Assembly (NCBI RefSeq): GCF_000381265.1
Contig: NZ_KB906280.1
Span: 1 to 64,000, forward strand
Reading direction: 5' to 3'
From: Curvibacter lanceolatus ATCC 14669
GTDB taxonomy: Bacteria; Pseudomonadota; Gammaproteobacteria; Burkholderiales; Burkholderiaceae_C
DNA: 64,000 nucleotides
Part shown: piece after piece, positions 1-64,000 of the stretch
How positions within the stretch are numbered: position 1 is the stretch's first letter
Layout of the letters: every line of letters begins with the position of its first letter
Made by a program: the position numbers and the translations under genes
The notes under the pieces: model-generated
Seen by the model: the letters and a program-made list of their open reading frames with translations, nothing else
Databases searched by the model: none
What the model was told of the DNA's origin: nothing

Positions 1-1
1 C

Positions 2-913
2 AACGCCCCCCGCCTGGTGCCCGCCGTGCGCGTGGCCCATGCCGGCACAGCCTCTTTGCTGGGCGCCACGCGTGCGGGCGATCGCCTGGTGGCGGTGGGC
101 GACCACGGGGTGGTGATGCTGTCGGACGACGGCGGCCAGACCTGGCGCCAGGCCAAGAGCGTGCCGGTGGACAGCACGCTCACCAGCGTGTCGTTCACCG
201 ATGCGCGCCAGGGCTGGGCTGCAGGGCACTGGGGCGTGATCCTGCACACCGAAGACGGGGGCGAGAGCTGGGCCGTGCAGCGCAGCGCCACGGGAGAAGA
301 CCGGCCGCTGTTTGCACTGCACATGCTGGACGCCCAGCGCGGCGTGGCGGTGGGCCTGTGGTCGCTGGTGCTGGTGACGGAGGACGGCGGCAAAAGCTGG
401 AACCCGGTCACGCTCGCGCCGCCCGAGGGGGCGCGCAAGGCCGACCTGAACCTGCTGAGCCTGTTTGCCACGGGCCAGGGCGTGCTGTACGCCACGGCCG
501 AGAAGGGCATGCTGCTGCGCTCGGCCGACCAGGGGCGGCACTGGAGCTACCTGAGCACGGGCTACAAGGGCTCGTTCTGGACCGGGGTGGCGCTGCCCGG
601 GGGCGAGTTGCTGGCCGCGGGGCTGCGCGGCTCGCTGTACCGCAGCACGGACGAAGGCAAGAGCTGGAGCCGCATCGACAGCCACAGCGAGTCGTCGATC
701 ACGCAGCTGCTGGCAGTGCCGGGTGCAGGGGGGGCGCAAGTCGTGGGTGTGGGGCTGGATGGCCTGAGGCTGCAAAGCCAGGACGCTGGGGCGAGCTTCA
801 AGACCGAGGTGCGGCCCGATCACCTGGGGCTGACGGCGGCGGTGGTGAACGCGCAGGGGCGGCTGGTGCTGCTGTCCAAGCAGGGCTTGGTGCAGGACGC
901 TGCCAAGCCCTGA
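2..913 (+). CDS. BNR/YCF48-like repeat protein, 5' end outside window
   Basis: This is the C-terminal part of a beta-propeller protein; the frame is open to the left edge, so the GTG at 17 is probably not the start. At least four Asp-box/BNR units are visible (SDDGGQTWR, TEDGGESWA, TEDGGKSWN, STDEGKSWS, spaced about 45-50 residues). The family resembles plant and cyanobacterial Ycf48 in fold, but in Burkholderiales such exported proteins usually sit in catabolic clusters beside RND transporters and outer-membrane channels; their function is not known. The downstream gene is an outer-membrane channel of the aromatic-compound type, which fits that context. A second BNR protein is present at 61806-62858. 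Confidence 0.8.
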   Translation, partial: NAPRLVPAVRVAHAGTASLLGATRAGDRLVAVGDHGVVMLSDDGGQTWRQAKSVPVDSTLTSVSFTDARQGWAAGHWGVILHTEDGGESWAVQRSATGEDRPLFALHMLDAQRGVAVGLWSLVLVTEDGGKSWNPVTLAPPEGARKADLNLLSLFATGQGVLYATAEKGMLLRSADQGRHWSYLSTGYKGSFWTGVALPGGELLAAGLRGSLYRSTDEGKSWSRIDSHSESSITQLLAVPGAGGAQVVGVGLDGLRLQSQDAGASFKTEVRPDHLGLTAAVVNAQGRLVLLSKQGLVQDAAKP

Positions 914-967
914 TGCCGGCGCTCGAACGGGGCGCCATTTCAGTGAATCTTCGAGGCAGATTTTTGA

Positions 968-1006
968 GGCGCCGATGTGCTCTGTGGCCCATATGGGACA
1001 TGCGCC
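968..1006. promoter_or_regulatory. Nested inverted repeats upstream of the outer-membrane channel gene
   Basis: The outer arms are GGCGC-cg-ATGT (968-978) and ACATGCGCC (998-1006), with a two-base bulge. Inside lies the perfect 10-base palindrome CCCATATGGG (988-997). The element is 57 bases before the ATG at 1063 and may be an operator or a leader hairpin. Only the symmetry is seen; no binding protein can be named. Confidence 0.35.
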
Positions 1007-1062
1007 GCAAGCACCGTGTTTTTACGCTGGGGGCTCACCCAATCAACCCACGAGTCACCCTC

Positions 1063-2013
1063 ATGAAGAAGCTTCAGACATCTCAACTGCCCGCCCGGTC
1101 CACCCGCTGCCTGATGGGCTTCGGCCTGGCCACACTGGCCCTGCAGGCCGCCCACGCGGTTGAAAACGGTTCGCCGATCACCCCCCCGGGTGTCTACGAT
1201 TTCGGTGCCGGCCTGATGCCCCCGCCCACCGAGTTCGGCACCGTGGGTGTGCGTGCCGCGGCCACACGGGCCAGCGATCTGCGCGACAACGCGGGCCAGC
1301 GCTCTGCGGCCACGCCCAACCTCAAGGTGAACAGCTATTCGATGGCCTACATCCGCATGACCGAGCACAGGGTGGGCAGTGCCCGCTATGGCTGGGGCGG
1401 TGTGGTGCCGGTGCTGGACATGTCGATGAACCTCAGCGTGCCCACCCCGGTCGGCCCCGTGGGCCTGTCGGGCAAGAACCAGGCCCTGGGCGATGTGCAG
1501 CTGATCCCGGTGATCCTGCAGTGGGTGCACAACCCCGGCCTGTTCAGCAACTTCCAGCTGGCGGCCCAGTTGCCCACCGGCTCGTACGACAAGAACCGCT
1601 TGATCAATGCCGGCACCAACCACGCCACGCTGTCGCCCTCGTGGGCCTTCAGCTGGATCCAGCCTGGTGGGTTCGAGGTGTCGTCGTGGTTCCAGCTCAA
1701 CTTCAACCAGCGCAACAAAGACACCAACTACCGCTCGGGCACCGAGTACGAGCACGACTTTGCCGTGGGCCAGCACTTCGGCCCCTGGACTGCGGGCCTC
1801 GGGGGCTACCTGTACCAGCAGATCAGCGACGATGTGGCGCCAGGCCTGAGCAACGGCAACCGCTCGCGTGCGCTGGCCCTGGGCCCGGCGCTGACCTACT
1901 TCCAGCCGGGCTCGGGTCTGCCCCTGGTGTCGATGCACATTTACCGCGAAACCCAGGCGCGCAACCGCACCCAGGGCACCAGCGCTGCCATCCGCCTGGG
2001 CTGGAGCTTCTGA
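1063..2013 (+). CDS. SphA-type outer-membrane channel (phenol MetA-pathway transporter family)
   Basis: The product is 316 aa with a signal peptide (MKKLQTSQL followed by a hydrophobic stretch ending AHAVEN) and a body rich in alternating aromatic and small residues typical of an outer-membrane barrel, ending in the strand RLGWSF with a C-terminal Phe. The sequence resembles the COG4313 family (SphA, 'MetA-pathway of phenol degradation'), thought to let hydrophobic aromatic substrates cross the outer membrane. The ATG at 1063 is chosen because the signal peptide begins there; the frame is open far upstream but reads as a shadow of the previous gene. The stop abuts the stop of the convergent regulator gene. 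Confidence 0.75.
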   Translation: MKKLQTSQLPARSTRCLMGFGLATLALQAAHAVENGSPITPPGVYDFGAGLMPPPTEFGTVGVRAAATRASDLRDNAGQRSAATPNLKVNSYSMAYIRMTEHRVGSARYGWGGVVPVLDMSMNLSVPTPVGPVGLSGKNQALGDVQLIPVILQWVHNPGLFSNFQLAAQLPTGSYDKNRLINAGTNHATLSPSWAFSWIQPGGFEVSSWFQLNFNQRNKDTNYRSGTEYEHDFAVGQHFGPWTAGLGGYLYQQISDDVAPGLSNGNRSRALALGPALTYFQPGSGLPLVSMHIYRETQARNRTQGTSAAIRLGWSF

Positions 2014-3123
2014 TCAGCCCAGCACCTGGGCCGCTGCCGAGCTGAGCGCCACGCGCACCAGGTCGGCCTGGCGCGAGGTGCCGGTCTTGGCCAGGGCCAT
2101 CTTGAGCTGGTTGCGCGCCGTACCCAAGGCAATGCCCCGCTGCGTGGCGTGCAGCTCCACGGTCTCGCCTTGCGCCAGGGCGGCCACCAGCCGGGCTTCG
2201 GCCAGGGTCAGGCCCAGCAGCTTGGCCCAGATGTCGGGCGGCACGTTCACCAGGTCTTGCGCGCTGGTGACGGCCAGCATCACCGAGCGTGCGCCTTGCG
2301 TATCCACCGAGCTGGCACGCAGCGCGATGTGCAGGGGGCCATGCCCGTTGTCGATCACGGTGTAGTGCACGGCGCGGGCCGTATCGCGTGCGGCGGCCGC
2401 GATGTCTTCATGCAGGCGGGCGGACAGGCCGGGGCTTTGGGCCCGCAGCAGGCCGCCGCGGCTCGACAGGCCCCGCTCGGCACCGGTGAGCAGCATGGCG
2501 CTGTGGTTCATCCATTGCACCTGGCCCTGCTCATCGCAGGCGATCAGGGCGCAGCGCAGCATGTCGGCGTGCTGCTGCTGGCGTTGCATCTCGGTGCGGG
2601 CCGACAGCAGTTGCTGCCCCAGCTCGCAGGCCTGGCTCAGGTGGGGGGCGAGGGCGGCCAGCCGATCCTCGCTGTGGCGGTCAAAGGTGTCGGGGTCGCC
2701 CCAGGGGCGGTGCAGGGCGATGCCCAGCAGGCGTCCGTCGGCCAGGGGCTGCAGCGCCCCCATGAATTCGCCCAGGCCGATGCGGGCCAGATCGGCCTGC
2801 AGCGTGACACGCCCCGGGTCGTGCCGGTCAAACAATTCATCGTCGCGCACCACGCGGTTCAGGCCGCGCTTGAAGCGGTGTGTCTGCAGGCGCGGGTTGT
2901 GCTCACCCGTGACCTGGGGGCAGTCGAGCGGCCTCTGGCGTTGTGTGCGCGAGTCGCTGGCCTGCCAGCCCAGGCGCACGCCTTCGGTGCCCAGCTCGAA
3001 AGTCTGCACCACGGCCGAGCAGGCACCGGTCTCTGCACACAGCTGGTCCAGAGCCATGGTCCAGTGGGCCGGTTGCGACGCGCAGGCGTAGAGCTGAAGC
3101 AAAAGCTCGTCTTTGTTGTTCAT
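2014..3123 (-). CDS. LuxR-type HTH transcriptional regulator
   Basis: A 369-aa protein whose last 65 residues form a LuxR-type helix-turn-helix (LGLTLAEARLVAALAQG ... LGTARNQLKMALAKTG). The N-terminal region (about 1-170) has no recognisable receiver or autoinducer domain, and a PAS-like segment (about 190-290, CDEQGQVQWMNHSA) precedes the HTH. Such PAS-LuxR proteins are common orphan regulators of neighbouring catabolic genes. It is transcribed divergently from the amidohydrolase at 3407, with a 283-base shared region that contains a perfect 16-base palindrome. The inducer is unknown. Confidence 0.8.
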   Translation of the reverse strand: MNNKDELLLQLYACASQPAHWTMALDQLCAETGACSAVVQTFELGTEGVRLGWQASDSRTQRQRPLDCPQVTGEHNPRLQTHRFKRGLNRVVRDDELFDRHDPGRVTLQADLARIGLGEFMGALQPLADGRLLGIALHRPWGDPDTFDRHSEDRLAALAPHLSQACELGQQLLSARTEMQRQQQHADMLRCALIACDEQGQVQWMNHSAMLLTGAERGLSSRGGLLRAQSPGLSARLHEDIAAAARDTARAVHYTVIDNGHGPLHIALRASSVDTQGARSVMLAVTSAQDLVNVPPDIWAKLLGLTLAEARLVAALAQGETVELHATQRGIALGTARNQLKMALAKTGTSRQADLVRVALSSAAAQVLG

Positions 3124-3294
3124 GGCGTTCAGGGCGTCAAATTGGTGCGGCGTGATGCTTGGTGGGGCGTGTTGGGGCTTGATTCAGACCGTGCAAGCAC
3201 CGACTGTGCCGACTTGCTTGGCGAGCCACCATAGAGAGATTCACCAATGCCTTCGCCGGCGTGTTGTGAGGGCAACGAGGACTTCGGGTCGGCT

Positions 3295-3310
3295 TGTACC
3301 AATTGGTACA
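3295..3310. promoter_or_regulatory. Perfect 16-bp palindrome, candidate operator of the divergent LuxR/amidohydrolase pair
   Basis: The sequence TGTACCAATTGGTACA is a perfect palindrome about 97 bases upstream of the amidohydrolase ATG and 172 bases upstream of the regulator start. Its length and symmetry suit a dimeric LuxR-type HTH. The assignment to the adjacent regulator is inference. Confidence 0.5.
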
Positions 3311-3406
3311 TGACCGGTTTCGCTGCGGTCGGTAGCCTGGGCTCTGTCAGTTCGCGGGCCAGGTTGCTGGTCTGCGCTCGGCATCAACCCCTTGCACTAC
3401 ACCGCC

Positions 3407-5158
3407 ATGAACCGAACCCACGCGAACCCCCTCCATCGCCGCCGCTGGCCCGCCTTGTGCGCCTGGCTGGCCGGCGCCACCACGTTGCTGGCCCACGCCG
3501 CGGCCCCCACGCCACCCGCCGACCTGGTGGTGCGCCATGCCGCGGTCTATACCGTCGAGGCCCGCACCGGCTGGACCGATGCCTTTGCGGTGCGTGACGG
3601 CCGCTACGTGGCCCTGGGCGAGCGCGAGGTGCGCCGCCACATCGGGCCCCAGACCCGGGTGCTGGACCTGGCCGGGGCCATGGTGATGCCCGGCATCAAC
3701 GACGTGCACATCCACCCTCTGGACGGGGGTTGGGAAGACCGCTTCGGCTGCAACTTCTCGCCGGCGGCCACGCTGGAGCAGGTGCTGGCCCGGGTGAGCG
3801 ACTGCGCCAGCAAGGCCGGCCCGGGCGACTGGATCGTGGGCGCGGCCTTCAACGGCGGCCTGCTGGCCCAGATGTCCAGCAGCCAGGCGCTGGCCCTGCT
3901 GGACAAGGCCAGTGGCGACCACCCGGTCATCCTGCGTGACGACAGCTTCCACAACCGCTGGGTGAACAGCGAGGTGTTGCGCCGTGCCCGGCTGGATGCG
4001 GCCAGCACCCCGCCGCCTGGTGGCTTCTACGTGAAGGACGCCGGTGACGGCCAGTTGACCGGGCTGATGAAGGAGTTCCCTGCCTTCCACGCCATCGAGC
4101 AACTGATCCCGCCGCGCACACCCGAGCGCCAGATGGAGGCGGCCCGCGGCGCGGTGCGCACCCTCAATGGGCTGGGCATCACCGGCATCCAGGACGCCTT
4201 TGCCTACGAGAGCAGCCTTCGCCTGTGGGGCCAGCTCGACGCCCAAAAAGGCCTGAGCCTGCACTATGTCGGCTCCTTGCCTTTCCTGCCTTCGCCCCAG
4301 GCGGGTGACCGCAGTGGCCTGGATCTGGTGCAGGTTCGCGAATCATTGCGCAGCCCCCATGTGGCGCCTGACTTTGCCAAGCTGTTTCTCGACGGCGTGC
4401 CCCCGGCGCGCACCTCGAACATGATTGAGCCCTACCTGCCCGATGCCGAGCATGGCGCGCACTACCATGGCCCCAGTACCTACACCACCGAGCAGCTGGT
4501 GGACATGCTGACCGAACTGGACCGCCGGGGCGTGCCGGTGAAGATGCACGCGGTGGGCGACGGCGCGGTGCGCCAGGCGCTGGACGCCGTGGCCGAGGTG
4601 CGCCGCCGCAATGGCCCCAAGGGCCCGCGCCACCAGGTGGCCCATGCCTCGCTGGTGGCCGAGGCGGATGTGGCCCGCTTCAAGGCCCTGAACGTGGTGG
4701 TGGATGTGTCGCCCATGCTGTGGTTCCCCACCGGGCTCAACCTGGCTTCCGCCGCGGCCATCGGCCCGGAGCGTGCCGACCGCTTCAACCCGATCCGCAA
4801 ACTGGTGCAGGCCGGCGCCTTGGTGGCCGGTGGCTCCGATTGGCCCGCGGGCCAGCCCACGCCCAACCCCTGGATCGGCATCGAAGGCATGGTCACCCGC
4901 CGCAACCCGCTGGGTGAGATGCCGGGCCAACTGGGGGCCGATCAGGCTGTCGACCTCGCCACGGCGCTGCGGGTCTACACCCTCAACAGCGCCCAGGCCA
5001 TGGGCCTGGGGCCGGTGACCGGCTCGATCGCCGTGGGCAAGTCGGCCGACTTCATCGTGCTGGACCGCCACCTGTTCAAGGTGCCGATCACCCAGGTGCA
5101 CCAGACCCAGGTGAAGCAGGTCTTCTTCGAGGGGCGCGAGCTCTCGCTGCAGCCCTGA
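3407..5158 (+). CDS. Exported amidohydrolase (YtcJ-like, Amidohydro_3)
   Basis: A 583-aa metal-dependent hydrolase. The N-terminus carries a basic region and hydrophobic signal peptide ending near AHAAAP, so it is probably periplasmic. The metal-binding HxH motif is visible in GINDVHIHPLDGG, with later conserved elements KMHAVGDGAVRQALD and AGGSDWPAGQPTPNPW and the C-terminal LDRHL segment of the YtcJ family (COG1574). Family substrates are amides or cyclic amides; the exact one cannot be told. The neighbours, an amidase and a Bug-type binding protein on the same strand, suggest breakdown and uptake of an amide-type compound. The ATG at 3407 is preferred to the TTG at 3392 because the signal peptide starts there. 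Confidence 0.85.
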   Translation: MNRTHANPLHRRRWPALCAWLAGATTLLAHAAAPTPPADLVVRHAAVYTVEARTGWTDAFAVRDGRYVALGEREVRRHIGPQTRVLDLAGAMVMPGINDVHIHPLDGGWEDRFGCNFSPAATLEQVLARVSDCASKAGPGDWIVGAAFNGGLLAQMSSSQALALLDKASGDHPVILRDDSFHNRWVNSEVLRRARLDAASTPPPGGFYVKDAGDGQLTGLMKEFPAFHAIEQLIPPRTPERQMEAARGAVRTLNGLGITGIQDAFAYESSLRLWGQLDAQKGLSLHYVGSLPFLPSPQAGDRSGLDLVQVRESLRSPHVAPDFAKLFLDGVPPARTSNMIEPYLPDAEHGAHYHGPSTYTTEQLVDMLTELDRRGVPVKMHAVGDGAVRQALDAVAEVRRRNGPKGPRHQVAHASLVAEADVARFKALNVVVDVSPMLWFPTGLNLASAAAIGPERADRFNPIRKLVQAGALVAGGSDWPAGQPTPNPWIGIEGMVTRRNPLGEMPGQLGADQAVDLATALRVYTLNSAQAMGLGPVTGSIAVGKSADFIVLDRHLFKVPITQVHQTQVKQVFFEGRELSLQP

Positions 5159-5175
5159 GGGCGGGCCGCGCAGCG

Positions 5176-5199
5176 TGTGGCCGGTCGGGGGCGGCCACA
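5176..5199 (+). terminator. GC-rich hairpin after the amidohydrolase gene
   Basis: Arms TGTGGCCG and CGGCCACA (8 bp, perfect) lie 18 bases after the stop codon. There is no clear T-run, so termination activity is uncertain. Confidence 0.35.
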
Positions 5200-5339
5200 T
5201 CACCGGGGCGTGCCCATCCGGTGCAACCCTGATTCGTTTTTGCGCAAATTGGATAACGGTCGCGCGCGCTCGTCCCTAGCATGGGGCCATCGCGCTGCCA
5301 CTGGCAGCCCAGGCCTTTTTGCTGAACGGATCACCCCCC

Positions 5340-6824
5340 ATGACTCCCCCCCTGGATTCTGCTGCGCCCGCGAGCGTGGCACTGCCCGATATTCTTGCTG
5401 CCGACGCCCTCACGCTGTCGCGCCGCATCCGCTCACGTGAGCTGTCGTGCCTGGAGCTGATGCAGGCCACGCTGGTGCACCTGGACGCCCTCAACCCCCG
5501 CTTCAATGCGGTGGTCTCACGCATCGAGCCTGAGCTGGCCCTGCGCCAGGCGCGCGACAAGGATCAGCTGCTGGACCAGGGCCAGTGGCAGGGGTGGATG
5601 CACGGCTTTCCACAGGCGCCCAAAGACCTGACCGCCACCGCCGGTCTGCCCACCACCTTCGGCAGCCCGGCCCTGGCGGGCAACATGACTGCGCACGACA
5701 GCGTGGTGGTAGAGCGCCTGCGGCGCGAGGGTGCCATCCTGATCGGCAAGACCAACACACCCGAGTTCGGCCTGGGCTCGCACACCTACAACCCGCTGCA
5801 CGGCGTGACCGGCAACGCCTACGACCCCACGCGCAGCGCGGGGGGCAGCAGCGGCGGCACAGCGGTGGCCTTGGCGCTGCATTTTTTGCCGGTGGCCGAT
5901 GGCAGCGACATGATGGGCTCGCTGCGCAACCCTGCCGCCTGGAACAACGTCTATGGCTTGCGCCCCGGTTTCGGGCGGGTGCCCATGGCCCCGGCCGCCG
6001 ACGTGTTCTACCAGCAACTGGGCACCGAAGGCCCGATGGCGCGCAACCCGCAAGATTTGGCCTGGTTGCTGTCCACCCTGGCCGGCCCCGATGCGCGTGC
6101 GCCCCTGTCGCTGCCGGGCGACCCGCTGCAGTATCGCCAGCCCCTGCAGGCCGATCTGCGCGGGCGCCGCGTCGGCTGGCTGGGTGACTTCGGGGGGTAC
6201 CTGCCCATCGAGCCCGCACTGCTGGCGGCGAATCGGGCCGCGTTGTCGCATTTCGACACCCTCGGCTGCCCGGTGGAAGAGGTGGCCCCGTTCTTCCCGA
6301 TGGAGCGCCTGTGGCGCAGCTGGTGTGTGCTGCGCCAGCTGATTTTGGCGGGCCACCTGGGGGGCCTGTACGGCAACCCCGCCACGCGCGAGCTGCTCAA
6401 GCCCGAGGCGCGCTGGGAGTTCGAGCAATCCCAGGGCCTGGATGCCGCCACCATCGCCCAGGCCATGGCCACGCGCAGCGAGTGGTATGCCGCCGTGATG
6501 AAGCTGTTTGAGCGCTACGACCATCTGGTGCTGCCTGCAGCCCAGTTGCCCCCCTTTGATGCACGCTGGCATTGGCCCGACCAGGTGGCCGGCCGCGCCA
6601 TGGACACCTACCACCGTTGGATGGAGGTGGTGATCGGCCCCTCGCTGGCGGGCGTGCCCACCGCAGGCGTGCCGGCCGGCTTCGATGCCGCAGGCCTGCC
6701 GCAGGGGCTGCAGATCATGGCGCGACCGCAGGCCGAGTTGGCCCTGCTGCAGCTGTGCGAGGGCTGGTACCAGGCCACGCCCTGGCGCCATCAATCGCCA
6801 CCCGTCTTGCGCACCCCGGTCTGA
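5340..6824 (+). CDS. Amidase (amidase signature family)
   Basis: A 494-aa amidase-signature hydrolase. The Ser-cisSer-Lys triad is visible: the Lys in APKDLTATAGLPTT, the Gly-Ser rich motif SAGGSSGGTAVALAL, and the flanking DGSDMMGSLRNPAAW that carries the nucleophilic Ser in the family. The C-terminal PAGFDAAGLPQGLQIMARP is also typical. Such enzymes hydrolyse a range of carboxamides to acid and ammonia; the substrate is not predictable. The protein has no signal peptide, so it is cytoplasmic, in contrast to the exported amidohydrolase upstream. The ATG at 5340 is used; the TTG at 5319 is less likely. Confidence 0.9.
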   Translation: MTPPLDSAAPASVALPDILAADALTLSRRIRSRELSCLELMQATLVHLDALNPRFNAVVSRIEPELALRQARDKDQLLDQGQWQGWMHGFPQAPKDLTATAGLPTTFGSPALAGNMTAHDSVVVERLRREGAILIGKTNTPEFGLGSHTYNPLHGVTGNAYDPTRSAGGSSGGTAVALALHFLPVADGSDMMGSLRNPAAWNNVYGLRPGFGRVPMAPAADVFYQQLGTEGPMARNPQDLAWLLSTLAGPDARAPLSLPGDPLQYRQPLQADLRGRRVGWLGDFGGYLPIEPALLAANRAALSHFDTLGCPVEEVAPFFPMERLWRSWCVLRQLILAGHLGGLYGNPATRELLKPEARWEFEQSQGLDAATIAQAMATRSEWYAAVMKLFERYDHLVLPAAQLPPFDARWHWPDQVAGRAMDTYHRWMEVVIGPSLAGVPTAGVPAGFDAAGLPQGLQIMARPQAELALLQLCEGWYQATPWRHQSPPVLRTPV

Positions 6825-6891
6825 GACCGGCCGCTCCATTTCAGTGCCTCCCCTCCCTACCCACGACGCTCATCCGAAAGGACCTCTCCCC

Positions 6892-7878
6892 ATGAACCAT
6901 GCCCATGCTTCCCTGCCGCGCCGCCAATGGCTGCTGGCCTGTGCCGGCGCTCTGGCCAGCGGCGCCACCTGGGCCGATGGCCGGGTGGTCAGCCTGATCG
7001 TTCCCTACCCGGCCGGCGGCGGCTCCGACATCGTGGCCCGCCAGCTGCAGCCCGAGCTGGGCAGGCGACTGGGCGAGACGGTGATCGTCGAGAACCTGGC
7101 CGGCGCGTCAGGCGCCATCGGCACCCAGCGCGTGGTCAGTGCGGCGGGCGACGGCCACACCCTGCTGGCCGGTTCGCCGATGGAGATCATGCTCACCCCG
7201 CTGGGCATGGCCGCGGCCCGCTACAAGCCCGAAGACCTGCAGCCGGTGGGGCAGTTTGCTGTCACCACCATGGTGCTGCTGGTGCGCAGCAACCTGGGCG
7301 TGAACAGCGTCGACGAGTTGCTGCAGCTGGCCCGCAAGCCCGGGGCCAAGGAACTGAGCTACGGCAGCATCGGGCCCGGCTCGCTGTACCACCTGCTGGG
7401 CGAGCGCTTCACGCAGCTGGCCCGGCTCAAGACCCTGCATGTGCCCTACAAAGGCATGGCGCCCCTGGTGCAAGATCTGATCTCGGGCCAGTTCGACTTT
7501 GCCTTTGTGCCGCTGGCGGGCAACATCCCCGACGTGATCGAGTCGGGCCGCGTCAAGGCCCTGGCCCTGGCGGCCTCGCAAAAGCACACCAAGCTGAGCA
7601 GCCTGCCGCTCATGAAAGACGTGAAGGGCTTCGAAGACTTCGTCTATGGCCTGTGGAGCGGGCTGCAGGTGCCGCGCAGCACGCCCGAGCCCCTGCAGCA
7701 GAAGCTGCACCAGATCTGCAACGAGATCCTGGCCGTGCCCGAGGTGCGCCGCACCATCGAGGCCGGTGGCAGCAGCGTGGCCCCGCCCATGGAATTGGCC
7801 GCCCTGCGCGCCAGCTACGCCGCCGACATCGACAAGTACCGGGCCATTGCGAAGGCCATCAATTTGCAGCCGCAGTAG
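6892..7878 (+). CDS. Tripartite tricarboxylate transporter substrate-binding protein (Bug/TctC family)
   Basis: A 328-aa periplasmic binding protein. The leader MNHAHASLPRRQWLLACAG has a twin-Arg-like RR and ends at a cleavage site near TWADG. The mature start VSLIVPYPAGGGSDIVAR and the ENLAGASGAIGTQ motif are hallmarks of the Bug family, which is expanded in Burkholderiales. The ribosome-binding site GAAAGGAC lies just before the ATG. No membrane components of a tripartite transporter are next to it, as is common for this family. It probably supplies the substrate handled by the upstream amidase and amidohydrolase. Confidence 0.9.
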   Translation: MNHAHASLPRRQWLLACAGALASGATWADGRVVSLIVPYPAGGGSDIVARQLQPELGRRLGETVIVENLAGASGAIGTQRVVSAAGDGHTLLAGSPMEIMLTPLGMAAARYKPEDLQPVGQFAVTTMVLLVRSNLGVNSVDELLQLARKPGAKELSYGSIGPGSLYHLLGERFTQLARLKTLHVPYKGMAPLVQDLISGQFDFAFVPLAGNIPDVIESGRVKALALAASQKHTKLSSLPLMKDVKGFEDFVYGLWSGLQVPRSTPEPLQQKLHQICNEILAVPEVRRTIEAGGSSVAPPMELAALRASYAADIDKYRAIAKAINLQPQ

Positions 7879-8027
7879 TCGTCGCCTCGCCTGCACGCGG
7901 GGGTGTACGTGCGGGCCGGCCCCGATCTTGCATGGTTGTCAGAGCTTTGTCGGGCGGGGTGCACCTTTGCACCTTATCGGTGTTGCAACCGATGGCGCCC
8001 TGGCCCCGAAGTTCTGATACTGCCACG

Positions 8028-9086
8028 ATGGACACCCGCAATCTGCCCCCTGTACACACGCCCCCAGAAGCCTGGTCCGAGCCCTGGTCGGAGCCGTGTT
8101 ACCAGCGCGCTCACACCCTCGACGCGCAAACCCAGGCCGCCAGCCTGAGCTCCTGGCAACAGCATTGCGAGCAGCTCAGTGCGGGCCGCTTCGAAGGCCT
8201 GCTGGAAGACTTGCGCTTTGACCAGTTGCAGGTGTTCCGCGAAACCACCAACCAGTCCGTGCTGCAGGACGGCAGCGCGCGCAGCGGCCATGTCACCGTT
8301 GGCCTGGCCGATTTCGATGCGGGCCGGGCCAGCTTTTGCGGGCACCAGATCGACCCCGACACCCCCATCGGCATCCAGTCGGATGTGCCCTTTCAGCTGG
8401 TCACCGCCGCTCGCATGGAGCTGGTCGGCATCAGCATTCCCTCGACTGCTTTGCAGGCCCTGGCGGCCAGGGTGGATGGCCCCGAAATGGCAGGTGAGGC
8501 CTGGCAGGTACCGCGCACCTGCGTGCTGCGCGCGCTGGGCCCGCGCCGGCAAGAGCTGCAGCACCTCACCGCCTCGGCGCTGACCCTGGGGCAGCAGGCC
8601 CCGAACCTGCTGGGCCCGGCGGCGGCCCGGCGCACGCTGGGCCTGGCCCTGGCCGACGCGGTGCTGCAGTGCTTTCGCCCTGAGCACGTGGTGGCCGATC
8701 TACCCACCTGTGCCAGCTCGCGCCAGCGCATCGTGCGCCTGGCCCGCGAGTACATGCAGGCCCACGCCGAGTCGGTGATCACCGTGCCCGACCTGTGCGA
8801 TGCGGCACACACCTCGCGCCGCGCCCTGCAATACGCGTTTGAAGACCTGCTGCAGGTCAGCCCCATCACCTACCTGCGCTGCATGCGCCTCAACCGCGCC
8901 CGGCGCGACCTGCTGCGCCAGGCCAGCCAGGGCGTGGGGGCCGGTGGGGGGGGTGTCGGTGATGTGGCCGCCCGCTGGGGCTTCTGGCATTTGTCACGCT
9001 TTGCGGGTGATTACCGGGCCCTGTTTGGTGAACTGCCTTCGGCCACGCTGGGGCAGGTGAAGCCTGTGGCTAAACTGCAGCACTGA
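8028..9086 (+). CDS. AraC family transcriptional regulator
   Basis: A 352-aa regulator. The last 100 residues hold the two helix-turn-helix motifs of AraC proteins (IRYL-like region VPDLCDAAHTSRRALQYAF and, after the linker, VAARWGFWHLSRFAGDYRALFGELPS). The N-terminal 240 residues lack a cupin signature and resemble the AraC/EutR-like sensor type. The stretch GVGAGGGGVGDVAARWG is an unusual Gly-rich insertion between the two HTH motifs. It follows the binding-protein gene by 150 bases on the same strand and may control the amidase cluster. The frame is open upstream; the ATG at 8028 is the first plausible start. Confidence 0.85.
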   Translation: MDTRNLPPVHTPPEAWSEPWSEPCYQRAHTLDAQTQAASLSSWQQHCEQLSAGRFEGLLEDLRFDQLQVFRETTNQSVLQDGSARSGHVTVGLADFDAGRASFCGHQIDPDTPIGIQSDVPFQLVTAARMELVGISIPSTALQALAARVDGPEMAGEAWQVPRTCVLRALGPRRQELQHLTASALTLGQQAPNLLGPAAARRTLGLALADAVLQCFRPEHVVADLPTCASSRQRIVRLAREYMQAHAESVITVPDLCDAAHTSRRALQYAFEDLLQVSPITYLRCMRLNRARRDLLRQASQGVGAGGGGVGDVAARWGFWHLSRFAGDYRALFGELPSATLGQVKPVAKLQH

Positions 9087-9349
9087 GCGGCTCATTGGAC
9101 GATGTCTGGGCAGGGCGCAGGCTGTGTTGAAACGTCGATGGTTGGTTTTTCGGCGGTGCGTGAACCCTTGCCTGCATTGAATCCGCTGGCAGATTGGATT
9201 GGAATACGCGTCTGGCCCCCCTATCTCCAACAGATCTTCGCGGTCATTGCCGCCCAAAACGATAGGCTTGTGTCGGTAGCCTCGCGAAGTCAGGTGATGC
9301 ACCGCGAGAATTTCAGCCGGCTTGGGTTGGAGAGGGATTGGCCATCAAC

Positions 9350-10153
9350 TCACTGGCGCACGCCTGAACCGGCAAGATACTGGTTGAAAATCGCGTCGTA
9401 GGTGCCGTCCTTCTTCATCGACCGAAGCGCTTGGTCAAACGCTCGGGCGATCTTTCTGTGGTCCTTCTTGTTGCTGAAAGCGAGATAGCTGGGTATGGAC
9501 TCGATGGAAGGCGACAACTCCTTGATCGATCCGGCCACGCCGAGCGTTCGCGCTGAATCGAGCGCGACGTGTCGATAGGAGGGGATGACGTCGATGCGAT
9601 CTTGCAGCAGTTTTCGGATGTTGGACGACGCACTGTCCGTGGTGTCCACCTTCTTGAAGGTTCCCTGCCGCAATTCTTCATCAAAGCGGGGGCCGTAGCT
9701 CGTTTCGTTGATGACGCCAATGCGCAGCTCAGAAATCTTTTTCAAGTCACCGTCGAAGCTGATGGTCGAGTCCTTGCGGACGAAGAGTGCCTGAACCTGG
9801 GTGATCAGCACCTCATCTGAATAGGTCAAGAACTCTTCGCGCTCGCGGGTCCGATAGGCAGAAAAAATCCCATCGATCTTGCCCGCCTTGACTTCGGCAA
9901 GGCAACGTGCCCAAGGCATGAGGGCGATTTGAATCGGATAGCCTGCTCGTTGGAACGCTTCATGGATGACGTCCACCAGCATGCCGGATTGCTTGCCATT
10001 CTCGACGTACGCCGTGGGGATGCTGTTTGCGGCACCCAGGACCAGTGTGTGCGCGCAAGCCACGGAAAGGCTCATCGGCACAAGGCACGCCACCCACAGG
10101 CAGGCCCCAAGCCAAGAGCGCTTCCTTCGTGGAGACAAGTGATCTGCACACAT
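9350..10153 (-). CDS. Periplasmic solute-binding protein, family 3-like (orphan)
   Basis: A 267-aa exported binding protein of the SBP_bac_3 type. It has a basic leader (MCADHLSPRRKRSW), a hydrophobic segment ending SVACAHT, and the family pattern YVENGKQSGMLVDVIHEAF early in the mature protein, with IALMPWARCLAEVKAGKIDG typical of the divergent group that binds amino acids or related small molecules. The start at 10153 is supported by AGGAG eight bases upstream. No permease or ATPase gene is adjacent, so it either serves a distant transporter or acts as a sensor. The region 9087-9349 before its end holds no gene. Confidence 0.75.
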   Translation of the reverse strand: MCADHLSPRRKRSWLGACLWVACLVPMSLSVACAHTLVLGAANSIPTAYVENGKQSGMLVDVIHEAFQRAGYPIQIALMPWARCLAEVKAGKIDGIFSAYRTREREEFLTYSDEVLITQVQALFVRKDSTISFDGDLKKISELRIGVINETSYGPRFDEELRQGTFKKVDTTDSASSNIRKLLQDRIDVIPSYRHVALDSARTLGVAGSIKELSPSIESIPSYLAFSNKKDHRKIARAFDQALRSMKKDGTYDAIFNQYLAGSGVRQ

Positions 10154-10487
10154 CGGTTTCTCCTGTGAGGCACGGCAGCCCCAGCATGCCGGCAAAACAG
10201 ACAAAACGCAACGCGCTAGCTCAAATGCCGCGCCGGGAATGCTCTGCGAATCTGTTGCATTGACCGATTGAGCCTGCCACCAATTCGGGCCATGCCATCA
10301 GCCCCTGCCATAGATCTAGCGGCGGCTGAGCTGCAAGACGAGCTGGGTGGTGGCCTTGAAGCAAGAGGACTGCGGGGTATGTCCTGGATCGGCCCCGGGG
10401 CAGCAGGCCAACCCTCAACGCGAATCAACACTCCAGCGTGCTGCGTACGATCTTGCTGCGCGATCCACTCGCATCAAGCCGCTGCAC
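10154..10487. other. Gap with no recognisable gene
   Basis: This 334-base stretch separates the orphan binding protein gene from the amine dehydrogenase operon. Short open frames exist on both strands, but none has a convincing start signal or recognisable product. It probably contains the promoter of the gene at 9350-10153 and the end of the operon transcript. Confidence 0.5.
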
Positions 10488-10976
10488 TTATTCGATCGAA
10501 TACCCCATCTGCCGCAGCTGTTGCACCACCTCAGCCCGTGTGCGGGCCACATCGCTGGGCCGGCTGGCGCGCAGGCGCTGCACCTCTGCCTCGGAGTAGG
10601 GCGGGGCGCCGGGGGGCAGGCTGTCGCCGGCCCATTGGCCCAGCATCCAGTTCATCAGTTCGGCCACCTGGCGGTCATTGAGGGGGGTGTTCATCACCCC
10701 CGGCACCTGCACGATCAGTGCGCGGCCCTCGGGCAGGCGCAAAAAATGGCCCAACACGCCTTTCATGCTGGGGATGCCGCGCTGCGGCATGCCGCTGCCG
10801 TCGTCCAGGTGGCAGCCCATGCAGTGCAGCTTGTAGTTCAGCGCGGGGCTGCCGGCCGACACCGGCTGCGCGGCCAGTGTGGGCACGGTGGCCAGCAGGG
10901 CCGAGGCCCCGAGCAGCAGGGCCCTGGCCAGGCTGGTGATGCCGGGCAGGGGCCTAAGGCGCCAGTGCCGCATCAC
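10488..10976 (-). CDS. Monohaem cytochrome c of the amine dehydrogenase operon (second)
   Basis: A 162-aa exported cytochrome c with signal peptide ending near TLAAQP and one haem-binding motif CMGCH (around residue 53). A Met in PGVMNTPL is the likely second haem ligand. The gene overlaps the upstream cytochrome gene by 23 bases and is the last gene of the aau/mau-type operon. In the Alcaligenes faecalis aromatic amine dehydrogenase cluster a periplasmic monohaem cytochrome c follows the light-chain gene, so an electron-transfer or maturation role is likely. Which of the two cytochromes is the dehydrogenase partner cannot be told. Confidence 0.85.
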   Translation of the reverse strand: MMRHWRLRPLPGITSLARALLLGASALLATVPTLAAQPVSAGSPALNYKLHCMGCHLDDGSGMPQRGIPSMKGVLGHFLRLPEGRALIVQVPGVMNTPLNDRQVAELMNWMLGQWAGDSLPPGAPPYSEAEVQRLRASRPSDVARTRAEVVQQLRQMGYSIE

Positions 10977-11415
10977 GTTGCGCCCTCAAGGCCTTGGGGC
11001 TGACGGTGCTGGCCCGGGCCTGGGCCAGGTCGGCGGCCGCAAAGGCCGGTACGGCGGCCTGGCCGGCCAGGTCTCGCACGACATGGCTCAGGGCCGCGGC
11101 CAGTTCTTCGTCAGACAACTGGGTCTGCGCCGGCATCACGCTGTTGTAGGTCTGGCCTTCCGACACGATGCGACCTTGCAGCCCGTGGGTGAGCACCAGC
11201 GCCAGGTATTGGCGCATGGCCGGCTGCCCGGCCCGTGCCGCCACCGCGCCGACCAGCGACGGCGCCAGGCCGGGGGCGCCCACCGCCCCGGCCTGGTGGC
11301 AGGCCACGCAAACCTGTTGGTAGACCGCCTGGCCGTCGGCGGCCAGGGCGCCGGTGCCCAGGGTGCAGGCCAGCAAGGCGGCGGGCAGGGCGGGTTTGAA
11401 AGGATGCCAGCGCAT
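10954..11415 (-). CDS. Monohaem cytochrome c of the amine dehydrogenase operon (first)
   Basis: A 153-aa class I cytochrome c with signal peptide (ending TGALAADG), haem motif CVACH, and a candidate axial Met in YNSVMPAQTQLSDEELAAAL. The start codon directly follows the light-chain stop with no gap, and a GGAGAG ribosome site lies inside the end of the light-chain gene, so translation is coupled. It probably accepts electrons from the quinoprotein or passes them to the terminal oxidase. Confidence 0.88.
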   Translation of the reverse strand: MRWHPFKPALPAALLACTLGTGALAADGQAVYQQVCVACHQAGAVGAPGLAPSLVGAVAARAGQPAMRQYLALVLTHGLQGRIVSEGQTYNSVMPAQTQLSDEELAAALSHVVRDLAGQAAVPAFAAADLAQARASTVSPKALRAQRDAALAP

Positions 11416-11964
11416 TCAACTCTCCTTCTCGGCCACGCCGACGATGATCGAGGTGGTGCAGTGGAAGGCCGAGCTGTCGTTGGCCATGCACCAGTTGATG
11501 TCGTTGTGCAGGCCCATGCGGTAGCCCGGGCGCTCGCCGATGTTGGTGTTGCACAGGCAGCGGCCGCAGGCGCCCCGGCCGCAGCAGTCGTTGTAGCTGA
11601 TCAGGTAGTCCTTGCCGTCGGCCGGGTTGTGGCAGGTGCCCACCCAGGCCACCTTGGAGGGCGTGGTGCCCGGTGGGCAGCTGGTGGCGCTGCCGCCGCA
11701 GCACGAACACAGAAAGCCGTCCACACCGCAGTAGCGCCAGTAGTCGCAATCGGTTTCGGTGGGCGGGCCTTTGCGCTTGCTGGCGGCGTTGTGTTCAGCG
11801 GCCAGGGCCTGGCTGCTGCGGTCAAAGGGCAGCACGGGCAGCGTGAAGGCGCTGGCCACCAGCACCCGGCTTACCCGCACCAGGGCGCTGCGCCGCGAGG
11901 TGTGGCTGGCCAGTTGGCGGCTGCGCCGCTCTGCCAGGCGATCAAACCAGTCGAGCAGGCTCAT
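11416..11964 (-). CDS. aauA: Quinoprotein amine dehydrogenase light (beta) chain, aromatic amine type
   Basis: The 182-aa catalytic subunit carries tryptophan tryptophylquinone made from two of its Trp residues. By alignment from memory these are Trp107 (KVAWVGTCHNP) and Trp158 (DINWCMAN), 51 residues apart as in both known enzymes, with the catalytic-base Asp at 126 (SYNDCCG). The mature part is very Cys-rich (CDYWRYCGVDGFLCSCCGG). A twin-Arg leader (HTSRRSALVR) indicates Tat export. The motifs FLCSCCGG, CHNPADGKDYLISY, ERPGY and NWCMAN match aromatic amine dehydrogenase more closely than Paracoccus methylamine dehydrogenase. Start and stop codons overlap or abut both neighbours, so the operon is tightly coupled. 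Confidence 0.9.
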   Translation of the reverse strand: MSLLDWFDRLAERRSRQLASHTSRRSALVRVSRVLVASAFTLPVLPFDRSSQALAAEHNAASKRKGPPTETDCDYWRYCGVDGFLCSCCGGSATSCPPGTTPSKVAWVGTCHNPADGKDYLISYNDCCGRGACGRCLCNTNIGERPGYRMGLHNDINWCMANDSSAFHCTTSIIVGVAEKES

Positions 11965-12569
11965 GCGGCCTCCTTGTTCAGCAGCTTCTGGTCAATGAAA
12001 TCCTGCACCGAAGCCACCTTGAGGTCGCTGGCGGTGAACAGGCTGTCGAGCTGCTCGCGGCTGTTGACCAGGCCCTTGGCGCGCAACACGCCCTGGCTGT
12101 CGATCAACACCGCGTAGGGCAGTTTGGCGATGCGCAGGGTCATGCCCAGCTCGTGCGACAGCACGTAGGGGAAGTGGGCCAGGCCAGCCTTCTGGCGGAA
12201 CACCTCGTGCTCGGGTTGCTCGCCGTCCGAGGCCAGCACCACGCGCAGCCAGGGCGCCTCGTCGCGGCGGATGCGCTCGACGATGGGCAGCAGCTTCTTG
12301 CACACCGGGCAGGTGGGCGACAGGAAGAACAGCAAGGTGCTGTGCGTTGTGGGGGCGCCCAGCTCCAGGGTGCCGCCGCCCAACTGCGGCAGGCTGAGCC
12401 GTGGCGCGGGCGAGCCCACGGCGGGGCCCGAATCCATCATCAGCGCGCCCATGGGGGCGATGCGTTCGTACAGGATGCCCACCTGTCGCGACAGGGCCAG
12501 CACCACCACCACCAGGGCGATCACGGCGCACCAGGCCAGCACGTTGGAGATGATCAGGGTTTCAATCAT
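11961..12569 (-). CDS. mauD: MauD/AauD maturation protein (thioredoxin-like)
   Basis: A 202-aa membrane-anchored thioredoxin-fold protein. One N-terminal transmembrane segment (residues about 6-27) is followed by a periplasmic domain with the redox motif CPVCKK. MauD is needed to form the many disulfides of the amine dehydrogenase light chain, whose gene overlaps this one by four bases (ATGA). Family length is about 200 aa, so the protein is complete. Confidence 0.9.
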   Translation of the reverse strand: MIETLIISNVLAWCAVIALVVVVLALSRQVGILYERIAPMGALMMDSGPAVGSPAPRLSLPQLGGGTLELGAPTTHSTLLFFLSPTCPVCKKLLPIVERIRRDEAPWLRVVLASDGEQPEHEVFRQKAGLAHFPYVLSHELGMTLRIAKLPYAVLIDSQGVLRAKGLVNSREQLDSLFTASDLKVASVQDFIDQKLLNKEAA

Positions 12570-13140
12570 GGTTGTTCCTCAATTCGGCAAGACGGGGTTG
12601 GTTGCTCAGCAGTTGGTTGGTGACGGCATACAGGCCGATGGCAAACAGGGCGGCGGCGCAGGCAGCCAGGCCATCGGCCCAGCCCACCGGGCGGGGGGCC
12701 AGCGGCGCCAGCGCGGCCAGGCCCAAGCCCAGCAGGGCGGCGTTGCGCCACAGCAGCGCGCCCGACAGGGTGAGGCCGCTGCCGCGGCTGCCGTAGCCAC
12801 CGCAGCCGCAGTCGATGCTGCGCCCCTGGCGCAGGGCCAGCGCCACGGCGCTGCTGGCCACCCCCAGCACGCCCAGGGCCAAGGCGGCGCCCAGCGGACG
12901 GGTGGAGACGGGCAGCAACAGCAGGCCGGCAGCCGCTTCGCTCAAGGCCAGCGCATGCGCCACTGGGCTGACCAGCAACGGCGGCAACAGGCCGTAGGCC
13001 TCGGTGGCCATCACAAAGGCGCTGAGGTCGCGCAGCTTGGCCAGCGCGCCGAACAGCAGCACCAGGGCCAGGCTGGCTGCTGCCGCGTGCGACAGCACCG
13101 GGTCCAGCCAGGGGAGGGCGGTGTTGACGGTATCGAGCAT
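12562..13140 (-). CDS. mauE: MauE/AauE integral membrane maturation protein
   Basis: A 192-aa protein with about four to five transmembrane segments (first around residues 15-33) and a periplasmic-type Cys pair in the SIDCGCGGYGS loop, characteristic of MauE. It works with MauD in disulfide formation or transport for the light chain. The ATG at 13140 overlaps the stop of the large-subunit gene (TGATG); a GTG one codon earlier is possible. It overlaps mauD by eight bases. Confidence 0.88.
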   Translation of the reverse strand: MLDTVNTALPWLDPVLSHAAAASLALVLLFGALAKLRDLSAFVMATEAYGLLPPLLVSPVAHALALSEAAAGLLLLPVSTRPLGAALALGVLGVASSAVALALRQGRSIDCGCGGYGSRGSGLTLSGALLWRNAALLGLGLAALAPLAPRPVGWADGLAACAAALFAIGLYAVTNQLLSNQPRLAELRNNHD

Positions 13141-14306
13141 CACTGCACCTCCAGGTAGACCGGGGTCTCGCCCACGGCGTCAAGCCGGCCCAGGGTGGTG
13201 CTGCGCTGGGCGCTGGTGCTGCGCGGGTCGAGCGCCAGCAGGTGGTTGCCCGCGCCATCGAGCACAAACAGCCGGGGCGTGGCCGCCGGGCTGAAGACCA
13301 TGGAGACCGCGTTGTGCCCGGGCCAGCGCGCCACACGGGCCTGCCGCTCCAGATCGAACACCCAGATCTGCTGGGCCGGGTTCTTGTGCGACCCGTCCAC
13401 CGCCTTGGCGTGCATGCCCACGAACAGGCGCTGGCGCTCGGGGTCGATGGCAAACAGCTGCATGCCGCCGGGGCGCCAACCTGCCTTTTGCTCGGCCGGG
13501 CTCAGCAGCGACCACACCGGCAGCACCTGCACACCCTCAGGCTGCAGCTGCAGGCGGTGCATCTGGCCGCCGTAGCTCACAAAGTACAGGGTGTTGCCGC
13601 TGCGCTCGTAGTGGATGAACACCGGGTCGGTGTCGGCATCAAAAAAGGCCACCGGGGCGCTGCGTGGTCGGGCCTGGCCCGCTTCGTCGAGTTCGATGGT
13701 GGCCAAGGTGCCGTCGCCGCACACGGTTGAGAATCGGTTGGGCTGCTCGGGCCAGGGGATCACGCCCCAGCAGCCCGGGGTGGGCACCTCGGAGGCCAGC
13801 TTGCGCCCTTGCAGGTCGACCACGCTCACGCTGCTGGCCGGTGTGGCGTTTTGCACCAGCAGCCAGCGGCCGTCGGCGCTGGGGGCCAGCGTGGCGCGGA
13901 TGTTCATGGCCTGGGCGTGCTTGGGCGGTATCTCGATCTCGTGCCGGAACACCAGGTCGTCGGTGCCGTACACCTCCACCACATCGCTGCGCTGGCCGCG
14001 GTACAGGCGGGGGTAGTAGGTGGTGGCCACATACAGCTCGCGCCGGTCGGGCGACAGCGCTACCTGGCCGGCAAAGCCGGTGCTCATGGCACTGAGGTAG
14101 CGCATGCGCTGGCCATCGATCACGTGCAGACGGTTGTCGGCAATATGGCTCAAGGTCAAGTCGGCCAGATAGACGCGGTGGGTGGCGTCGGGGTCCAACT
14201 TGGCGATGGTCTGCCGTTCGTTCGGCAGATCCGCCGCCAGGGCGCCTGCGGCCAAGCAGGTTGCCAGACAGCCCGCACCCAGGCGGGCCAGACGGGAGGG
14301 TTTCAT
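13140..14306 (-). CDS. aauB: Quinoprotein amine dehydrogenase large (alpha) subunit
   Basis: A 388-aa beta-propeller subunit with a signal peptide ending near AGALAADLP. Conserved features of the family are visible: RVYLADLTLSHIADNRLHVIDG near the start, YVATTYYPRLYRGQRSDVVEVYG, QAMNIRATLAPSADGRWLLVQN and SHKNPAQQIWVFDLE. It forms an alpha2beta2 periplasmic enzyme with the light chain, oxidising primary amines to aldehydes and ammonia. It is the first gene of the operon, with a GAAAGGA ribosome site. Whether the natural substrate is phenethylamine/tryptamine-like or methylamine cannot be decided from this subunit alone; the light chain favours aromatic amines. Confidence 0.9.
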   Translation of the reverse strand: MKPSRLARLGAGCLATCLAAGALAADLPNERQTIAKLDPDATHRVYLADLTLSHIADNRLHVIDGQRMRYLSAMSTGFAGQVALSPDRRELYVATTYYPRLYRGQRSDVVEVYGTDDLVFRHEIEIPPKHAQAMNIRATLAPSADGRWLLVQNATPASSVSVVDLQGRKLASEVPTPGCWGVIPWPEQPNRFSTVCGDGTLATIELDEAGQARPRSAPVAFFDADTDPVFIHYERSGNTLYFVSYGGQMHRLQLQPEGVQVLPVWSLLSPAEQKAGWRPGGMQLFAIDPERQRLFVGMHAKAVDGSHKNPAQQIWVFDLERQARVARWPGHNAVSMVFSPAATPRLFVLDGAGNHLLALDPRSTSAQRSTTLGRLDAVGETPVYLEVQ

Positions 14307-14469
14307 GCGCAGACCGGTCCTTTCTTCAGAGGCTCAGCCGAGGGGCTGGCGCAGGCTCAGAAGATAGGTCGGGTGAGCGGCGGGGGGTTATCCGGTTTTG
14401 GCAAGACTGCGCGGGCAATGTGCCGGCGGCGGGGCTGGTTCGGCCACCGGGTCAGCGCCCTGGCTCGGT

Positions 14470-16254
14470 TCAGAAGCTCTCCCAGCTGTCGTCCGTCGGG
14501 GCAGGCCGGCTGGTCGGGGCCTTCGGGGCCATGGCCAAGGCCGCGGGTTTGCCGGCGTTCGGGGCCTTGGGCGCACCGGTCACCTGCTTCAGGGCGGGGC
14601 GTTGCCCCAGTGCTCTTGGTGCTGTTGCGGCTGATGGTGCTCGTGGCGCGATGGGTGCACGGGCCGGGCCCGCAGCATGGCCTGCTGCCAGCTTGAACAC
14701 CGCCACGGCCTGCACCAGGTCGTTGGCCTGGCCGCGCAGGCTGTCGGCGGCGGCCGACATTTCCTCGACCAGGGCCGCATTCTGTTGCGTGGTCTGGTCC
14801 ATCTGGGTGACGGCCTCGCCGATCTGGTTCACGCCCTGGGCCTGTTCGGCGCTGCCGGCCGAGATCTCGGCCATGATGTCGCTCACGCGCTGGATGCTGC
14901 CCACCACCTCGCTCATGGTGGCGCCGGCCCGGTCCACCAGGGCCGAGCCGGACTCCACCCGCTCGACGCTGTCCTGGATCAGGCGCCGGATCTCTTTCGA
15001 GGCCTCGGCGCTGCGCCCGGCCAGGGTGCGCACCTCGCCGGCCACCACAGCAAAGCCGCGGCCCTGTTCGCCGGCCCGGGCGGCTTCCACGGCTGCGTTC
15101 AGGGCCAGGATGTTGGTCTGGAAGGCGATGCCGTCGATGACACCGATGATGTCGGCGATCTTGCGCGAGCTGTCGTTGATGCCTTTCATGGTGTCCACCA
15201 CCTCGGCCACCACGGCACCGCCCTGGCTGGCTACACCGGCGGCGGCCTGTGCCAGCTGGTTGGCCTGGCGTGCGTTTTCAGCGTTGTGGGTGACGGTGGA
15301 GCCCAGCTCCTCCATCGAGGCGGCGGTCTCTTCGAGGGCACTGGCCTGCTCTTCGGTGCGGCCCGACAGATCGCGGTTGCCCGAGGCGATCTGGGCGCTG
15401 GCAGAGGCCACGGCCTCGCTGCCCTGGCGCACGGTGCTCACCACCTGCACCAGGCTGGTCTGCATGCGCTGCACCGCCGCCATGATGCTGTGGGTGTCAC
15501 CAGGGCGCAGTGCCACGTTGAAGCTCAGGTCGCCGTCGGCCACGCGCGTCACGGCCTGCGACACCTCGTCGGGCTCGGCACCCAAGGCGCGGGTGATGCT
15601 GCGTGCAATCGTCCAGGCCAGCAAAACCCCCAGCACGATGGCGATACCGGTGATGCCCAGCACCCAGGTAATTCCCGATGAGACGGCCGCCGTGGCATCC
15701 ACCCCTGCGGCTCGGGCCAGTTCCTGTTGCATGGCCACCGAGTCGTCCAGGGCCTTGAAGATCAGGTCCTGGCGCGGCGCCACTTTGGTCAGCAGGATCT
15801 CGGTGGCGGCCTTGGCGTCTTCGGGCTTGCCGGTCAGGCCCAGCTTGATGGCGGCATCGATGTCGGCGTCGTAGGCCTCGCGGTTGTTCTGGACGATCTT
15901 CAGCAGCTCAATGGCATTGGGTCGTGCCAGCGTCTTGTCGAGCTGTGCCAGCAACTCCAGGCTGCGTGCCCGCAAGGGTGGGATCCTGTCGGCCTGGGCC
16001 TGCGCATCTTTCACGTCTTCGATCAAGGCCACCGTGCGGGTGACGCGGGCTATCGATTGCAGCTTGTCTTTCAACTCGGTGAACTGGCCGACCTTGACCA
16101 ACCGGTTGTTGATCAGGGTGTCCAGCTCTGTGGTCAGCAGCGAGAACTTGTTCAGGGCCAAGGCCCCCACCAGCACCAGGCTGAGCAGCAGCAGGCCAAA
16201 GCCCAGTGCCAGCCGGGTGGCTACTTTGACCTGATTGAATTGAATGGATCCCAT
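14470..16254 (-). CDS. Methyl-accepting chemotaxis protein with C-terminal CheR tether
   Basis: A 594-aa transmembrane chemoreceptor: TM1 at about 13-33, a four-helix-bundle periplasmic domain (about 35-190), TM2 around 193-214, HAMP (about 215-268) and a cytoplasmic signalling domain with the highly conserved tip IDGIAFQTNILALNAAVEAA. An Ala/Pro-rich linker ends in DDSWESF, matching the xWExF pentapeptide that docks CheR/CheB in enterobacterial Tar and Tsr. The gene lies 163 bases upstream of the amine dehydrogenase operon on the same strand, so it could sense amines, but that is inference. No che genes are near. Confidence 0.93.
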   Translation of the reverse strand: MGSIQFNQVKVATRLALGFGLLLLSLVLVGALALNKFSLLTTELDTLINNRLVKVGQFTELKDKLQSIARVTRTVALIEDVKDAQAQADRIPPLRARSLELLAQLDKTLARPNAIELLKIVQNNREAYDADIDAAIKLGLTGKPEDAKAATEILLTKVAPRQDLIFKALDDSVAMQQELARAAGVDATAAVSSGITWVLGITGIAIVLGVLLAWTIARSITRALGAEPDEVSQAVTRVADGDLSFNVALRPGDTHSIMAAVQRMQTSLVQVVSTVRQGSEAVASASAQIASGNRDLSGRTEEQASALEETAASMEELGSTVTHNAENARQANQLAQAAAGVASQGGAVVAEVVDTMKGINDSSRKIADIIGVIDGIAFQTNILALNAAVEAARAGEQGRGFAVVAGEVRTLAGRSAEASKEIRRLIQDSVERVESGSALVDRAGATMSEVVGSIQRVSDIMAEISAGSAEQAQGVNQIGEAVTQMDQTTQQNAALVEEMSAAADSLRGQANDLVQAVAVFKLAAGHAAGPARAPIAPRAPSAATAPRALGQRPALKQVTGAPKAPNAGKPAALAMAPKAPTSRPAPTDDSWESF

Positions 16255-16579
16255 GTTGTTTTCTCTCTTTTTGATAATTTGAGACTGATTTGCTCATTAA
16301 AGAGGATTTGTCTGACAACTTGGCCCTATTCTCTGGTCGCAGGTGTGGTGATTGGGTTGTTTGATCGAAGCTGGGCGGACCGCCAAGCACCCGTGTGGCT
16401 GGTGCTCGCATTTGTCGATCTGGGGATGATTGGCTTTGGAACAGAGACAAATCATTATTTAAACAATTGTTTATCTTGTTTCTGATCGTCAATAAAGTTC
16501 ATCCATGCCGAGTGACTGGCGCCCTGAAGGGCAAAAACCTCCGGCAGCCATTGACGCAAACCCTTTCAGGAGAAACACG
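16255..16579. promoter_or_regulatory. Divergent intergenic region between chemoreceptor and DoxX genes, with AT-rich palindrome
   Basis: This 325-base gap is clearly AT-richer than its surroundings and holds no gene. A perfect palindrome TAAACAATTGTTTA lies at 16460-16473, between the two divergent starts. It must contain both promoters; I could not place a convincing flagellar-type promoter for the chemoreceptor. Confidence 0.45.
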
Positions 16580-17011
16580 ATGTCCCACACCACTGTTGAC
16601 CAAACCCCGCTGCAAAACGCTCTCAACCTCGCCGGCCGTGCGCTGCTGGCGGTGCTCTTTTTGCCCGCTGGCATCGGCAAGTTGACCGGCTTTGCCGGCA
16701 CCGTGGGTTACATCAGTTCAGCGGGCCTGCCGCTGCCCAGCGTGGGGGCTGCGCTGGCGCTGACGGTCGAGATCGTGGGCAGCCTGGCCTTGCTGGCCGG
16801 CTGGGGCACGCGCTGGGCTGCTCTGGTGCTGGGGCTGTTCACCCTGGCGGCGAGCTTCTTCTTCCACCCGTTCTGGAGTGTGGCCCCGGAGCAGGCCTAT
16901 GTGACCCAGTTGCTGTTCTTCAAGAACATCGCCGTGGTCGGCGGGCTGCTGGTGCTGGCCGCCCAAGGGGCGGGCGCCTGGAGCCTGGACGCCCGTGCCC
17001 GTCGGGGCTGA
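16580..17011 (+). CDS. DoxX family membrane protein
   Basis: A 143-aa protein with four predicted transmembrane segments and the DoxX motif RALLAVLFLPAGIGKLTGF. DoxX proteins are small inner-membrane proteins linked to oxidoreductases and redox stress in several bacteria; the exact role here is not known. The ATG at 16580 has a good AGGAG site seven bases upstream and gives the usual family length, so an upstream in-frame start at 16505 is rejected. Confidence 0.88.
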   Translation: MSHTTVDQTPLQNALNLAGRALLAVLFLPAGIGKLTGFAGTVGYISSAGLPLPSVGAALALTVEIVGSLALLAGWGTRWAALVLGLFTLAASFFFHPFWSVAPEQAYVTQLLFFKNIAVVGGLLVLAAQGAGAWSLDARARRG

Positions 17012-17033
17012 GCAGCCCCGGGTCTGGAGGATG

Positions 17034-17059
17034 CCGGGGGTGGCGCGGCGCCACCCCGG
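17034..17059 (+). terminator. GC-rich hairpin after the DoxX gene
   Basis: Arms CCGGG-GTGGCGC and GCGCCAC-CCCGG form a near-perfect stem 23 bases after the stop. There is no T-run. Confidence 0.4.
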
Positions 17060-17070
17060 TCAAGCCGCCA

Positions 17071-17178
17071 GACTTCTCCCAGGATTCTTGGGATAAAGCT
17101 GTGGACAAGCCGTGCCCTGCGGCTGCAAAGTGCTCGTAAGTGCTTGATTTGAAAGGGCTTGGTTTGGGGTGCTCAAAA
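17071..17178 (+). repeat. Dispersed 108-bp intergenic repeat, copy A
   Basis: This segment aligns without gaps to 27845-27952 over 108 bases with about 81 identities by hand count (75%). Identical blocks include GACTTCTCCC at the left end, GCTGTGGACAA and an 18-base block (17144-17161, TTGATTTGAAAGGGCTTG). TGTGGACAA (17100-17108) is one or two mismatches from a DnaA box in reverse. Both copies are intergenic and in the same orientation. No open frame is shared. Confidence 0.7.
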
Positions 17179-17383
17179 GTGAGGCAGTCCCCATGCCCGG
17201 CCAGCTGGGCATCTTCCCTCTGGTTATTTCTTGATGTGGGTCAATTCGCAGCCACAATATCCGGCTACCCTGAACCCCTGAGGTCCATCACCGCGTCCGG
17301 CAGCGTGCGCCTCGGTCAGTCGAGGGGTGCGTTTGACAGCCGGGGTCTGAGAACACACCATCCAGGCCCAACGGTACCCAACA

Positions 17384-20104
17384 GTGGCTCTCCTAGAGAA
17401 CATCCTTCACCGCCGCCCTCCAGATGCACAGCTGCCAGCCGAACGCTGGCGCCGCGGCGGCATGGTGGCGCTGGGGGTGTTGGCCTTGCTGACCTACATC
17501 GGCCTGATGTCTTGGGGGCTCAAGCAATCGCACGATCGTGAGTTCGAGCTGGCCCAACACAGCCAGGAAAACCTGGCCAAGGTGCTGGAGAGCCACGCCG
17601 CCGCCACGGTGCAGAAGATCGACACCGTGCTGTTGGCCACCCAGTTGCGTCTGGGCGAGAGGCTCCAGGGGGAGCGCAATGCCCCCCGGGCGATCAACGC
17701 GGCTCTGGCCAAGTACCTGGGCTTGATCACCGAGTCGCAGAGCCTGCGGGTGGCCAATGCCGAGGGGGCCTTCATCTACGACGCCGCCGGCACCCTGTTC
17801 TCTGCCAGCATCCGTGACCGTGACTATTTTTTGAGGAATCAGGCCGATCCCAGCGGGCAACTGGTGATCTCCGATCCAATCTTTGCCCGCATCACCCACA
17901 ACTGGGTGATCACCCTCAGCCGGCGCATCGATGACCGTGACGGCCGGTTTGCAGGACTGGTCCAGGCCGCGGTTCGGGCCGATCATTTTCAGGATTTTTA
18001 CCAGGGCCTGAAGCTGGGGCCGGGCCGCACCGTGGCCTTGCTCGATGACCAGATGCGCCTGGTGGCCCGCTTTCCGGAAGCGCCCGAGCGCCTGGGCAAA
18101 CCCCTCGGCAGCCCCGCGCTGCGAAGCCTGATCGCCGAGCGGCGCACAGAAGCCATCTACTCTGCCCCTTCAGCGGTGGACGGGGTGGAACGCCTGTTTT
18201 CGCTGCGCAAGATCGGCACCCACCCCTTGTATGTGCTGGTGGGGTGGGAATACACCGAGTTCATGGCGAACTGGTACCGCCAGGTGTTCTGGGCCGCCTT
18301 GAGTGCGGTGATTCTCGCCCTGGTGCTGCTCGGCTGGGTGCTGGTCTGGCTGCGGACCTATGACGAGGCCCGGCGCCTGGCCCGGGGGATGACGGAAGCC
18401 TACGAAACCACGGTGCACCGCACGCGGGCCCTGCTCGACAGCCTGCCCGACCCCGCCTGGCTCTCGGACCGCAACAGCTGCATGATCGCCGTGAACCAGT
18501 CCTACTGCCGCGCCAGCGGCAAGGCGGAAGAGGCGATCGTCGGCCGCTCCGTCGCCGAGATCTGGCCGGCCGAGGTGGCCGCCGAGATGTCCCGGCAGGA
18601 GGCCGAAACCCTCAACAGCCTGCAGCAGCGTCGCCGCGAGTCAGTGCAGGACATCGCCGACGGCAGTCGCCGCAGCTACGAACACATCTCCACACCGGTG
18701 CTCGATTCCAGCGGGCAATTGGTGGGCGTGGCCGGGGTGGCCCGGGACATCACCCAGATCCGCCAGGACGAAGAACGCATCCGCGACCTGGCCGAGCACG
18801 ATGCGCTGACCACCTTGCCCAACCGCACCCAGCTGCACCAGCGCCTGACGCAGGCCCTGGCGCTCACCGTGGGCGAACAGGCCGGCATTGCGCTGATGTT
18901 TCTCGACCTCGATCACTTCAAGAACATCAACGACACTTTGGGCCATGACGTGGGCGATGAGCTGCTCAAACAGGTGGCACAACGCTTGCGGGCCCACCTG
19001 GATGCCCGCGACACGGTCAGTCGCCAGGGCGGTGACGAGTTCATCGTGCTGCTGCAGCAGGCCACCGGGCCGGCCCAGGTGGCCCAGATCGCGCAGCGCC
19101 TGATCGAGGTGGTGTCCAAGCCCTTCCAGGTCGGCCGGCATGAGTTGCAGGTCGGGGTGAGCATCGGCATCAGCACGTACCCCGGCGACGGCGTGGACAT
19201 CGGCTCCTTGCTCAAGAACGCCGACACGGCCATGTACCAGGCCAAGGCGGCTGGCGGCGGTGCCTATCAGTTCTTCACCGCGGAGATGAACGCCCACATC
19301 ATGGTCCGCGTGGCCCTGGAAAACAGCCTGCGCCAGGCCATCCGCAACCAGGAGTTCGAGCTGCACTACCAGCCCCAGGTCGACGGGGCCAGTGGCGAAC
19401 TGCTCGGCCTGGAAGCCCTGATCCGTTGGAACCACCCTGAGCAAGGCCCGATCTCCCCGGCGCGTTTCATCCCGATCGCCGAGGAGGCCTACCTCATCAA
19501 CCCCATCGGGGAATGGGTGCTGCGCGAGGCCTGCCGCCAGGCCCGGGCCTGGATGGACCAGGGGCTGGCGCCGAGGGTGATGGCCGTCAATCTCTCGGCG
19601 GTGCAGTTCCGGCAGCAAAACCTGGTCGACCAGGTGGCCAGAGCCTTGCAGGAGTCAGGCCTGGAGGCCCGGTGGCTTGAGCTTGAGATCACCGAGAGTG
19701 CCTTCATCCACAACACCGAGCGCATCATCGAATTGCTGGCCCAGTTGCGCGGGCTGGGGGTCAAGCTGTCGGTGGACGACTTCGGCACGGGCTACTCCAG
19801 CCTCGGCTACCTGAAGCGACTGCCCTTTGACAAGATCAAGATCGATCAGTCCTTTGTCCGCGACCTGCCTGGCAGCACCGACGACGCCGCCATCACCCGG
19901 GCCATCATCGGCATCGCCGGCAGCCTTCACAAAGAAGTGATCGCCGAAGGCGTCGAGACCGCCGAGCAGCGCAAGTTCCTGCTGCGCCAGGGCTGCCTCA
20001 GCATGCAGGGCTACTTCTTCGCCCGCCCCATGCCCGCGCGCGCGCTGGAGGCCTGGCTGCGCGCCGGCAAGGTCGATGTCGAGCCCGTTACATTGCAGAG
20101 TTGA
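17384..20104 (+). CDS. Membrane sensor with PAS, GGDEF and EAL domains (cyclic di-GMP turnover)
   Basis: A 906-aa protein. TM1 (about 28-46) and TM2 (about 300-322) bracket a periplasmic sensor resembling a Cache domain (DRDYFLRNQ, ITLSRRIDDRDGRFAGLV). A PAS domain follows (about 345-460), then GGDEF (motif GGDEF intact near residue 549) and EAL (EALIRW near residue 677, with NLS, ELEITES, DDFGTGYSSL, KIDQSF and EGVET). Both catalytic signatures are complete, so diguanylate cyclase and phosphodiesterase activity are both possible. The start is a GTG at 17384; no better codon is seen in the 370 bases upstream, which instead hold repeat copy A. Confidence 0.93.
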   Translation: MALLENILHRRPPDAQLPAERWRRGGMVALGVLALLTYIGLMSWGLKQSHDREFELAQHSQENLAKVLESHAAATVQKIDTVLLATQLRLGERLQGERNAPRAINAALAKYLGLITESQSLRVANAEGAFIYDAAGTLFSASIRDRDYFLRNQADPSGQLVISDPIFARITHNWVITLSRRIDDRDGRFAGLVQAAVRADHFQDFYQGLKLGPGRTVALLDDQMRLVARFPEAPERLGKPLGSPALRSLIAERRTEAIYSAPSAVDGVERLFSLRKIGTHPLYVLVGWEYTEFMANWYRQVFWAALSAVILALVLLGWVLVWLRTYDEARRLARGMTEAYETTVHRTRALLDSLPDPAWLSDRNSCMIAVNQSYCRASGKAEEAIVGRSVAEIWPAEVAAEMSRQEAETLNSLQQRRRESVQDIADGSRRSYEHISTPVLDSSGQLVGVAGVARDITQIRQDEERIRDLAEHDALTTLPNRTQLHQRLTQALALTVGEQAGIALMFLDLDHFKNINDTLGHDVGDELLKQVAQRLRAHLDARDTVSRQGGDEFIVLLQQATGPAQVAQIAQRLIEVVSKPFQVGRHELQVGVSIGISTYPGDGVDIGSLLKNADTAMYQAKAAGGGAYQFFTAEMNAHIMVRVALENSLRQAIRNQEFELHYQPQVDGASGELLGLEALIRWNHPEQGPISPARFIPIAEEAYLINPIGEWVLREACRQARAWMDQGLAPRVMAVNLSAVQFRQQNLVDQVARALQESGLEARWLELEITESAFIHNTERIIELLAQLRGLGVKLSVDDFGTGYSSLGYLKRLPFDKIKIDQSFVRDLPGSTDDAAITRAIIGIAGSLHKEVIAEGVETAEQRKFLLRQGCLSMQGYFFARPMPARALEAWLRAGKVDVEPVTLQS

Positions 20105-20205
20105 AGGCCGATGTTGGGCTGATAGCGGACTGGTGGACGGCTGACGCCTTCTCGCCTGCCGCTGAGCCAGCTCGGCCGCTTGATGGCGACATCAGGCGGG
20201 CGCTA

Positions 20206-20835
20206 TCAGGCCTTGGGGCGCAGGTAGTCCGGCCCCCGGGCCTGGAGCTCGGCGCTGCCGTAGCGCACGCTGGCCGGGTAGTACTCGGCTGCCAATTGCA
20301 CCTGGCCGGCCACCTCGTCACCCGCCGCGCTGGCGATGAAGGCCAGCATCAGGTCAATGCCTGCCGACACGCCAGATGATGTCCACACCGAGCCATCCTG
20401 CACGTACCGCTCTTCGAGCACCGTCACATCGCCCAGTGCCCGCAGGCGGTCCAGCGAAGCCCAATGGGTGGTGGCCTTCTTGCCCGACAACAGGCCGGCC
20501 GCATGCAACACGAACGAGCCGGTGCACACCGACAGCATGGCTTGTGCGTGGCGGGCCTGGGCCGCCACAAAATCGAGCAGCACCGGGTTGCTTACCTCGC
20601 GGCGCGTGCCCTGGCCACCGGGCACCAGCAGGAAGTCCAGCGGCGGGCAGTCGGCAAACGACACATGCGGGTTGATCGACAGGCCCTTGGCACAGCGCAC
20701 CGGCCCATCGTTTTGCGCCACGATGAGGCAGGGCGAGGGGCCCTCTGCCACCTTGCTCCACATGGTGAGCATTTCCCAAGGGCCCGCAAAGTCGAGCTCT
20801 TCCACGTCGTTGAAAACCAGAATGCCAAAGTTCAT
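20206..20835 (-). CDS. DJ-1/PfpI family protein (isonitrile hydratase-like)
   Basis: A 209-aa protein of the glutamine-amidotransferase-like fold. The N-terminal GILVFNDVEELDFAGPWEML and the nucleophile-elbow Cys in SVCTGSFVLHAAGLL are characteristic, followed by THWASLDRLRALG and SSGVSAGIDLMLAF. The closest described enzymes are isonitrile hydratases and ThiJ-like proteins; there is no AraC domain fused. It is cytoplasmic and stands alone, divergent from the small-gene pair at 20942. Confidence 0.85.
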   Translation of the reverse strand: MNFGILVFNDVEELDFAGPWEMLTMWSKVAEGPSPCLIVAQNDGPVRCAKGLSINPHVSFADCPPLDFLLVPGGQGTRREVSNPVLLDFVAAQARHAQAMLSVCTGSFVLHAAGLLSGKKATTHWASLDRLRALGDVTVLEERYVQDGSVWTSSGVSAGIDLMLAFIASAAGDEVAGQVQLAAEYYPASVRYGSAELQARGPDYLRPKA

Positions 20836-20885
20836 CTTGAAGCCTCTTTGCTCTGCGCGGTTGAGCAGTGCTGGTAAGCCTTTTT

Positions 20886-20921
20886 ATGACACTTTCAGTC
20901 CGCTGTGGCTATGATGTGTCA
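20886..20921 (+). promoter_or_regulatory. Promoter with overlapping inverted repeat, upstream of the small-gene pair
   Basis: A -35-like ATGACA (20886-20891) and -10-like TATGAT (20910-20915) are 18 bases apart. The arms TGACAC (20887-20892) and GTGTCA (20916-20921), flanked by T- and A-runs, form an inverted repeat straddling the promoter, as expected for a repressor site. Activity is not shown. Confidence 0.45.
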
Positions 20922-20941
20922 AAAAATTTCAGGGGGAATTC

Positions 20942-21157
20942 ATGGCCACACCACAGGATGCGGTTCAGCTGCTCATCACGATACTCGAGTCTTTGAACTC
21001 GGGGGCACCAATGAAGGCCGCCGCGGCAGAAGGCCTTGGGTATGCCGGAGGCTTTGATGCGCGAGCCGCGCTGATCAAGGCGCTGACCAGTCCCAACCGC
21101 GGCTTGGAGGTCCGTGTCGCTGCCGCCAAAGCCCTCGGCCGAGCTGCCCGGGATTGA
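20942..21157 (+). CDS. Small HEAT-repeat-like protein
   Basis: A 71-aa protein, MATPQDAVQLL onward. Two helical units, MKAAAAEGLGYAGG and VRVAAAKALGRAAR, look like PBS-lyase/HEAT repeats, which mediate protein contacts. A purine-rich GGGGG site precedes the ATG. The stop overlaps the TTG start of the next gene (TTGA), so the two are probably translated together. No function is known to me. Confidence 0.6.
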   Translation: MATPQDAVQLLITILESLNSGAPMKAAAAEGLGYAGGFDARAALIKALTSPNRGLEVRVAAAKALGRAARD

Positions 21158-21432
21158 GCCACCTTCTCACGCTCTCAATCCACCAGGCCACCCCGGGTCT
21201 GTACCGAGCCAGGGTCTCGCAGGGTGATGTGGAGGTCACAGAGCCGAGTTATCACCAGAACGTTGAGTCGGCGATCTTTGACCGCGCTGGCCCTGCTGCC
21301 TGGGAGGGCATCATGGGCTTCCATGTCTGGTACGGAGGCATCTACGTCGGCACCTTCCCGATCGAACTCATAGAGTCCAGGGAAAGCGAACTGGGGGACT
21401 TTTTGTCCGCACTGTCTCAGGCTCTTGCATGA
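21154..21432 (+). CDS. Small protein of unknown function, coupled to the HEAT-like gene
   Basis: A 92-aa soluble protein read from a TTG at 21154 that overlaps the previous stop. The central part (VTEPSYHQNVESAIFD, GIMGFHVWYGGIYVGTF) is neither hydrophobic nor repetitive. I do not recognise the family. The overlap and lack of other starts support coupled translation; a hairpin follows at 21440. Confidence 0.5.
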   Translation: MSHLLTLSIHQATPGLYRARVSQGDVEVTEPSYHQNVESAIFDRAGPAAWEGIMGFHVWYGGIYVGTFPIELIESRESELGDFLSALSQALA

Positions 21433-21439
21433 TTCGGTG

Positions 21440-21460
21440 GTGCCACTTGCCCAGTGGCAC
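21440..21460 (+). terminator. Hairpin after the small-gene pair
   Basis: Perfect 8-bp arms GTGCCACT and AGTGGCAC with a five-base loop, eight bases after the stop codon. The T-run is poor. Confidence 0.45.
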
Positions 21461-21612
21461 TTGGCGCGCGCAAGAGCCAGGAACCTGACGAGTTCCTGCA
21501 CAGGCCCCCTGCAGGCCGCAGGGCCGCAAAGACGTTATGGCGGCGCAGGCGTTCGTTTTGTCGCTGGTTCCAGCCTGTCCGCGGCTCATGCCAGCCGCTG
21601 AACACATGGCAA

Positions 21613-21666
21613 AAGGGCCACGCATCAGCGAGGCCCTTGATGATTGACGCACCTGCTGAGGTGCGT
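21613..21666 (-). terminator. Two hairpins at the end of the midcut-type gene
   Basis: On the minus strand the first hairpin has arms ACGCACCT/AGGTGCGT (21647-21666) and the second AAGGGCC/GGCCCTT (21613-21638). The second is followed by TTTT, which suits a Rho-independent terminator for the gene at 21677-22174. Confidence 0.55.
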
Positions 21667-21676
21667 TCATCCAACG

Positions 21677-22174
21677 TCAAATGGGGCAGAAGTTGCTGAC
21701 CGTGCAACTTGCGGTCGGCGCAAGGGTCGGTAAATTGGTGCAAGTGCCTGTAGGCGTCGGGGAGCCTGTCACGCTCGTGATCTTGACGGTGATGCCAGTG
21801 TTGTTGATCACGTTTCCGGTGTTCCCGCAGTTCAAGGTGACCGAGCCGCCGCCCTGCTGGATGAGTGACGTGTCTGCATTGGCCGTGGCGAGAGCCTCCT
21901 GCCCGAAGTGTCCACCCGCCAGTGCCAGGGTGCCGGCTCCCGCGGCCAAGAACAAAGCTGCCAATGGCTGGCCCTGCAGGCGCGAGCGAAGGTACCGGTA
22001 GCTGAGCAAGGCCATGAGAGCGGCCAATGCCAGCAAGGTCCACTCGGAAAGGGTCGGCACGTTGGCCCCAGCGGGCACGTAGGTGACGACCGCACTACCG
22101 CCGGCGAAGGCCAGAGTCCCCCCGAGCGAGGCAGTTAAAGCCAGAAGCAGACGTGAAATTTTGGCGAAGGTCAT
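21677..22174 (-). CDS. Midcut-by-XrtH type protein (internal IPTL/VPTLSEW sorting signal)
   Basis: A 165-aa exported protein. Residues 1-24 are a signal peptide. VPTLSEW (39-45) followed by a hydrophobic helix (46-57) and a basic cluster RYLRSR (60-65) is the tripartite signal normally found at the extreme C-terminus of IPTL-CTERM proteins cut by exosortase H. Here it is near the N-terminus and is followed by a second membrane segment (about 70-88) and a Thr/Asn-rich domain with Cys 117, 145, 157 and 163. This matches the layout of proteins described as 'midcut-by-XrtH'. No exosortase gene is in the window. The ATG at 22174 is chosen because the signal peptide begins there. Confidence 0.65.
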   Translation of the reverse strand: MTFAKISRLLLALTASLGGTLAFAGGSAVVTYVPAGANVPTLSEWTLLALAALMALLSYRYLRSRLQGQPLAALFLAAGAGTLALAGGHFGQEALATANADTSLIQQGGGSVTLNCGNTGNVINNTGITVKITSVTGSPTPTGTCTNLPTLAPTASCTVSNFCPI

Positions 22175-22617
22175 CGGTGATTCTTTGAAGTTGTAACAAA
22201 GTTTAAGCGAAAATTCGGTCCCGTGTTCGGCCAATAGGAACCTTGGTGACCGCAACCCATCCGTTGCATGCACCTTCATGGGCAGGCTTGTAGGTTGAGG
22301 CGCTTGCAGGGCCGGCACACGCCCATCTGCATTTTGCGAACAAGCATCCGCCTTTTGCTTCGTAGCCGGCGCGCCCTGGCGCATCAAGAATCAGCAGCAC
22401 AGGCCGGCGAGTGCTACCCATGGTGGGCGAGGAAGACTTGGCCGTGCCCTTCGAGCGCCCGCGCACCTTCGAAGACCTGGTGACCGAACCCGATGACGGC
22501 CGCCTCAAGCGGCGCATCCTGAAGGCCTTGCGGCATGGCGAGGCGGGGGCTGCACCCCGCGATGCCGACACCGAAGCCCAGCCCCTGCCTCGCGCCGCCT
22601 GAGGCGGCCTGAACGTG
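22175..22617. other. Gap with only a doubtful short frame
   Basis: The 443 bases between the midcut-type gene and the racemase gene hold no clear gene. On the plus strand a frame open from 22366 to 22602, with ATG at 22420, could encode about 60 residues (VGEEDLAVPFERPRTFEDL ...), acidic then basic. It has no good ribosome site and I do not recognise it. It could be the 3' end of a lost gene. Confidence 0.3.
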
Positions 22618-23313
22618 TCAGCGTGGGCCCGGGCTTCCTGAACCTTCAGCCTGGTTTGCTGAACCTCGCATGGCAGACAGACGCTGGCGAAGCACTCTGA
22701 CGGCACTGTCGACAGTGCTCAGGACCTTGACGCCGGTGGCCTTTTCGCAGGCCTCCCGGGCTCGCGCCATGCTGAACTGCGCCAAGGCCACCAGATCACA
22801 GCCTTCTTCGACAAGGCGACGTGCACGGTCCACGATCAAGGCATCGTGGGTAGCCACATCGCCCGCGTTGAGGGCAGCCAATGCACCACCAGCCATTTCG
22901 AGGCGCAAGGCAACATGTCCAGGAAATTCGAGCGGCATCGATTCAAGGGTGGGCGCAAACGTGGCAACCAGACCGATGCGTCGTCCCTGGCCCAGGGCCT
23001 CCTCGATCATGGCCTCGTTCGGCTTGAGCACCGGAATGGCTGAATGCCTGCGAGCCACCCGTTCGATGCAGGGACCAAAGGCCGAGCAGGTGAACAGGAT
23101 CGCATCGGCCCCTGTGGCGACGGCATAGCCCGCCAGCGTGCTGAAGCGGTCGTGCATCACCTCATTAAGCCCCAGGCCTTGACTTGCCAGGTCGGCGGAG
23201 AGGCTGTCATCCAGCAGATTCATCCGTTGCGCCTCTGGCCAGTCGCGGGCCATGGCCAGGTTGATGGGGGCCACGGAGTGACTGAGGGCGTGGATCAGTG
23301 CGATGCGCGTCAT
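22618..23313 (-). CDS. Aspartate/glutamate racemase family protein
   Basis: A 231-aa protein of the Asp/Glu/hydantoin racemase fold. The first catalytic-type Cys is visible in AILFTCSAFGPCIE (about residue 75), but the position of the second catalytic Cys reads VALAQFSMARA, with no Cys. Two-base racemases need both, so it may be a one-Cys relative with decarboxylase or other activity. The start at 23313 gives the family N-terminus MTRIALIHAL. It is the last gene of a likely operon with the binding protein and aminotransferase. Confidence 0.8.
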   Translation of the reverse strand: MTRIALIHALSHSVAPINLAMARDWPEAQRMNLLDDSLSADLASQGLGLNEVMHDRFSTLAGYAVATGADAILFTCSAFGPCIERVARRHSAIPVLKPNEAMIEEALGQGRRIGLVATFAPTLESMPLEFPGHVALRLEMAGGALAALNAGDVATHDALIVDRARRLVEEGCDLVALAQFSMARAREACEKATGVKVLSTVDSAVRVLRQRLSAMRGSANQAEGSGSPGPR

Positions 23314-23320
23314 GGCCAGC

Positions 23321-24238
23321 TCAGATGCCTTTGGACGAGGGGTTGAGGAAGGCGTCACGGGTTTCGGCATTCATCGGGTAGTTGATGTTGATGCCCTTGG
23401 GAGGGATCGGTGCCATGAACCACTTGTTGTAGAGCCTGTCCATCTCGCCCGATTTCATCATCCCTGTGACCACACGGTCGACCAGGGCCTTGAATTCGGG
23501 GTCGTCCTTGCGGAACATCAGCGACTGGTTCTCGGTGCGCAGACTTTCGCCCACGATGGCGAAATCCTTGGGATTGCGCGCATTGGCGATCTGCCCAGCC
23601 AACAGGATGTCGTCCAGCACAAAGGCAGCGGCCCGTCCGCTCTCCACCAGCAGGAAGGACTCGGTATGGTCTTTGCCGGCCAGCTGATTGACCTCGAGGT
23701 TCTTGCCTTTGTCGGCCAGGCGCAGCAGGCGAAACGAGGTCGTGCCCGTGGTGGTGACCACCGTCTTGCCTTGCAGGTCGGCAATGCTTTTGATGCCTGA
23801 ATTGGCTTTGACGGCCATGCGGACGTTGTAGCGGAAGATGTCAGGCGAGAAGGCCACATCCTTCTGACGCTCGACCAGATTGGTGGTTGAGCCACACTCG
23901 ATGTCCACCGTGCCATTGGCCACCAGCGGGATCCGATTCTGCGAGGTGACGGGTTGGTACCGCACCTCGATGTTGGGCAGCTTCAGCTCACTCTTGAGGG
24001 TCTCCAGGATCTTGTGGCAGATGTCCAGGCTGTAGCCGATGGGCTTGGGCCCCCCATCCACATACGAGAAGCCGAACGAAGCCTCCCGATAGCCCAGGGT
24101 CACCGAGCCTGTGTCGCGGATTTTCTGGAGGGTTGAGATCTCTGCAGCCGATGCGGCGTTCGCGGCAAGGCCGATGGCAGCCAGGGCAAGCACTGAAGTC
24201 AGCCAGGAGCTCAGCAAAGGGGGGTGGCGTTGGGTCAT
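23321..24238 (-). CDS. Amino acid ABC transporter substrate-binding protein (GltI-like)
   Basis: A 305-aa periplasmic binding protein with a signal peptide ending near ANAASAAE. The pattern ISTLQKIRDTGSVTLGYREASFGFSY, followed by PIGYSLDIC and VDIECGSTTNL, is typical of the glutamate/aspartate-binding GltI group. GAGGTG precedes the ATG. The gene stops 8 bases before the racemase start, so they are co-transcribed. No permease genes are present here. Confidence 0.9.
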   Translation of the reverse strand: MTQRHPPLLSSWLTSVLALAAIGLAANAASAAEISTLQKIRDTGSVTLGYREASFGFSYVDGGPKPIGYSLDICHKILETLKSELKLPNIEVRYQPVTSQNRIPLVANGTVDIECGSTTNLVERQKDVAFSPDIFRYNVRMAVKANSGIKSIADLQGKTVVTTTGTTSFRLLRLADKGKNLEVNQLAGKDHTESFLLVESGRAAAFVLDDILLAGQIANARNPKDFAIVGESLRTENQSLMFRKDDPEFKALVDRVVTGMMKSGEMDRLYNKWFMAPIPPKGININYPMNAETRDAFLNPSSKGI

Positions 24239-24278
24239 GAATACACCTCGGGGTTGAAGAATCGAACGGGGGAAGACA

Positions 24279-25613
24279 TCAGTGCGCCTGCGCGGGCACG
24301 ACAGCCTCGACGGCCTGGGCCAGCAAGGTGGCGATCTGCTGCAATTGATCGTGGCTGGCGATGTAGGGCGGCGCCAGCAGCACGTGGTCGCCCTGCAGGC
24401 CATCCACGGTGCCGCCGAAGGGATAGCACAGCAGGCCTAGCTGCATGGCCTTCTTTTTGAGGTGCACGTTGACCTTGTCCGAGGCGGCAAAAGGCCGCTT
24501 GCTGGCGCGATCTGCCACCAGCTCGATGCCCCAGAAGAAGCCACGCCCCCGGATATCGCCCACATGCGGGTGACTGCCCAGGGCGGAGCGCAGCATCTGC
24601 CCGAACAGAGCACCGTCATGCCGGACCTTGGCCAGCAGTCCGTCACGCTCGATCACCTGCTGCACGGCCAAGGCCGCAGCGCAGGCCACCGGGTGCCCGA
24701 GGTAGGTGTGCCCATGCTGGAAGAACCCGCTGCCGGCCGACATGGCGTCAACGATGTGCTTTTGCGCCAGCACCGCACCGATGGGCTGATACCCGCCCCC
24801 CAGGCCCTTGGCGACGGCGATCAGATCGGGCACCACCCCCTCTTGTTCGCAGGCGTGCAAGGTGCCGGTTCGGCCCATGCCGCACATGACCTCGTCAAGG
24901 ATCAGCAGCACGCCATGGCGTCGGCACACGGCCTGCACCGCCTTCAGATAGCCTGGCACGGGGGTCAGCACACCGGCGGTGGCTCCGCCCACCGTTTCGG
25001 CCACGAAGGCCAGCACGCTTTGCGGGCCTCGCGCCAGCAGGGTGTCTTCCAGCTCCTGGGCCAGCCGCAGGCCATAGGCCTCGGGGGTTTCACCCTCATG
25101 CTGGTCACGGTAGGGGTAGCAGGGCGACACATGGGTGGCTTCGACCAGCAGCGGCGCAAACGGGGCCCGGCGCCACTCGTTGCCACCCACCGCCAGAACC
25201 CCCAGCGTGTTGCCGTGGTAGCTCTGCCGCCGCGCGATGAAGTGCGTGCGCTGAGGCTGGCCGATCTCCACGAAATACTGGCGCGCCATCTTCAGTGCGG
25301 CCTCCATGGCTTCTGATCCGCCGCTGACGAAATAGGCATGGCTGGTGCCCGCCGGGGCGGTCCGGACCAACTGGTCGGCCAACTGCTCGGCCACCTCGGT
25401 GGTGAAAAAGCTGGTGTGCGCATAGGCGATCTGATCGATCTGGCGGTGCATGGCGGCCAGGACATCCGGGTGTGCGTGTCCGAGCGACGAAACGGCGGCC
25501 CCGCCCGAGGCGTCGAGGTATTCGTGGCCGCTGGCGTCACGCAAATACAGTCCGCGTCCACCGACCGCTACCGGCGGCAGGTGGTTCAGATGGCGGTGGA
25601 AGACATGGGTCAT
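24279..25613 (-). CDS. Class III aminotransferase (PLP-dependent)
   Basis: A 444-aa fold-type I enzyme. The PLP lysine lies in LIAVAKGLGGGYQPIGA, preceded by LILDEVMCGMGRTG carrying the Asp that contacts the pyridine nitrogen; YFVSGGSEAMEAALKMAR binds the phosphate. These are the marks of class III omega-amino acid aminotransferases (COG0161/COG0160). With the neighbouring binding protein and racemase-like enzyme it suggests uptake and breakdown of an amino acid or omega-amino compound. The gene is divergent from an RpiR regulator with an operator-like repeat between them. Confidence 0.92.
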   Translation of the reverse strand: MTHVFHRHLNHLPPVAVGGRGLYLRDASGHEYLDASGGAAVSSLGHAHPDVLAAMHRQIDQIAYAHTSFFTTEVAEQLADQLVRTAPAGTSHAYFVSGGSEAMEAALKMARQYFVEIGQPQRTHFIARRQSYHGNTLGVLAVGGNEWRRAPFAPLLVEATHVSPCYPYRDQHEGETPEAYGLRLAQELEDTLLARGPQSVLAFVAETVGGATAGVLTPVPGYLKAVQAVCRRHGVLLILDEVMCGMGRTGTLHACEQEGVVPDLIAVAKGLGGGYQPIGAVLAQKHIVDAMSAGSGFFQHGHTYLGHPVACAAALAVQQVIERDGLLAKVRHDGALFGQMLRSALGSHPHVGDIRGRGFFWGIELVADRASKRPFAASDKVNVHLKKKAMQLGLLCYPFGGTVDGLQGDHVLLAPPYIASHDQLQQIATLLAQAVEAVVPAQAH

Positions 25614-25650
25614 GGCCTGCTTGGGATGAAAAGTTGATGACGGCCCAAAT

Positions 25651-25676
25651 GTACCATTTAAATATATAAATGGAAC
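25651..25676. promoter_or_regulatory. Imperfect palindrome between aminotransferase and RpiR genes
   Basis: Arms CCATTTA (25654-25660) and TAAATGG (25667-25673) with a six-base AATATA centre, extended by GT and AC one mismatch further out. The 26-base AT-rich element stands out from the GC-rich surroundings, 38 bases before the aminotransferase start. It is a good candidate site for the divergent RpiR protein. Confidence 0.5.
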
Positions 25677-25781
25677 AAATGATCCAAATTGAGATCAACC
25701 CTCCGCTTGGGCTCCGACCGGCCGGACATCCGCTAAAGTGGCCGAAACTCAAAGTCAGCCCGCACCGGGCGCACGGCACCC

Positions 25782-26630
25782 ATGGGATTCAGAGAAACAC
25801 TTCGCCACCAGTTCGACAGCCTGACTCCGGCCCAGCAGCAAGCCGCCAAGTACGTGCTGGACCACCCCAACGAGGTGGTGACCAGTTCGATGCGGGCCGT
25901 GAGTGCCCGCATGGCCATGCCGCCAGCGTCCCTGGTGCGCTTTGCGCAGCAACTGGGTTTTGACGGCTGGCCCGCGCTCAAGGAGGCGCTGCAGCAGGAT
26001 CTGGGACTGGATGTCGAGCCCTATGCGCAAAAAGCCAAAGGCCTGGTCGGCCGGGTCAGCGACAACGGCCTGGTCGCCGAGATGTTCAAGGTCCATCGGG
26101 CCAATCTGGAGTTCACGGAAGCCCGGAACACCGCAGGCCTGCAACGCGCGGCCACCTTGTTGGAGAACGCTCGGGTGGTTCATGTGGCGGGCTTTCGTGC
26201 CTGCCTGCCGGTGGCCTACTCCCTGATGTACGTGTACCGCCTGTTCCGCGATTCGGTGACCCTGCTGGATGGCATGGGGGGCGCTCTTGAAATGCAGATG
26301 CGGGCCATCCAGCCCGATGACGCCGTGACGATCGTGAGCTTCAGCCCCTATTCCAGAGAGGCCGTCGCGGTGGCCCAGCAGGCCCGGGAGACCGGCTGCA
26401 AGGTGCTGGCGCTGACGGATGCGCCTTCATCACCCCTGGCTTTGCTGGCCGACGAAGCCTTGTTTTTCTCCACCCGCAGCCCCTCCTTTTTCCCCTCCAT
26501 CGCGGCTGCCCAGGCCTTGTCGGAAGCACTGCTCGAGCTCTTGGTGAGCCGAGCTGGCAAGGAGGGGGTCACGCGCCTTGAGCAGGCCGAGCGACAGCTT
26601 GTTGAATCGGGCGCTTACCAACGCCAATGA
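25782..26630 (+). CDS. MurR/RpiR family transcriptional regulator
   Basis: A 282-aa regulator: N-terminal HTH_6 domain (about 1-78, with LTPAQQQAAKYVLDHPNEVV and MAMPPASLVRFAQQLGF) and C-terminal SIS sugar-isomerase-like domain (about 110-250, with VVHVAGFRACLPVAYSL and VSFSPYSREAVAVAQQA). RpiR proteins in such loci usually control the divergent operon in response to a catabolite. Confidence 0.92.
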   Translation: MGFRETLRHQFDSLTPAQQQAAKYVLDHPNEVVTSSMRAVSARMAMPPASLVRFAQQLGFDGWPALKEALQQDLGLDVEPYAQKAKGLVGRVSDNGLVAEMFKVHRANLEFTEARNTAGLQRAATLLENARVVHVAGFRACLPVAYSLMYVYRLFRDSVTLLDGMGGALEMQMRAIQPDDAVTIVSFSPYSREAVAVAQQARETGCKVLALTDAPSSPLALLADEALFFSTRSPSFFPSIAAAQALSEALLELLVSRAGKEGVTRLEQAERQLVESGAYQRQ

Positions 26631-26748
26631 AGAAGGGTGCCGGCCCCTCGCGCCCCAGGCCTGCCCCACGCCGCGCGCAGTAGCCCTCGATGAAGACGGG
26701 CCAGCACCACGGGCCAGGGTCGTTCAAGAGGGCGTGTGCTGCCCACAC

Positions 26749-26768
26749 CCGCGAGCCATGACTCGCGG
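26749..26768. terminator. Hairpin between convergent RpiR and dioxygenase genes
   Basis: Arms CCGCGAG and CTCGCGG (7 bp, perfect) with loop CCATGA sit between two convergent genes and could serve both. There is no T-run. Confidence 0.4.
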
Positions 26769-26784
26769 ACGCTTGCACCGCTGT

Positions 26785-27705
26785 TCAGAACGGCGTGCTG
26801 CCCGACAGGCTGATGCGTTTGAGCACGCGGCGCTGGGCCGGGTTGAATTCGGTGCGGCCATGCAGTGTGATCTGGTTGTCCCAGTACACCACGTCGCCCA
26901 CCTGCCAGCGGTGGGTGTAGGCAAAGCGATCCTGCAGCAGGTGGGCGCGCAGGCGTGCGATCAGGGCCGCGCCGGCTTGGGGCTCGTAGCCCACAAGTTC
27001 CACCTCGGTGCCTTCGCCCAGGAACAGGGCACGGCGGCCGCTGTCGGGGTGGGTGCGCACCAGCGGGTGGGCCACCCAGGGCGTGACGGGTTCGATGTCG
27101 GGTGTGCGGTAGTCCACCTTGCCGCCGGGCAGCGGCTTCTTGGAGCGCAAGAAGGGGTTGTAGGTGATCAGCTGCAGGCCGTCGATCTCGCGGCGGGTGG
27201 CCTCGTCCAGCGCGTCGTAGGCCAGGGCCAGGTTGCGCCAGGTGGTATCACCCCCCTGGGCGGGCACCTCCAGGGCCAGCAGCAGCGAGCCGGCCGAGGG
27301 CTGGGGTGTCCAGTGGTGGTCGGCGTGGGCCGGCAGCTCGTGGTTGCCCAGCAGGCCGTCGTCCACGTTGGACACGCGCACCACGTCAGGCGTGTTGCCA
27401 TACGGGTCCGAGCCCAGCACCGGCGCGTTGCGCGGGGACGTGAACACGGTGCCGAAATGCAGCGTGAAGTCGAGGTACTGCTGATCGCTGGGCGACTGGC
27501 CCGAGAACACCAGGATGTGGTGGCGGCGCAGCGCGGCCTTCAGGGCCAGCACCTGGGCTGCGGTGGGCCGATCGCGCAGGTCGATGCCACTGACCCGGGC
27601 CCCCAGTGGCGCGTCCAGCGGAGTGATGTGCAGCGTGCCCAGGTTGTTCGAGTCCAGGCGGACGGGGGTTGTCTCGGTGTCGGTGGGGCGGAGTACGGCG
27701 GACAT
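26785..27705 (-). CDS. TauD/TfdA family Fe(II)/2-oxoglutarate dioxygenase
   Basis: A 306-aa dioxygenase. The iron-binding HxD is in ELPAHADHHWTPQPSAGSLL and the distal His is in DNQITLHGRTEFNPAQRR, followed by the Arg that binds 2-oxoglutarate. The family includes taurine and 2,4-D dioxygenases; the substrate here is unknown. The ATG at 27705 has AAGGG eight bases upstream; an ATG five codons earlier has a poorer site. Repeat copy B lies 140 bases upstream. Confidence 0.9.
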   Translation of the reverse strand: MSAVLRPTDTETTPVRLDSNNLGTLHITPLDAPLGARVSGIDLRDRPTAAQVLALKAALRRHHILVFSGQSPSDQQYLDFTLHFGTVFTSPRNAPVLGSDPYGNTPDVVRVSNVDDGLLGNHELPAHADHHWTPQPSAGSLLLALEVPAQGGDTTWRNLALAYDALDEATRREIDGLQLITYNPFLRSKKPLPGGKVDYRTPDIEPVTPWVAHPLVRTHPDSGRRALFLGEGTEVELVGYEPQAGAALIARLRAHLLQDRFAYTHRWQVGDVVYWDNQITLHGRTEFNPAQRRVLKRISLSGSTPF

Positions 27706-27844
27706 GGCGACCCTTGTCATTGGCCGCTTGCGGCAGCCGGGTTGTGGATGGTTGGAATCGAAGGGGATGCTAGGGGCCGCCCCCTGGCCCACCAAGGAAG
27801 AAAAGCAGATATGCACATGCGGGGTGGTCGCCCTGCCCGCGGCC

Positions 27845-27952
27845 GACTTCTCCCTGCAATACCTGGACAAGGCTGTGGACAAACCGTGCCCACCGACTGC
27901 AAAGCAGGCTTAACTTGTTGATTTGAAAGGGCTTGCCTTGCCCTGCTTAAAA
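27845..27952 (+). repeat. Dispersed 108-bp intergenic repeat, copy B
   Basis: This is the partner of 17071-17178, same orientation, ungapped. The DnaA-box-like TGTGGACAA is at 27874-27882, and the identical 18-base block is at 27918-27935. It lies between the dioxygenase start and the end of the flavoprotein gene, so it is again fully intergenic. Conserved and divergent blocks alternate, which suggests selection on sequence rather than recent copying. Confidence 0.7.
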
Positions 27953-27998
27953 ATTGGGCAGGGCAAGGTCGTGGCGCGGCCAGGCCGCTTCAGGTGTT

Positions 27999-29513
27999 TC
28001 AGGCCTGCGCTGTGGCCAGCTCCGTGGCCGCTGTCGTGGTCTCGGGGCCCTGCCACAGCGCATGGGCATACAGCGCCTCGGTGAAGTCGGGTGGCACCGG
28101 GGCATTGAAGCGCTGCTCGTGCAGTGGCCAGTCGCTCAGGAACAGCGACTGGCTGATGTGGCGCACCACGCGCGGCACGTCGCGGCGCAGGCTGGGAACG
28201 TCGCCCAGGGGCAGGCCGCTGCTCACAAAGCCGCCGGGGTTGTAGATGTGGATGTGCTGCAGCCAGGGCGCGGTGCCGGCCACTTTCTCCTGCAGCTCGC
28301 TGCCCAGGCCCAGGTAGGGGTGGCTGGCCAGGCCCTCATGGCGCTCGTGGGCCGGGGGCTGGTAGCGGTCGCGCCATTGGGCGGCCAGGGGGGCCAGACT
28401 GGCCAGTTCGGGGCGCAGGGCCAGGTCGGCGTGGAAGCCGGTGCCAGCGATCACGTAGTCGAAGTCGAAGCGTTCACCGCCCACTTCGGCACGCACCTGG
28501 CCTTCGTGGGCGTGTGCGGCCTGCCAGGTCACGCCCAGGTGCAGGTGGAACTGCGGGTGCTTGAGCACGCGCTGGATCGAGTCGGCCGGTGCGGTCGAGC
28601 CGGCCTGCTGGTAACGCAGGGCCTGGGTCCAGCGCACCGCGTCGGGCAGCAGCGGGTAGTTGTCGTAGGCACCGGGGTAGCCACGGGCGCGCAGCACCGG
28701 CAGGGCCGCCAGGTGCTCGCGGCGGGCGAACAGGCGCACCTCGGCGGCGCCCTGCTCCAGGGCCACGCCGGCCGCATCAAAGGCCGAGGCGGCGCCGCCG
28801 ATCACGGCCACGCGGCGGTTGCGCAGGGCATTGAAGTCGATCAGGTCCGAGGTGTGGGCCCACAGCTTGCGCGGCAAGCCGGCCACCACGGCGGGGATGT
28901 TCGGGGCGCCGCTGCCGGCCACGCCATTGCCCAGGATCAGCTTGCGCGTGGTCTCGGTGCGGGGCTGGCCGGCCACCTCCAGGTGCAGGCGCAGGTGCTC
29001 GGGCACCAGGCCCTGGGCGGGCACGGGTTCGATGCGCAGCAGCCGGGTCTGGTAGCGCACCTGCAAGCCGGTGATCTCGCGGAACCAGCTCAGGTACAGC
29101 GGCCATTCGAGGCGCGGGATGCGGTCGAGCGCGGCAAACGCGGCCTCGCCGTGGCGTGCCTCGTACCAGGCCTGAAAGCCCAATGCAGGCAAGCCCAGTT
29201 CGGGGCCCACCAGGTTCTTGGGTGTGCGCAGTTGCTGCATGCGGGCGCGGTGGCGCCACAGACCGGCGCCGGCCTCGTCAGCCGCGGCGTCGACCACATG
29301 GAGCTTGCGGATGCCGGCGCGCTGCAGCGCAAAGGCAAAGGTACTGCCGGTGTGCCCCGAGCCCACCACCGTGACATCGTGGTCGATGCCCGGGTGCGGG
29401 CTGACCCAGTTGTCGGGCGGGGCGCCGATCCAGCGCAGGGTTTGCAGGGCGGCAGCGTCCAGGGAGGGGTCGATGTGTGACATGGTGTGCGGGCCGCGGA
29501 CGGGCGCGGTCAT
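27999..29513 (-). CDS. FAD/NAD(P)-binding flavoprotein, monooxygenase-like
   Basis: A protein of about 500 aa with two dinucleotide-binding motifs: DVTVVGSGHTGSTFAFAL (about residue 46, FAD) and RRVAVIGGAASAFDAAG (about residue 240, NADPH). This layout is that of FMO and SidA/PvdA-like enzymes. The first motif is GSGHTG rather than the usual GAGxxG. Another feature is the ATG-like motif DYVIAGTGFHADLALRPEL. Substrate unknown. Two starts are possible, 29513 and 29483; neither has a strong ribosome site. Confidence 0.8.
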   Translation of the reverse strand: MTAPVRGPHTMSHIDPSLDAAALQTLRWIGAPPDNWVSPHPGIDHDVTVVGSGHTGSTFAFALQRAGIRKLHVVDAAADEAGAGLWRHRARMQQLRTPKNLVGPELGLPALGFQAWYEARHGEAAFAALDRIPRLEWPLYLSWFREITGLQVRYQTRLLRIEPVPAQGLVPEHLRLHLEVAGQPRTETTRKLILGNGVAGSGAPNIPAVVAGLPRKLWAHTSDLIDFNALRNRRVAVIGGAASAFDAAGVALEQGAAEVRLFARREHLAALPVLRARGYPGAYDNYPLLPDAVRWTQALRYQQAGSTAPADSIQRVLKHPQFHLHLGVTWQAAHAHEGQVRAEVGGERFDFDYVIAGTGFHADLALRPELASLAPLAAQWRDRYQPPAHERHEGLASHPYLGLGSELQEKVAGTAPWLQHIHIYNPGGFVSSGLPLGDVPSLRRDVPRVVRHISQSLFLSDWPLHEQRFNAPVPPDFTEALYAHALWQGPETTTAATELATAQA

Positions 29514-29695
29514 CGGGGTGGTTGAACAGGCTGGCGGCCATGTTCATGCCGTGGCAGGGCCAGGGTCAATTGAGATTTCCGTCTGTGCTTATGCGAGGGT
29601 GATGCGCCCCATGCGGCCCCGGTATGGTCCTGAGAAGTGGGCGATCACGGGGCCCCGGGGCCGTCTGCTTTAATCGCTCATCGACTGGAATCGCC

Positions 29696-30331
29696 ATGCC
29701 CTACGCATCTTCTCTTCTGCTGCTCGCTGCGGTGTACCTGGCCGTGCTGGCCAGCCCTGGGCCGAACTTCTTCATCCTCAGTCAGCTGTCGCTGGATGGC
29801 CGGCAGCGCGATGCGCGTTGGACGGTGCTGGGCCTGGTGACGGGGTCGGTGTTGTGGGTGGTGTTGTCGATGGCCGGCCTGTCGGCCCTGCTGGCCAGCC
29901 ACCCCCTGGTAGCCACCGCTGTGCGCCTGCTGGGGGCGGCCTACCTGGTCTGGTATGGGGCGATGTTGCTCAGGTCGGCCTGGCCTTCACGGGGCGGCCA
30001 GCAGCGCAACGGCCCCCGTTCCCTGGCTGCCACGCACTCAGCGGGCGCGGCCTACCGGGTGGGGCTGATGACCGGGCTCACCAACCCCAAGAGCGCCGTG
30101 TTCTGGACCAGTGCCTTTGCCACCCTGCTGCCCGCGGTTTCGCCGGCCTGGTTCAAGGTGCTGGTGGTGCTGATGGTCTTGCTGCTGTCGCTGGGTTGGC
30201 ACCTGGGCATCACGCTGGTGTTTGGTCTGCCGGCACTGCGGCAGCGTTACCTGCGTCTGGAGCGCGCCATCAATGGCATGGCGGGCGGCGCGCTGGTGCT
30301 GCTGGGGGTGCAGCGGGTGGTGGGGCGCTGA
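29696..30331 (+). CDS. LysE/RhtB family amino acid exporter
   Basis: A 211-aa inner-membrane protein with about six hydrophobic segments. The N-terminal LAVLASPGPNFFILSQLSLDG is the LysE/RhtB signature, and GLMTGLTNPKSAVFWTSAFA is the second conserved region. Members export amino acids such as homoserine, threonine or lysine; the substrate here is unknown. The ATG at 29696 gives the family length. Confidence 0.9.
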   Translation: MPYASSLLLLAAVYLAVLASPGPNFFILSQLSLDGRQRDARWTVLGLVTGSVLWVVLSMAGLSALLASHPLVATAVRLLGAAYLVWYGAMLLRSAWPSRGGQQRNGPRSLAATHSAGAAYRVGLMTGLTNPKSAVFWTSAFATLLPAVSPAWFKVLVVLMVLLLSLGWHLGITLVFGLPALRQRYLRLERAINGMAGGALVLLGVQRVVGR

Positions 30332-30394
30332 GCATGTGCAGCGCGCTGTTTTGCTGGGCTGGGCTATCAACCCGTTCTAAACTGTCGGCGCTCT

Positions 30395-30422
30395 CATCCG
30401 TCCCCTTGGATGAGGACGGATG
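30395..30422 (+). promoter_or_regulatory. Perfect 9-bp inverted repeat before nikR
   Basis: Arms CATCCGTCC (30395-30403) and GGACGGATG (30414-30422) with a ten-base spacer end 17 bases before the nikR ATG. It may be a leader hairpin that affects translation or an operator unrelated to the NikR box downstream. Confidence 0.45.
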
Positions 30423-30439
30423 TTTGCACAGGAGCCCCC

Positions 30440-30907
30440 ATGAAGCGCTTGACCATGTCCCTGGACGACGACCTCGCCGATGCGTTTGACGCCATCGTCA
30501 GCGAGCGGGGCTATGAGAACCGGTCCGAGGCCTTTCGCGATCTCCTGAGGGCCGATCTGGGCAAGGCCCGGCAGCAGGACAACCCCGACGGTTTGTGCGT
30601 GGCCACGCTGAGCTATGTGTACAACCACCACCAGCGGCAATTGGCCCTGCGGTTGACCGACCTTCAGCACGAGCACCACGAGCTCACCATCTCGACCACC
30701 CATGCCCACCTGGACCACGACCATTGCGTGGAGGTGGTGATCCTGCGCGGCCAGACCCGCCTGGTGCAGGCCTTTGCCCAATCGGTCACCACCCAGGCGG
30801 GCGTCAGTCACGGGGCGCTGCACATCGTGCCGCTGGCGGCACACCACGCCCACGGGCATGAGCACCTGGTGCCCATGGTGGGCGCAGGCACCAGGCCGGT
30901 GCGCTAG
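30440..30907 (+). CDS. nikR: Nickel-responsive transcriptional regulator NikR
   Basis: A 155-aa regulator. The N-terminal ribbon-helix-helix (KRLTMSLDDDLADAFDAIV ... NRSEAFRDLLR) binds DNA and the C-terminal ACT-like domain forms the nickel site. The metal ligands correspond to HEHHELTISTTHAHLDHDHC, including the HxH and Cys of the high-affinity square-planar site. A GGAG site precedes the ATG at 30440; an upstream in-frame ATG at 30410 lies inside an inverted repeat and is less likely. It is followed by a NikR operator, a nickel permease and a TonB receptor. Confidence 0.95.
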   Translation: MKRLTMSLDDDLADAFDAIVSERGYENRSEAFRDLLRADLGKARQQDNPDGLCVATLSYVYNHHQRQLALRLTDLQHEHHELTISTTHAHLDHDHCVEVVILRGQTRLVQAFAQSVTTQAGVSHGALHIVPLAAHHAHGHEHLVPMVGAGTRPVR

Positions 30908-30962
30908 CGGCCCAGGCCGCTTTCTGGGGTGCCTGCCTGTCTGCAGATGGCATGGCACGGAT

Positions 30963-30995
30963 TTTGTATGATCATTTCTAGATTTATCATACAAA
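30963..30995. promoter_or_regulatory. NikR operator upstream of the nickel permease gene
   Basis: The half-sites TTTGTATGAT (30963-30972) and ATCATACAAA (30986-30995) are perfect inverted repeats. The core reads GTATGA-N15-TCATAC; the E. coli nik operator is GTATGA-N16-TCATAC (recalled). It lies 38 bases before the permease start, where binding of nickel-loaded NikR would block transcription. Confidence 0.85.
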
Positions 30996-31032
30996 CCCTG
31001 CCAACCCCAACCCACTCCACCCGGTTGCTGTC

Positions 31033-31857
31033 ATGCATGACCTACCCACCGACTGGGGCGCCTTGTGTGCGCTCATCTTCCTGCTTGGCATGCGCCATGG
31101 CTTTGACGCCGACCACCTGGCCGCCATCGACGGCCTGACCCGCCTGAACCAGCAGCGCAGGGCCGGGGTGGCGCGTTATTGCGGGGCCCTGTTTTCGGCG
31201 GGCCATGGCGCCATTGTGCTGGCTATCGCCATCGTGGTGGGCTCAGTGACCGAGCGTTGGACGCCCCCGGCCTGGTTGGATGCCCTGGGGGCCTGGGTCT
31301 CGATCACCTTTTTGCTGGCCATCGGCGCCATCAACCTGCATGCGGTGCTGACGGCCACACCGGGCAAGACCGTGCCCCTGGTGTCGTTGAAGGGGCGTTT
31401 TCTGGGGCGGCTGGCGCAGGCGCGCAGCCCTTTGGGCGTGGCGGCGGTCGGGGCCTTGTTTGCCTTGTCGTTCGACACGGTCACGCAGTCGGTGATGTTT
31501 GCCGCCACGGGCGCCCAGTTTGGCGGCGTGATCCCGTCGGTGACGCTGGGCTTGCTGTTTGTGCTGGGCATGCTGGTCACCGATGGCTTGAACGGCTGGT
31601 GGATTGCCCGGCTGATCGCCCGTGCCGACGAGATCGCTGCCCTGGCCTCGCGGGTCATGGGGGTGGCCGTGGCCGGCGTCAGCCTGTTGGTGGCGGCCCT
31701 GGGCATCAGCCGTCTGGTGTCGCCGGCCTTCGAGGCCTGGAGCGACGGCAAGGAACTGGCCTTTGGCGCCTTGCTGGTGCTGAGCCTGGCCGCCAGCTAC
31801 CTGCTGGCGCGGACCCTGGCGGCGCGCCGCCCGCCAGCCCGGCAGCACGCGCCGTGA
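31033..31857 (+). CDS. NiCoT family nickel/cobalt permease
   Basis: A 274-aa inner-membrane transporter. The signature RHGFDADHLAAIDGLTR in the first helix region carries the HX4DH metal motif of HoxN/NixA permeases, and FALSFDTVTQSVMFAATG is the second family motif. Control by NikR is indicated by the operator just upstream. It brings nickel across the inner membrane, probably after the TonB receptor encoded downstream brings it across the outer membrane. Confidence 0.92.
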   Translation: MHDLPTDWGALCALIFLLGMRHGFDADHLAAIDGLTRLNQQRRAGVARYCGALFSAGHGAIVLAIAIVVGSVTERWTPPAWLDALGAWVSITFLLAIGAINLHAVLTATPGKTVPLVSLKGRFLGRLAQARSPLGVAAVGALFALSFDTVTQSVMFAATGAQFGGVIPSVTLGLLFVLGMLVTDGLNGWWIARLIARADEIAALASRVMGVAVAGVSLLVAALGISRLVSPAFEAWSDGKELAFGALLVLSLAASYLLARTLAARRPPARQHAP

Positions 31858-31862
31858 CCCGC

Positions 31863-34058
31863 ATGGAGCACGTGCAGATGCAAACCAGGCAGGGTGTGAA
31901 GACACGGACGGGCATGAGCCGTCTTCAGGGAAAGGCGCAGCTGCGCCACACGACCCTGGCCCTGGCGGTAGCCTGGGCCTGTTCTGCCGCGCAGGCCCAG
32001 CCAGCCGCACCAGCCCAAGCTGCGCCTGCACCCGACAGCGAGGCCTCGGCTGCCCCCCAGCCCCCCAGCCTGGCACCGATCAACATCACAGGCCGCCACT
32101 ACGACAACTCGGTCGGCAGCAGCGATGCCGCCTCGCAAGGGGTGATCCGATCCGAGCTGCTGGCCAGCCGGCCCGCGCTGCGCCCGGGTGAGGTGCTGGA
32201 GTTTGTGCCCGGCTTGATCGTCACCCAGCACTCGGGCGACGGCAAGGCCAACCAGTACTTTCTGCGCGGCTTCAACCTGGACCACGGCACCGATTTCGCC
32301 ACCCGCGTGGACGGCATGCCCGTCAACATGCCCACCCATGGGCACGGCCAGGGCTACTCGGACCTGAACTTTCTGATCCCCGAGCTGGTCGAGCGCATCG
32401 AGTACCGCAAGGGCCCGTACTTTGCCACCCATGGCGACTTTGCCGCTGCCGGCGCGGCCGACATCCTTTACAAGACCCGGCTGGACGCCCCGTTTGCCCA
32501 GGTCTCGGTGGGCCAGAACGGCTACCGGCGCGGGTTGGCGGCCGACTCCATTCAGCTGCGTGACGACCTGACGCTGCTGGGCGCGGTGGAGTGGATGGGC
32601 AACAACGGGCCCTGGACCGTGCCTGAGGGCCTGCACCGCCAGAACGCGGTGCTGCGCCTGACCCAGGGCACGCGCGAGCGCGGCAGCACGCTGAGCCTGA
32701 TGGCGTATGAAGCCCGCTGGAACTCCACCGATCAGGTGCCCCAGCGCCTGATCGATGCCGGCAGCTACAACGGCCGACCCTTTGGCCGCTACGACTCGGT
32801 GGACCCCACCGACGGCGGCAGCACCTCGCGCTACAGCCTGTCGGGCGAATGGCACGACCGTGACCGCACAGGCGAGACCCGGGTCTCGGCCTACGCGATG
32901 AAGTATTCGCTCAAGCTGTTCTCGAACTTCACCTACGCCATGGACCGCCCCGCCACCGGCGATCAGTTCTCGCAGCAGGACGAGCGCAAGGTCTTTGGCG
33001 GCCAGGCCTCCAGGGCCTGGAACCACACGCTGGCCGGCCTGGACGCGCGCACGGAAGTGGGCATGCAACTGCGCAACGACCGCATCCATGTGGGCCTTTA
33101 CGACACCCAGGCGCGCCAGATCATCGCCACCACCCGCGTGGACGATGTGCGTGAGACCCTGCTCGGCGTGTATGGCCAAAGCACCGTGCAACTGACACCC
33201 TGGCTGCGCAGCGTGCTGGGCTTGCGGGGTGATACAGCGCGCTTTGCCGTCAACAGCCTGAGCAACCCCGCCAACTCGGGCAGCGCCCGCGCCAGCCAAC
33301 TCTCGCCCAAGTTCACGCTGGTGGCCGGCCCCTGGGCCCAGACCGAGTTCTTCTTCAACACTGGCAAGGGCTTTCACAGCAACGACGCCCGTGGCACCAC
33401 GGCCAAGGTCGACCCCAGGACCGGCGACCCGGTGCAGGCCGTGCCCGGCCTGGTCGCCGCCCGCGGCTGGGAGTTGGGCGTGCGCACCGAAGCCATCGCC
33501 AACTTGCAAAGCTCAGTGGCGTTCTGGCGCCTGAACTCAGACTCGGAGCTGGTCTATGTGGGCGATGCCGGCAGCACCGAGGCCAGCGGCGCCAGCCGCC
33601 GCCACGGCATCGAGTTCAACAACCGCTGGACGCCCAGCCCCCACTTTTTGCTGGACGCCGACCTGGCGCTCACCCATGCGCGCTTTGCCAATGGTGAGCG
33701 CATCCCCAATGCGGTGGACTCGGTGGCCTCGGTCGCTGCCACGGTCAAGGACATCGGCCCCTGGTCGGCCAGCCTGCAGTGGCGCTACCTGGGCAGCGGC
33801 GCATTGGTCGAGGACAACTCGGTGCGCAGCACCCCCGCCTCCACCTTCAACCTGCGCGTGACCCGCAATCTGCTGGACCTCAGCCGCGGCCCCGCCAGCC
33901 TGACGGTGGATGTCTTCAACCTCTTCAACCGCAAGGTGGACGACATCCAGTACTACTACGCCTCGCAGCTGCCCGGCGAGGCCTCGGCAGTCAATGGCCG
34001 GGTGGTGCATCCGGGCGAGCCGCGTTCGGTGCGGGTCACTTACAGGGTGGCTTTCTGA
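31863..34058 (+). CDS. TonB-dependent receptor, probably for nickel uptake
   Basis: An outer-membrane receptor of about 731 aa. A long N-terminus with signal peptide (ACSAAQAQPAAP), a Pro/Ala-rich stretch, a plug domain (IRSELLASRPALRPGEVLEFVPGL, YFLRGFNLDHGTDF) and a C-terminal barrel ending VRVTYRVAF with terminal Phe. The plug loop DGMPVNMPTHGHGQGYSD has a His pair and Met that could contact metal. The gene begins six bases after the permease stop in the NikR-controlled unit, so nickel is the likely cargo (inference). ATGs at 31878 and 31914 are alternative starts. The frame is open far upstream, but that part is a shadow. Confidence 0.85.
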   Translation: MEHVQMQTRQGVKTRTGMSRLQGKAQLRHTTLALAVAWACSAAQAQPAAPAQAAPAPDSEASAAPQPPSLAPINITGRHYDNSVGSSDAASQGVIRSELLASRPALRPGEVLEFVPGLIVTQHSGDGKANQYFLRGFNLDHGTDFATRVDGMPVNMPTHGHGQGYSDLNFLIPELVERIEYRKGPYFATHGDFAAAGAADILYKTRLDAPFAQVSVGQNGYRRGLAADSIQLRDDLTLLGAVEWMGNNGPWTVPEGLHRQNAVLRLTQGTRERGSTLSLMAYEARWNSTDQVPQRLIDAGSYNGRPFGRYDSVDPTDGGSTSRYSLSGEWHDRDRTGETRVSAYAMKYSLKLFSNFTYAMDRPATGDQFSQQDERKVFGGQASRAWNHTLAGLDARTEVGMQLRNDRIHVGLYDTQARQIIATTRVDDVRETLLGVYGQSTVQLTPWLRSVLGLRGDTARFAVNSLSNPANSGSARASQLSPKFTLVAGPWAQTEFFFNTGKGFHSNDARGTTAKVDPRTGDPVQAVPGLVAARGWELGVRTEAIANLQSSVAFWRLNSDSELVYVGDAGSTEASGASRRHGIEFNNRWTPSPHFLLDADLALTHARFANGERIPNAVDSVASVAATVKDIGPWSASLQWRYLGSGALVEDNSVRSTPASTFNLRVTRNLLDLSRGPASLTVDVFNLFNRKVDDIQYYYASQLPGEASAVNGRVVHPGEPRSVRVTYRVAF

Positions 34059-34152
34059 GGCGGCCCTCGACAAAGGGTGTGGGGGCAGGGGCTGGTTCTG
34101 TGGCGTCGCAAAATGGGGGCTTGAGCCTCATCGGCCCCTCAGGAGAAATCAA

Positions 34153-34560
34153 ATGAAAGTTGACGGCCAATGCCATTGCGGCGCCATTGCCTACGAGGCT
34201 GAAGTGCAGGAAGGCAGCATCTCGGTCTGCCATTGCAATGACTGCCAGATTCACTCGGGCTCAGCCTTTCGGGCCAATATTTCAGCACCTGCCGCGAGCT
34301 TTCGCTTGCTCCGTGGCACGCCCAACACCTACATCAAGACGGCCGCCAGCGGTGCCCGACGGGTGCTGGCGTTTTGTGGCCACTGCGGCACCCCGGTCTA
34401 TGCCTGCGCGGCCGAAGCGCCCACGGCGTATTCATTGCGCGTTGGCACGCTGAATCAGCGGCACGAACTCGGCTCGCCCATGCGGCAGATCTGGACGCAG
34501 CGGCGCCTGCCCTGGGTGACCCTGCCCGACGACGTGGCGGCTTTTCACGGGCAGCCTTGA
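34153..34560 (+). CDS. GFA family (glutathione-dependent formaldehyde-activating-like) protein
   Basis: A 135-aa zinc-binding protein with the family pattern CHCGAIAYEA, CHCNDCQ and CGHCGTPVY. The six or seven Cys residues build the Mss4-like zinc fold. Founding members add formaldehyde to glutathione, but most family members have no known reaction. AGGAG lies upstream of the ATG. It stands alone between the nickel locus and an exporter gene. Confidence 0.88.
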   Translation: MKVDGQCHCGAIAYEAEVQEGSISVCHCNDCQIHSGSAFRANISAPAASFRLLRGTPNTYIKTAASGARRVLAFCGHCGTPVYACAAEAPTAYSLRVGTLNQRHELGSPMRQIWTQRRLPWVTLPDDVAAFHGQP

Positions 34561-34701
34561 TCAGCCTGTTTTGAAGGCGCTGACAAGTTGTTTGGCCGGG
34601 CCTGGTTCGGTTTGAACAGCCAGTTGAGCGCCCCGCAGAGCCGGGTCGCTTCATGTGATGGTCGATGGTCGATGGGGCGGGCACCTTCAAGGTTGGTCCC
34701 A

Positions 34702-35916
34702 TCATGGCGTGGTGGTCGATCTCCAAAATACCAACACGGCCAAACCCAGGCAGGCCGTCAGCACGATGCCAAAAGCCAGGTAGGCAGGCACTGGCAGGGC
34801 TGCGGTGATTCCAATCGCCAGGGCTGCGCAGCCCATCTGCAGAAAGCCCAGCAAGGCCGAAGCAGCGCCGGCCTGCTGCCCAAAAGGCTGCAGGGTGATG
34901 GCGGTGCCCAGTGGGTTGATCAGGCCCATTCCAAGCAAAAACACGGTCAGTGCCAGAGTGAAGTAATAGATATTTTGCGGGCCGACCAGCAGGGCGATCG
35001 TGCCACCGAACGCGATGACGAGCCCCGTGCGGGCTGCTCGAACAGCTCCCCACCGGCGCGCCAGGCGCGGCGCCAGCATACCGGCGCCGAACACGACAAA
35101 CACCGTGGCGGCAAACAACAGCGCCATGCCAAGCGGCGAGAACCCAAACCCTTCCATCAAGAGGGCAGGTGCCATGCCAAAGAACGAGTACAGGGCAGCG
35201 ATGACCAGGCTGACTGACAGGGCTGGTGCAATGAAGCGGCGGTCCAGCAGCAATCGTCCGTAGGTTTTGAGCACGGCAGGCAAGGAGAGGGCAACGCGCC
35301 GATCGGCAGCATGGGTCTCGCCCAGCCGGAGGGCGTAATGGCCACCCAGCAAAATCGCCATCACGCCGACCACCGCGAACGTCGCACGCCAGCCCAGCAG
35401 GCTGTTGAACACGCCCCCGAGCAGCGGCGAGAAGCCTGGCGCTGCGGCCATCGCCACCATGATCAACGACAACGCGCGCGCCAGGGCGGTGCCGTCGAAC
35501 AGGTCTCGGGCGATGGCGCGTGACAGCACCGAGGTGGCGCACACGCCCAGGGCTTGCACGATGCGCCCCGTAATGAGCTGGGGCAGTTGGGTGGCTGCAG
35601 CACACATGGCACAACCGGCAACGAATACCGCCAGGCCGCACAGGACCAATCGCTTGCGTCCGAAACGGTCTGACAAGGGCCCGACGAACAGTTGGCCCAC
35701 TGCGAAGGCCACGAAGAAGGTCCCCAGCGTTGCACTCAGGTCTTTCACCGAGGTGCCCAACTCTGCACCCATGGCGGTGAAGGCGGGCAGGATGATGTTG
35801 GTGGCCAAGGAGCCCAGCGATGCCAAGCCGGCCAGCAGGAGCAGCAGTTCGCCCGTCAAGGGCATCTGCGTGTGCGTGGCTCCATCGGCGGTCGTGGCTT
35901 GTATTTGCTTTTGCAT
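34702..35916 (-). CDS. Bcr/CflA family multidrug efflux MFS transporter
   Basis: A 404-aa protein with twelve hydrophobic segments. The loop between helices 2 and 3 reads FVGPLSDRFGRKRLVLCG, the MFS signature, and GRIVQALGVCATSVLSRAIARDLF is typical of the Bcr/CflA drug:proton antiporters. The substrate is unknown. No regulator is next to it. Confidence 0.9.
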   Translation of the reverse strand: MQKQIQATTADGATHTQMPLTGELLLLLAGLASLGSLATNIILPAFTAMGAELGTSVKDLSATLGTFFVAFAVGQLFVGPLSDRFGRKRLVLCGLAVFVAGCAMCAAATQLPQLITGRIVQALGVCATSVLSRAIARDLFDGTALARALSLIMVAMAAAPGFSPLLGGVFNSLLGWRATFAVVGVMAILLGGHYALRLGETHAADRRVALSLPAVLKTYGRLLLDRRFIAPALSVSLVIAALYSFFGMAPALLMEGFGFSPLGMALLFAATVFVVFGAGMLAPRLARRWGAVRAARTGLVIAFGGTIALLVGPQNIYYFTLALTVFLLGMGLINPLGTAITLQPFGQQAGAASALLGFLQMGCAALAIGITAALPVPAYLAFGIVLTACLGLAVLVFWRSTTTP

Positions 35917-35982
35917 TGTTCAGTTGAGGTGGAAGGGGTGTGAATGGGGCGGGGCGCTGGGCGCTTCTGACGCGGTGGGCCG

Positions 35983-36306
35983 TCAGTGGCCGTAGGAAAC
36001 CTGATAGAGCTCGACCATTTCGCAGTCAGGCGCGGAGCTGGCGAAGCTGTAGCGAACCTCATCGGCATTGAGGCCCCAGCGCTCCTGAACATCGACCAGG
36101 CCGACGCGGTGGTTGATCTGAACAACACGAAAACGCAGCAGCGGGGCCAGGTTTGCCCGTGGCACCGCACACAAGGTGGTGTGAGCGTCGGGATCCGGTA
36201 GCACCAGGCAACTGTCGCCCGCGTGAATCACCAGCACATGGGCCCCTCTTGGGAAAAATCGGCCGTCCACCTGAGTGTCTTTGACGACCCGCATCATCGA
36301 TTGCAT
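35983..36306 (-). CDS. Hypothetical protein
   Basis: A 107-aa protein, MQSMMRVVKDTQVDGRFF onward, with an AGGAG site before the ATG at 36306. It is soluble, without recognisable motifs; the second half (FRVVQINHRVGLVDVQERW) looks like beta structure. It is divergent from the thiolase gene, with a set of palindromic half-sites between them. Function unknown. Confidence 0.6.
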   Translation of the reverse strand: MQSMMRVVKDTQVDGRFFPRGAHVLVIHAGDSCLVLPDPDAHTTLCAVPRANLAPLLRFRVVQINHRVGLVDVQERWGLNADEVRYSFASSAPDCEMVELYQVSYGH

Positions 36307-36384
36307 CTCGGTCTCCTTTGGGGCTTGCCGCAATCGCCCACACCTAGCCAATGGATGGGACGTCTTCATGCTGTGGATTGTAGG

Positions 36385-36405
36385 TGCAATGATTGCATAT
36401 GCAAT
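36385..36405. promoter_or_regulatory. Three alternating TGCAAT half-sites
   Basis: TGCAAT-G-ATTGCA (36385-36397) overlaps ATTGCATATGCAAT (36392-36405, perfect 14-base palindrome). The three half-sites alternate in orientation in an AT-rich island between the hypothetical gene and the thiolase gene, which suggests cooperative binding of a dimeric regulator. No regulator gene is adjacent. Confidence 0.5.
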
Positions 36406-36558
36406 AGAAAAATGGCAAGATCATCAGCAGCTGCCTGGGGCTGGCAATGTCAGCAAGCGCTTGGCAGCGCGAGGGCTGGTGGCGACAGCCGCATTCAAGC
36501 GGCCCGGCCCCTGTCTGAATCCTCTTCAACCGTCCTGCTCGCACGTCAAGGAGTCCCC

Positions 36559-37743
36559 ATGAGCCAGCCCGACATTGTTTTGTGCGCACCTGTTCGCACG
36601 CCGATTGGTACCTTTGGCGGTGCACTGAAAGACACCCCCGTCACCGCGCTGGGCGCCGCTGTGGTCCGCGAAACCTTGCGGCGCGCCGGGCTGGCGCCTG
36701 AGGCCGTCAGTACCGTGGTGCTGGGGCAGGTGGTACAGGCTGGGGCCAGGATGAACCCTGCGCGTCAAGCCGCCGTGGGTGGCGGCCTTCCTGTGCAGGT
36801 GCCAGCGTTGACGGTCAACCGGGTCTGTGGATCTGGCGCCCAGGCCATCGCGAGCGCCGCATTGGAGGTGGCGGCAGGCTACGCCAAGGTGGTGATTGCC
36901 GGCGGTATGGAGAACATGGATCAGGCCCCCTACCTCTTTCCCAGCGGGCGCTGGGGCCATCGCATGGGCGATGCGTCGTTGCTCGATAGCCTGCTGCGCG
37001 ATGGTCTTTGCGATGCCTTCAGCGGCCAGCATTCGGGATGGCACACGGAAGACCTGGTCCAGCAGTACAAGATCACGCGCGAAGACCAGGACCGCTGGGC
37101 TGCGCGCTCACAACAGCGTTTCAGTGAGGCCCAGGCGGCCGGACATTTCGACGATGAAGTCGTGGCCATCGAACTGGCCGGTCGCAAAGGGCCCGTGCGA
37201 TTCGAGCGTGACGAGGCCAACCGCCCCGGCACGACGGCAGAAGCACTGGCCAAGCTCAAGCCGGCTTTTCGAGAGGGCGGCACGATCACGGCTGGCAATG
37301 CACCTGGCCTGAACAGCGCCGCGTCGGCATTGATTGTGGCGGAGCGCAGCCATGCCGACCGGCTGGGGCTTCAGCCATGGGCGCGTCTGGTGGCCCACGG
37401 GGTGGCTGCTGTGGAGCCCGGCATGTTCGGCATCGGCCCCGTACCCGCTGTGGCGCTTGCGTTGGAGCGCGCCGGATGGACGCGAGCTGACATTGAACGC
37501 ATCGAGATCAACGAGGCCTTTGCTGCCATCACGTTGGCTTGTCTGCGCGAGTTGGGCTTGCCGGAAGACATCGTCAATGTGGAGGGCGGGGCCATTGCCC
37601 ATGGCCATGCCATCGGTGCCACAGGCGCCGTGCTGACCACCCGACTGTTGCATTCGATGCGCCGAGACGGTCTGAAGAGAGGCGTTGTCACCTTGTGCAT
37701 CGGTGGGGGCCAAGGCATTGCTCTCGCGCTCGAGTTGCTTTGA
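36559..37743 (+). CDS. Thiolase family acetyl-CoA acetyltransferase
   Basis: A 394-aa thiolase. The acyl-accepting Cys is in VNRVCGSGAQAIASAA, the NEAFAA motif is present, the catalytic His is in GGAIAHGHAIGATGA (usual form GGAIALGHPLGASG) and the second Cys in LCIGGGQGIALALE. GGAG precedes the ATG at 36559. The MaoC-like gene follows after 14 bases and a thioesterase after it, so the set may carry out beta-oxidation-type steps on a CoA thioester. The frame is open upstream to 36223, but that part is non-coding. Confidence 0.92.
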   Translation: MSQPDIVLCAPVRTPIGTFGGALKDTPVTALGAAVVRETLRRAGLAPEAVSTVVLGQVVQAGARMNPARQAAVGGGLPVQVPALTVNRVCGSGAQAIASAALEVAAGYAKVVIAGGMENMDQAPYLFPSGRWGHRMGDASLLDSLLRDGLCDAFSGQHSGWHTEDLVQQYKITREDQDRWAARSQQRFSEAQAAGHFDDEVVAIELAGRKGPVRFERDEANRPGTTAEALAKLKPAFREGGTITAGNAPGLNSAASALIVAERSHADRLGLQPWARLVAHGVAAVEPGMFGIGPVPAVALALERAGWTRADIERIEINEAFAAITLACLRELGLPEDIVNVEGGAIAHGHAIGATGAVLTTRLLHSMRRDGLKRGVVTLCIGGGQGIALALELL

Positions 37744-37757
37744 GAGGAGGTTCGATC

Positions 37758-38225
37758 ATGGGCCCTCTTTACCTCGAAGACTTCGTGCCGGGACAGCGCT
37801 TTGCCGGTGCCACACGCATCCGTATCGATGAACCTCGGGTCAAAACCTTTGCAGCAGAGTTCGACCCTCAGCCTTTTCATCTCGATGACAGGGCGGCCAG
37901 TGTGTCCATTTTCCGCAGCTTGGCGGCCAGCGGCTGGCATACCGCCGCTGTGACCATGCGTTTGCTCATCGACAGCGGCCTCCAACCAGCCGGAGGCATT
38001 GTGGGGGCTGGATTCGACGAACTGCGTTGGCCCGTTCCGGTGCGGCCGGGCGACGAGTTGCGCGTGGAAAGCGAGATCCTCGAAGTGCGCCCCTTGCGAT
38101 CCAGGCCTGGGCAAGGCGTCATCAAGGTTCGAACCAACACCCTCAATCAAAGAGACGAAATCGTCCAGACCTCGGTGGGAAATTTGATGGTCATGACCCG
38201 CACCACGAAAGACAACTTGTCATGA
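37758..38225 (+). CDS. MaoC-like (R)-specific enoyl-CoA hydratase family protein
   Basis: A 155-aa hotdog-fold protein. The hydratase motif FAAEFDPQPFHLDD contains the catalytic Asp and His of MaoC-type hydratases. It is of single-domain length. GAGAGGAGG precedes the ATG. It is the second gene of the thiolase operon and probably hydrates the substrate cleaved by the thiolase. Confidence 0.88.
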   Translation: MGPLYLEDFVPGQRFAGATRIRIDEPRVKTFAAEFDPQPFHLDDRAASVSIFRSLAASGWHTAAVTMRLLIDSGLQPAGGIVGAGFDELRWPVPVRPGDELRVESEILEVRPLRSRPGQGVIKVRTNTLNQRDEIVQTSVGNLMVMTRTTKDNLS

Positions 38226-38277
38226 GCACCCCTCGCTTGTCCCTTGCCACGGCACAGGCGCCATCCATGAAGGCACG

Positions 38278-38862
38278 ATGAACACACAGACCAACCCCCT
38301 AGGATTCCAGATGACAGAGAGACAAAGTAGCGAAGAGTGGATTCTTCAACAAGCAAGGGCCCGGCAGCGTGCTCAAGACGGGGGCGGGCAGGCGGGTATC
38401 GCGCCGCTTGCAAAGCTCGCTGGCAAGTCGGGGCTGCAGGTACTGGAAGCCATGATGTCAGGTGAATTGCCCTATCCCCCCATGAACGAAACACTCGGTC
38501 TGGACTTGATCGAGATCGGAGATGGGCATGCCGTGTTCCAAGGCATTCCGTCCCGTGCCCACTGCAACCCCATGGGCACCGTGCATGGCGGCTGGTACAG
38601 CACCTTGTTGGACTCTGCGCTGGGCTGTGCCGTGCAGTCAAAGTTGCCAGCGGGTCGTGCGTACACCACCGCAGAACTCAGCGTCAAACTTGTCCGATCC
38701 GCCTCGGAAAAGACCGGCCCGCTTCGCGCCACTGCCCATGTGGTTCATCACGGAAAACAGTTGATCACTGCCGAGGCGAAGGTCTTTGACGCGGAAGGCA
38801 GGCTCTATGCGCACGCGACCACCACCTGCCTTGCGTTTGAGCTTGCCCCCGCGATGCGTTGA
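38278..38862 (+). CDS. PaaI-like hotdog-fold acyl-CoA thioesterase
   Basis: A 194-aa protein with a hotdog domain in the C-terminal two thirds. The motif NPMGTVHGGWYSTLLDSALG matches the family's HGG-x-D region, where HGG binds the thioester and the following Asp acts in catalysis. The first 60 residues, Gln/Arg-rich, are a non-conserved extension. The spacing of 52 bases from the MaoC gene suggests the same operon. It would release a free acid or clear dead-end CoA esters. Confidence 0.85.
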   Translation: MNTQTNPLGFQMTERQSSEEWILQQARARQRAQDGGGQAGIAPLAKLAGKSGLQVLEAMMSGELPYPPMNETLGLDLIEIGDGHAVFQGIPSRAHCNPMGTVHGGWYSTLLDSALGCAVQSKLPAGRAYTTAELSVKLVRSASEKTGPLRATAHVVHHGKQLITAEAKVFDAEGRLYAHATTTCLAFELAPAMR

Positions 38863-39226
38863 TGGAGCACTGACACCCGTTCCGTGCAGCGGGCTCTCAC
38901 CAAGTGACCAAGGTGCCAGGGACCCTGCTCAATGCCCCCATGGGAAGTGCGCCAGACAGGGGAAGCGTCATGAGGCTCTGGCACGCCGGCTTGGCCGCGG
39001 CCAGCTGCAATGGCATCGCCAGGGCACGCGGTACTTGATCTGGCTGGCCATCGGGGGCTTTCCCATCGCAACCCTTTGGAGCGTCTGCACCGCGATGCCC
39101 TGCGTGGTCGAATCCAGGCCCCCAGAATGACGTCTTGAGGGTGGCGGCTGGATGTGCCTCGTTCAGCCGCTACGTTCCTGCCAGCGTGTAAAACCCACGC
39201 CCCTTCGGCTTGGCAGGGCATCAGGG
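38863..39226. other. Gap without a gene
   Basis: These 364 bases lie between the thioesterase gene and the end of the outer-membrane efflux gene. The longest frames are overlapping shadows without start signals or recognisable products. A decayed gene is possible but not shown. Confidence 0.45.
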
Positions 39227-40696
39227 TCAGGACTTGGCCTGCACTGGCACGGGCGCCGACTCCCACCCGCCCCCCAGCGCTTTGAAAGTCGCCACGGCCG
39301 AGCGTGCAAATTCAAGCTGCGCCTGCACGCGTGCGTCGGTGGCTTGCAGCAATATTTCGTCAGCGCGCAAGACCTCGATCATGCTGACCACGCCTTTTTG
39401 GTAAGCCGAGAGCGATGACGCCCGAGCCCGGCTCAGCGACTCGACGCCTGCCGTCAATACAGTCACCTGCTCTTGGCGCCGGGTGTAGGCCGAGAGCGAG
39501 TTCTCGACGTCCTCGGTGGCCTTCAGGGCTGCCAGCCGGTAGGCGGCCAGCGTCTCGGCCTCTTGACCCTTGGCTTGCTCGATTTGCGCATTGATTCGCC
39601 CGAAGTCGAAGAGACGCCAACGCAGTCCCAACACCCCTGTGGCCTGTGCAGCCCCGCCTGAGAAAAGGTTGCTGCTCGATACGGTGGTTGCGCTGCCCAC
39701 CAGGCCGCTGAGGGACAGCTTGGGGTAGTACTCCGAGACCGCCGCGCCAATGCGCGCGTTGGCGGCCGCCAGGCGCCGCTCGGCCACGATCAGGTCGGGG
39801 CGACGCCGCAGCAGATCGCTGGGCGACCCTGTCGCAATGCCTGTGGGGGTGGCTGGAATCTCGCCGGGTGCCACCAGTTCTGAGCGATGGGTACCGGGCG
39901 GCGTCCCGAGGATGACATCCACGGCGTTCATCGCCGTGTCCAGTGAAGACTCCAGCACGGGCAAGGCGGCTTTGGCTTGTGCGAGTGCCCCTTCTGTTTG
40001 TTGCGCTTGGAATTCAGGTGCGAGTCCTTTGCTGCTCAGCAAGCGAACCTTCGCCAGCAGGTCTTCCTGCGTCCGGACTTGCTGACGCGCCACGGTCAAA
40101 CGTGCCTGCAGGCCTCGAATCATGATGTAGATGTCGGCAGTCTGCGCCGCCACGGCCAGTCGCGTGGCGAGGGCGCCTGCTTGCGATGACTGAAGCTCGG
40201 CGGCGGCGGCTTCCCGGCCCCGGCCCAGACTGCCGAACAGATCCAGCTCCCAGCTTCCGCCCAGGTTGGCCTCGTAGGCGCTGCCATCCCGGTCGAAGCC
40301 TGGGACGGAATTCAGAACCTGACCCAGCGGTGTCTGCACAGACTGATGGGCCCTGGCCGCCTGAGCGGACACCGCCCCGGAAGGCCGCAGTGCCGCGTCG
40401 GCCGCCCCAAGTCCCGCACGTGCCTGGGTGACCCGAGCCGATGCCTGGGCCAGGTCCAGGTTCTGCTCCAAGGCCAGCGCCACAAGCCGCGTCAGTTGGG
40501 GGTCCCCGAAGGCAGACCACCAGGTCACGAGATCAGCACGGGCTGGCGTTTGGGCCTCTTGGGCCTGATCCGTCCTGGCTTGGCCTTGGAACTGCGCGGG
40601 CAGGGCGATCTCAGGCCGGACGTAGTCCGGGCCCACGGCGCAGCCGGCGGACAGGCTGGCCACGACGATGGCGGCAAGGGTACTTTTGGGCAGCAT
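39227..40696 (-). CDS. Outer-membrane efflux lipoprotein (NodT/OprM family)
   Basis: A 489-aa outer-membrane channel. The leader ends in a lipobox (LSAGC) followed by AVGPDYVRPE, typical of the NodT family. The body has the paired long alpha-helical repeats of TolC-like channels (ALEQNLDLAQASARVTQAR; LRRRPDLIVAERRLAAANAR). It is divergent from the TetR gene and forms a tripartite pump with the adaptor and RND genes at 41485-45665. One TetR-type operator lies in the shared promoter region. Confidence 0.92.
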   Translation of the reverse strand: MLPKSTLAAIVVASLSAGCAVGPDYVRPEIALPAQFQGQARTDQAQEAQTPARADLVTWWSAFGDPQLTRLVALALEQNLDLAQASARVTQARAGLGAADAALRPSGAVSAQAARAHQSVQTPLGQVLNSVPGFDRDGSAYEANLGGSWELDLFGSLGRGREAAAAELQSSQAGALATRLAVAAQTADIYIMIRGLQARLTVARQQVRTQEDLLAKVRLLSSKGLAPEFQAQQTEGALAQAKAALPVLESSLDTAMNAVDVILGTPPGTHRSELVAPGEIPATPTGIATGSPSDLLRRRPDLIVAERRLAAANARIGAAVSEYYPKLSLSGLVGSATTVSSSNLFSGGAAQATGVLGLRWRLFDFGRINAQIEQAKGQEAETLAAYRLAALKATEDVENSLSAYTRRQEQVTVLTAGVESLSRARASSLSAYQKGVVSMIEVLRADEILLQATDARVQAQLEFARSAVATFKALGGGWESAPVPVQAKS

Positions 40697-40722
40697 ATAG
40701 TTTCTTCCGATGAGATTCGTTT

Positions 40723-40746
40723 GTGACCATAATACCAAATAGTCAC
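40723..40746. promoter_or_regulatory. TetR-type operator 1 (GTGAC-N14-GTCAC)
   Basis: The inverted repeat GTGAC (40723-40727) and GTCAC (40742-40746) with 14 bases between lies between the divergent efflux-channel and tetR starts. The same arms and spacing occur at 41416-41439, so both are probably sites for the TetR protein. Confidence 0.7.
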
Positions 40747-40784
40747 TAGTTGTCCAGTGCCCCAGACTCACGTAAGCTGTGCCC

Positions 40785-41402
40785 ATGACCCACGCAAGTT
40801 CCCCTTCCACCACCGCCCGTGGCCCTGTTGACCACGAGGTGCGCAGCCAGATCGTTACTGCTGCCACGGAGCACTTCAGCCGCTACGGCTACGAAAAGAC
40901 CACGGTCTCGGACCTGGCCAAGGCCATTGGCTTTTCCAAGGCCTATATCTACAAGTTCTTTGAGTCCAAGCAGGCCATCGGCGAGATGATCTGCGCCAAT
41001 TGCCTGGGCGACATCGAGTCCGAGGTCAGGGCTGCGGTAGCGCAGGCCGAGCACCCGCCCGAGAAGCTGCGGCGCATGTTCAAGGCCATTGTCGAGGCCA
41101 GCCTGAGGCTGTTCTTCCAGGATCGGAAGCTCTACGAAATCGCGGCATCGGCCGCGACCGAGCGCTGGCAGACCACCCTCGTTTACGAGGCCAACATCCA
41201 GGCTTTGTTGCTGGAGGTTTTGCAGCAAGGGCGCCTCAGCGGCGACTTCGAGCGAAAGACGCCGATGGATGAATCGGTCGCCGCGATCCTTTTGGTGATG
41301 CGGCCTTACCTCAACCCTTTGATCCTGCAACACAGCCTCGACTACGCCGAACAAGCGCCCGCCCAACTCTCCAATCTGGTGCTTCGCAGCCTGTCTCCCT
41401 GA
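40785..41402 (+). CDS. TetR family regulator of the RND efflux system
   Basis: A protein of 205 aa with the TetR HTH at the N-terminus (IVTAATEHFSRYGYEKTTVSDLAKAIGFSKAYIYKFFESKQAI) shown here in outline: helix-turn-helix at about 18-60. The C-terminal part is a ligand-binding helical domain. Two identical-architecture operators flank the gene, one before it and one after it ahead of the adaptor gene, so it represses itself, the channel and the pump. A GTG two codons earlier is an alternative start. Confidence 0.92.
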   Translation: MTHASSPSTTARGPVDHEVRSQIVTAATEHFSRYGYEKTTVSDLAKAIGFSKAYIYKFFESKQAIGEMICANCLGDIESEVRAAVAQAEHPPEKLRRMFKAIVEASLRLFFQDRKLYEIAASAATERWQTTLVYEANIQALLLEVLQQGRLSGDFERKTPMDESVAAILLVMRPYLNPLILQHSLDYAEQAPAQLSNLVLRSLSP

Positions 41403-41415
41403 CGGTTTTGTGTTT

Positions 41416-41439
41416 GTGACTATTGACTAAATTGGTCAC
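41416..41439. promoter_or_regulatory. TetR-type operator 2 (GTGAC-N14-GTCAC)
   Basis: Perfect arms TTGTGAC (41414-41420) and GTCACAA (41435-41441) with the same 14-base spacer as operator 1. It lies in the 82-base gap between tetR and the adaptor gene. Confidence 0.72.
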
Positions 41440-41484
41440 AAGATTAAAAATGAAGGTCCCGATCAACCTGTTCAAGGGACTTTC

Positions 41485-42600
41485 ATGCTTCGGCTCCGCC
41501 TCGCTACCCCGTTTCTCATCTGTGCCTTGCCGTTGGCCCTGGTCGCTTGCGGCGAAAAGGCGGTTTCTGATCCTCGCACCAGCCTGCCCGTGGTGCGTGT
41601 GGCCGTTGTGCAAGAGGCCAACTTGGCCTCACGGGCCTTCACGGGCACCGTCGCGGCCCGGGTGCAGAGTGACCTGGGCTTTCGGGTGCCGGGCAAGGTA
41701 CTGGAGCGCCTGGTGGATGCGGGGCAGTCTGTCAAACGCGGCCAGGTGCTGATGCGCATCGACTCGGTTGACCTGAAGCTGGCCGCGCAGGCCCAGGATG
41801 AGGCTGTGCTGGCTGCCCGAGCGCGTGCCCGCCAGGCCGCTGACGACGAAGCGCGGTACCGCGATCTGCGTGGCACCGGCGCCATCTCGGCATCGGCCTA
41901 TGACCAGGTGAAAGCGGCGGCGGACGCCGCGCAAGCCCAGCTCAGTGCCGCCGAGGCGCAGGCGCGCGTGGCCCTCAACGCCAGCCACTATGCCGAGCTG
42001 GTGGCCGACGGGGACGGTGTCGTCGTGGAGACGCTCGCTGAACCAGGCCAGATCGTGGCCGCTGGGCAGGTGGTGGTGCGGCTGGCCCGCGCCGGTCAAC
42101 GTGAGGCGCTCATCCAGTTGCCCGAGACACTGCGCCCCACCATCGGATCGGCGGCAAAGGCGAGCCTGTTCGGCAAGGAGGGCGTTGAAGTGTCCGCCCG
42201 GCTGCGACAGCTATCCAACTCAGCCGATCGCTCGACCCGCACCTTTGAGGCCCGTTACGTGCTCGAAGGCGATTTGGCCCAGGCCCCGCTGGGATCGACG
42301 GTGGTGATTCGCGTCAATGACCGAGGCACCGCCACGGGCGGGAGCTTCAACGTGCCATTGGCGTCGCTGTACGACGCAGGTCAGGGCCCTGGGGTGTGGG
42401 TCATACGCGGCGAGCCGGCCCGGGTCAGTTGGCAGCGGGTGGCCGTCGAGCGTCTGGATGATTCCAGTGCCCAAGTCACGGGCAAGATCAAACCGGGGGA
42501 CCGGATCGTGGCACTCGGTGCGCACCTGCTGCGCGAAGACCAAGAGGTCAAATTGCTGGACGTTGTCGCCACCGCTGCCGGCCAAGGAGCACGTCCGTGA
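41485..42600 (+). CDS. RND efflux periplasmic adaptor (membrane fusion protein)
   Basis: A 371-aa lipoprotein (lipobox LVACG near residue 20) of the HlyD/AcrA type. A lipoyl half-domain (LGFRVPGKVLERLVDAGQSV), a helical hairpin rich in Ala and Gln (about 95-165) and the second lipoyl half (VAEPGQIV-like GVVVETLAEPGQIVAAGQ) are visible. Its stop overlaps the GTG start of the pump gene by four bases. Confidence 0.93.
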   Translation: MLRLRLATPFLICALPLALVACGEKAVSDPRTSLPVVRVAVVQEANLASRAFTGTVAARVQSDLGFRVPGKVLERLVDAGQSVKRGQVLMRIDSVDLKLAAQAQDEAVLAARARARQAADDEARYRDLRGTGAISASAYDQVKAAADAAQAQLSAAEAQARVALNASHYAELVADGDGVVVETLAEPGQIVAAGQVVVRLARAGQREALIQLPETLRPTIGSAAKASLFGKEGVEVSARLRQLSNSADRSTRTFEARYVLEGDLAQAPLGSTVVIRVNDRGTATGGSFNVPLASLYDAGQGPGVWVIRGEPARVSWQRVAVERLDDSSAQVTGKIKPGDRIVALGAHLLREDQEVKLLDVVATAAGQGARP

Positions 42601-45600
42601 GCGAAAGCCGATTCAATCTGTCCGCGCTTGCGGTGCGCGAGCGATCCATCACGCTGTTCCTGATCTTCTTGATCTCGGTCGCGGGCATCGTGTCGTTCTT
42701 CAAACTCGGGCGCGCTGAGGATCCGCCGTTCACGATCAAGCAGATGACCATCGTCACCGCCTGGCCGGGTGCCACGGCGCAAGAGATGCAGGATCAGGTG
42801 GCCGAGCCGCTGGAAAAGCGCATGCAGGAATTGCGCTGGTATGACCGCACCGAAACCTACACCCGCCCCGGCCTGGCCTTCACCCTGGTCTCGCTGCTCG
42901 ACAGCACCCCGCCTTCGGCGGTCCAGGAGGAGTTCTACCAGGCCCGAAAGAAGGTGGGAGACGAAGCCCGGAAACTGCCGGCGGGTGTCATCGGCCCCAT
43001 GGTCAACGATGAGTACGCCGACGTCACCTTTGCCCTCTACGCCCTCAAGGCCAAGGGCGAACCCCAAAGACTCTTGGTGCGCGACGCGGAAGCGCTGCGC
43101 CAGCAATTGCTGCACGTGGCCGGTGTCAAGAAGGTCAACATCATCGGTGAGCAGCCCGAGCGCATCTTCGTGTCCTTCTCCCATGACCGCCTGGCCACAC
43201 TGGGCGTCACCCCGCAGGATATTTTTGCGGCGCTCAACAGCCAGAACCTGCTGACCCCGGCCGGATCCATCGAAACCAAGGGGCCTCAGGTCTTTGTGCG
43301 CGTCGATGGTGCCTTCGACACCCTCGAGAAGATCCGGCAGACCCCGATCGGGGCGCAGGGGCGCACGCTCAAGTTGTCGGATGTGGCAAGCGTTGAGCGC
43401 GGGTATGAAGACCCCGCCACCTTCATGATCCGCAACGGCGGCGAGCCCGCTTTGCTGCTCGGCGTGGTGATGCGTGACGAATGGAACGGGCTGGACCTGG
43501 GCAAGGCCCTGGAGGCCAAGGTCAGCAGCATCAACGCAGAACTGCCGCTGGGCATGACGCTGACCAAGGTGACCGATCAGGCCGTCAACATCAGCTCGGC
43601 GGTCGACGAGTTCATGGTCAAGTTCTTTGTGGCCTTGCTCGTCGTGATGGTGGTCTGTTTCGTCAGCATGGGCTGGCACGTCGGCATCGTGGTGGCGGCG
43701 GCCGTCCCGCTGACGCTGGCTGCGGTGTTCGTGGTCATGGCGGCCACGGGCAAGAACTTCGACCGCATCACGCTGGGCTCGCTGATCCTGGCGCTGGGCC
43801 TGCTGGTGGACGACGCCATCATCGCCATCGAGATGATGGTGGTGAAGATGGAAGAAGGGTACAGCCGCATCGCTGCGTCGGCCTATGCCTGGAGCCACAC
43901 GGCCGCGCCCATGCTGTCCGGCACGCTGGTCACAGCCATCGGCTTCATGCCCAATGGATTCGCCCGATCCACCGCTGGCGAGTACACCAGCAACATGTTC
44001 TGGATCGTTGGCATCGCGCTGATGGTCTCCTGGCTTGTCGCCGTGGCGTTCACGCCCTACCTGGGTGTCAAGCTCCTGCCTGAGTTGCCTCAAATCGAGG
44101 GCGGGCATGAGGCCATCTACAACACGCCGCGCTACAACCGCTTTCGCCAGGTGCTGGGCCGGGTCATCGCGCGCAAGTGGCTGGTGGCGGCCACGGTGGT
44201 GACGCTGTTCGTCATGTCCGTGCTGGGCATGGCCGTGGTCAAGAAGCAGTTCTTCCCGACCTCGGACCGGCCAGAAGTGCTGGTGGAGGTGCAGATGCCC
44301 TATGGCACCTCGATCCAACAGACCAGCGCCGCCACCGCCAAGGTCGAAGCCTGGCTGGCCAAGCAGGAAGAGGCCGTCATCGTCACCGCTTACATCGGTC
44401 AGGGCGCGCCGCGCTTCTTCCTGGCCATGGCGCCTGAACTGCCGGATCCGTCCTTCGCCAAGATCGTGGTGCTCACCGGCAACGACAAGGAGCGCGAGGC
44501 CCTCAAGTTCAGGCTGCGCCAGGCCATTGCCGACGGTTTGGCCCCCGAGGCGCGCGTGCGCGTCACCCAGATCGTGTTCGGGCCGCCTTCTCCCTTCCCT
44601 GTGGCCTACCGTGTGATGGGGCCCGACCCCGACAAGCTGCGCGAGATCTCTGCCCAGGTCGAGGCCGCGCTGCAGGCCAGCCCGATGATGCGCACCGTCA
44701 ACACCGACTGGGGTCCCCGTGTACCCACCCTGCATTTCACCCTCGACCAGGACCGGCTCCATGCTGTCGGGCTGAGTTCGAGCTCGGTGGCGCTGCAGTT
44801 GCAGTTTCTCCTGAGCGGGGCGCCGCTGACAGAGGTGCGCGAGGACATCCGCGCGGTGCAGGTGGTCGGCCGTGCTGCGGGCGACATCCGTCTCAACCCC
44901 GCAAAGATCGCTGGCTTCACCCTGGTCGGCGCGACCGGGCAGCGCATCCCGCTGTCGCAGGTGGGCAAGGTCGAAGTGCGCATGGAAGACCCCATCCTGC
45001 GCCGGCGTGACCGCACCCCGACCCTCACCGTGCGGGGCGACATCGCCGAAGGCTTGCAGCCGCCCGATGTTTCAGCGGCCATGACCCAGCAGCTGAAGCC
45101 CATCATGGACAAACTGCCCAGTGGCTACCGCCTCGTGGAGGCCGGCACCATCGAGGAGTCGGGCAAGGCGACAGTCGCCATGCTGCCGATCTTCCCCATC
45201 ATGCTGGCGGCCACCCTGCTGATCATCATCCTGCAGGTGCGCTCGATCTCGGGCATGGTCATGGTCTTCCTGACCAGCCCCCTGGGCTTGATCGGGGTGG
45301 TGCCCACCTTGCTGTTGTTCCATCAACCCTTTGGCATCAACGCACTGGTTGGCCTGATTGCCCTGTCCGGGATCCTGATGCGCAACACGCTGATCCTGAT
45401 CGGGCAGATCCGTGAGAACGAAGCGGCTGGCCTGGACCCGTTCCGCTCGGTGGTGGAAGCCACGGTGCAACGGGCTCGCCCTGTGATCCTGACCGCACTG
45501 GCGGCGATCTTTGCCTTCATCCCGCTCACCCATTCGGTGTTTTGGGGAACCTTGGCCTACACCCTCATCGGCGGCACCATGGCCGGCACGGTCATGACGC

Positions 45601-45665
45601 TGGTGTTCCTGCCTGCCATGTACGCCATCTGGTTCAGGATCCGGCCGACCGCCCAGCCAGGCTGA
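42597..45665 (+). CDS. RND efflux transporter permease (AcrB/HAE1-like)
   Basis: A 1022-aa inner-membrane pump with twelve transmembrane helices in two repeats. N-terminal LALAVRERSITLFLIF-type start, the proton-relay Asp pair in GLLVDDAIIAIE, and the conserved second-half segment LIALSGILMRNTLILI are present. It begins at a GTG that overlaps the adaptor stop. The closest characterised groups export dyes, detergents or aromatic toxicants; the substrate here is unknown. Confidence 0.94.
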   Translation: MSESRFNLSALAVRERSITLFLIFLISVAGIVSFFKLGRAEDPPFTIKQMTIVTAWPGATAQEMQDQVAEPLEKRMQELRWYDRTETYTRPGLAFTLVSLLDSTPPSAVQEEFYQARKKVGDEARKLPAGVIGPMVNDEYADVTFALYALKAKGEPQRLLVRDAEALRQQLLHVAGVKKVNIIGEQPERIFVSFSHDRLATLGVTPQDIFAALNSQNLLTPAGSIETKGPQVFVRVDGAFDTLEKIRQTPIGAQGRTLKLSDVASVERGYEDPATFMIRNGGEPALLLGVVMRDEWNGLDLGKALEAKVSSINAELPLGMTLTKVTDQAVNISSAVDEFMVKFFVALLVVMVVCFVSMGWHVGIVVAAAVPLTLAAVFVVMAATGKNFDRITLGSLILALGLLVDDAIIAIEMMVVKMEEGYSRIAASAYAWSHTAAPMLSGTLVTAIGFMPNGFARSTAGEYTSNMFWIVGIALMVSWLVAVAFTPYLGVKLLPELPQIEGGHEAIYNTPRYNRFRQVLGRVIARKWLVAATVVTLFVMSVLGMAVVKKQFFPTSDRPEVLVEVQMPYGTSIQQTSAATAKVEAWLAKQEEAVIVTAYIGQGAPRFFLAMAPELPDPSFAKIVVLTGNDKEREALKFRLRQAIADGLAPEARVRVTQIVFGPPSPFPVAYRVMGPDPDKLREISAQVEAALQASPMMRTVNTDWGPRVPTLHFTLDQDRLHAVGLSSSSVALQLQFLLSGAPLTEVREDIRAVQVVGRAAGDIRLNPAKIAGFTLVGATGQRIPLSQVGKVEVRMEDPILRRRDRTPTLTVRGDIAEGLQPPDVSAAMTQQLKPIMDKLPSGYRLVEAGTIEESGKATVAMLPIFPIMLAATLLIIILQVRSISGMVMVFLTSPLGLIGVVPTLLLFHQPFGINALVGLIALSGILMRNTLILIGQIRENEAAGLDPFRSVVEATVQRARPVILTALAAIFAFIPLTHSVFWGTLAYTLIGGTMAGTVMTLVFLPAMYAIWFRIRPTAQPG

Positions 45666-45703
45666 TCCCACTGTTGATTCACACCCCCCATCAAGGAATA
45701 GCC

Positions 45704-46510
45704 ATGTCGAACTCCAAAGTCGTTGTTGTGACCGGCGTGTCGTCGGGCATCGGGCGCGCCGTTGCCATCCGGTTTGCCGAGCAGGGCTGCTGGGTCTTTG
45801 GCACCGTGCGCGATACCGCCAAAGCCCAAGCCATCCCCCATGTGACCCTGGTGGCGATGGATGTCCGCGACGGTGCGTCGGTCGAGCGCGGTGTCCAGTC
45901 CATCATCGCGCAGGCCCAGCGCATCGATGTGCTGGTCAACAGCGCAGGCGTCACCTTGCTGGGCGCTGCAGAAGAAACCTCTGTTGAGGAGGCGCAGGCC
46001 CTTTTTGATACCAACCTCTTCGGCCTGCTGCGGGTCATCCAGGCCGTGCTGCCGCACATGCGTCGGCAGCAGGCCGGCCGCATCGTCAATGTCAGCTCGG
46101 TGCTGGGCTTTCTTCCTGCCCCGTACATGGCGCTTTACGCCGCCTCCAAGCATGCCGTTGAAGGCCTGGCCGAAACGCTGGATCACGAGGTTCGCCAATT
46201 CGGCGTTCGGGTCTCGTTGGTCGAACCCTCCTTCACCAAGACCCACCTGGATCTGAACGCCCCGCGGGCAGCGGCCAAACTGGCCGCCTACAGCCATGAG
46301 CTTGGTATGGCCTCCAAGGCGATTGAGAACAAGGTGAAAAATGGGCCCTCGCCTGACGGGGTGGCCCACTCGATCGTCAATGCCGCACTGGGCCCCTGGA
46401 AGATGCGCCACACGCCCAAAGGCGAAGCATCGCTCCTGGCCAAGCTGCGCCGTTTCATGCCGGCCGGCCCCGTGGAGAAGGGCATCCGGAAGACGTTCGG
46501 ATTGGCTTGA
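45704..46510 (+). CDS. Short-chain dehydrogenase/reductase (classical SDR)
   Basis: A 268-aa classical SDR. The NAD(P) motif TGVSSGIGRAVA, NSAG, the catalytic Ser in VNVSSVLG and the YAASK motif (YAASKHAVEGLAETL) are all complete. It follows the RND gene by 38 bases with its own AAGGAA site and may belong to the efflux operon. The reaction is not predictable. Confidence 0.9.
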   Translation: MSNSKVVVVTGVSSGIGRAVAIRFAEQGCWVFGTVRDTAKAQAIPHVTLVAMDVRDGASVERGVQSIIAQAQRIDVLVNSAGVTLLGAAEETSVEEAQALFDTNLFGLLRVIQAVLPHMRRQQAGRIVNVSSVLGFLPAPYMALYAASKHAVEGLAETLDHEVRQFGVRVSLVEPSFTKTHLDLNAPRAAAKLAAYSHELGMASKAIENKVKNGPSPDGVAHSIVNAALGPWKMRHTPKGEASLLAKLRRFMPAGPVEKGIRKTFGLA

Positions 46511-46559
46511 TGGCGCTTGTGCCGCTGGACCGGGCCGCAAGGCGAGAATAGGAAACCCC

Positions 46560-47540
46560 ATGGACTACCTCCACTCGATACGCGTCTTCCAATGCGTGAT
46601 CGACGAAGGCAGCTTTGCCGCCGCTGCGCGCAAGATGGACCTGTCTCCCGCCATGGTGACCCGTCAGATCAAGTACCTCGAAGACACCCTGGGCGCTCGA
46701 CTGCTGAATCGCACAACCCGGGGCATGGCCCTCACCAGCGCGGGCGAAGGTTATCTGCAGCGGCTTCGCCCCATCCTCTGCGAACTCGAAGATGCGGCCG
46801 ACCAGGCGCGAGCCCATTCCAGCGGCATCAAAGGCAACTTGCGTGTATCAAGCACCTCCCTGGTCGCGGTCAACCTGCTGGCGCCCTGCGTGACGGATTT
46901 TCAGAAACTGCACGCTGCAGTGCAGGTGGAAATTCACACCACGGACCACCCGGGGCAGGCGCTGAAACAACACGACCTGTCCATCCTGAAACACGATGAG
47001 CACTTCAATGCCGACGTGGTGGTGCGCCCCGTGCTGGACATGAACTATGTCTTGTGCGCATCGGTAGGCTACCTGCAGCAGCATGGTGTACCGAAGACGC
47101 CGGAAGAACTCGCCACGCATCGCATGGTGCGCCTGCGCCCCCCAGGCTCACGACTGCAAGCGGTGGGGCTGGTGAACCCCGCAGAGCGCGATCGAACCGT
47201 CGAGCTCTCCTGCGCCTGGTCTGTCATCTCCAATGACGATGAGACAGCCTATCAGGCCGCCTTGTCTGGCGCAGGCCTGGCGCTGTTGCCCGAGCTCGCC
47301 TTGAACGGGCGCCCCCATGGCGGTCAGCTGCGGCGTGTGATGGCCCCGTGGGTCAGCGTGGACCGGCTCAGGCTGGTGGCCACCTTGCCCAGTCGCCACT
47401 TTGTGCCGCAACGCACCCGTGCGTTTCTCGAGTTCTTCATCCAGCACGTGCAACGGGCTGCAAATGGGGCGGCGATGGGGGCCGCAATGGGGGCGGCCAT
47501 GGTGCGGCAGCCCATGGTGGCGGAGGGGGCTGCCCAATAG
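46560..47540 (+). CDS. LysR family transcriptional regulator
   Basis: A 326-aa regulator: N-terminal winged HTH (HSIRVFQCVIDEGSFAAAARKMDLSPAMVTRQI) given in outline, and a C-terminal effector domain of the CrgA-like group. The start at 46560 follows the SDR stop by 49 bases. The C-terminus carries three exact copies of Gly-Ala-Ala-Met encoded by a 12-base tandem repeat, after which the frame ends in a low-complexity tail. It may regulate the SDR or the efflux genes. Confidence 0.9.
   Translation: MDYLHSIRVFQCVIDEGSFAAAARKMDLSPAMVTRQIKYLEDTLGARLLNRTTRGMALTSAGEGYLQRLRPILCELEDAADQARAHSSGIKGNLRVSSTSLVAVNLLAPCVTDFQKLHAAVQVEIHTTDHPGQALKQHDLSILKHDEHFNADVVVRPVLDMNYVLCASVGYLQQHGVPKTPEELATHRMVRLRPPGSRLQAVGLVNPAERDRTVELSCAWSVISNDDETAYQAALSGAGLALLPELALNGRPHGGQLRRVMAPWVSVDRLRLVATLPSRHFVPQRTRAFLEFFIQHVQRAANGAAMGAAMGAAMVRQPMVAEGAAQ
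47466..47501 (+). repeat. 12-bp tandem repeat (3 copies) at the 3' end of the LysR gene
   Basis: Three 12-base units each encode Gly-Ala-Ala-Met. Synonymous differences between units (GCG/GCC/GCA) show that they are not a very recent slippage product. Confidence 0.7.
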
Positions 47541-47588
47541 AGCCTTGATCCAGGGCCATCAGCTGTTGCGGGGGCATGCTGCAGTCCG

Positions 47589-48761
47589 TCAAAGGCACAC
47601 CCGCAAGACCTCGCAGAGCGTATCCAACACGCCTGCTGACAAGAACGGCGAGCGCAAGACCTTGTACTCTCCTGGCAAGTGGCTCCGCACCAGCGGCTCG
47701 ACCAGTTTCAGCCCGGCGTCGCTGTTGGTCAGCAGAACCAGGGCATCGCCCGAGGCCGGTACGGCGAGCACAAACGCGCGGTAGCCGGGGTTGTTGCCCC
47801 ACTGCCAGAACCGGGTGCCGGCGCCGTCTGCCGAGGTTTCCAGCCCCCAGCCCAAGCCCCAAGCCAGGTTCAAGCGCGCGTCGACGTTCACGGGCGATTC
47901 GGCGGTCATCGCCTGCAGGGCCGGATCGCGCAGCCAGGCGATCACAAAGCGGGCATAGTCATCCCCGGTGGTGTAGAGGCTGTAGGCTGCCACGGGCTGG
48001 TTCATGAGTACCTGCTTGCGCGGTGCCCCATTGGCTTTGGTGCCTGGCAGCAAGTGGTCGCCGATCCGGGGTGTCCAGCGGTAGCTGCTGAGGCCCATGC
48101 CCAGCGGGGTGAAGACCAGCGCTTGCATCACTTCGTCCAGCGGGCGCTGCATCACGCTTTCAACCGCCCGCTGCAGCAGCACATAGCCCTCTCCGGAATA
48201 GGACCAGCGCTCGCCCGGCGTGCCTTCAAAGCGCAGCGGGCCCGAGGCCCAGTTGGGCAGCCCTGCCGTGTGCTGCAACAGCATGCGCACGGTCACGGCA
48301 CCCAGGCGCGGGTCGGTCACGACATCGCTTTGGGTGGCCAACTCAGGGTGCAGTGGATTGAAGGCATGCCGATAGCCTTGGGGCGGGTACTGCAGCACGG
48401 GCGCGTCCAGCGCCAGCCGCCCCTGTTGCACGAGCTTCAGCACCGCATAGGCGAACACCGGTTTGCTCAGTGATGCGGCCTGGAACACGCTGTCAGGCGG
48501 CACCTGCAGCGCAGGATCGCAGCCCGATGCCGTCGTGACAGATTGAAGTTCGCGCTGCCGGATCACCGCCACCGCTGCGGCGCACACATGGTGTTGCCGG
48601 GCCAACTGCGGCAACGGCTCGCTGGGGGCGGCAGACGCGGCCGTGGAGCCCGGAGCAAGGCCGGCTTTGGGCGGTGAGGCACAAGACACCACCAGCAACA
48701 GCGCGGCCATCCAGCTGGAGCGGCCGAAGCCGCGCAGGGCAGAAGTCAGGGTTCGAGACAT
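47589..48761 (-). CDS. Serine hydrolase, class C beta-lactamase-like (first of pair)
   Basis: A 390-aa exported protein with a possible lipobox (LLLVVSCAS). The active-site SxxK is in QAASLSKPVFAYAVL and the Tyr motif is YSGEGY. The third motif (KTG-like) would lie in the stretch WGNNPGY. The family contains esterases, DD-peptidases and transferases as well as beta-lactamases, so resistance should not be assumed. A TTG two codons upstream is an alternative start. Confidence 0.85.
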   Translation of the reverse strand: MSRTLTSALRGFGRSSWMAALLLVVSCASPPKAGLAPGSTAASAAPSEPLPQLARQHHVCAAAVAVIRQRELQSVTTASGCDPALQVPPDSVFQAASLSKPVFAYAVLKLVQQGRLALDAPVLQYPPQGYRHAFNPLHPELATQSDVVTDPRLGAVTVRMLLQHTAGLPNWASGPLRFEGTPGERWSYSGEGYVLLQRAVESVMQRPLDEVMQALVFTPLGMGLSSYRWTPRIGDHLLPGTKANGAPRKQVLMNQPVAAYSLYTTGDDYARFVIAWLRDPALQAMTAESPVNVDARLNLAWGLGWGLETSADGAGTRFWQWGNNPGYRAFVLAVPASGDALVLLTNSDAGLKLVEPLVRSHLPGEYKVLRSPFLSAGVLDTLCEVLRVCL

Positions 48762-48788
48762 GCGCAAATCCTACTGGACGCCAGGCGC

Positions 48789-50033
48789 TCACAGCGCAAT
48801 CGATTGCTGCTTCAGCACCTCGCCGAGGGTCTGATCGATGCGGGCCAGCACCCAACTGCTGCCATCTTTGGCGAAGTAGCCGGTGTTGCTCAGGCCGAAC
48901 AGCGCAAATTCGCCAGCCCGGTCGAGTGCCACCTCGGCCATGAAGCCGGTCACGTGGCCAGTGTGGGTCAGCAGCAGCCGCTTCGGTGTGGCCACGGCCT
49001 GCCAGCCCCAGACATAGCGGCCATCAGAGGCTGCGAGCAAGTCGCGCACATAGACCTGTGGCAGCGGCGTGCGCTCCCCCTGCAGCGCCTGCACATGCCA
49101 GCGCAGCCACTGCGCGTAGGCCTCACCCGTGCAGGCCCAGTTGCCGGCGGGGGCGATGATGTCCAGCCAGTCCTGGGTGGCCAGGCTGTCCGGGGTGGCC
49201 TCGACCACGGCCAGCGCCCCGGCCGGGCCCTCATGCCCCCACAGCAGGTCGGAGGGCTTGGGCACCCAGGATCGCCAAACCCCTTGCAGGGCCAGGGGCT
49301 GCACCAGCACCTCGTCGAACACGGCCTCGAAGGCCCTGCCCGTGCGCGCTTCCACGATGGCGGCTGCCAGCACGTAACCTGCGTTGGAGTAGTGGAAGTC
49401 GCGCCCCGGCACGACACCGTCTGCAGGCGCCTGGGCCAGCAGCCAGCGTGCGAAATAGCTGCGACGGCCCACCGGGGTGTCGGGCAGGGGGCGGGTGTCG
49501 GCGCCGACCGCCGCCAGGAAAGCGTTCTCTTCCTGGCCGCTGCCGTTGAAGGCCGGCACGCCACCGCGGTGGTGCAGCAGATCGGCCAGGGTCACCTGCG
49601 CGTAGGCCGGGTGGATCTCCCCAGCCCAGGTCGGAAAGGCCTGCGGCAGGGTCATGGACAGGGCCGGGCCGCCGCGCTCGGCCAAAGCGGCGATGGCCGC
49701 ACTGGTCATGGCCTTGGTGTTCGAGCCGATGGCAAAGCGGTCTTGCGATTCCACCGAGGCATTCTGGCCTTGACGCCGCTTGCCTGACACGGCCACGGCC
49801 ACGCTGCCGGCCTTGCTGCTCACCTGGCCAAGCACCATGCCGACCAGGCCTGAAGCGACCCCGGCGTCCGCCTGGGCCTTGAGCAGGGCGGCAAGTCGGC
49901 TCTGATCCGAACTGTCGGCGCCCCCGCCGCATCCCGTCAGACCAAGCTCCAGCCCAAGGCCCAGGCTGCCGGACAGCAGAAGTTGCAGCACCGAACGGCG
50001 GCGCAAAGGTGAACAAGTGGCGTGAGTCGACAT
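48789..50033 (-). CDS. Serine hydrolase, class C beta-lactamase-like (second of pair)
   Basis: A 414-aa lipoprotein: leader RRRSVLQLLLSGSLGLGLELGLTGC with lipobox LTGC (given in outline). SxxK is in AIGSNTKAMT, YxN in FHYSNAGY and the third motif is HTGH. It is 28 bases upstream of the first serine hydrolase gene, same strand, but the two differ in sequence and are not a recent duplication. The start at 50033 is chosen for the signal peptide; the frame is open much further upstream as a shadow. Confidence 0.85.
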   Translation of the reverse strand: MSTHATCSPLRRRSVLQLLLSGSLGLGLELGLTGCGGGADSSDQSRLAALLKAQADAGVASGLVGMVLGQVSSKAGSVAVAVSGKRRQGQNASVESQDRFAIGSNTKAMTSAAIAALAERGGPALSMTLPQAFPTWAGEIHPAYAQVTLADLLHHRGGVPAFNGSGQEENAFLAAVGADTRPLPDTPVGRRSYFARWLLAQAPADGVVPGRDFHYSNAGYVLAAAIVEARTGRAFEAVFDEVLVQPLALQGVWRSWVPKPSDLLWGHEGPAGALAVVEATPDSLATQDWLDIIAPAGNWACTGEAYAQWLRWHVQALQGERTPLPQVYVRDLLAASDGRYVWGWQAVATPKRLLLTHTGHVTGFMAEVALDRAGEFALFGLSNTGYFAKDGSSWVLARIDQTLGEVLKQQSIAL

Positions 50034-50174
50034 GCGAAGGCCTTGAAGTTGCGATGGCCGCCAGTGTGCGCAGACCAAGCCAAAGAGAAGCCAAATTCCG
50101 GCTTGGAGGGCTCGCCGCAGGCGCGACCCGCTCGCTTTGGGTTTCCCCAAGGTTGGCCCCCTAGAATCCCGGCC

Positions 50175-50828
50175 ATGCACATCCTCCTGGTCGAAGACGA
50201 TCTTGATCTGGGCCCGGCCCTGCTGGCGGCCTTGCGGGCCGAGGGCGTGAGCGCGCAATGGGTGCGGCGCGCCGCCGACGCCCGCGCCGCCATGGGGCCC
50301 GAGGTCGACCTGGTCTTGCTGGACCGCGCCCTGGCCGGTCAGGAAGGGCTGGATCTGCTGCGCCACTGGCGCATGAAGCGCATCACCACCCCGGTGATCG
50401 TCATCACCGCGCGGTCCGCGCTGACGGACCGACTCGAGGGCCTGGACGAAGGGGCCGACGACTACCTCGTCAAGCCCTTCGAGATTCCCGAGCTGTTGTC
50501 GCGCGTGCGGGCCGTGCACCGTCGCCATCGCCAGCAGGCCAGCGAGGTGTGGGAGCTGGGCGAACTGGCAGTGTCGCCGCGCTCGCACCAAGCCTGGCTG
50601 AAGGGCGAGTTGCTGCCCTTGTCTACACGTGAATTCCAACTGCTGCTGGCCCTGGCCAAAGACAGCAGCACGGTGGTGCCCAAGCAACTGCTGGGGCAGT
50701 TGCTGGAACCCCTGGGCGAGCCGGTGGACGCGGCCACCGTCGAGGTGCACCTGTCGAACCTGCGCCGCAAGATCGGCGCCGAGCGCATCCGCACCGTGCG
50801 CGGCGTGGGCTACCAGCTCCGGCCATGA
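50175..50828 (+). CDS. OmpR-family response regulator
   Basis: A 217-aa regulator. The receiver domain (1-120) has the acidic pair in LLVEDDLDLG, the phosphoacceptor Asp in VLLDRALAG, and the Lys in YLVKPFEIPE. A winged-helix DNA-binding domain follows (about 125-217, ending TVRGVGYQLRP). It is cotranscribed with the histidine kinase; stop and start overlap (ATGA). Confidence 0.93.
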   Translation: MHILLVEDDLDLGPALLAALRAEGVSAQWVRRAADARAAMGPEVDLVLLDRALAGQEGLDLLRHWRMKRITTPVIVITARSALTDRLEGLDEGADDYLVKPFEIPELLSRVRAVHRRHRQQASEVWELGELAVSPRSHQAWLKGELLPLSTREFQLLLALAKDSSTVVPKQLLGQLLEPLGEPVDAATVEVHLSNLRRKIGAERIRTVRGVGYQLRP

Positions 50829-52189
50829 GGAGGCCGCCGTCGTCATTGCAAGGGCGCCTGTTGGGGGTGCTGCTGGTCGCGGTGGTGCTGGTGGCCGCCG
50901 TGCTGGTGGGGATGGACTACCTGGCGTTCCGGTCCAGTATTTCTGACCGCGTGGCCCAGCGGTCTGCGGCCGAGGCCCTGGGCGAGGCACTGGCCGACGC
51001 GGACGAGCCCGTTGCCGCCGCCATCGTGCGGGCCTCTGAACTCCAGTTCAATCGATCGCGGCGTGCTGCCGGATTGCCCGACATCGAAGACCTGGCGTTC
51101 GAGCTCCAAACCCTCGAGGGGCGGCAGGTCTATGCTTCCGCGCCATTGAATGGCCAGCCTGCGTTGACAGTGGAGCAGGCGCGGCAGCAGGTCTTGCAGG
51201 TGCCAGGGCACGCCTACTGGCCCTGCCTGCACGAAACCGCTCGCTGGCGCGTCATGCTGCTGGAGCCTGTGGTGCAAGACAGCCTCTTGCTGCGTTGGCT
51301 GGGTGGTGGCATGTTGTCCTCTGTCCTGGTGGCCATCCCCTTGCTGCTGCTGCCGCTGTGGTGGGCTGTGCGCTCCGGGCTGGCACCGCTGCGCCGGCTG
51401 GTGTCAGCCCTGGCGCAGCGCGATGCGGCCACGCTGACGCCCCTGCACCTCGACCTGCGCTATGCCGAGCTTCAGCCCATCGTCGGTGCCATCGATGGCC
51501 TGCTGGCGCGTGCGCGCCGGCACCTGGAGCATGAGCGCCGCCTGACGCACGACACCGCGCATGAACTGCGCACCCCGCTGGCCGTGCTCGCCGCCCAGGC
51601 CCATGCCCTGGCCACTGCGCCCGATGCCGCTGCGGCGGAGCTGGCCCGGCAGGGCATTGCGCGGGGTGTGCAGCGCACATCGCATCTGGTGGAGCAACTG
51701 CTGACCCTGGCGGGGCTGGAGTCCCCTGACATCGCCCGCCCCACCCAGACCATCGACCTGGTGGCGCTGTGCCGCCAGCACCTGATCGACCTCACGCCAC
51801 TGGCCGACGCCCGTAACATCGAGATGGCCCTGGAGTCGCCCGACCAATGCCAGGCCACGGTGGTGGTGCCGCCCCTGCACTCCATCCTCGACAACCTGCT
51901 GCGCAATGCCCTCAACCACTGTCCGCCGGGTTCGCTGGTGGAACTGCATCTCACACAGCAGGCGGGGCAATATCGAATCGAGGTGCAGGACAACGGCCCC
52001 GGCATGCCCGCCGAGGAGCGCGAGCGGGCCTTCGAGCGCTTCTTCCGAGGGCAGGGGGCTGGCCCGGGCTCGGGTCTGGGCCTGGCCATCGTGCACGAGG
52101 CCGCTCGGCTGCTCGGGGCCCGGGTGTGGCTGGCAGAGGGTGTTGGGGGGCGCGGGCTGCGTGTGACCGTCGAGTGGGGCGTCGGCTGA
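50825..52189 (+). CDS. Sensor histidine kinase
   Basis: A 454-aa membrane kinase with TM1 (about 10-32), a periplasmic domain of about 110 residues, TM2 (about 155-175), HAMP, then HisKA (phospho-His in LTHDTAHELRTPLAVLA) and HATPase with N box (DNLLRNALNHCP) and G box (GPGSGLGLAIVHEAARLLG). It pairs with the preceding OmpR-type regulator. The signal is unknown. Confidence 0.92.
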   Translation: MRRPPSSLQGRLLGVLLVAVVLVAAVLVGMDYLAFRSSISDRVAQRSAAEALGEALADADEPVAAAIVRASELQFNRSRRAAGLPDIEDLAFELQTLEGRQVYASAPLNGQPALTVEQARQQVLQVPGHAYWPCLHETARWRVMLLEPVVQDSLLLRWLGGGMLSSVLVAIPLLLLPLWWAVRSGLAPLRRLVSALAQRDAATLTPLHLDLRYAELQPIVGAIDGLLARARRHLEHERRLTHDTAHELRTPLAVLAAQAHALATAPDAAAAELARQGIARGVQRTSHLVEQLLTLAGLESPDIARPTQTIDLVALCRQHLIDLTPLADARNIEMALESPDQCQATVVVPPLHSILDNLLRNALNHCPPGSLVELHLTQQAGQYRIEVQDNGPGMPAEERERAFERFFRGQGAGPGSGLGLAIVHEAARLLGARVWLAEGVGGRGLRVTVEWGVG

Positions 52190-52300
52190 CTTGGGGTGGG
52201 ATGGTGTGTGGCGTTGGTGGCTCAGCCTAAGTGCCAAAGGCTGGACCTGGGTTGTCGACGCTTGTGCCTGCACTGCGGTGCTGCAAGATCCAGCCGAGTT

Positions 52301-52909
52301 TCACCGGCAAACGTCGGCGGCTCGCGCCGGCTGGGCATCGAAGAACATCACCAGATCGCTCAAGGTCTTGACCTTGCCAAAGAACGGGTTGGACTCTGTT
52401 TTGTCGAGTGATCGGCCCGCCCTGTCGGCGATGCGTGGGGCCAGGTGCATGTCAAGTTCCTCGGCGTCGATGCCGATGTCGACGAGCCGGTCTGATGCCC
52501 GCAGTGGAACCCGGGCTCCGTCATGGGCCAGCACAGCCTGCGTCTCTTCGTACACCGCGCGGATGACCCAGGTGTCCGTGGCGCGGGCGTTGAAGGAGCG
52601 GGCAAATTGGCAGATCGATTCGCCTGTGCGAGACCGGGCCAGGGCCCACCTTTTGTGCTTTTCACGCTCAGTTGCATTCTTCACGCACAGCGTGAGCAAC
52701 AGCATGCCCAGTACCGTGGCCAAGGGATGTGCCACCGCCAAATAGCCCATGGCAGACAAGAAGATCGCTGCAACGCCGCCAATGCCCGCCTTTGCCCGCC
52801 AGGTCTTGGGCCTGGTGTGGACAGGGGGCATGGATCGGGAGGGGGCACGCATGGCGAGCATGCTAGCAAACACGCGTTTGGCCAGCGGGTTGCGGCGCCG
52901 TCGCGTCAT
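52301..52909 (-). CDS. Membrane-anchored protein with an ACP-like C-terminal domain
   Basis: A 202-aa protein. A basic N-terminus is followed by two adjacent hydrophobic segments (about 42-75) that may form one or two membrane helices. The C-terminal part (about 110-195) resembles an acyl-carrier-like four-helix fold: WVIRAVYEETQAVL, then RASDRLVDIGIDAEELDMHL where ACPs have GxDS-L. The Ser that carries phosphopantetheine is replaced (GIDAEELD), so it should not be acylated. Relation to DUF1493-like proteins is a guess. Confidence 0.55.
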   Translation of the reverse strand: MTRRRRNPLAKRVFASMLAMRAPSRSMPPVHTRPKTWRAKAGIGGVAAIFLSAMGYLAVAHPLATVLGMLLLTLCVKNATEREKHKRWALARSRTGESICQFARSFNARATDTWVIRAVYEETQAVLAHDGARVPLRASDRLVDIGIDAEELDMHLAPRIADRAGRSLDKTESNPFFGKVKTLSDLVMFFDAQPARAADVCR

Positions 52910-52945
52910 CAACCTGGAGGTCTCATGCGCCTGGTGCGTGGTCTG

Positions 52946-53641
52946 TCAGGAGTTGATGCCACGCACCACGAGCGACAAAGCCCGCCGGTACTCCTTTCGC
53001 AGCCGGTAGACCCTGGCGGGACGATGCGCCGCGCCCGTCTCCATGGCGCCTTCGATGGGTTCCAGAATCCCCAGTTCGTCCATCTTGCGCCTGAAGCTCA
53101 CCTTGTTGATGGCCTCGCCCAAGACCGCCTCGTAGACAGCCTGCAGGCGCGGCAGGGTCACCTGGTCTTCGCAGAGGTAGACCGGCAGTGAGGAGTATTG
53201 GCTCTTGGAGCGAACGCGGGCAACCGCCAACTCGATGATGCTCTTGTGGTCAAACGGCAGCTTGGGCAATCGACTGACTGGCGCCAAGACCATCCCGTTG
53301 GGGGCCACATCCAGTACTTCGGCGGGCACCAGCGCGTAGTAGACGATCGACACCGACCATCCTCTCGGGTCCCGGTCTGCGCCGGAATACGTGGCCAATT
53401 GCTCCAGATAGGGGCTGACGATCGCCGTCTTTTCCTTCAACACCCGGGCCGCTGCGTCCCAGGCCGTCTTGTCTTCCTGTGGGTGGATGTAGCCACCCGG
53501 CAGTGCCAGCTTTCCTGCACAGGGGGCGTTGCGGCGCTCGAAAAGAGCCACATGCAGCGCTTCATCCTTGAGCGTCAGCAGCACCACATCAACGGTGCAG
53601 ATGATGGGGGGGAAGTCGAAATCAATTGCATTCTTGGCCAT
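52946..53641 (-). CDS. nrtR: NrtR-like regulator (Nudix domain plus winged HTH)
   Basis: A 231-aa protein. Residues about 10-140 form a Nudix-type domain (KLALPGGYIHPQEDKTAWDAAARVLKEKT), in which the catalytic Nudix box is incomplete (LKEKT instead of REEx-type glutamates), as in NrtR repressors. The C-terminal 85 residues (RLQAVYEAVLGEAINKVSFRRKMDE) are the winged HTH found in NrtR, which senses ADP-ribose and represses NAD genes. It is divergent from the NAD salvage operon, which supports the call. The start at 53641 is chosen on family N-terminus. Confidence 0.8.
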   Translation of the reverse strand: MAKNAIDFDFPPIICTVDVVLLTLKDEALHVALFERRNAPCAGKLALPGGYIHPQEDKTAWDAAARVLKEKTAIVSPYLEQLATYSGADRDPRGWSVSIVYYALVPAEVLDVAPNGMVLAPVSRLPKLPFDHKSIIELAVARVRSKSQYSSLPVYLCEDQVTLPRLQAVYEAVLGEAINKVSFRRKMDELGILEPIEGAMETGAAHRPARVYRLRKEYRRALSLVVRGINS

Positions 53642-53741
53642 AGGCTTGCACGCTCGCTTGTCTTTGTTCACTCTAGCAACGAAGTAGCTTACCAAGTCGA
53701 ATCCCTTCATGCAGAGATATCTGATCAACTCGTTTTTATAG

Positions 53742-53780
53742 TTAGTTGCACAATAAAACTAAGTAATGTAGAGTGCACTC
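53742..53780. promoter_or_regulatory. Inverted repeats between nrtR-like gene and the NAD operon
   Basis: TTAGTT (53742-53747) and AACTAA (53757-53762) form a 6-bp inverted repeat with nine bases between, and GAGTGCACTC (53771-53780) is a perfect 10-base palindrome. Both are in the AT-rich gap ahead of the hydrolase start at 53803 and are candidate NrtR sites. Confidence 0.45.
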
Positions 53781-53802
53781 AACAACACGAGTGGAGGCTC
53801 AC

Positions 53803-54666
53803 ATGAAACAACGGATTCAGCTGCTGATCATCGATCCGCAAAACGACTTCTGTGATCTGCCGGAGAGCTGGCAGTTCTCAGCCCCAATGACGGAGTGTCG
53901 GGTCGGGCCGGCGTTGCCTGTTGCTGGCGCGCATGCCGACATGCAACGACTGGCCGCGTTGATCCATGCCGGGAAAAGCGGTATCTCGGACATCATCGTG
54001 ACGCTGGACTCTCACCACAGGGTCGATGTGGCGCACCCCCCGTTCTGGGTGCAGGCGGATGGGTCACCCGTCGCGCCCTTCACCACGATCACGGCCCGCC
54101 AAGTTCGAGATGGCGTTTACCGACCCCGCATGGCGGCAGCGCTGCCCCGTGTCATCCGCTACCTGGATGAACTGCAAGCACAGGGCCGGTATACGTTGAT
54201 GGTCTGGCCGATTCATTGTGAGATCGGCACCTGGGGGCACAACATCCATGCGGGTGTGCAGGCCGCCTGCAACCAGTGGGAGGAAGAGCAGCTCAGCATC
54301 GTCAGGCAGGTCTACAAAGGTGCCAATCCGTGGACCGAGCACTACAGCGCCCTGCAGGCCGAAGTGCCCGACCCGGGCGATCCGGAAACCTTGCTGAATC
54401 AGAAGCTGATCTGGCAACTGGATCAGGCCGATGTGCTCCTGATTGCCGGCGAAGCCAGCAGCCACTGCGTCAAGGCCAGCACCGAACACATTGTGGACAA
54501 GCTGCCCAGCCGGCAGTTGAGCAAGGTGGTCCTGCTCACCGACTGCATGAGCCCTGTGGGCGGCTTTGAACAGCAAGCAGCGGGATTTTTCGCCGCCATG
54601 GCTGCCCAAGGCGTGCATCTGGCCACCAGCGAGGAGGTCTTGCCTCGCTTGCTGGCCAATGCCTGA
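53803..54666 (+). CDS. Isochorismatase-family cysteine hydrolase, probable nicotinamidase
   Basis: A 287-aa hydrolase, longer than E. coli PncA (about 213 aa). The catalytic Asp is in LLIIDPQNDFCD and the nucleophilic Cys in GEASSHCVKAS; metal-ligand residues are likely in TLDSHHRVDVAHPP. The next genes are pncB, nadE and nadM, so conversion of nicotinamide to nicotinic acid is the best proposal, but the extra length leaves room for another amide. GGAGG precedes the ATG. Confidence 0.82.
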   Translation: MKQRIQLLIIDPQNDFCDLPESWQFSAPMTECRVGPALPVAGAHADMQRLAALIHAGKSGISDIIVTLDSHHRVDVAHPPFWVQADGSPVAPFTTITARQVRDGVYRPRMAAALPRVIRYLDELQAQGRYTLMVWPIHCEIGTWGHNIHAGVQAACNQWEEEQLSIVRQVYKGANPWTEHYSALQAEVPDPGDPETLLNQKLIWQLDQADVLLIAGEASSHCVKASTEHIVDKLPSRQLSKVVLLTDCMSPVGGFEQQAAGFFAAMAAQGVHLATSEEVLPRLLANA

Positions 54667-54729
54667 CCGCCGCGCACGGGCCCAACCCTGGGCGACCGTG
54701 GAATCCGCACTCTCAATAGAAAGCCCCTC

Positions 54730-55926
54730 ATGAGCGCCGTCATCAGCAGTCTCCTGGAGACCGATCTTTACAAGTTCACCATGTGGCAGGCCATGCTGCA
54801 CAGGCACCCGCAAACCCAGGCCGAATACGCCTTTGTGTGCCGCAATGAGAGTGCCTTTGCGCTGGCGGAGCTTGCGGACGAGGTCAACGCTGAACTGGAC
54901 CACCTTTGCAGCCTCAGCTTCAAGGCCGATGAGCTGGCCTACTTGGGCAGCCTTCGGTACATGAAGTCCGACTTCGTGGACTTCATGCGGATCTTCCGCT
55001 TTCAGCGCGATTTCATCGAGGTCAAGACCCGGGGCCCCACACTCGAAATCGTGGCCCGGGGGCCACAAGTCCATGTCATGGGTTTCGAGATCTACGTGCT
55101 GGCCATTGTGAATGAGCTGTACTTTCGTCGTTTCGATGCCCCTTCAGCCCAGGCTGAAGGACGCCGCCGGCTGGCCGACAAGATCAGACTGCTCAAGCAA
55201 TTCGGCTCGGAGCCCACGCGCGCCAATCCTTTCGAGTTTTTTGACTTCGGCGTGCGCCGGCGCTTCAGTGGGGTCTGGCAGCGCGAGGTGGTCAGCCAGT
55301 TGAAGCAAAGCGTGCCGGAGTACTTCAAGGGCACATCGAACGTCCTCCTGGCCAAGGACCTGGGTCTGGTTGCCATCGGCACCATGGCGCACGAGTACCT
55401 GCAGACCTATCAAGCCCTGGGGGTGCGTTTGCGTGATTTTCAACGGGCTGCCCTGGAGGATTGGGTGCAGGAATACCGTGGAGACCTGGGCGTGGCCCTG
55501 ACCGACGTCGTCGGCATGGACGCCTTCCTGGCGGATTTCGATCTCTATTTCGCCAAACTCTTCGACGGCCTTCGTCACGACTCCGGTGACCCCATCGAGT
55601 GGGGCGAACGGGCGTTGGCTCACTATGCCAAGCTGCGCATCGATCCCCGCCCCAAGCGCCTGGTCTTTTCGGATGGGCTCGACGTGCCCACGGCTTTGCA
55701 CATCTATCGCCACTTCGCTGACCGCATTCAGCTGGGCTTTGGCATCGGCACGAACCTCAGCAACGATGTCGGCCTCCAGCCGCTCAACATCGTGATGAAA
55801 CTCACGCAAGCCAATGGCCAGTCGGTGGCCAAACTGTCCGACTCCCCGGGCAAGACACTGTGTCGGAACGAAACCTTTCTGGCCTACCTGCGCCAGGTTT
55901 TCAATGTGAAAGGCTGTCCATGCTGA
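54730..55926 (+). CDS. pncB: Nicotinate phosphoribosyltransferase
   Basis: A 398-aa enzyme that makes nicotinate mononucleotide from nicotinate and PRPP. Start [17 protein letters not shown] and the phosphorylated-His motif [15 protein letters not shown] are present, with [17 protein letters not shown] and the [11 protein letters not shown] phosphate-binding segment. It is the bacterial short form of the usual length. It overlaps nadE by seven bases. Confidence 0.95.
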
Positions 55927-57620
55927 AGATCACACTGGCTCAACTCAACCCGACGGTGGGTGATATCGACGGCAACGTGACCCGCATGACCCAGGCCGCC
56001 CAACGGGCCTGGACGGATGGCTCCGACATGATCGTGTTCCCCGAGTTGTCGCTCACGGGTTACTACCCCGGCGATCTGCTCGATGATCCGGCCTTTCTCG
56101 AACGTGTTGCCCGGGGGTTGGAGGCGATCAAGCAGGCCTCGCGTCAGATCCGGCAACTGGTGTATGTGATCGGGTCCCCCATGCCGCGAAACGGCGCCGG
56201 CAAGCGGCTGAGCAACGCCTTGCTGGCGATCCAGGCCGGCGAAGTCGTGTTGAGCTACAGCAAGCAGTTGCTACCGACCTACAACATCCTCGACGAGCGC
56301 CGCCACTTCGAGCCCGGCCCTGATGTGGCCCCCGTGCTGCGCGTGGGCCAGGCGCGCGTCGGCTTCATGGTATGTGAGGATGGCTGGAACGACCACGGTC
56401 AGGACTACGAGGTCAACCCTTTCCAACGCATGAGCGACGCCGCGCCTGACCTGGTGGTGTCGATCAACGCCAGCCCATCCGACATCGGCAAGCGCGAACT
56501 GCGGCAACAGGTGTTCGCCAAGGCCTGCAAACGCCACGGCCTGCCGCTGCTCTACGTCAACCAGGTGGGTGGCCAGGACCAGATCGTGTTCGATGGTGCC
56601 TCGTTCGCGGTCGAACCCCAAGCCGGTGTGGTCTTCGAGGCCCGGCGCTTCGAGGAAGACATCACCACCTTGCGTTTTGAACAGGGCCGCTTTCTGACCC
56701 TGCAAGGCGAGCTTCCGCCCCGGGTCTCGCGCGAGGGCCTGAGCACCATGGCCTTCTATCGCGCGCAGATCGTGCTGGGCCTGCGCGACTACGCCCGCCG
56801 CTGCGGCTTCAAGCAAGCGGTGGTGGGCTCGTCGGGGGGCATCGACAGCGCGCTCACGCTGGCGCTCGCCGTAGACGCGCTGGGCGCTTCCAACGTCGCT
56901 GCAGTCACCATGCCGTCGCAGTATTCTTCGGCCGGCTCGGTCGATGACTCGGTCACGCTGTGCCGCAACCTGGGGATCGAATTGTTCACCCACCCCATTG
57001 TCGATACGGTGCGGGCCCACAGCCGGCAATTCGAGGCCACCTACGGCCAGGAGCTGGCGGGCCTGGCCCTGGAGAACCTGCAGGCCCGCATCCGCGGAAC
57101 CGTGTTGATGGCCCACTCGAACAGCTTTGGCCACCTGCTGCTCACCACGGGCAACAAATCCGAAATCTCGGTGGGCTACTGCACGCTGTACGGCGACACC
57201 AATGGCGGCCTGGGTCTCATCGGCGACCTGTACAAGACAGAAGTGTTTGCGCTGGCACGCCACATGAACGAGGTGAACGGGCACGGGCTCATCCCGCAGG
57301 CCATCATCGACAAAGAGCCCTCGGCCGAACTCGCGCCGGGCCAAAAAGACTCCGACAGCCTGCCGCCTTACCCCGTGCTCGACCCCATCCTGAAGTACGT
57401 GGTGGAGGGCGAGCGCCTGGCGCCCCATGAGTACGAACAAGCCCGTACCTTGGTCGAAGGTCTTCGGCATACCCGCGACGGCGCCATGTTGATTGAACGC
57501 ATACGCCGGATGGTGGCCCGCAGCGAATACAAGCGGCGCCAGGCCCCGCCCATCATCCGTGTGCGGGCCAAGGCCTTCGGCTCGGGTCGGCAGATGCCCA
57601 TTGCCGCTCAACACCTGTGA
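55920..57620 (+). CDS. nadE: Glutamine-dependent NAD synthetase
   Basis: A 566-aa two-domain enzyme. The N-terminal nitrilase-type amidase domain (about 1-260) has the Glu-Lys-Cys triad in [25 protein letters not shown] and [11 protein letters not shown]; it liberates ammonia from glutamine. The C-terminal NadE domain has the PP-loop [14 protein letters not shown] and the motif [17 protein letters not shown]. The ATG at 55920 is inside the end of pncB. Confidence 0.95.
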
Positions 57621-57645
57621 AACGAAGAGCCCCGGGAGGTGCCCT

Positions 57646-58713
57646 ATGACTCAAGCCCAAGACCTGGCCGTTCTCATCGGCCGATTTCAGCCCTTTCACC
57701 GGGGCCACCAGGCATTGCTCCAGCTGGCGCTGGCGCAGGCGCGGCATGTGGCGGTGGTGATCGGTTCGGCCTTTCAGGCGCGCACGCCCAAAAACCCCTT
57801 CACCTGGCGTGAACGTGCCGACGTCATCCGGCTGACGCTCGGTGCAGCCGATCAAGAACGCGTCAGCTTCCTGCCGGTGCGCGATCACTACGATGAAGCC
57901 AGGTGGGTGCGCGACGTCCAGGCGGGCGTCCATGGCCTGGCTGAGGGGCTGTGCCCAGGCCATCGCGCCCGCATTGCCTTGGTGGGCCATGCCAAGGACG
58001 CTACAAGCGACTATCTGAACCACTTCGATGGCTGGGCCCTGATGGCAGCGCCTCGCCAGCATGCCGTTGACGGCACGCACATCCGAGACGCCTACTTCAG
58101 CCACGCCGGCAAGCGGGTTGAAGCCACGTTGGCTGCACTGGTCGAGACCGTGCCCGACACCACGCTGGCTTTCTTGCAGGCCTGGGCCGCCCTGCCCCAT
58201 TTCGCAGAGCTGGCGAAGGAGTGGGAGATGCTGCAGCGCTACAAGGCGGCCTGGGCCACCGCACCATACCCGCCTGTTTTCGTCACGGTGGATGCGGTCG
58301 TCAAATGCGCCAATCATGTGCTGCTCATCCAGCGGGCGCAGGCACCGGGTGCGGGCCTGTGGGCTCTGCCGGGCGGGTTCATCGAACAGCGCGAAACCAC
58401 GTACCAGTCAGCCCTGCGCGAGCTGCGTGAAGAGACGCGACTGAGGCTGCTGGATTCCACCATGCAGCACGCGCTGAAAGCCCGTGCGGTGTTTGACCAC
58501 CCCGACCGCAGCCAACGCGGTCGCACCATCACCCACGCCTTCTTCTTCGACCTGGGGGAGCGCGCCCTGCCTGAAGTGCAAGCCGACGACGATGCACAGG
58601 CCGCGACTTGGCTGAGCATGGCGCAATTGCCCGATCTGGAAGACCGCTTCCACGACGACCACTTCCACATACTGGATCACTTCCTGGGTTTGACGCCTGT
58701 GCCAGCCGGCTGA
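57646..58713 (+). CDS. nadM: Bifunctional NMN adenylyltransferase / Nudix hydrolase (NadM-Nudix)
   Basis: A 355-aa fusion. Residues 1-185 are an NadM-type adenylyltransferase with the nucleotidyltransferase motif LIGRFQPFHRGHQALL and a C-terminal HxGH-like element. Residues about 200-350 are an active-type Nudix domain with box GGFIEQRETTYQSALRELREE. The adenylyltransferase forms NAD from NMN, and the Nudix part may remove ADP-ribose, the signal read by NrtR. GGGAGG precedes the ATG. This is the last gene of the NAD operon. Confidence 0.93.
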   Translation: MTQAQDLAVLIGRFQPFHRGHQALLQLALAQARHVAVVIGSAFQARTPKNPFTWRERADVIRLTLGAADQERVSFLPVRDHYDEARWVRDVQAGVHGLAEGLCPGHRARIALVGHAKDATSDYLNHFDGWALMAAPRQHAVDGTHIRDAYFSHAGKRVEATLAALVETVPDTTLAFLQAWAALPHFAELAKEWEMLQRYKAAWATAPYPPVFVTVDAVVKCANHVLLIQRAQAPGAGLWALPGGFIEQRETTYQSALRELREETRLRLLDSTMQHALKARAVFDHPDRSQRGRTITHAFFFDLGERALPEVQADDDAQAATWLSMAQLPDLEDRFHDDHFHILDHFLGLTPVPAG

Positions 58714-58735
58714 GGGCTGTGCTCGGCTCGAACCC

Positions 58736-58760
58736 CTCAGACTGTTCGTTCCAGTCTGAG
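58736..58760 (+). terminator. Terminator-like hairpin at the end of the NAD operon
   Basis: Perfect 9-bp arms CTCAGACTG and CAGTCTGAG with a seven-base loop, 22 bases after the nadM stop. The downstream T-run (CTTTTGC) is short. Confidence 0.5.
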
Positions 58761-58932
58761 CCATACAGGCTTTTGCGCCCCGCGCTGTGGGACCGGATTG
58801 CCTTTGTCGAATGCCACCTGCCACCCCCCACATAAGCAAGCACACTTTTCTTCGTTTCCCGCCTGCGCGGGTGTTCCCACAATGGGATCCACCTTTTCTT
58901 CCTTCTTGTCATCCCCTCACGGAGCCTGCAAC

Positions 58933-59574
58933 ATGAGCACCTTGCGCCTTGGCGATACCGCCCCCGATTTCACCCAGGACTCCACCGCGGGGCCGATCCA
59001 GTTTCACAGCTGGGCTGGCGACTCGTGGGTGGTGTTGTTCTCGCACCCGGCCGACTTCACGCCGGTGTGCACCACCGAGCTGGGCAAGACGGCGGCCCTG
59101 TCGGGCGAGTTTGCCAAGCGCGGGGTCAAGCCCATCGCAGTGAGTGTGGACCCGCTGGACAAGCATGCCCAATGGGTGGCCGACATCAACGACACCCAGA
59201 ACACCACGGTCAACTTCCCCATCCTGGCCGATGCCGACCGCACGGTGGCCACGCTGTACGACATGATCCACCCGAACTCGCTGGCCAATGCCACGGTGCG
59301 CAGCGTGTTCATCATCGACCCCAAGAAGGTGATCCGCACCACCTTCACCTACCCGGCCAGCACGGGGCGCAACTTTGACGAGATCCTGCGCGTGATCGAT
59401 TCGCTGCAGCTGACCGACAGCCACAAGGTGGCCACACCCGCCAACTGGCGCGATGGCGACGATGTGGTGATCATCCCCAGCCTGCAAGACCCGGCCGAGA
59501 TTGCCCAGCGCTTTCCCAAGGGCTTCAAGGCCGTGCGGCCTTATCTTCGCCTGACGCCACAGCCGAACCGCTGA
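58933..59574 (+). CDS. 1-Cys peroxiredoxin (Prx6-like)
   Basis: A 213-aa peroxiredoxin. The peroxidatic Cys is in SHPADFTPVCTTELG; I find no second, resolving Cys, so it is of the 1-Cys Prx6 type. RSVFIIDPKKVIRTTFTYPASTGRN and the C-terminal dimerisation part are typical. It stands alone after the NAD operon. The ATG at 58933 follows a GGAG site. Confidence 0.93.
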   Translation: MSTLRLGDTAPDFTQDSTAGPIQFHSWAGDSWVVLFSHPADFTPVCTTELGKTAALSGEFAKRGVKPIAVSVDPLDKHAQWVADINDTQNTTVNFPILADADRTVATLYDMIHPNSLANATVRSVFIIDPKKVIRTTFTYPASTGRNFDEILRVIDSLQLTDSHKVATPANWRDGDDVVIIPSLQDPAEIAQRFPKGFKAVRPYLRLTPQPNR

Positions 59575-59934
59575 TGGAAGGCCGGCTTCAAACAGTGGCA
59601 TGGATGATCGACTCGGGCGGGAACAGGTTCAGATCAGGCATGGCACGGGCCTCGGTGTCCTGGACATCATTGCGTCGTTGAGCACCTTCAGGATCATGCC
59701 GGGGCCCACAAAACAGGCAGCGGTCTGGCGCAACCCGGGGCGCTCAAGTCCAGGGCCACCGCGTCAGCGTCTTCTGGTATTGATATGCGAAAGGCAGAGC
59801 AACCGCGCCCAGTTCGCCCCTGGGGTCGATCGGTCAAAGGTGTTGGGGCCGACCTGAAGCGGCGTCTGTGATCAATGGGCCCCAGCCCGCACCGCTTCAC
59901 GCCACAACGCGAGCCCCATGCCGCTCATTGCCAC
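59575..59934. other. Gap with no convincing gene
   Basis: These 360 bases lie between convergent genes. On the minus strand a broken frame reads like the end of some protein (PDLNLFPPESIIHATV), but stops interrupt it, so it could be a decayed gene. I see no mobile-element ends. Confidence 0.4.
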
Positions 59935-60312
59935 TCACTGCGCTTGGGCGCAATCCCACGTCCACCGGTAAATCTTCATCTTGTCCACCTGCTCACCCTC
60001 GGTGAACAGCCTCAGGCATTGGCGCCCCTTGCGGTAGTTGAAGATGCAGATGGCCCGGTCCATGGCGCAAGACTCCACTTCGGCAATCGCCTGCTGCCGC
60101 AGCGCCTTCTCGGTGCCCATGAACTCATCGTTGGCGTGGAGGTGCACATCCAGTGGCTGCCAGCCCTGGGCGAGCAAGTGCTGCCGCGTGGGGAGAAAGG
60201 GGGCCCCGGGGTGTAGCTTGGCAGCGGTGGCTGGTGTGGCTGGGGAGAGGGCGGCTGCGCAGAGAAGGGGCAGCAGGGAATGGTGGGGTTTGAGGCGGGG
60301 CTGGTGGGGCAT
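59935..60312 (-). CDS. Small secreted protein of unknown function
   Basis: A 125-aa protein with a signal peptide (MPHQPRLKPHHSLLPLLC... ending TPATAAK) and a mature part of about 95 residues with EVESCAMDRAICIFNY and RWTWDCAQAQ, containing four Cys, presumably two disulfides. I have seen similar secreted proteins in Comamonadaceae without an assigned role. It borders the accessory patch with the CRISPR repeat. Confidence 0.65.
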   Translation of the reverse strand: MPHQPRLKPHHSLLPLLCAAALSPATPATAAKLHPGAPFLPTRQHLLAQGWQPLDVHLHANDEFMGTEKALRQQAIAEVESCAMDRAICIFNYRKGRQCLRLFTEGEQVDKMKIYRWTWDCAQAQ

Positions 60313-60513
60313 AGGGTCGTTCAGGTGTTGCAGGCGGATGGAGCTAAGCCGTTGTTGCACGAGATTGACCTGACTGCGTAATTTACAGGAAGAGTTGCCG
60401 TTGAATCTGATTCAATGCAGTTGACGGAATGCTCCTTTTGCCATTGCGCTGTACTGAACAGCACTTCATTGTGGGTGAACGGAACGGGAGCACCCTCCCA
60501 CCCCAGGGGTCGA

Positions 60514-60541
60514 TTTCTAAGCTGCCTACGCGGCAGTGAAC
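60514..60541 (-). CRISPR. Solitary type I-F CRISPR repeat (28 bp)
   Basis: The 28 bases match the type I-F repeat: on the minus strand it begins GTTCACTGCCG, has the Cas6f hairpin arms CTGCC/GGCAG, and ends GCTTAGAAA. From memory it differs from the Yersinia pestis repeat at only two central loop positions. No second full copy is present. GTTCAC recurs 33 bases away on one side (60475-60480), and a partly similar block (GTAG..GCA..GAAA) lies 32 bases away on the other (60574-60601). No cas gene is in the window. The transposase fragment begins immediately beyond. Confidence 0.75.
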
Positions 60542-60587
60542 CGAGCTTGAGCAGCTCTTTGGAGTTGGCAGGCCTTTCAGATTGCCA

Positions 60588-61499
60588 CTACAACAGGGTC
60601 AATTGAGCGTCGATGGTTGGCTTGTTGGTCTTGAGAGCAGCCAGGACTTGAGCCTGGCGGGGTTGCAGGGTGGGCACGCCGTGGATGGGCGTGGCGTGAT
60701 CGATGCTGACGGTGTGGCGCTGGATGCGGCGCAGCTCGGCCAAGGCGGCCTCTGGCGACAGATCGCTGCTGGCGAGCTTCAGACGCTGACGCATGACGCG
60801 GTAGAGGATGAGCGCCATGAAGCAGATGCTGGCGTGGGCCTTGATGCGCTCGGGCAGGCGATGGAATACCGGAGCGATCTCAATCTCGGACTTGAGCACC
60901 TTGAAGCCGCGTTCGATGTCGGCCAGTGACTTGTAGCGCCTAACGATCTCGGTGGGGGTCATGTCGGGGACGTTGGTCACCAGCATGAGCTTGCCATCCA
61001 TGAGCTGGGCCCTGGCCAGGGCGGTCTCATCGATCGTGTCGCTGAACAGATCGGATTGCAAATCCACTTTGATGATGCCCGCCAGGTGGGCATTGCTGAC
61101 TTCGTGGAAGAAACGTGCCTTGGCTCCTGAGTCGGAGAGTTTGCGACCACGCCGGACTTTGCCCTTGTCCTGAGCGTCGAGCTTGCCTGCCAACTGATCC
61201 GCACGTTGCTGCAAGGCATGGATGCGCGCCAAGCGCACCTGGGTCTGCTCAGCCGCACGCAAGGGGTTGTGCGCCACCACCAGACGGTGGCCTTGCCACT
61301 GGGCCTCCTGCTCGATCTCCTCGCTGGCCTGGATGGCTTGTGCGCTCATGGCCTCCAGCAAATCGACAAACTCGCCATAGCGGCGTCCCGGCACGGCCAG
61401 GATGAATTCCAATGGCCGCGCACCGGCCACGTGCAGCTTGGCCAGCGCCTCGATGTTGTCCGGCGAGAGCCAACCCCGGTCGGCACCGGCGTCGTTATC
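60588..61499 (-). pseudogene. 5'-truncated IS1634 family transposase
   Basis: About 304 residues of the C-terminal half of a DDE transposase. The second catalytic Asp region (ADRGWLSPDNIEALAKL) and the Glu-containing helix (YKSLADIERGFKVLKSEIE), followed by RIKAHASICFMALIL, identify the IS1634 family. Intact members are about 550 aa, so roughly the first 45% with the first catalytic Asp is lost and the protein cannot transpose. A GTG at 61430 could still start translation of the remnant. The frame opens at a stop codon at 61500. Confidence 0.85.
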
Positions 61500-61502
61500 T
61501 CA
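60588..61502 (-). mobile_element. Truncated IS1634-type insertion sequence
   Basis: The segment keeps the 3' part of a transposase gene. The 5' part, including the other end of the element, is missing, and the frame breaks at a stop codon at 61500-61502 where the sequence becomes AT-rich. I could not define terminal inverted repeats or a target duplication. Confidence 0.7.
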
Positions 61503-61805
61503 ATTTCATGTTCGCAGATTTGCGATAAATCAGCGAAGCGGGAAAGTGGGTCGCAGATCTGAAATATCGTGCCTTATCAATTGCATATTTATATCTATGA
61601 CATAAACTGACAATAAATAAGGCGATATTTTTGTTTTTTGATGGTTCTACTATCAATTGGATGAAGTCAGCCTTGTTGGCAGGCGGTGACGACGCTGGGG
61701 GGCAACTCAGCGAGCACCGGTGGAGTTTCTCGCGGCCGCAGGCCGCTTGCCTGGCCGCTGCGCACCGCAGTTGGCTGGTCCCTCTATGTCGGAAGGATGT
61801 GATTC
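61503..61805. other. AT-rich accessory DNA with a long inverted repeat
   Basis: No gene is seen. TCGCAGATTTG (61512-61522) and TCGCAGATCTG are near-identical direct repeats. AAATATCG-TG-CCTTAT (61562-61577) and ATAAGGCGATATTT (61617-61630) form a 14-bp inverted repeat with a two-base bulge around a 39-base loop, followed by a T-rich run. The base composition differs sharply from the flanks, which suggests foreign or mobile-element DNA. The last 60 bases lead into the BNR gene. Confidence 0.5.
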
Positions 61806-62858
61806 ATGAGTGAAGGAACGTGGTTGGTTGGCACAGCTGGCCAGGCTGTGATGCGCAGCAATGACCGGGGCGTGACGTGGCACCGGCTGGGTCTGGGGCA
61901 GCCGCTGGAGTTCGATGCCGTGGTGCGCTCGGTCTGCCTTGATCCTGCCGAGCCTCGGCGTGTCTATGCCGGCACGGACATCGGGCTGTGTGTCAGTCAG
62001 GATGTGGGCAACACCTGGGAGACATGCCAGACGCCCTTCTCGGGGCAGATGGTCTGGAAGGTGCTGGTGGATCCCCGCAATTCATCGCGGATTTTTGTGG
62101 GCACCGGGGCGCCATCGCGCGCTGCCTTGTGGCGCACGCTGGATGCAGGCCTCAACTGGGAGCGTGCTGCTGTCGACATCCCCGAGTTCTGCGCCGGGGT
62201 CAACCGGCCTCGTCTGCTGGCATTGGCGTTTGACCCCGTCGACCCGAACCAGCTGTGGTTCGGCCTGGAGGAGGGTGGCCTGTTCCATAGCCGCGATGGC
62301 GGCGCGGCCTGGCAGCGGGTGGATGGGCGGCTGCTGTGGCCCTTCCGCTCGGACATTCACAACATTCAGGTCCTGGCCAACCACGGAAAAAAGGTGGTTG
62401 TGGTGGCCTGTGTCAACGCGGTCTACCGCAGCTTGGATGAGGGCCAGACCTGGACAGGCTTTCTGCCCAATGACACCCATGGGCTCTATTACGCCCGCGC
62501 CCTGAGTGCACCACCGGGTTCTGAAAGCACCCTGTACCTGAGTCTGTCCGATGGCACTCCCGGGACCACCAGCCTGATTCTTCGCTCCTCGGACGCCGGA
62601 GAAAGCTGGCAGGTCTTGCCTCTGCCGCAGCAACCCAATTCCTGCTTCTGGTCCATTGCGATGGACCCGACAGATCCCCGCAAGGTCTTGGCAGGCACCA
62701 AGTATGGTCATTTGTTCACCTCGGTGGACGGTGGCAACAGCTGGCAGAAGCAGTGGCGTGAATTCAGCGAGATCACCGAGGTGGCCTGGTCACCCGTGGT
62801 GGCCTCGATCCAGGTGGCGCACCGCTCGGTGGTGCCCCATGAGGAGGCCGTGGCATGA
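61806..62858 (+). CDS. BNR-repeat beta-propeller protein
   Basis: A 350-aa protein made of about seven Asp-box repeats (SNDRGVTWHRL, SQDVGNTWE, TLDAGLNWE, SRDGGAAWQ, SLDEGQTWT, SSDAGESWQ, SVDGGNSWQ). It has no signal peptide, unlike most BNR proteins, so it is cytoplasmic. The stop overlaps the VOC gene start (ATGA). Being first in an operon with a VOC protein and an aromatic hydroxylase suggests a role in aromatic catabolism, but no reaction is known for this type. Confidence 0.8.
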   Translation: MSEGTWLVGTAGQAVMRSNDRGVTWHRLGLGQPLEFDAVVRSVCLDPAEPRRVYAGTDIGLCVSQDVGNTWETCQTPFSGQMVWKVLVDPRNSSRIFVGTGAPSRAALWRTLDAGLNWERAAVDIPEFCAGVNRPRLLALAFDPVDPNQLWFGLEEGGLFHSRDGGAAWQRVDGRLLWPFRSDIHNIQVLANHGKKVVVVACVNAVYRSLDEGQTWTGFLPNDTHGLYYARALSAPPGSESTLYLSLSDGTPGTTSLILRSSDAGESWQVLPLPQQPNSCFWSIAMDPTDPRKVLAGTKYGHLFTSVDGGNSWQKQWREFSEITEVAWSPVVASIQVAHRSVVPHEEAVA

Positions 62859-63307
62859 GCTATCCCACCGTGGTACGCACGCATCTGGCCTTGCTGGTGA
62901 AGGACCCGGAGCTGTCAGCGCGTTGGTACGCGGACATCATCGGCATGACCGAAAGCGCTCGCGCCGAGCACTGGATCATGATGTCCTTCGGACCCAAGCA
63001 CCATGACATCGCCCTGATAAGGGCCGAGCCGGGGGCTCAGCGTGGCGGCCTGGGCCTGCAGCACTATGGGCTGGAGATCGCCGGCGACATGGACACCCTG
63101 CGGCGGCTGTACGGGATGCTGTTGGACCGAGGCGTCGAGATCGTGAAGGTGACCGACCATGAGATCGGAACGGGTCTGTACTTCAACGACCCCGATGGCA
63201 ATCGGATCGAGTTCTTCCTCGAAACCGATCACGACGACGAGCGAGCCAAGCGGCGCTTTGCCGACGCGCATGCGCCGAGCCGGAACATCACGCTGGATCG
63301 CCTTTGA
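62855..63307 (+). CDS. VOC superfamily protein (glyoxalase / extradiol dioxygenase-like)
   Basis: A 150-aa protein with two beta-alpha-beta-beta-beta modules. Metal-site residues expected of the fold are His10 (VRTHLALLV), His69-type in LQHYGLEIAG and Glu in NRIEFFLE. Small VOC proteins in such loci act as dioxygenases or isomerases. It is translationally coupled to the BNR gene. Confidence 0.85.
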   Translation: MSYPTVVRTHLALLVKDPELSARWYADIIGMTESARAEHWIMMSFGPKHHDIALIRAEPGAQRGGLGLQHYGLEIAGDMDTLRRLYGMLLDRGVEIVKVTDHEIGTGLYFNDPDGNRIEFFLETDHDDERAKRRFADAHAPSRNITLDRL

Positions 63308-63350
63308 AACCCTTTGAACGTCTTTGATGCTCTTTGACTGCCTTCAAGCG
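63301..63350 (+). repeat. 10-bp tandem repeat at the end of the VOC gene
   Basis: Five consecutive 10-base units, each with (C/T)CTTTGA or a one-base variant, run from the VOC stop codon into the gap. The 10-base period matches one helical turn of DNA. The last copy is degenerate (CCTTCAAG). Confidence 0.55.
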
Positions 63351-63394
63351 CAGTGACGGACATCCCCCCTTCCATCGATATCGCCTTCTTCACT

Positions 63395-63428
63395 GACATG
63401 CGACCGGCCTGGTGGCCGGCGTCATGTC
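63395..63428 (+). promoter_or_regulatory. Strong hairpin just before the monooxygenase gene
   Basis: Arms GACATG..CCGGCC (63395-63409) and GGCCGG..CATGTC (63414-63428) with a 3x3 internal loop and a TGGT loop. The stem ends 15 bases before the ATG at 63444. It may be an attenuator or mRNA-stability element. Confidence 0.45.
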
Positions 63429-63443
63429 CATTCAGGATTGAAC

Positions 63444-64000
63444 ATGAACAAGCAAAAAACCCAGGTCGTCATCGTGGGCGGCGGCCCGAACGGCATTGCC
63501 GCCGCCCATTACATGGGCCTCTATGGCATCGAGTGCGTGGTTCTTGAAGTGGCCCGGGAGATCCTGCCTTACCCGCGGGCCGTGGGCATGGATGACGAGG
63601 CTCTGCGGGTGCTGCAAGGTGTGGGCGTGGCCGAGCCCGCAGTGCAGGACATGATCTCTGATGTGCCGCTGCGCTACTTCAATGCGCGAGGCGTCTGCTT
63701 CGCGGAGGTCAAGCCCACCACCGCTGAGTACGGCTGGCCCATGCGCAACATCTTCATGCAACAACTGCTGGAGGCCACCTTGCGCGAAGAGCTGCGCAAG
63801 CGCTCCACCGTCGAGTTGCGTCTGGGCCATGAAATGCTGGAGTTGAGCCAGGACGAATCCGGCGTCACCCTGGTCGTGAAGAACCCCGAGGGCGAGGTCT
63901 ACAAACTGGAGGCGCAGTATGTGATCGGCGCCGATGGCGGTCGCTCGGGCGTTCGCAAGCAACTGGGCATCGAGCTGGTGGGCTTGACGCATCCCCGCAA
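63444..64000 (+). CDS. FAD-dependent aromatic monooxygenase (MhpA-like), 3' end outside window
   Basis: The first 185 residues of a class A flavoprotein hydroxylase. The FAD-binding GxGxxG is in VVIVGGGPNGIAAAHYMG, and the DG motif is in GADGGRSGVRKQLG. RAVGMDDEALRVLQGVGV matches 3-(3-hydroxyphenyl)propionate hydroxylases (MhpA) and relatives that add oxygen to phenolic rings with NADH. It follows the BNR and VOC genes on the same strand and is probably the main catabolic enzyme of this locus. No stop occurs to the window edge. Confidence 0.88.
   Translation, partial: MNKQKTQVVIVGGGPNGIAAAHYMGLYGIECVVLEVAREILPYPRAVGMDDEALRVLQGVGVAEPAVQDMISDVPLRYFNARGVCFAEVKPTTAEYGWPMRNIFMQQLLEATLREELRKRSTVELRLGHEMLELSQDESGVTLVVKNPEGEVYKLEAQYVIGADGGRSGVRKQLGIELVGLTHPR

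What the first reader, a model, noticed from the sequence alone, without database searches (positions are those of the whole stretch)
60514..60541. Solitary type I-F CRISPR repeat beside a truncated transposase
A complete 28-bp I-F-type repeat is present once. On the minus strand it starts GTTCACTGCC and ends GCTTAGAAA, with the Cas6f hairpin intact. GTTCAC recurs at 60475-60480, one repeat-plus-33 bases away, and on the other side, 32 bases away, a block partly like a repeat runs into the transposase end. This looks like an array remnant of one or two spacers whose leader side was replaced by the IS. Another possibility is a stand-alone repeat used by a Tn7-like or regulatory system. The match is to remembered consensus repeats.
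Basis: partly seen in the sequence, partly recalled or inferred. Interest (0 to 1): 0.8.

Follow-up and report, generated by a model that had tools for sequence, protein, structure and literature searches.

The report
Broken end of a CRISPR array
A single perfect CRISPR repeat sits beside a broken transposase gene; it is most likely the last surviving piece of an old type I-F immune memory array in a genome where the two matching Cas proteins looked for are missing, so it is probably ordinary genomic debris rather than a working system.

Summary
The 28-mer at 60514-60541 (minus strand) is a real type I-F repeat: Rfam CRISPR-DR4, 45.9 bits against a gathering score of 35. It is the only copy in the 6.83 Mb genome at up to 3 mismatches. 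The identical 28-mer occurs in 17 stretches of other genomes; 16 show a regular array, one lies at a stretch edge. Downstream, 33 bases (60513-60481) lead to GTTCAC, where a next repeat would start. Those 33 bases match Acidovorax phage ACF1 at 29 of 33, over exactly the spacer interval, but the CC PAM is missing. The upstream "repeat-like block" is IS1634 sequence, and this IS copy is truncated at both ends. Cas6f and Cas7f were not found in this genome, which has a type I-E locus instead. Best reading: the leader-distal end of a decayed I-F array (repeat, last spacer, repeat stub) whose leader side was lost together with IS-associated rearrangement. An RNA anti-CRISPR or phage-borne mini-array is less likely but not excluded; a I-F3 transposon guide is contradicted by the missing Cas proteins. 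Low interest.

The parts
60514..60541 (-). Complete 28-nt type I-F CRISPR repeat (last intact repeat)
   Evidence: Rfam RF01317 CRISPR-DR4, 45.9 bits, positions 1-28; exact copies in I-F arrays of other genomes
60481..60513 (-). 33-nt spacer, probably the leader-distal one, similar to a phage sequence
   Evidence: 29 of 33 identical to Acidovorax phage ACF1 2932-2964, aligned exactly to these boundaries even with a 199-nt query; E 2e-3 as a 33-mer; 33 nt is a minority spacer length (20 of 347 spacers)
60475..60480 (-). GTTCAC, 6-nt stub of a degenerate terminal repeat
   Evidence: position one repeat plus 33 nt from the intact repeat; chance about 0.00075 for three offsets; degenerate terminal repeats recognisable by eye in 6 of the 11 array ends visible
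60382..60474 (.). Former trailer side: sequence without a match in relatives, between the array end and the conserved gene
   Evidence: homology with sibling genome G002 stops at 60381; in 60 relatives and 399 family genomes every listed match that touches 60382-60565 takes in the repeat or starts at the IS edge
60542..60565 (-). 24 nt between repeat and clear IS homology: remainder of a second spacer or IS-end debris, undecided
   Evidence: 60542-60573 has no phage match at E up to 0.5 and resembles none of 777 spacers from fetched arrays better than shuffles (9 of 50 as good); not leader-like compared with leaders printed
60566..61484 (-). IS1634-family transposase remnant, truncated at both ends
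   Evidence: homology limits; named IS1634 in plasmid records; Pfam DDE_Tnp_1 below its cut-off; the end motif seen in 12 of 12 compared copies is missing here

Best explanation
This is the leader-distal end of a former type I-F CRISPR array: one intact repeat, the last spacer (33 nt) and a 6-nt stub of the terminal repeat, followed by trailer sequence. The leader and the other repeats are gone, and the I-F Cas proteins looked for (Cas6f, Cas7f) are not found in this genome. The side towards the leader now abuts an IS1634 remnant that is itself truncated at both ends, so the loss most likely came with insertion followed by deletion. It probably does nothing now: no Cas6f to process it, no Cas7f to assemble on it, and no leader ahead of it. 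Shown: repeat identity, solitude, spacer-length spacing, phage similarity over the exact interval, no Cas6f or Cas7f match, IS truncation. Inferred: the order of events, the role of the IS and the lack of present function.
For: The repeat is a full-length CRISPR-DR4, identical to repeats that sit in regular arrays in 16 of 17 stretches from genome contigs, the other one lying at a stretch edge. The 33 bases after it match phage ACF1 over exactly 60513-60481; the reversed 33-mer finds nothing at E up to 10 in the same collection, and the 32-mer on the other side finds nothing at E up to 0.5 (best listed E 0.9). The 33-mer occurs in 1 of 399 family genomes, only this one, at up to 3 mismatches, so it is not a common chromosomal element there. 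GTTCAC sits at the next-repeat position, and true I-F arrays often end in a degenerate repeat (6 of 11 visible ends, my reading). A genus member has array, Cas6f and Cas7f; this genome has neither protein. IS copies compared show that this one lost its end.
Against: The ACF1 match has 4 mismatches and is preceded by GC, not the CC that I-F systems need (PAM recalled; flank), so ACF1 itself is not a proper target. ACF1 carries the motif twice as a 43-bp tandem unit, so it could be a motif shared for another reason. The spacer is 33 nt, whereas 323 of 347 spacers in fetched I-F arrays are 32. The terminal repeat is only 6 nt, and 5 of 11 array ends show no recognisable terminal repeat. No better protospacer was found. 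No relative with the intact array at this locus was found.
Confidence: 0.85

Rival explanations
1. A solitary repeat unit acting as an RNA anti-CRISPR (Racr) left by a prophage: a small RNA mimicking the repeat would capture Cas6f and Cas7f of an incoming or former I-F system.
For: Solitary, intergenic, perfect repeat, as in the Racr definition (PMC10651486: abstract and sections 5, 6, 9 and 30 read). In sibling genome G002 a phage-type endolysin and a second phage-type protein lie about 2-3.4 kb from the point where collinearity with the window resumes. A genus member has a I-F system that such an RNA could inhibit.
Against: The exact 28-mer occurs in no IMG/VR contig. Among 40 viral stretches with a near-identical repeat, 31 are arrays, 5 have it within 100 bases of a stretch end (one of these visibly a cut array) and 4 are internal solitary repeats, none of which has GTTCAC at 31-34 bases downstream. 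Of the two flanking window proteins given to PHROGs, one had no match and the other one match of unknown function. In a 126-nt context the repeat hairpin is not in the minimum-energy fold. No promoter-like site in 60300-60750, but this is weak, since shuffles give only 0.1 on average. A spacer-like phage match is not expected.
Confidence: 0.07
2. A mobile-element-borne mini-array (one complete repeat, one spacer, one truncated repeat) that used a host I-F system against a competing phage, rather than the end of a chromosomal array.
For: The anatomy (complete repeat, spacer similar to a phage, truncated repeat) is the mini-array form described for viruses (PMC8616872, passage seen). Phage-type genes near the equivalent site in G002.
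Against: No plasmid record covers more than 16% of 60300-60640 (20 of 35 records listed, all over the repeat) and no phage record more than 18% of 60382-60580. The host has no Cas6f or Cas7f match. The same anatomy arises at the trailer end of ordinary arrays.
Confidence: 0.05
3. A stand-alone guide repeat of a Tn7-like (I-F3 CAST) transposon.
For: The genome has three TniQ matches, two of them adjacent in a Tn7-like tnsA-tnsB-tnsC-tniQ-tniQ module on another contig.
Against: No Cas6f and no Cas7f match in the genome; the repeat is on contig C28, the TniQ loci on C14 and C16; no second repeat in the genome at up to 3 mismatches.
Confidence: 0.01
4. Chance, or another conserved element that only resembles the repeat.
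For: Only one copy.
Against: 45.9 bits, E 6e-9; 0 matches in 100 shuffles of the window; the identical 28-mer lies in arrays in 16 of 17 other stretches.
Confidence: 0.01

Closest known systems
Type I-F CRISPR arrays (Rfam CRISPR-DR4), e.g. G001 contig C8 and a Comamonadaceae MAG (L091)
   Same: Same 28-nt repeat (identical in L091; 2 differences in G001), same order of repeat then spacer, degenerate terminal repeat as at 6 of 11 visible array ends
   Different: One repeat instead of many, no leader, no Cas6f or Cas7f in the genome, IS remnant at the leader side
Orphan I-F arrays of E. coli (CRISPR4) left after loss of I-F cas genes (Almendros et al. 2016, not read; described in PMC8616872, passage)
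   Same: Small I-F remnant in a genome without the I-F Cas proteins and with a I-E locus
   Different: The spacer here has no match at up to 9 mismatches in 15 fetched stretches with CRISPR loci, of which only some hold cas genes; it resembles a phage
RacrIF1 and other solitary repeat units (PMC10651486)
   Same: Single intergenic I-F repeat
   Different: Not in a virus or prophage as far as seen; followed by a spacer and a repeat stub

Membership tests
Type I-F CRISPR array (remnant) | 28-nt I-F repeat with Cas6f hairpin | tested here: met
Type I-F CRISPR array (remnant) | At least two repeats separated by a spacer of about 32 nt | tested here: inconclusive
   one complete repeat, 33 nt, then only GTTCAC
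Type I-F CRISPR array (remnant) | Spacer derived from a mobile element with CC PAM | tested here: inconclusive
   29 of 33 match to phage ACF1 over the exact interval, but GC instead of CC
Type I-F CRISPR array (remnant) | Leader before the first repeat | tested here: not met
   IS remnant and 24 unassigned bases instead; expected for a remnant, speaks against a functional array
Functional type I-F system | Cas6f and Cas7f encoded in the genome | tested here: not met
   0 matches in own genome; found in 1 of 9 genus genomes
RNA anti-CRISPR (Racr, solitary repeat unit) | Solitary full repeat in an intergenic region | tested here: met
RNA anti-CRISPR (Racr, solitary repeat unit) | Carried by a virus, prophage or plasmid | tested here: inconclusive
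   no exact repeat in IMG/VR; no phage or plasmid record sharing the flanks; but phage-type genes near the equivalent site in G002
RNA anti-CRISPR (Racr, solitary repeat unit) | Expressed and inhibits I-F interference | not testable with these tools
   needs RNA and interference assays; the consensus promoter scan found none, expected 0.1
I-F3 CRISPR-associated transposon | TniQ with I-F Cascade (Cas6, Cas7) and nearby array | tested here: not met
   TniQ present on other contigs but no Cas6f or Cas7f match

The most novel reading that the evidence does not exclude
The unit (repeat, phage-directed spacer, truncated repeat) was brought in by a now-decayed prophage at this site as a mini-array or repeat-mimic RNA that acted on a I-F system of the host or its relatives, and was fossilised when the IS rearranged the locus.
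Probability: 0.1. Interest if true: 0.45.

Novelty: new member of a known kind. Interest (0 to 1): 0.18.

Why it matters
It documents a loss step of a I-F system in a genus where one of nine members keeps array, Cas6f and Cas7f and where this genome has a I-E locus. It also shows that a search counting solitary repeats as RNA anti-CRISPR candidates should check for a spacer and a repeat stub next to the repeat before calling it one. Beyond that it is ordinary.

Tried and rejected
Upstream 'repeat-like block': rejected, it is IS1634 sequence. Tn7-like guide: rejected for lack of Cas6f and Cas7f matches, although TniQ is present elsewhere. Anti-cas spacer as in E. coli: neither the 33-mer nor the 32-mer upstream matches any of 15 CRISPR-bearing stretches I scanned at up to 9 mismatches; not all of these hold cas genes. 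Self-target: no second own-genome match to 60382-60541 at E 1e-3. Shared spacer: some matches run from the repeat into the upstream bases (for example G212 to 60566 and G340 to 60581); the G212 one needs three gaps, G340 was not examined, and against 777 distinct spacers from fetched loci the upstream 32-mer does no better than shuffles (9 of 50 as good) and neither does the 33-mer (42 of 50). Search for a better protospacer: none in IMG/VR with two valid patterns, none in plasmids better than E 3, none in 69 viral loci encoding an ACF1 primase relative at up to 10 mismatches; a small ACF1 neighbour protein found no relatives; the ACF1 region has no other record in the phage collection. Folding of the longer stretches was no better than shuffles, and the hairpin is lost in the 126-nt fold. 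The bases 60542-60565 could not be assigned. A search of family genomes for other solitary I-F repeats was not run. Cas8f, Cas5f and Cas3 of type I-F were not searched for in the genome. One literature search for single-repeat remnants with IS gave three papers, none read; two searches listed papers, of which only PMC10651486 (abstract and four sections) and PMC8616872 (passages) were opened.

Full report
The repeat. The minus strand of 60514-60541 reads as a complete type I-F repeat. Against Rfam it matches CRISPR-DR4 end to end at 45.9 bits, gathering score 35, E 6.1e-9 for the 2,501 bases searched. Folded alone it gives the expected 5-bp hairpin (12 of 200 shuffles fold as well); in a 126-nt context the minimum-energy fold no longer holds that hairpin. 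It is alone: one match at up to 9 mismatches in the window, one at up to 3 mismatches in the 6.83 Mb genome of 72 contigs, completeness 99.3% (the pattern was one base too long and is void), and none in 100 shuffles of the window.

Where the same repeat occurs elsewhere. The exact 28-mer was found in 17 stretches of the genome-contig collection. In 16 of 17 the stretch shows further repeats at regular spacing (only two in L093); in the remaining one (L089) the repeat lies at base 2 of the stretch, so nothing can be said. The record titles include Comamonas, another Comamonadaceae bacterium, Pseudomonas, Vibrio, Massilia and Burkholderia. No IMG/VR contig has the exact 28-mer. So the letters are those of real I-F arrays; no other conserved element with them was seen.

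The downstream side is a spacer. From the repeat to GTTCAC at 60480-60475 there are 33 bases. In fetched I-F arrays 323 spacers have 32 bases, 20 have 33 and 4 have 31 (n = 347). A 199-base query (60382-60580) against 50,697 phage records matched 16 records; the best by E-value is Acidovorax phage ACF1, 29 of 33 identical, aligned exactly from 60513 to 60481 (E 0.05, the other 15 at E 8; letters). The 33-mer alone gives E 2e-3. Controls: the 33-mer written backwards gives nothing at E up to 10, and the 32-mer on the other side of the repeat gives nothing at E up to 0.5 (the rows listed at the looser limit have E 0.9). The 33-mer occurs in 1 of 399 family genomes at up to 3 mismatches, this one only, and has no plasmid match better than E 3. 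Against this reading: the ACF1 site is preceded by GC instead of CC (the CC PAM of I-F systems is recalled, not looked up), and ACF1 carries the motif twice as a 43-bp tandem unit in an intergenic region. Two valid pattern searches of IMG/VR and a scan of 69 viral loci with a primase related to that of ACF1 found no better protospacer. I therefore treat ACF1 as a relative of the source at best, not the source.

The end of the array. GTTCAC at the right place has a chance of about 0.00075 over three offsets. After it the sequence is no longer repeat-like. Real I-F arrays behave similarly: I printed 12 array ends, one of them cut off; among the 11 visible I recognise by eye a degenerate terminal repeat in 6 (L054, L078, L081, L087, L088, L092) and none in 5. 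By contrast, of 40 viral stretches with a near-identical repeat, 31 are arrays, 5 have the repeat within 100 bases of a stretch end (L229 is visibly a cut array) and 4 have an internal solitary repeat; none of those 4 has GTTCAC at 31-34 bases downstream. Direction and stub both say that the window holds the leader-distal end.

The upstream side. Homology to IS1634-family copies runs from about 60566 to 61484. The block that looked partly like a repeat at about 60574-60601 is part of it: it aligns to the repeat no better than shuffles (296 of 300), and copies of the IS in other genomes carry the same letters there. I compared 12 of the 16 IS-like loci that one search returned; all 12 have a conserved end motif beyond the stop codon, 10 exactly and 2 with one difference. 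The window lacks it, so this IS copy is cut on that side as well as inside the transposase gene on the other. The bases 60542-60565 may be the rest of another spacer or IS debris; I cannot decide. They do not resemble the leaders seen, and the 32-mer 60542-60573 resembles none of 777 spacers from fetched loci better than shuffles do (9 of 50 as good).

The locus. To the left, a hypothetical gene (59935-60360, no Pfam or PHROGs match) has an 87% homologue in sibling genome G002, and similarity stops at 60381. To the right, from 61480 on, the window is 97% collinear with another contig of G002, where a phage-type endolysin and a second phage-type protein of unknown function lie about 2-3.4 kb to the far side of the boundary. 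So 60382-61479 has no collinear counterpart in the G002 stretches compared, and a prophage at or near this site in the past is possible.

The genome. Cas6f (PF09618) and Cas7f (PF09615) gave no match in this genome or in 7 other members of the genus; 1 of 9 genomes (G001) has both, with 44 matched repeats whose usual form differs from the window's at 2 positions. Other I-F Cas proteins were not searched for. This genome has a type I-E locus in which Cas1, Cas5, a Cas6e-type protein, Cse1 and Cas3 were recognised beside an array of about 40 repeats. TniQ proteins exist, two in a Tn7-like module and one in a Tn402-like module (module names from the Pfam content, my reading), on other contigs; without Cas6f and Cas7f a I-F3 element using this repeat as guide is not to be expected.

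Interpretation. The simplest account is an old I-F array whose leader side and cas genes were lost, with IS1634 involved, leaving repeat, last spacer and a stub. RNA anti-CRISPRs (PMC10651486, abstract and sections 5, 6, 9, 30) and virus-borne mini-arrays (PMC8616872, passages) are the serious alternatives. They are disfavoured by the lack of phage context in the window itself and, for the anti-CRISPR, by the spacer and stub; the absence of a promoter-like site says little, since shuffles give 0.1 on average. They are not excluded. Orphan I-F remnants are known from E. coli strains, described in the same review passage next to their I-E system, so this is a new instance of a known kind.

Noticed in passing
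L121 (G000 contig C21:56000-75900): Type I-E CRISPR-Cas locus (Cas1, Cas6e-type, Cas5, Cse1, Cas3 recognised; Cas2, Cas7e, Cse2 not tested) with an array of about 40 repeats in the same genome.
   Followed up: partly
L197 (G000 contig C14:130500-141500), 1341-6722: Tn7-like module tnsA-tnsB-tnsC with two adjacent TniQ genes; target and cargo not examined.
   Followed up: partly
L198 (G000 contig C16:1-9000), 1864-6436: Tn402-like transposition module: Mu-type transposase, TniB, TniQ and a resolvase.
   Followed up: no
L072 (G002 contig C42:1-12000), 3010-4390: Phage-type endolysin and a further phage-type protein lie about 2-3.4 kb from the place where the window's right flank (61480 on) begins in the sibling genome.
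   Followed up: partly
L122 (phage ACF1 record), 2932-3017: Two tandem copies of a 43-bp unit in an intergenic region, of unknown role; the window's spacer resembles 33 bases of it.
   Followed up: partly
L211, L222, L224, L237 (IMG/VR contigs): Internal solitary I-F repeats in viral contigs; candidates for RNA anti-CRISPRs.
   Followed up: no
   Followed up: no
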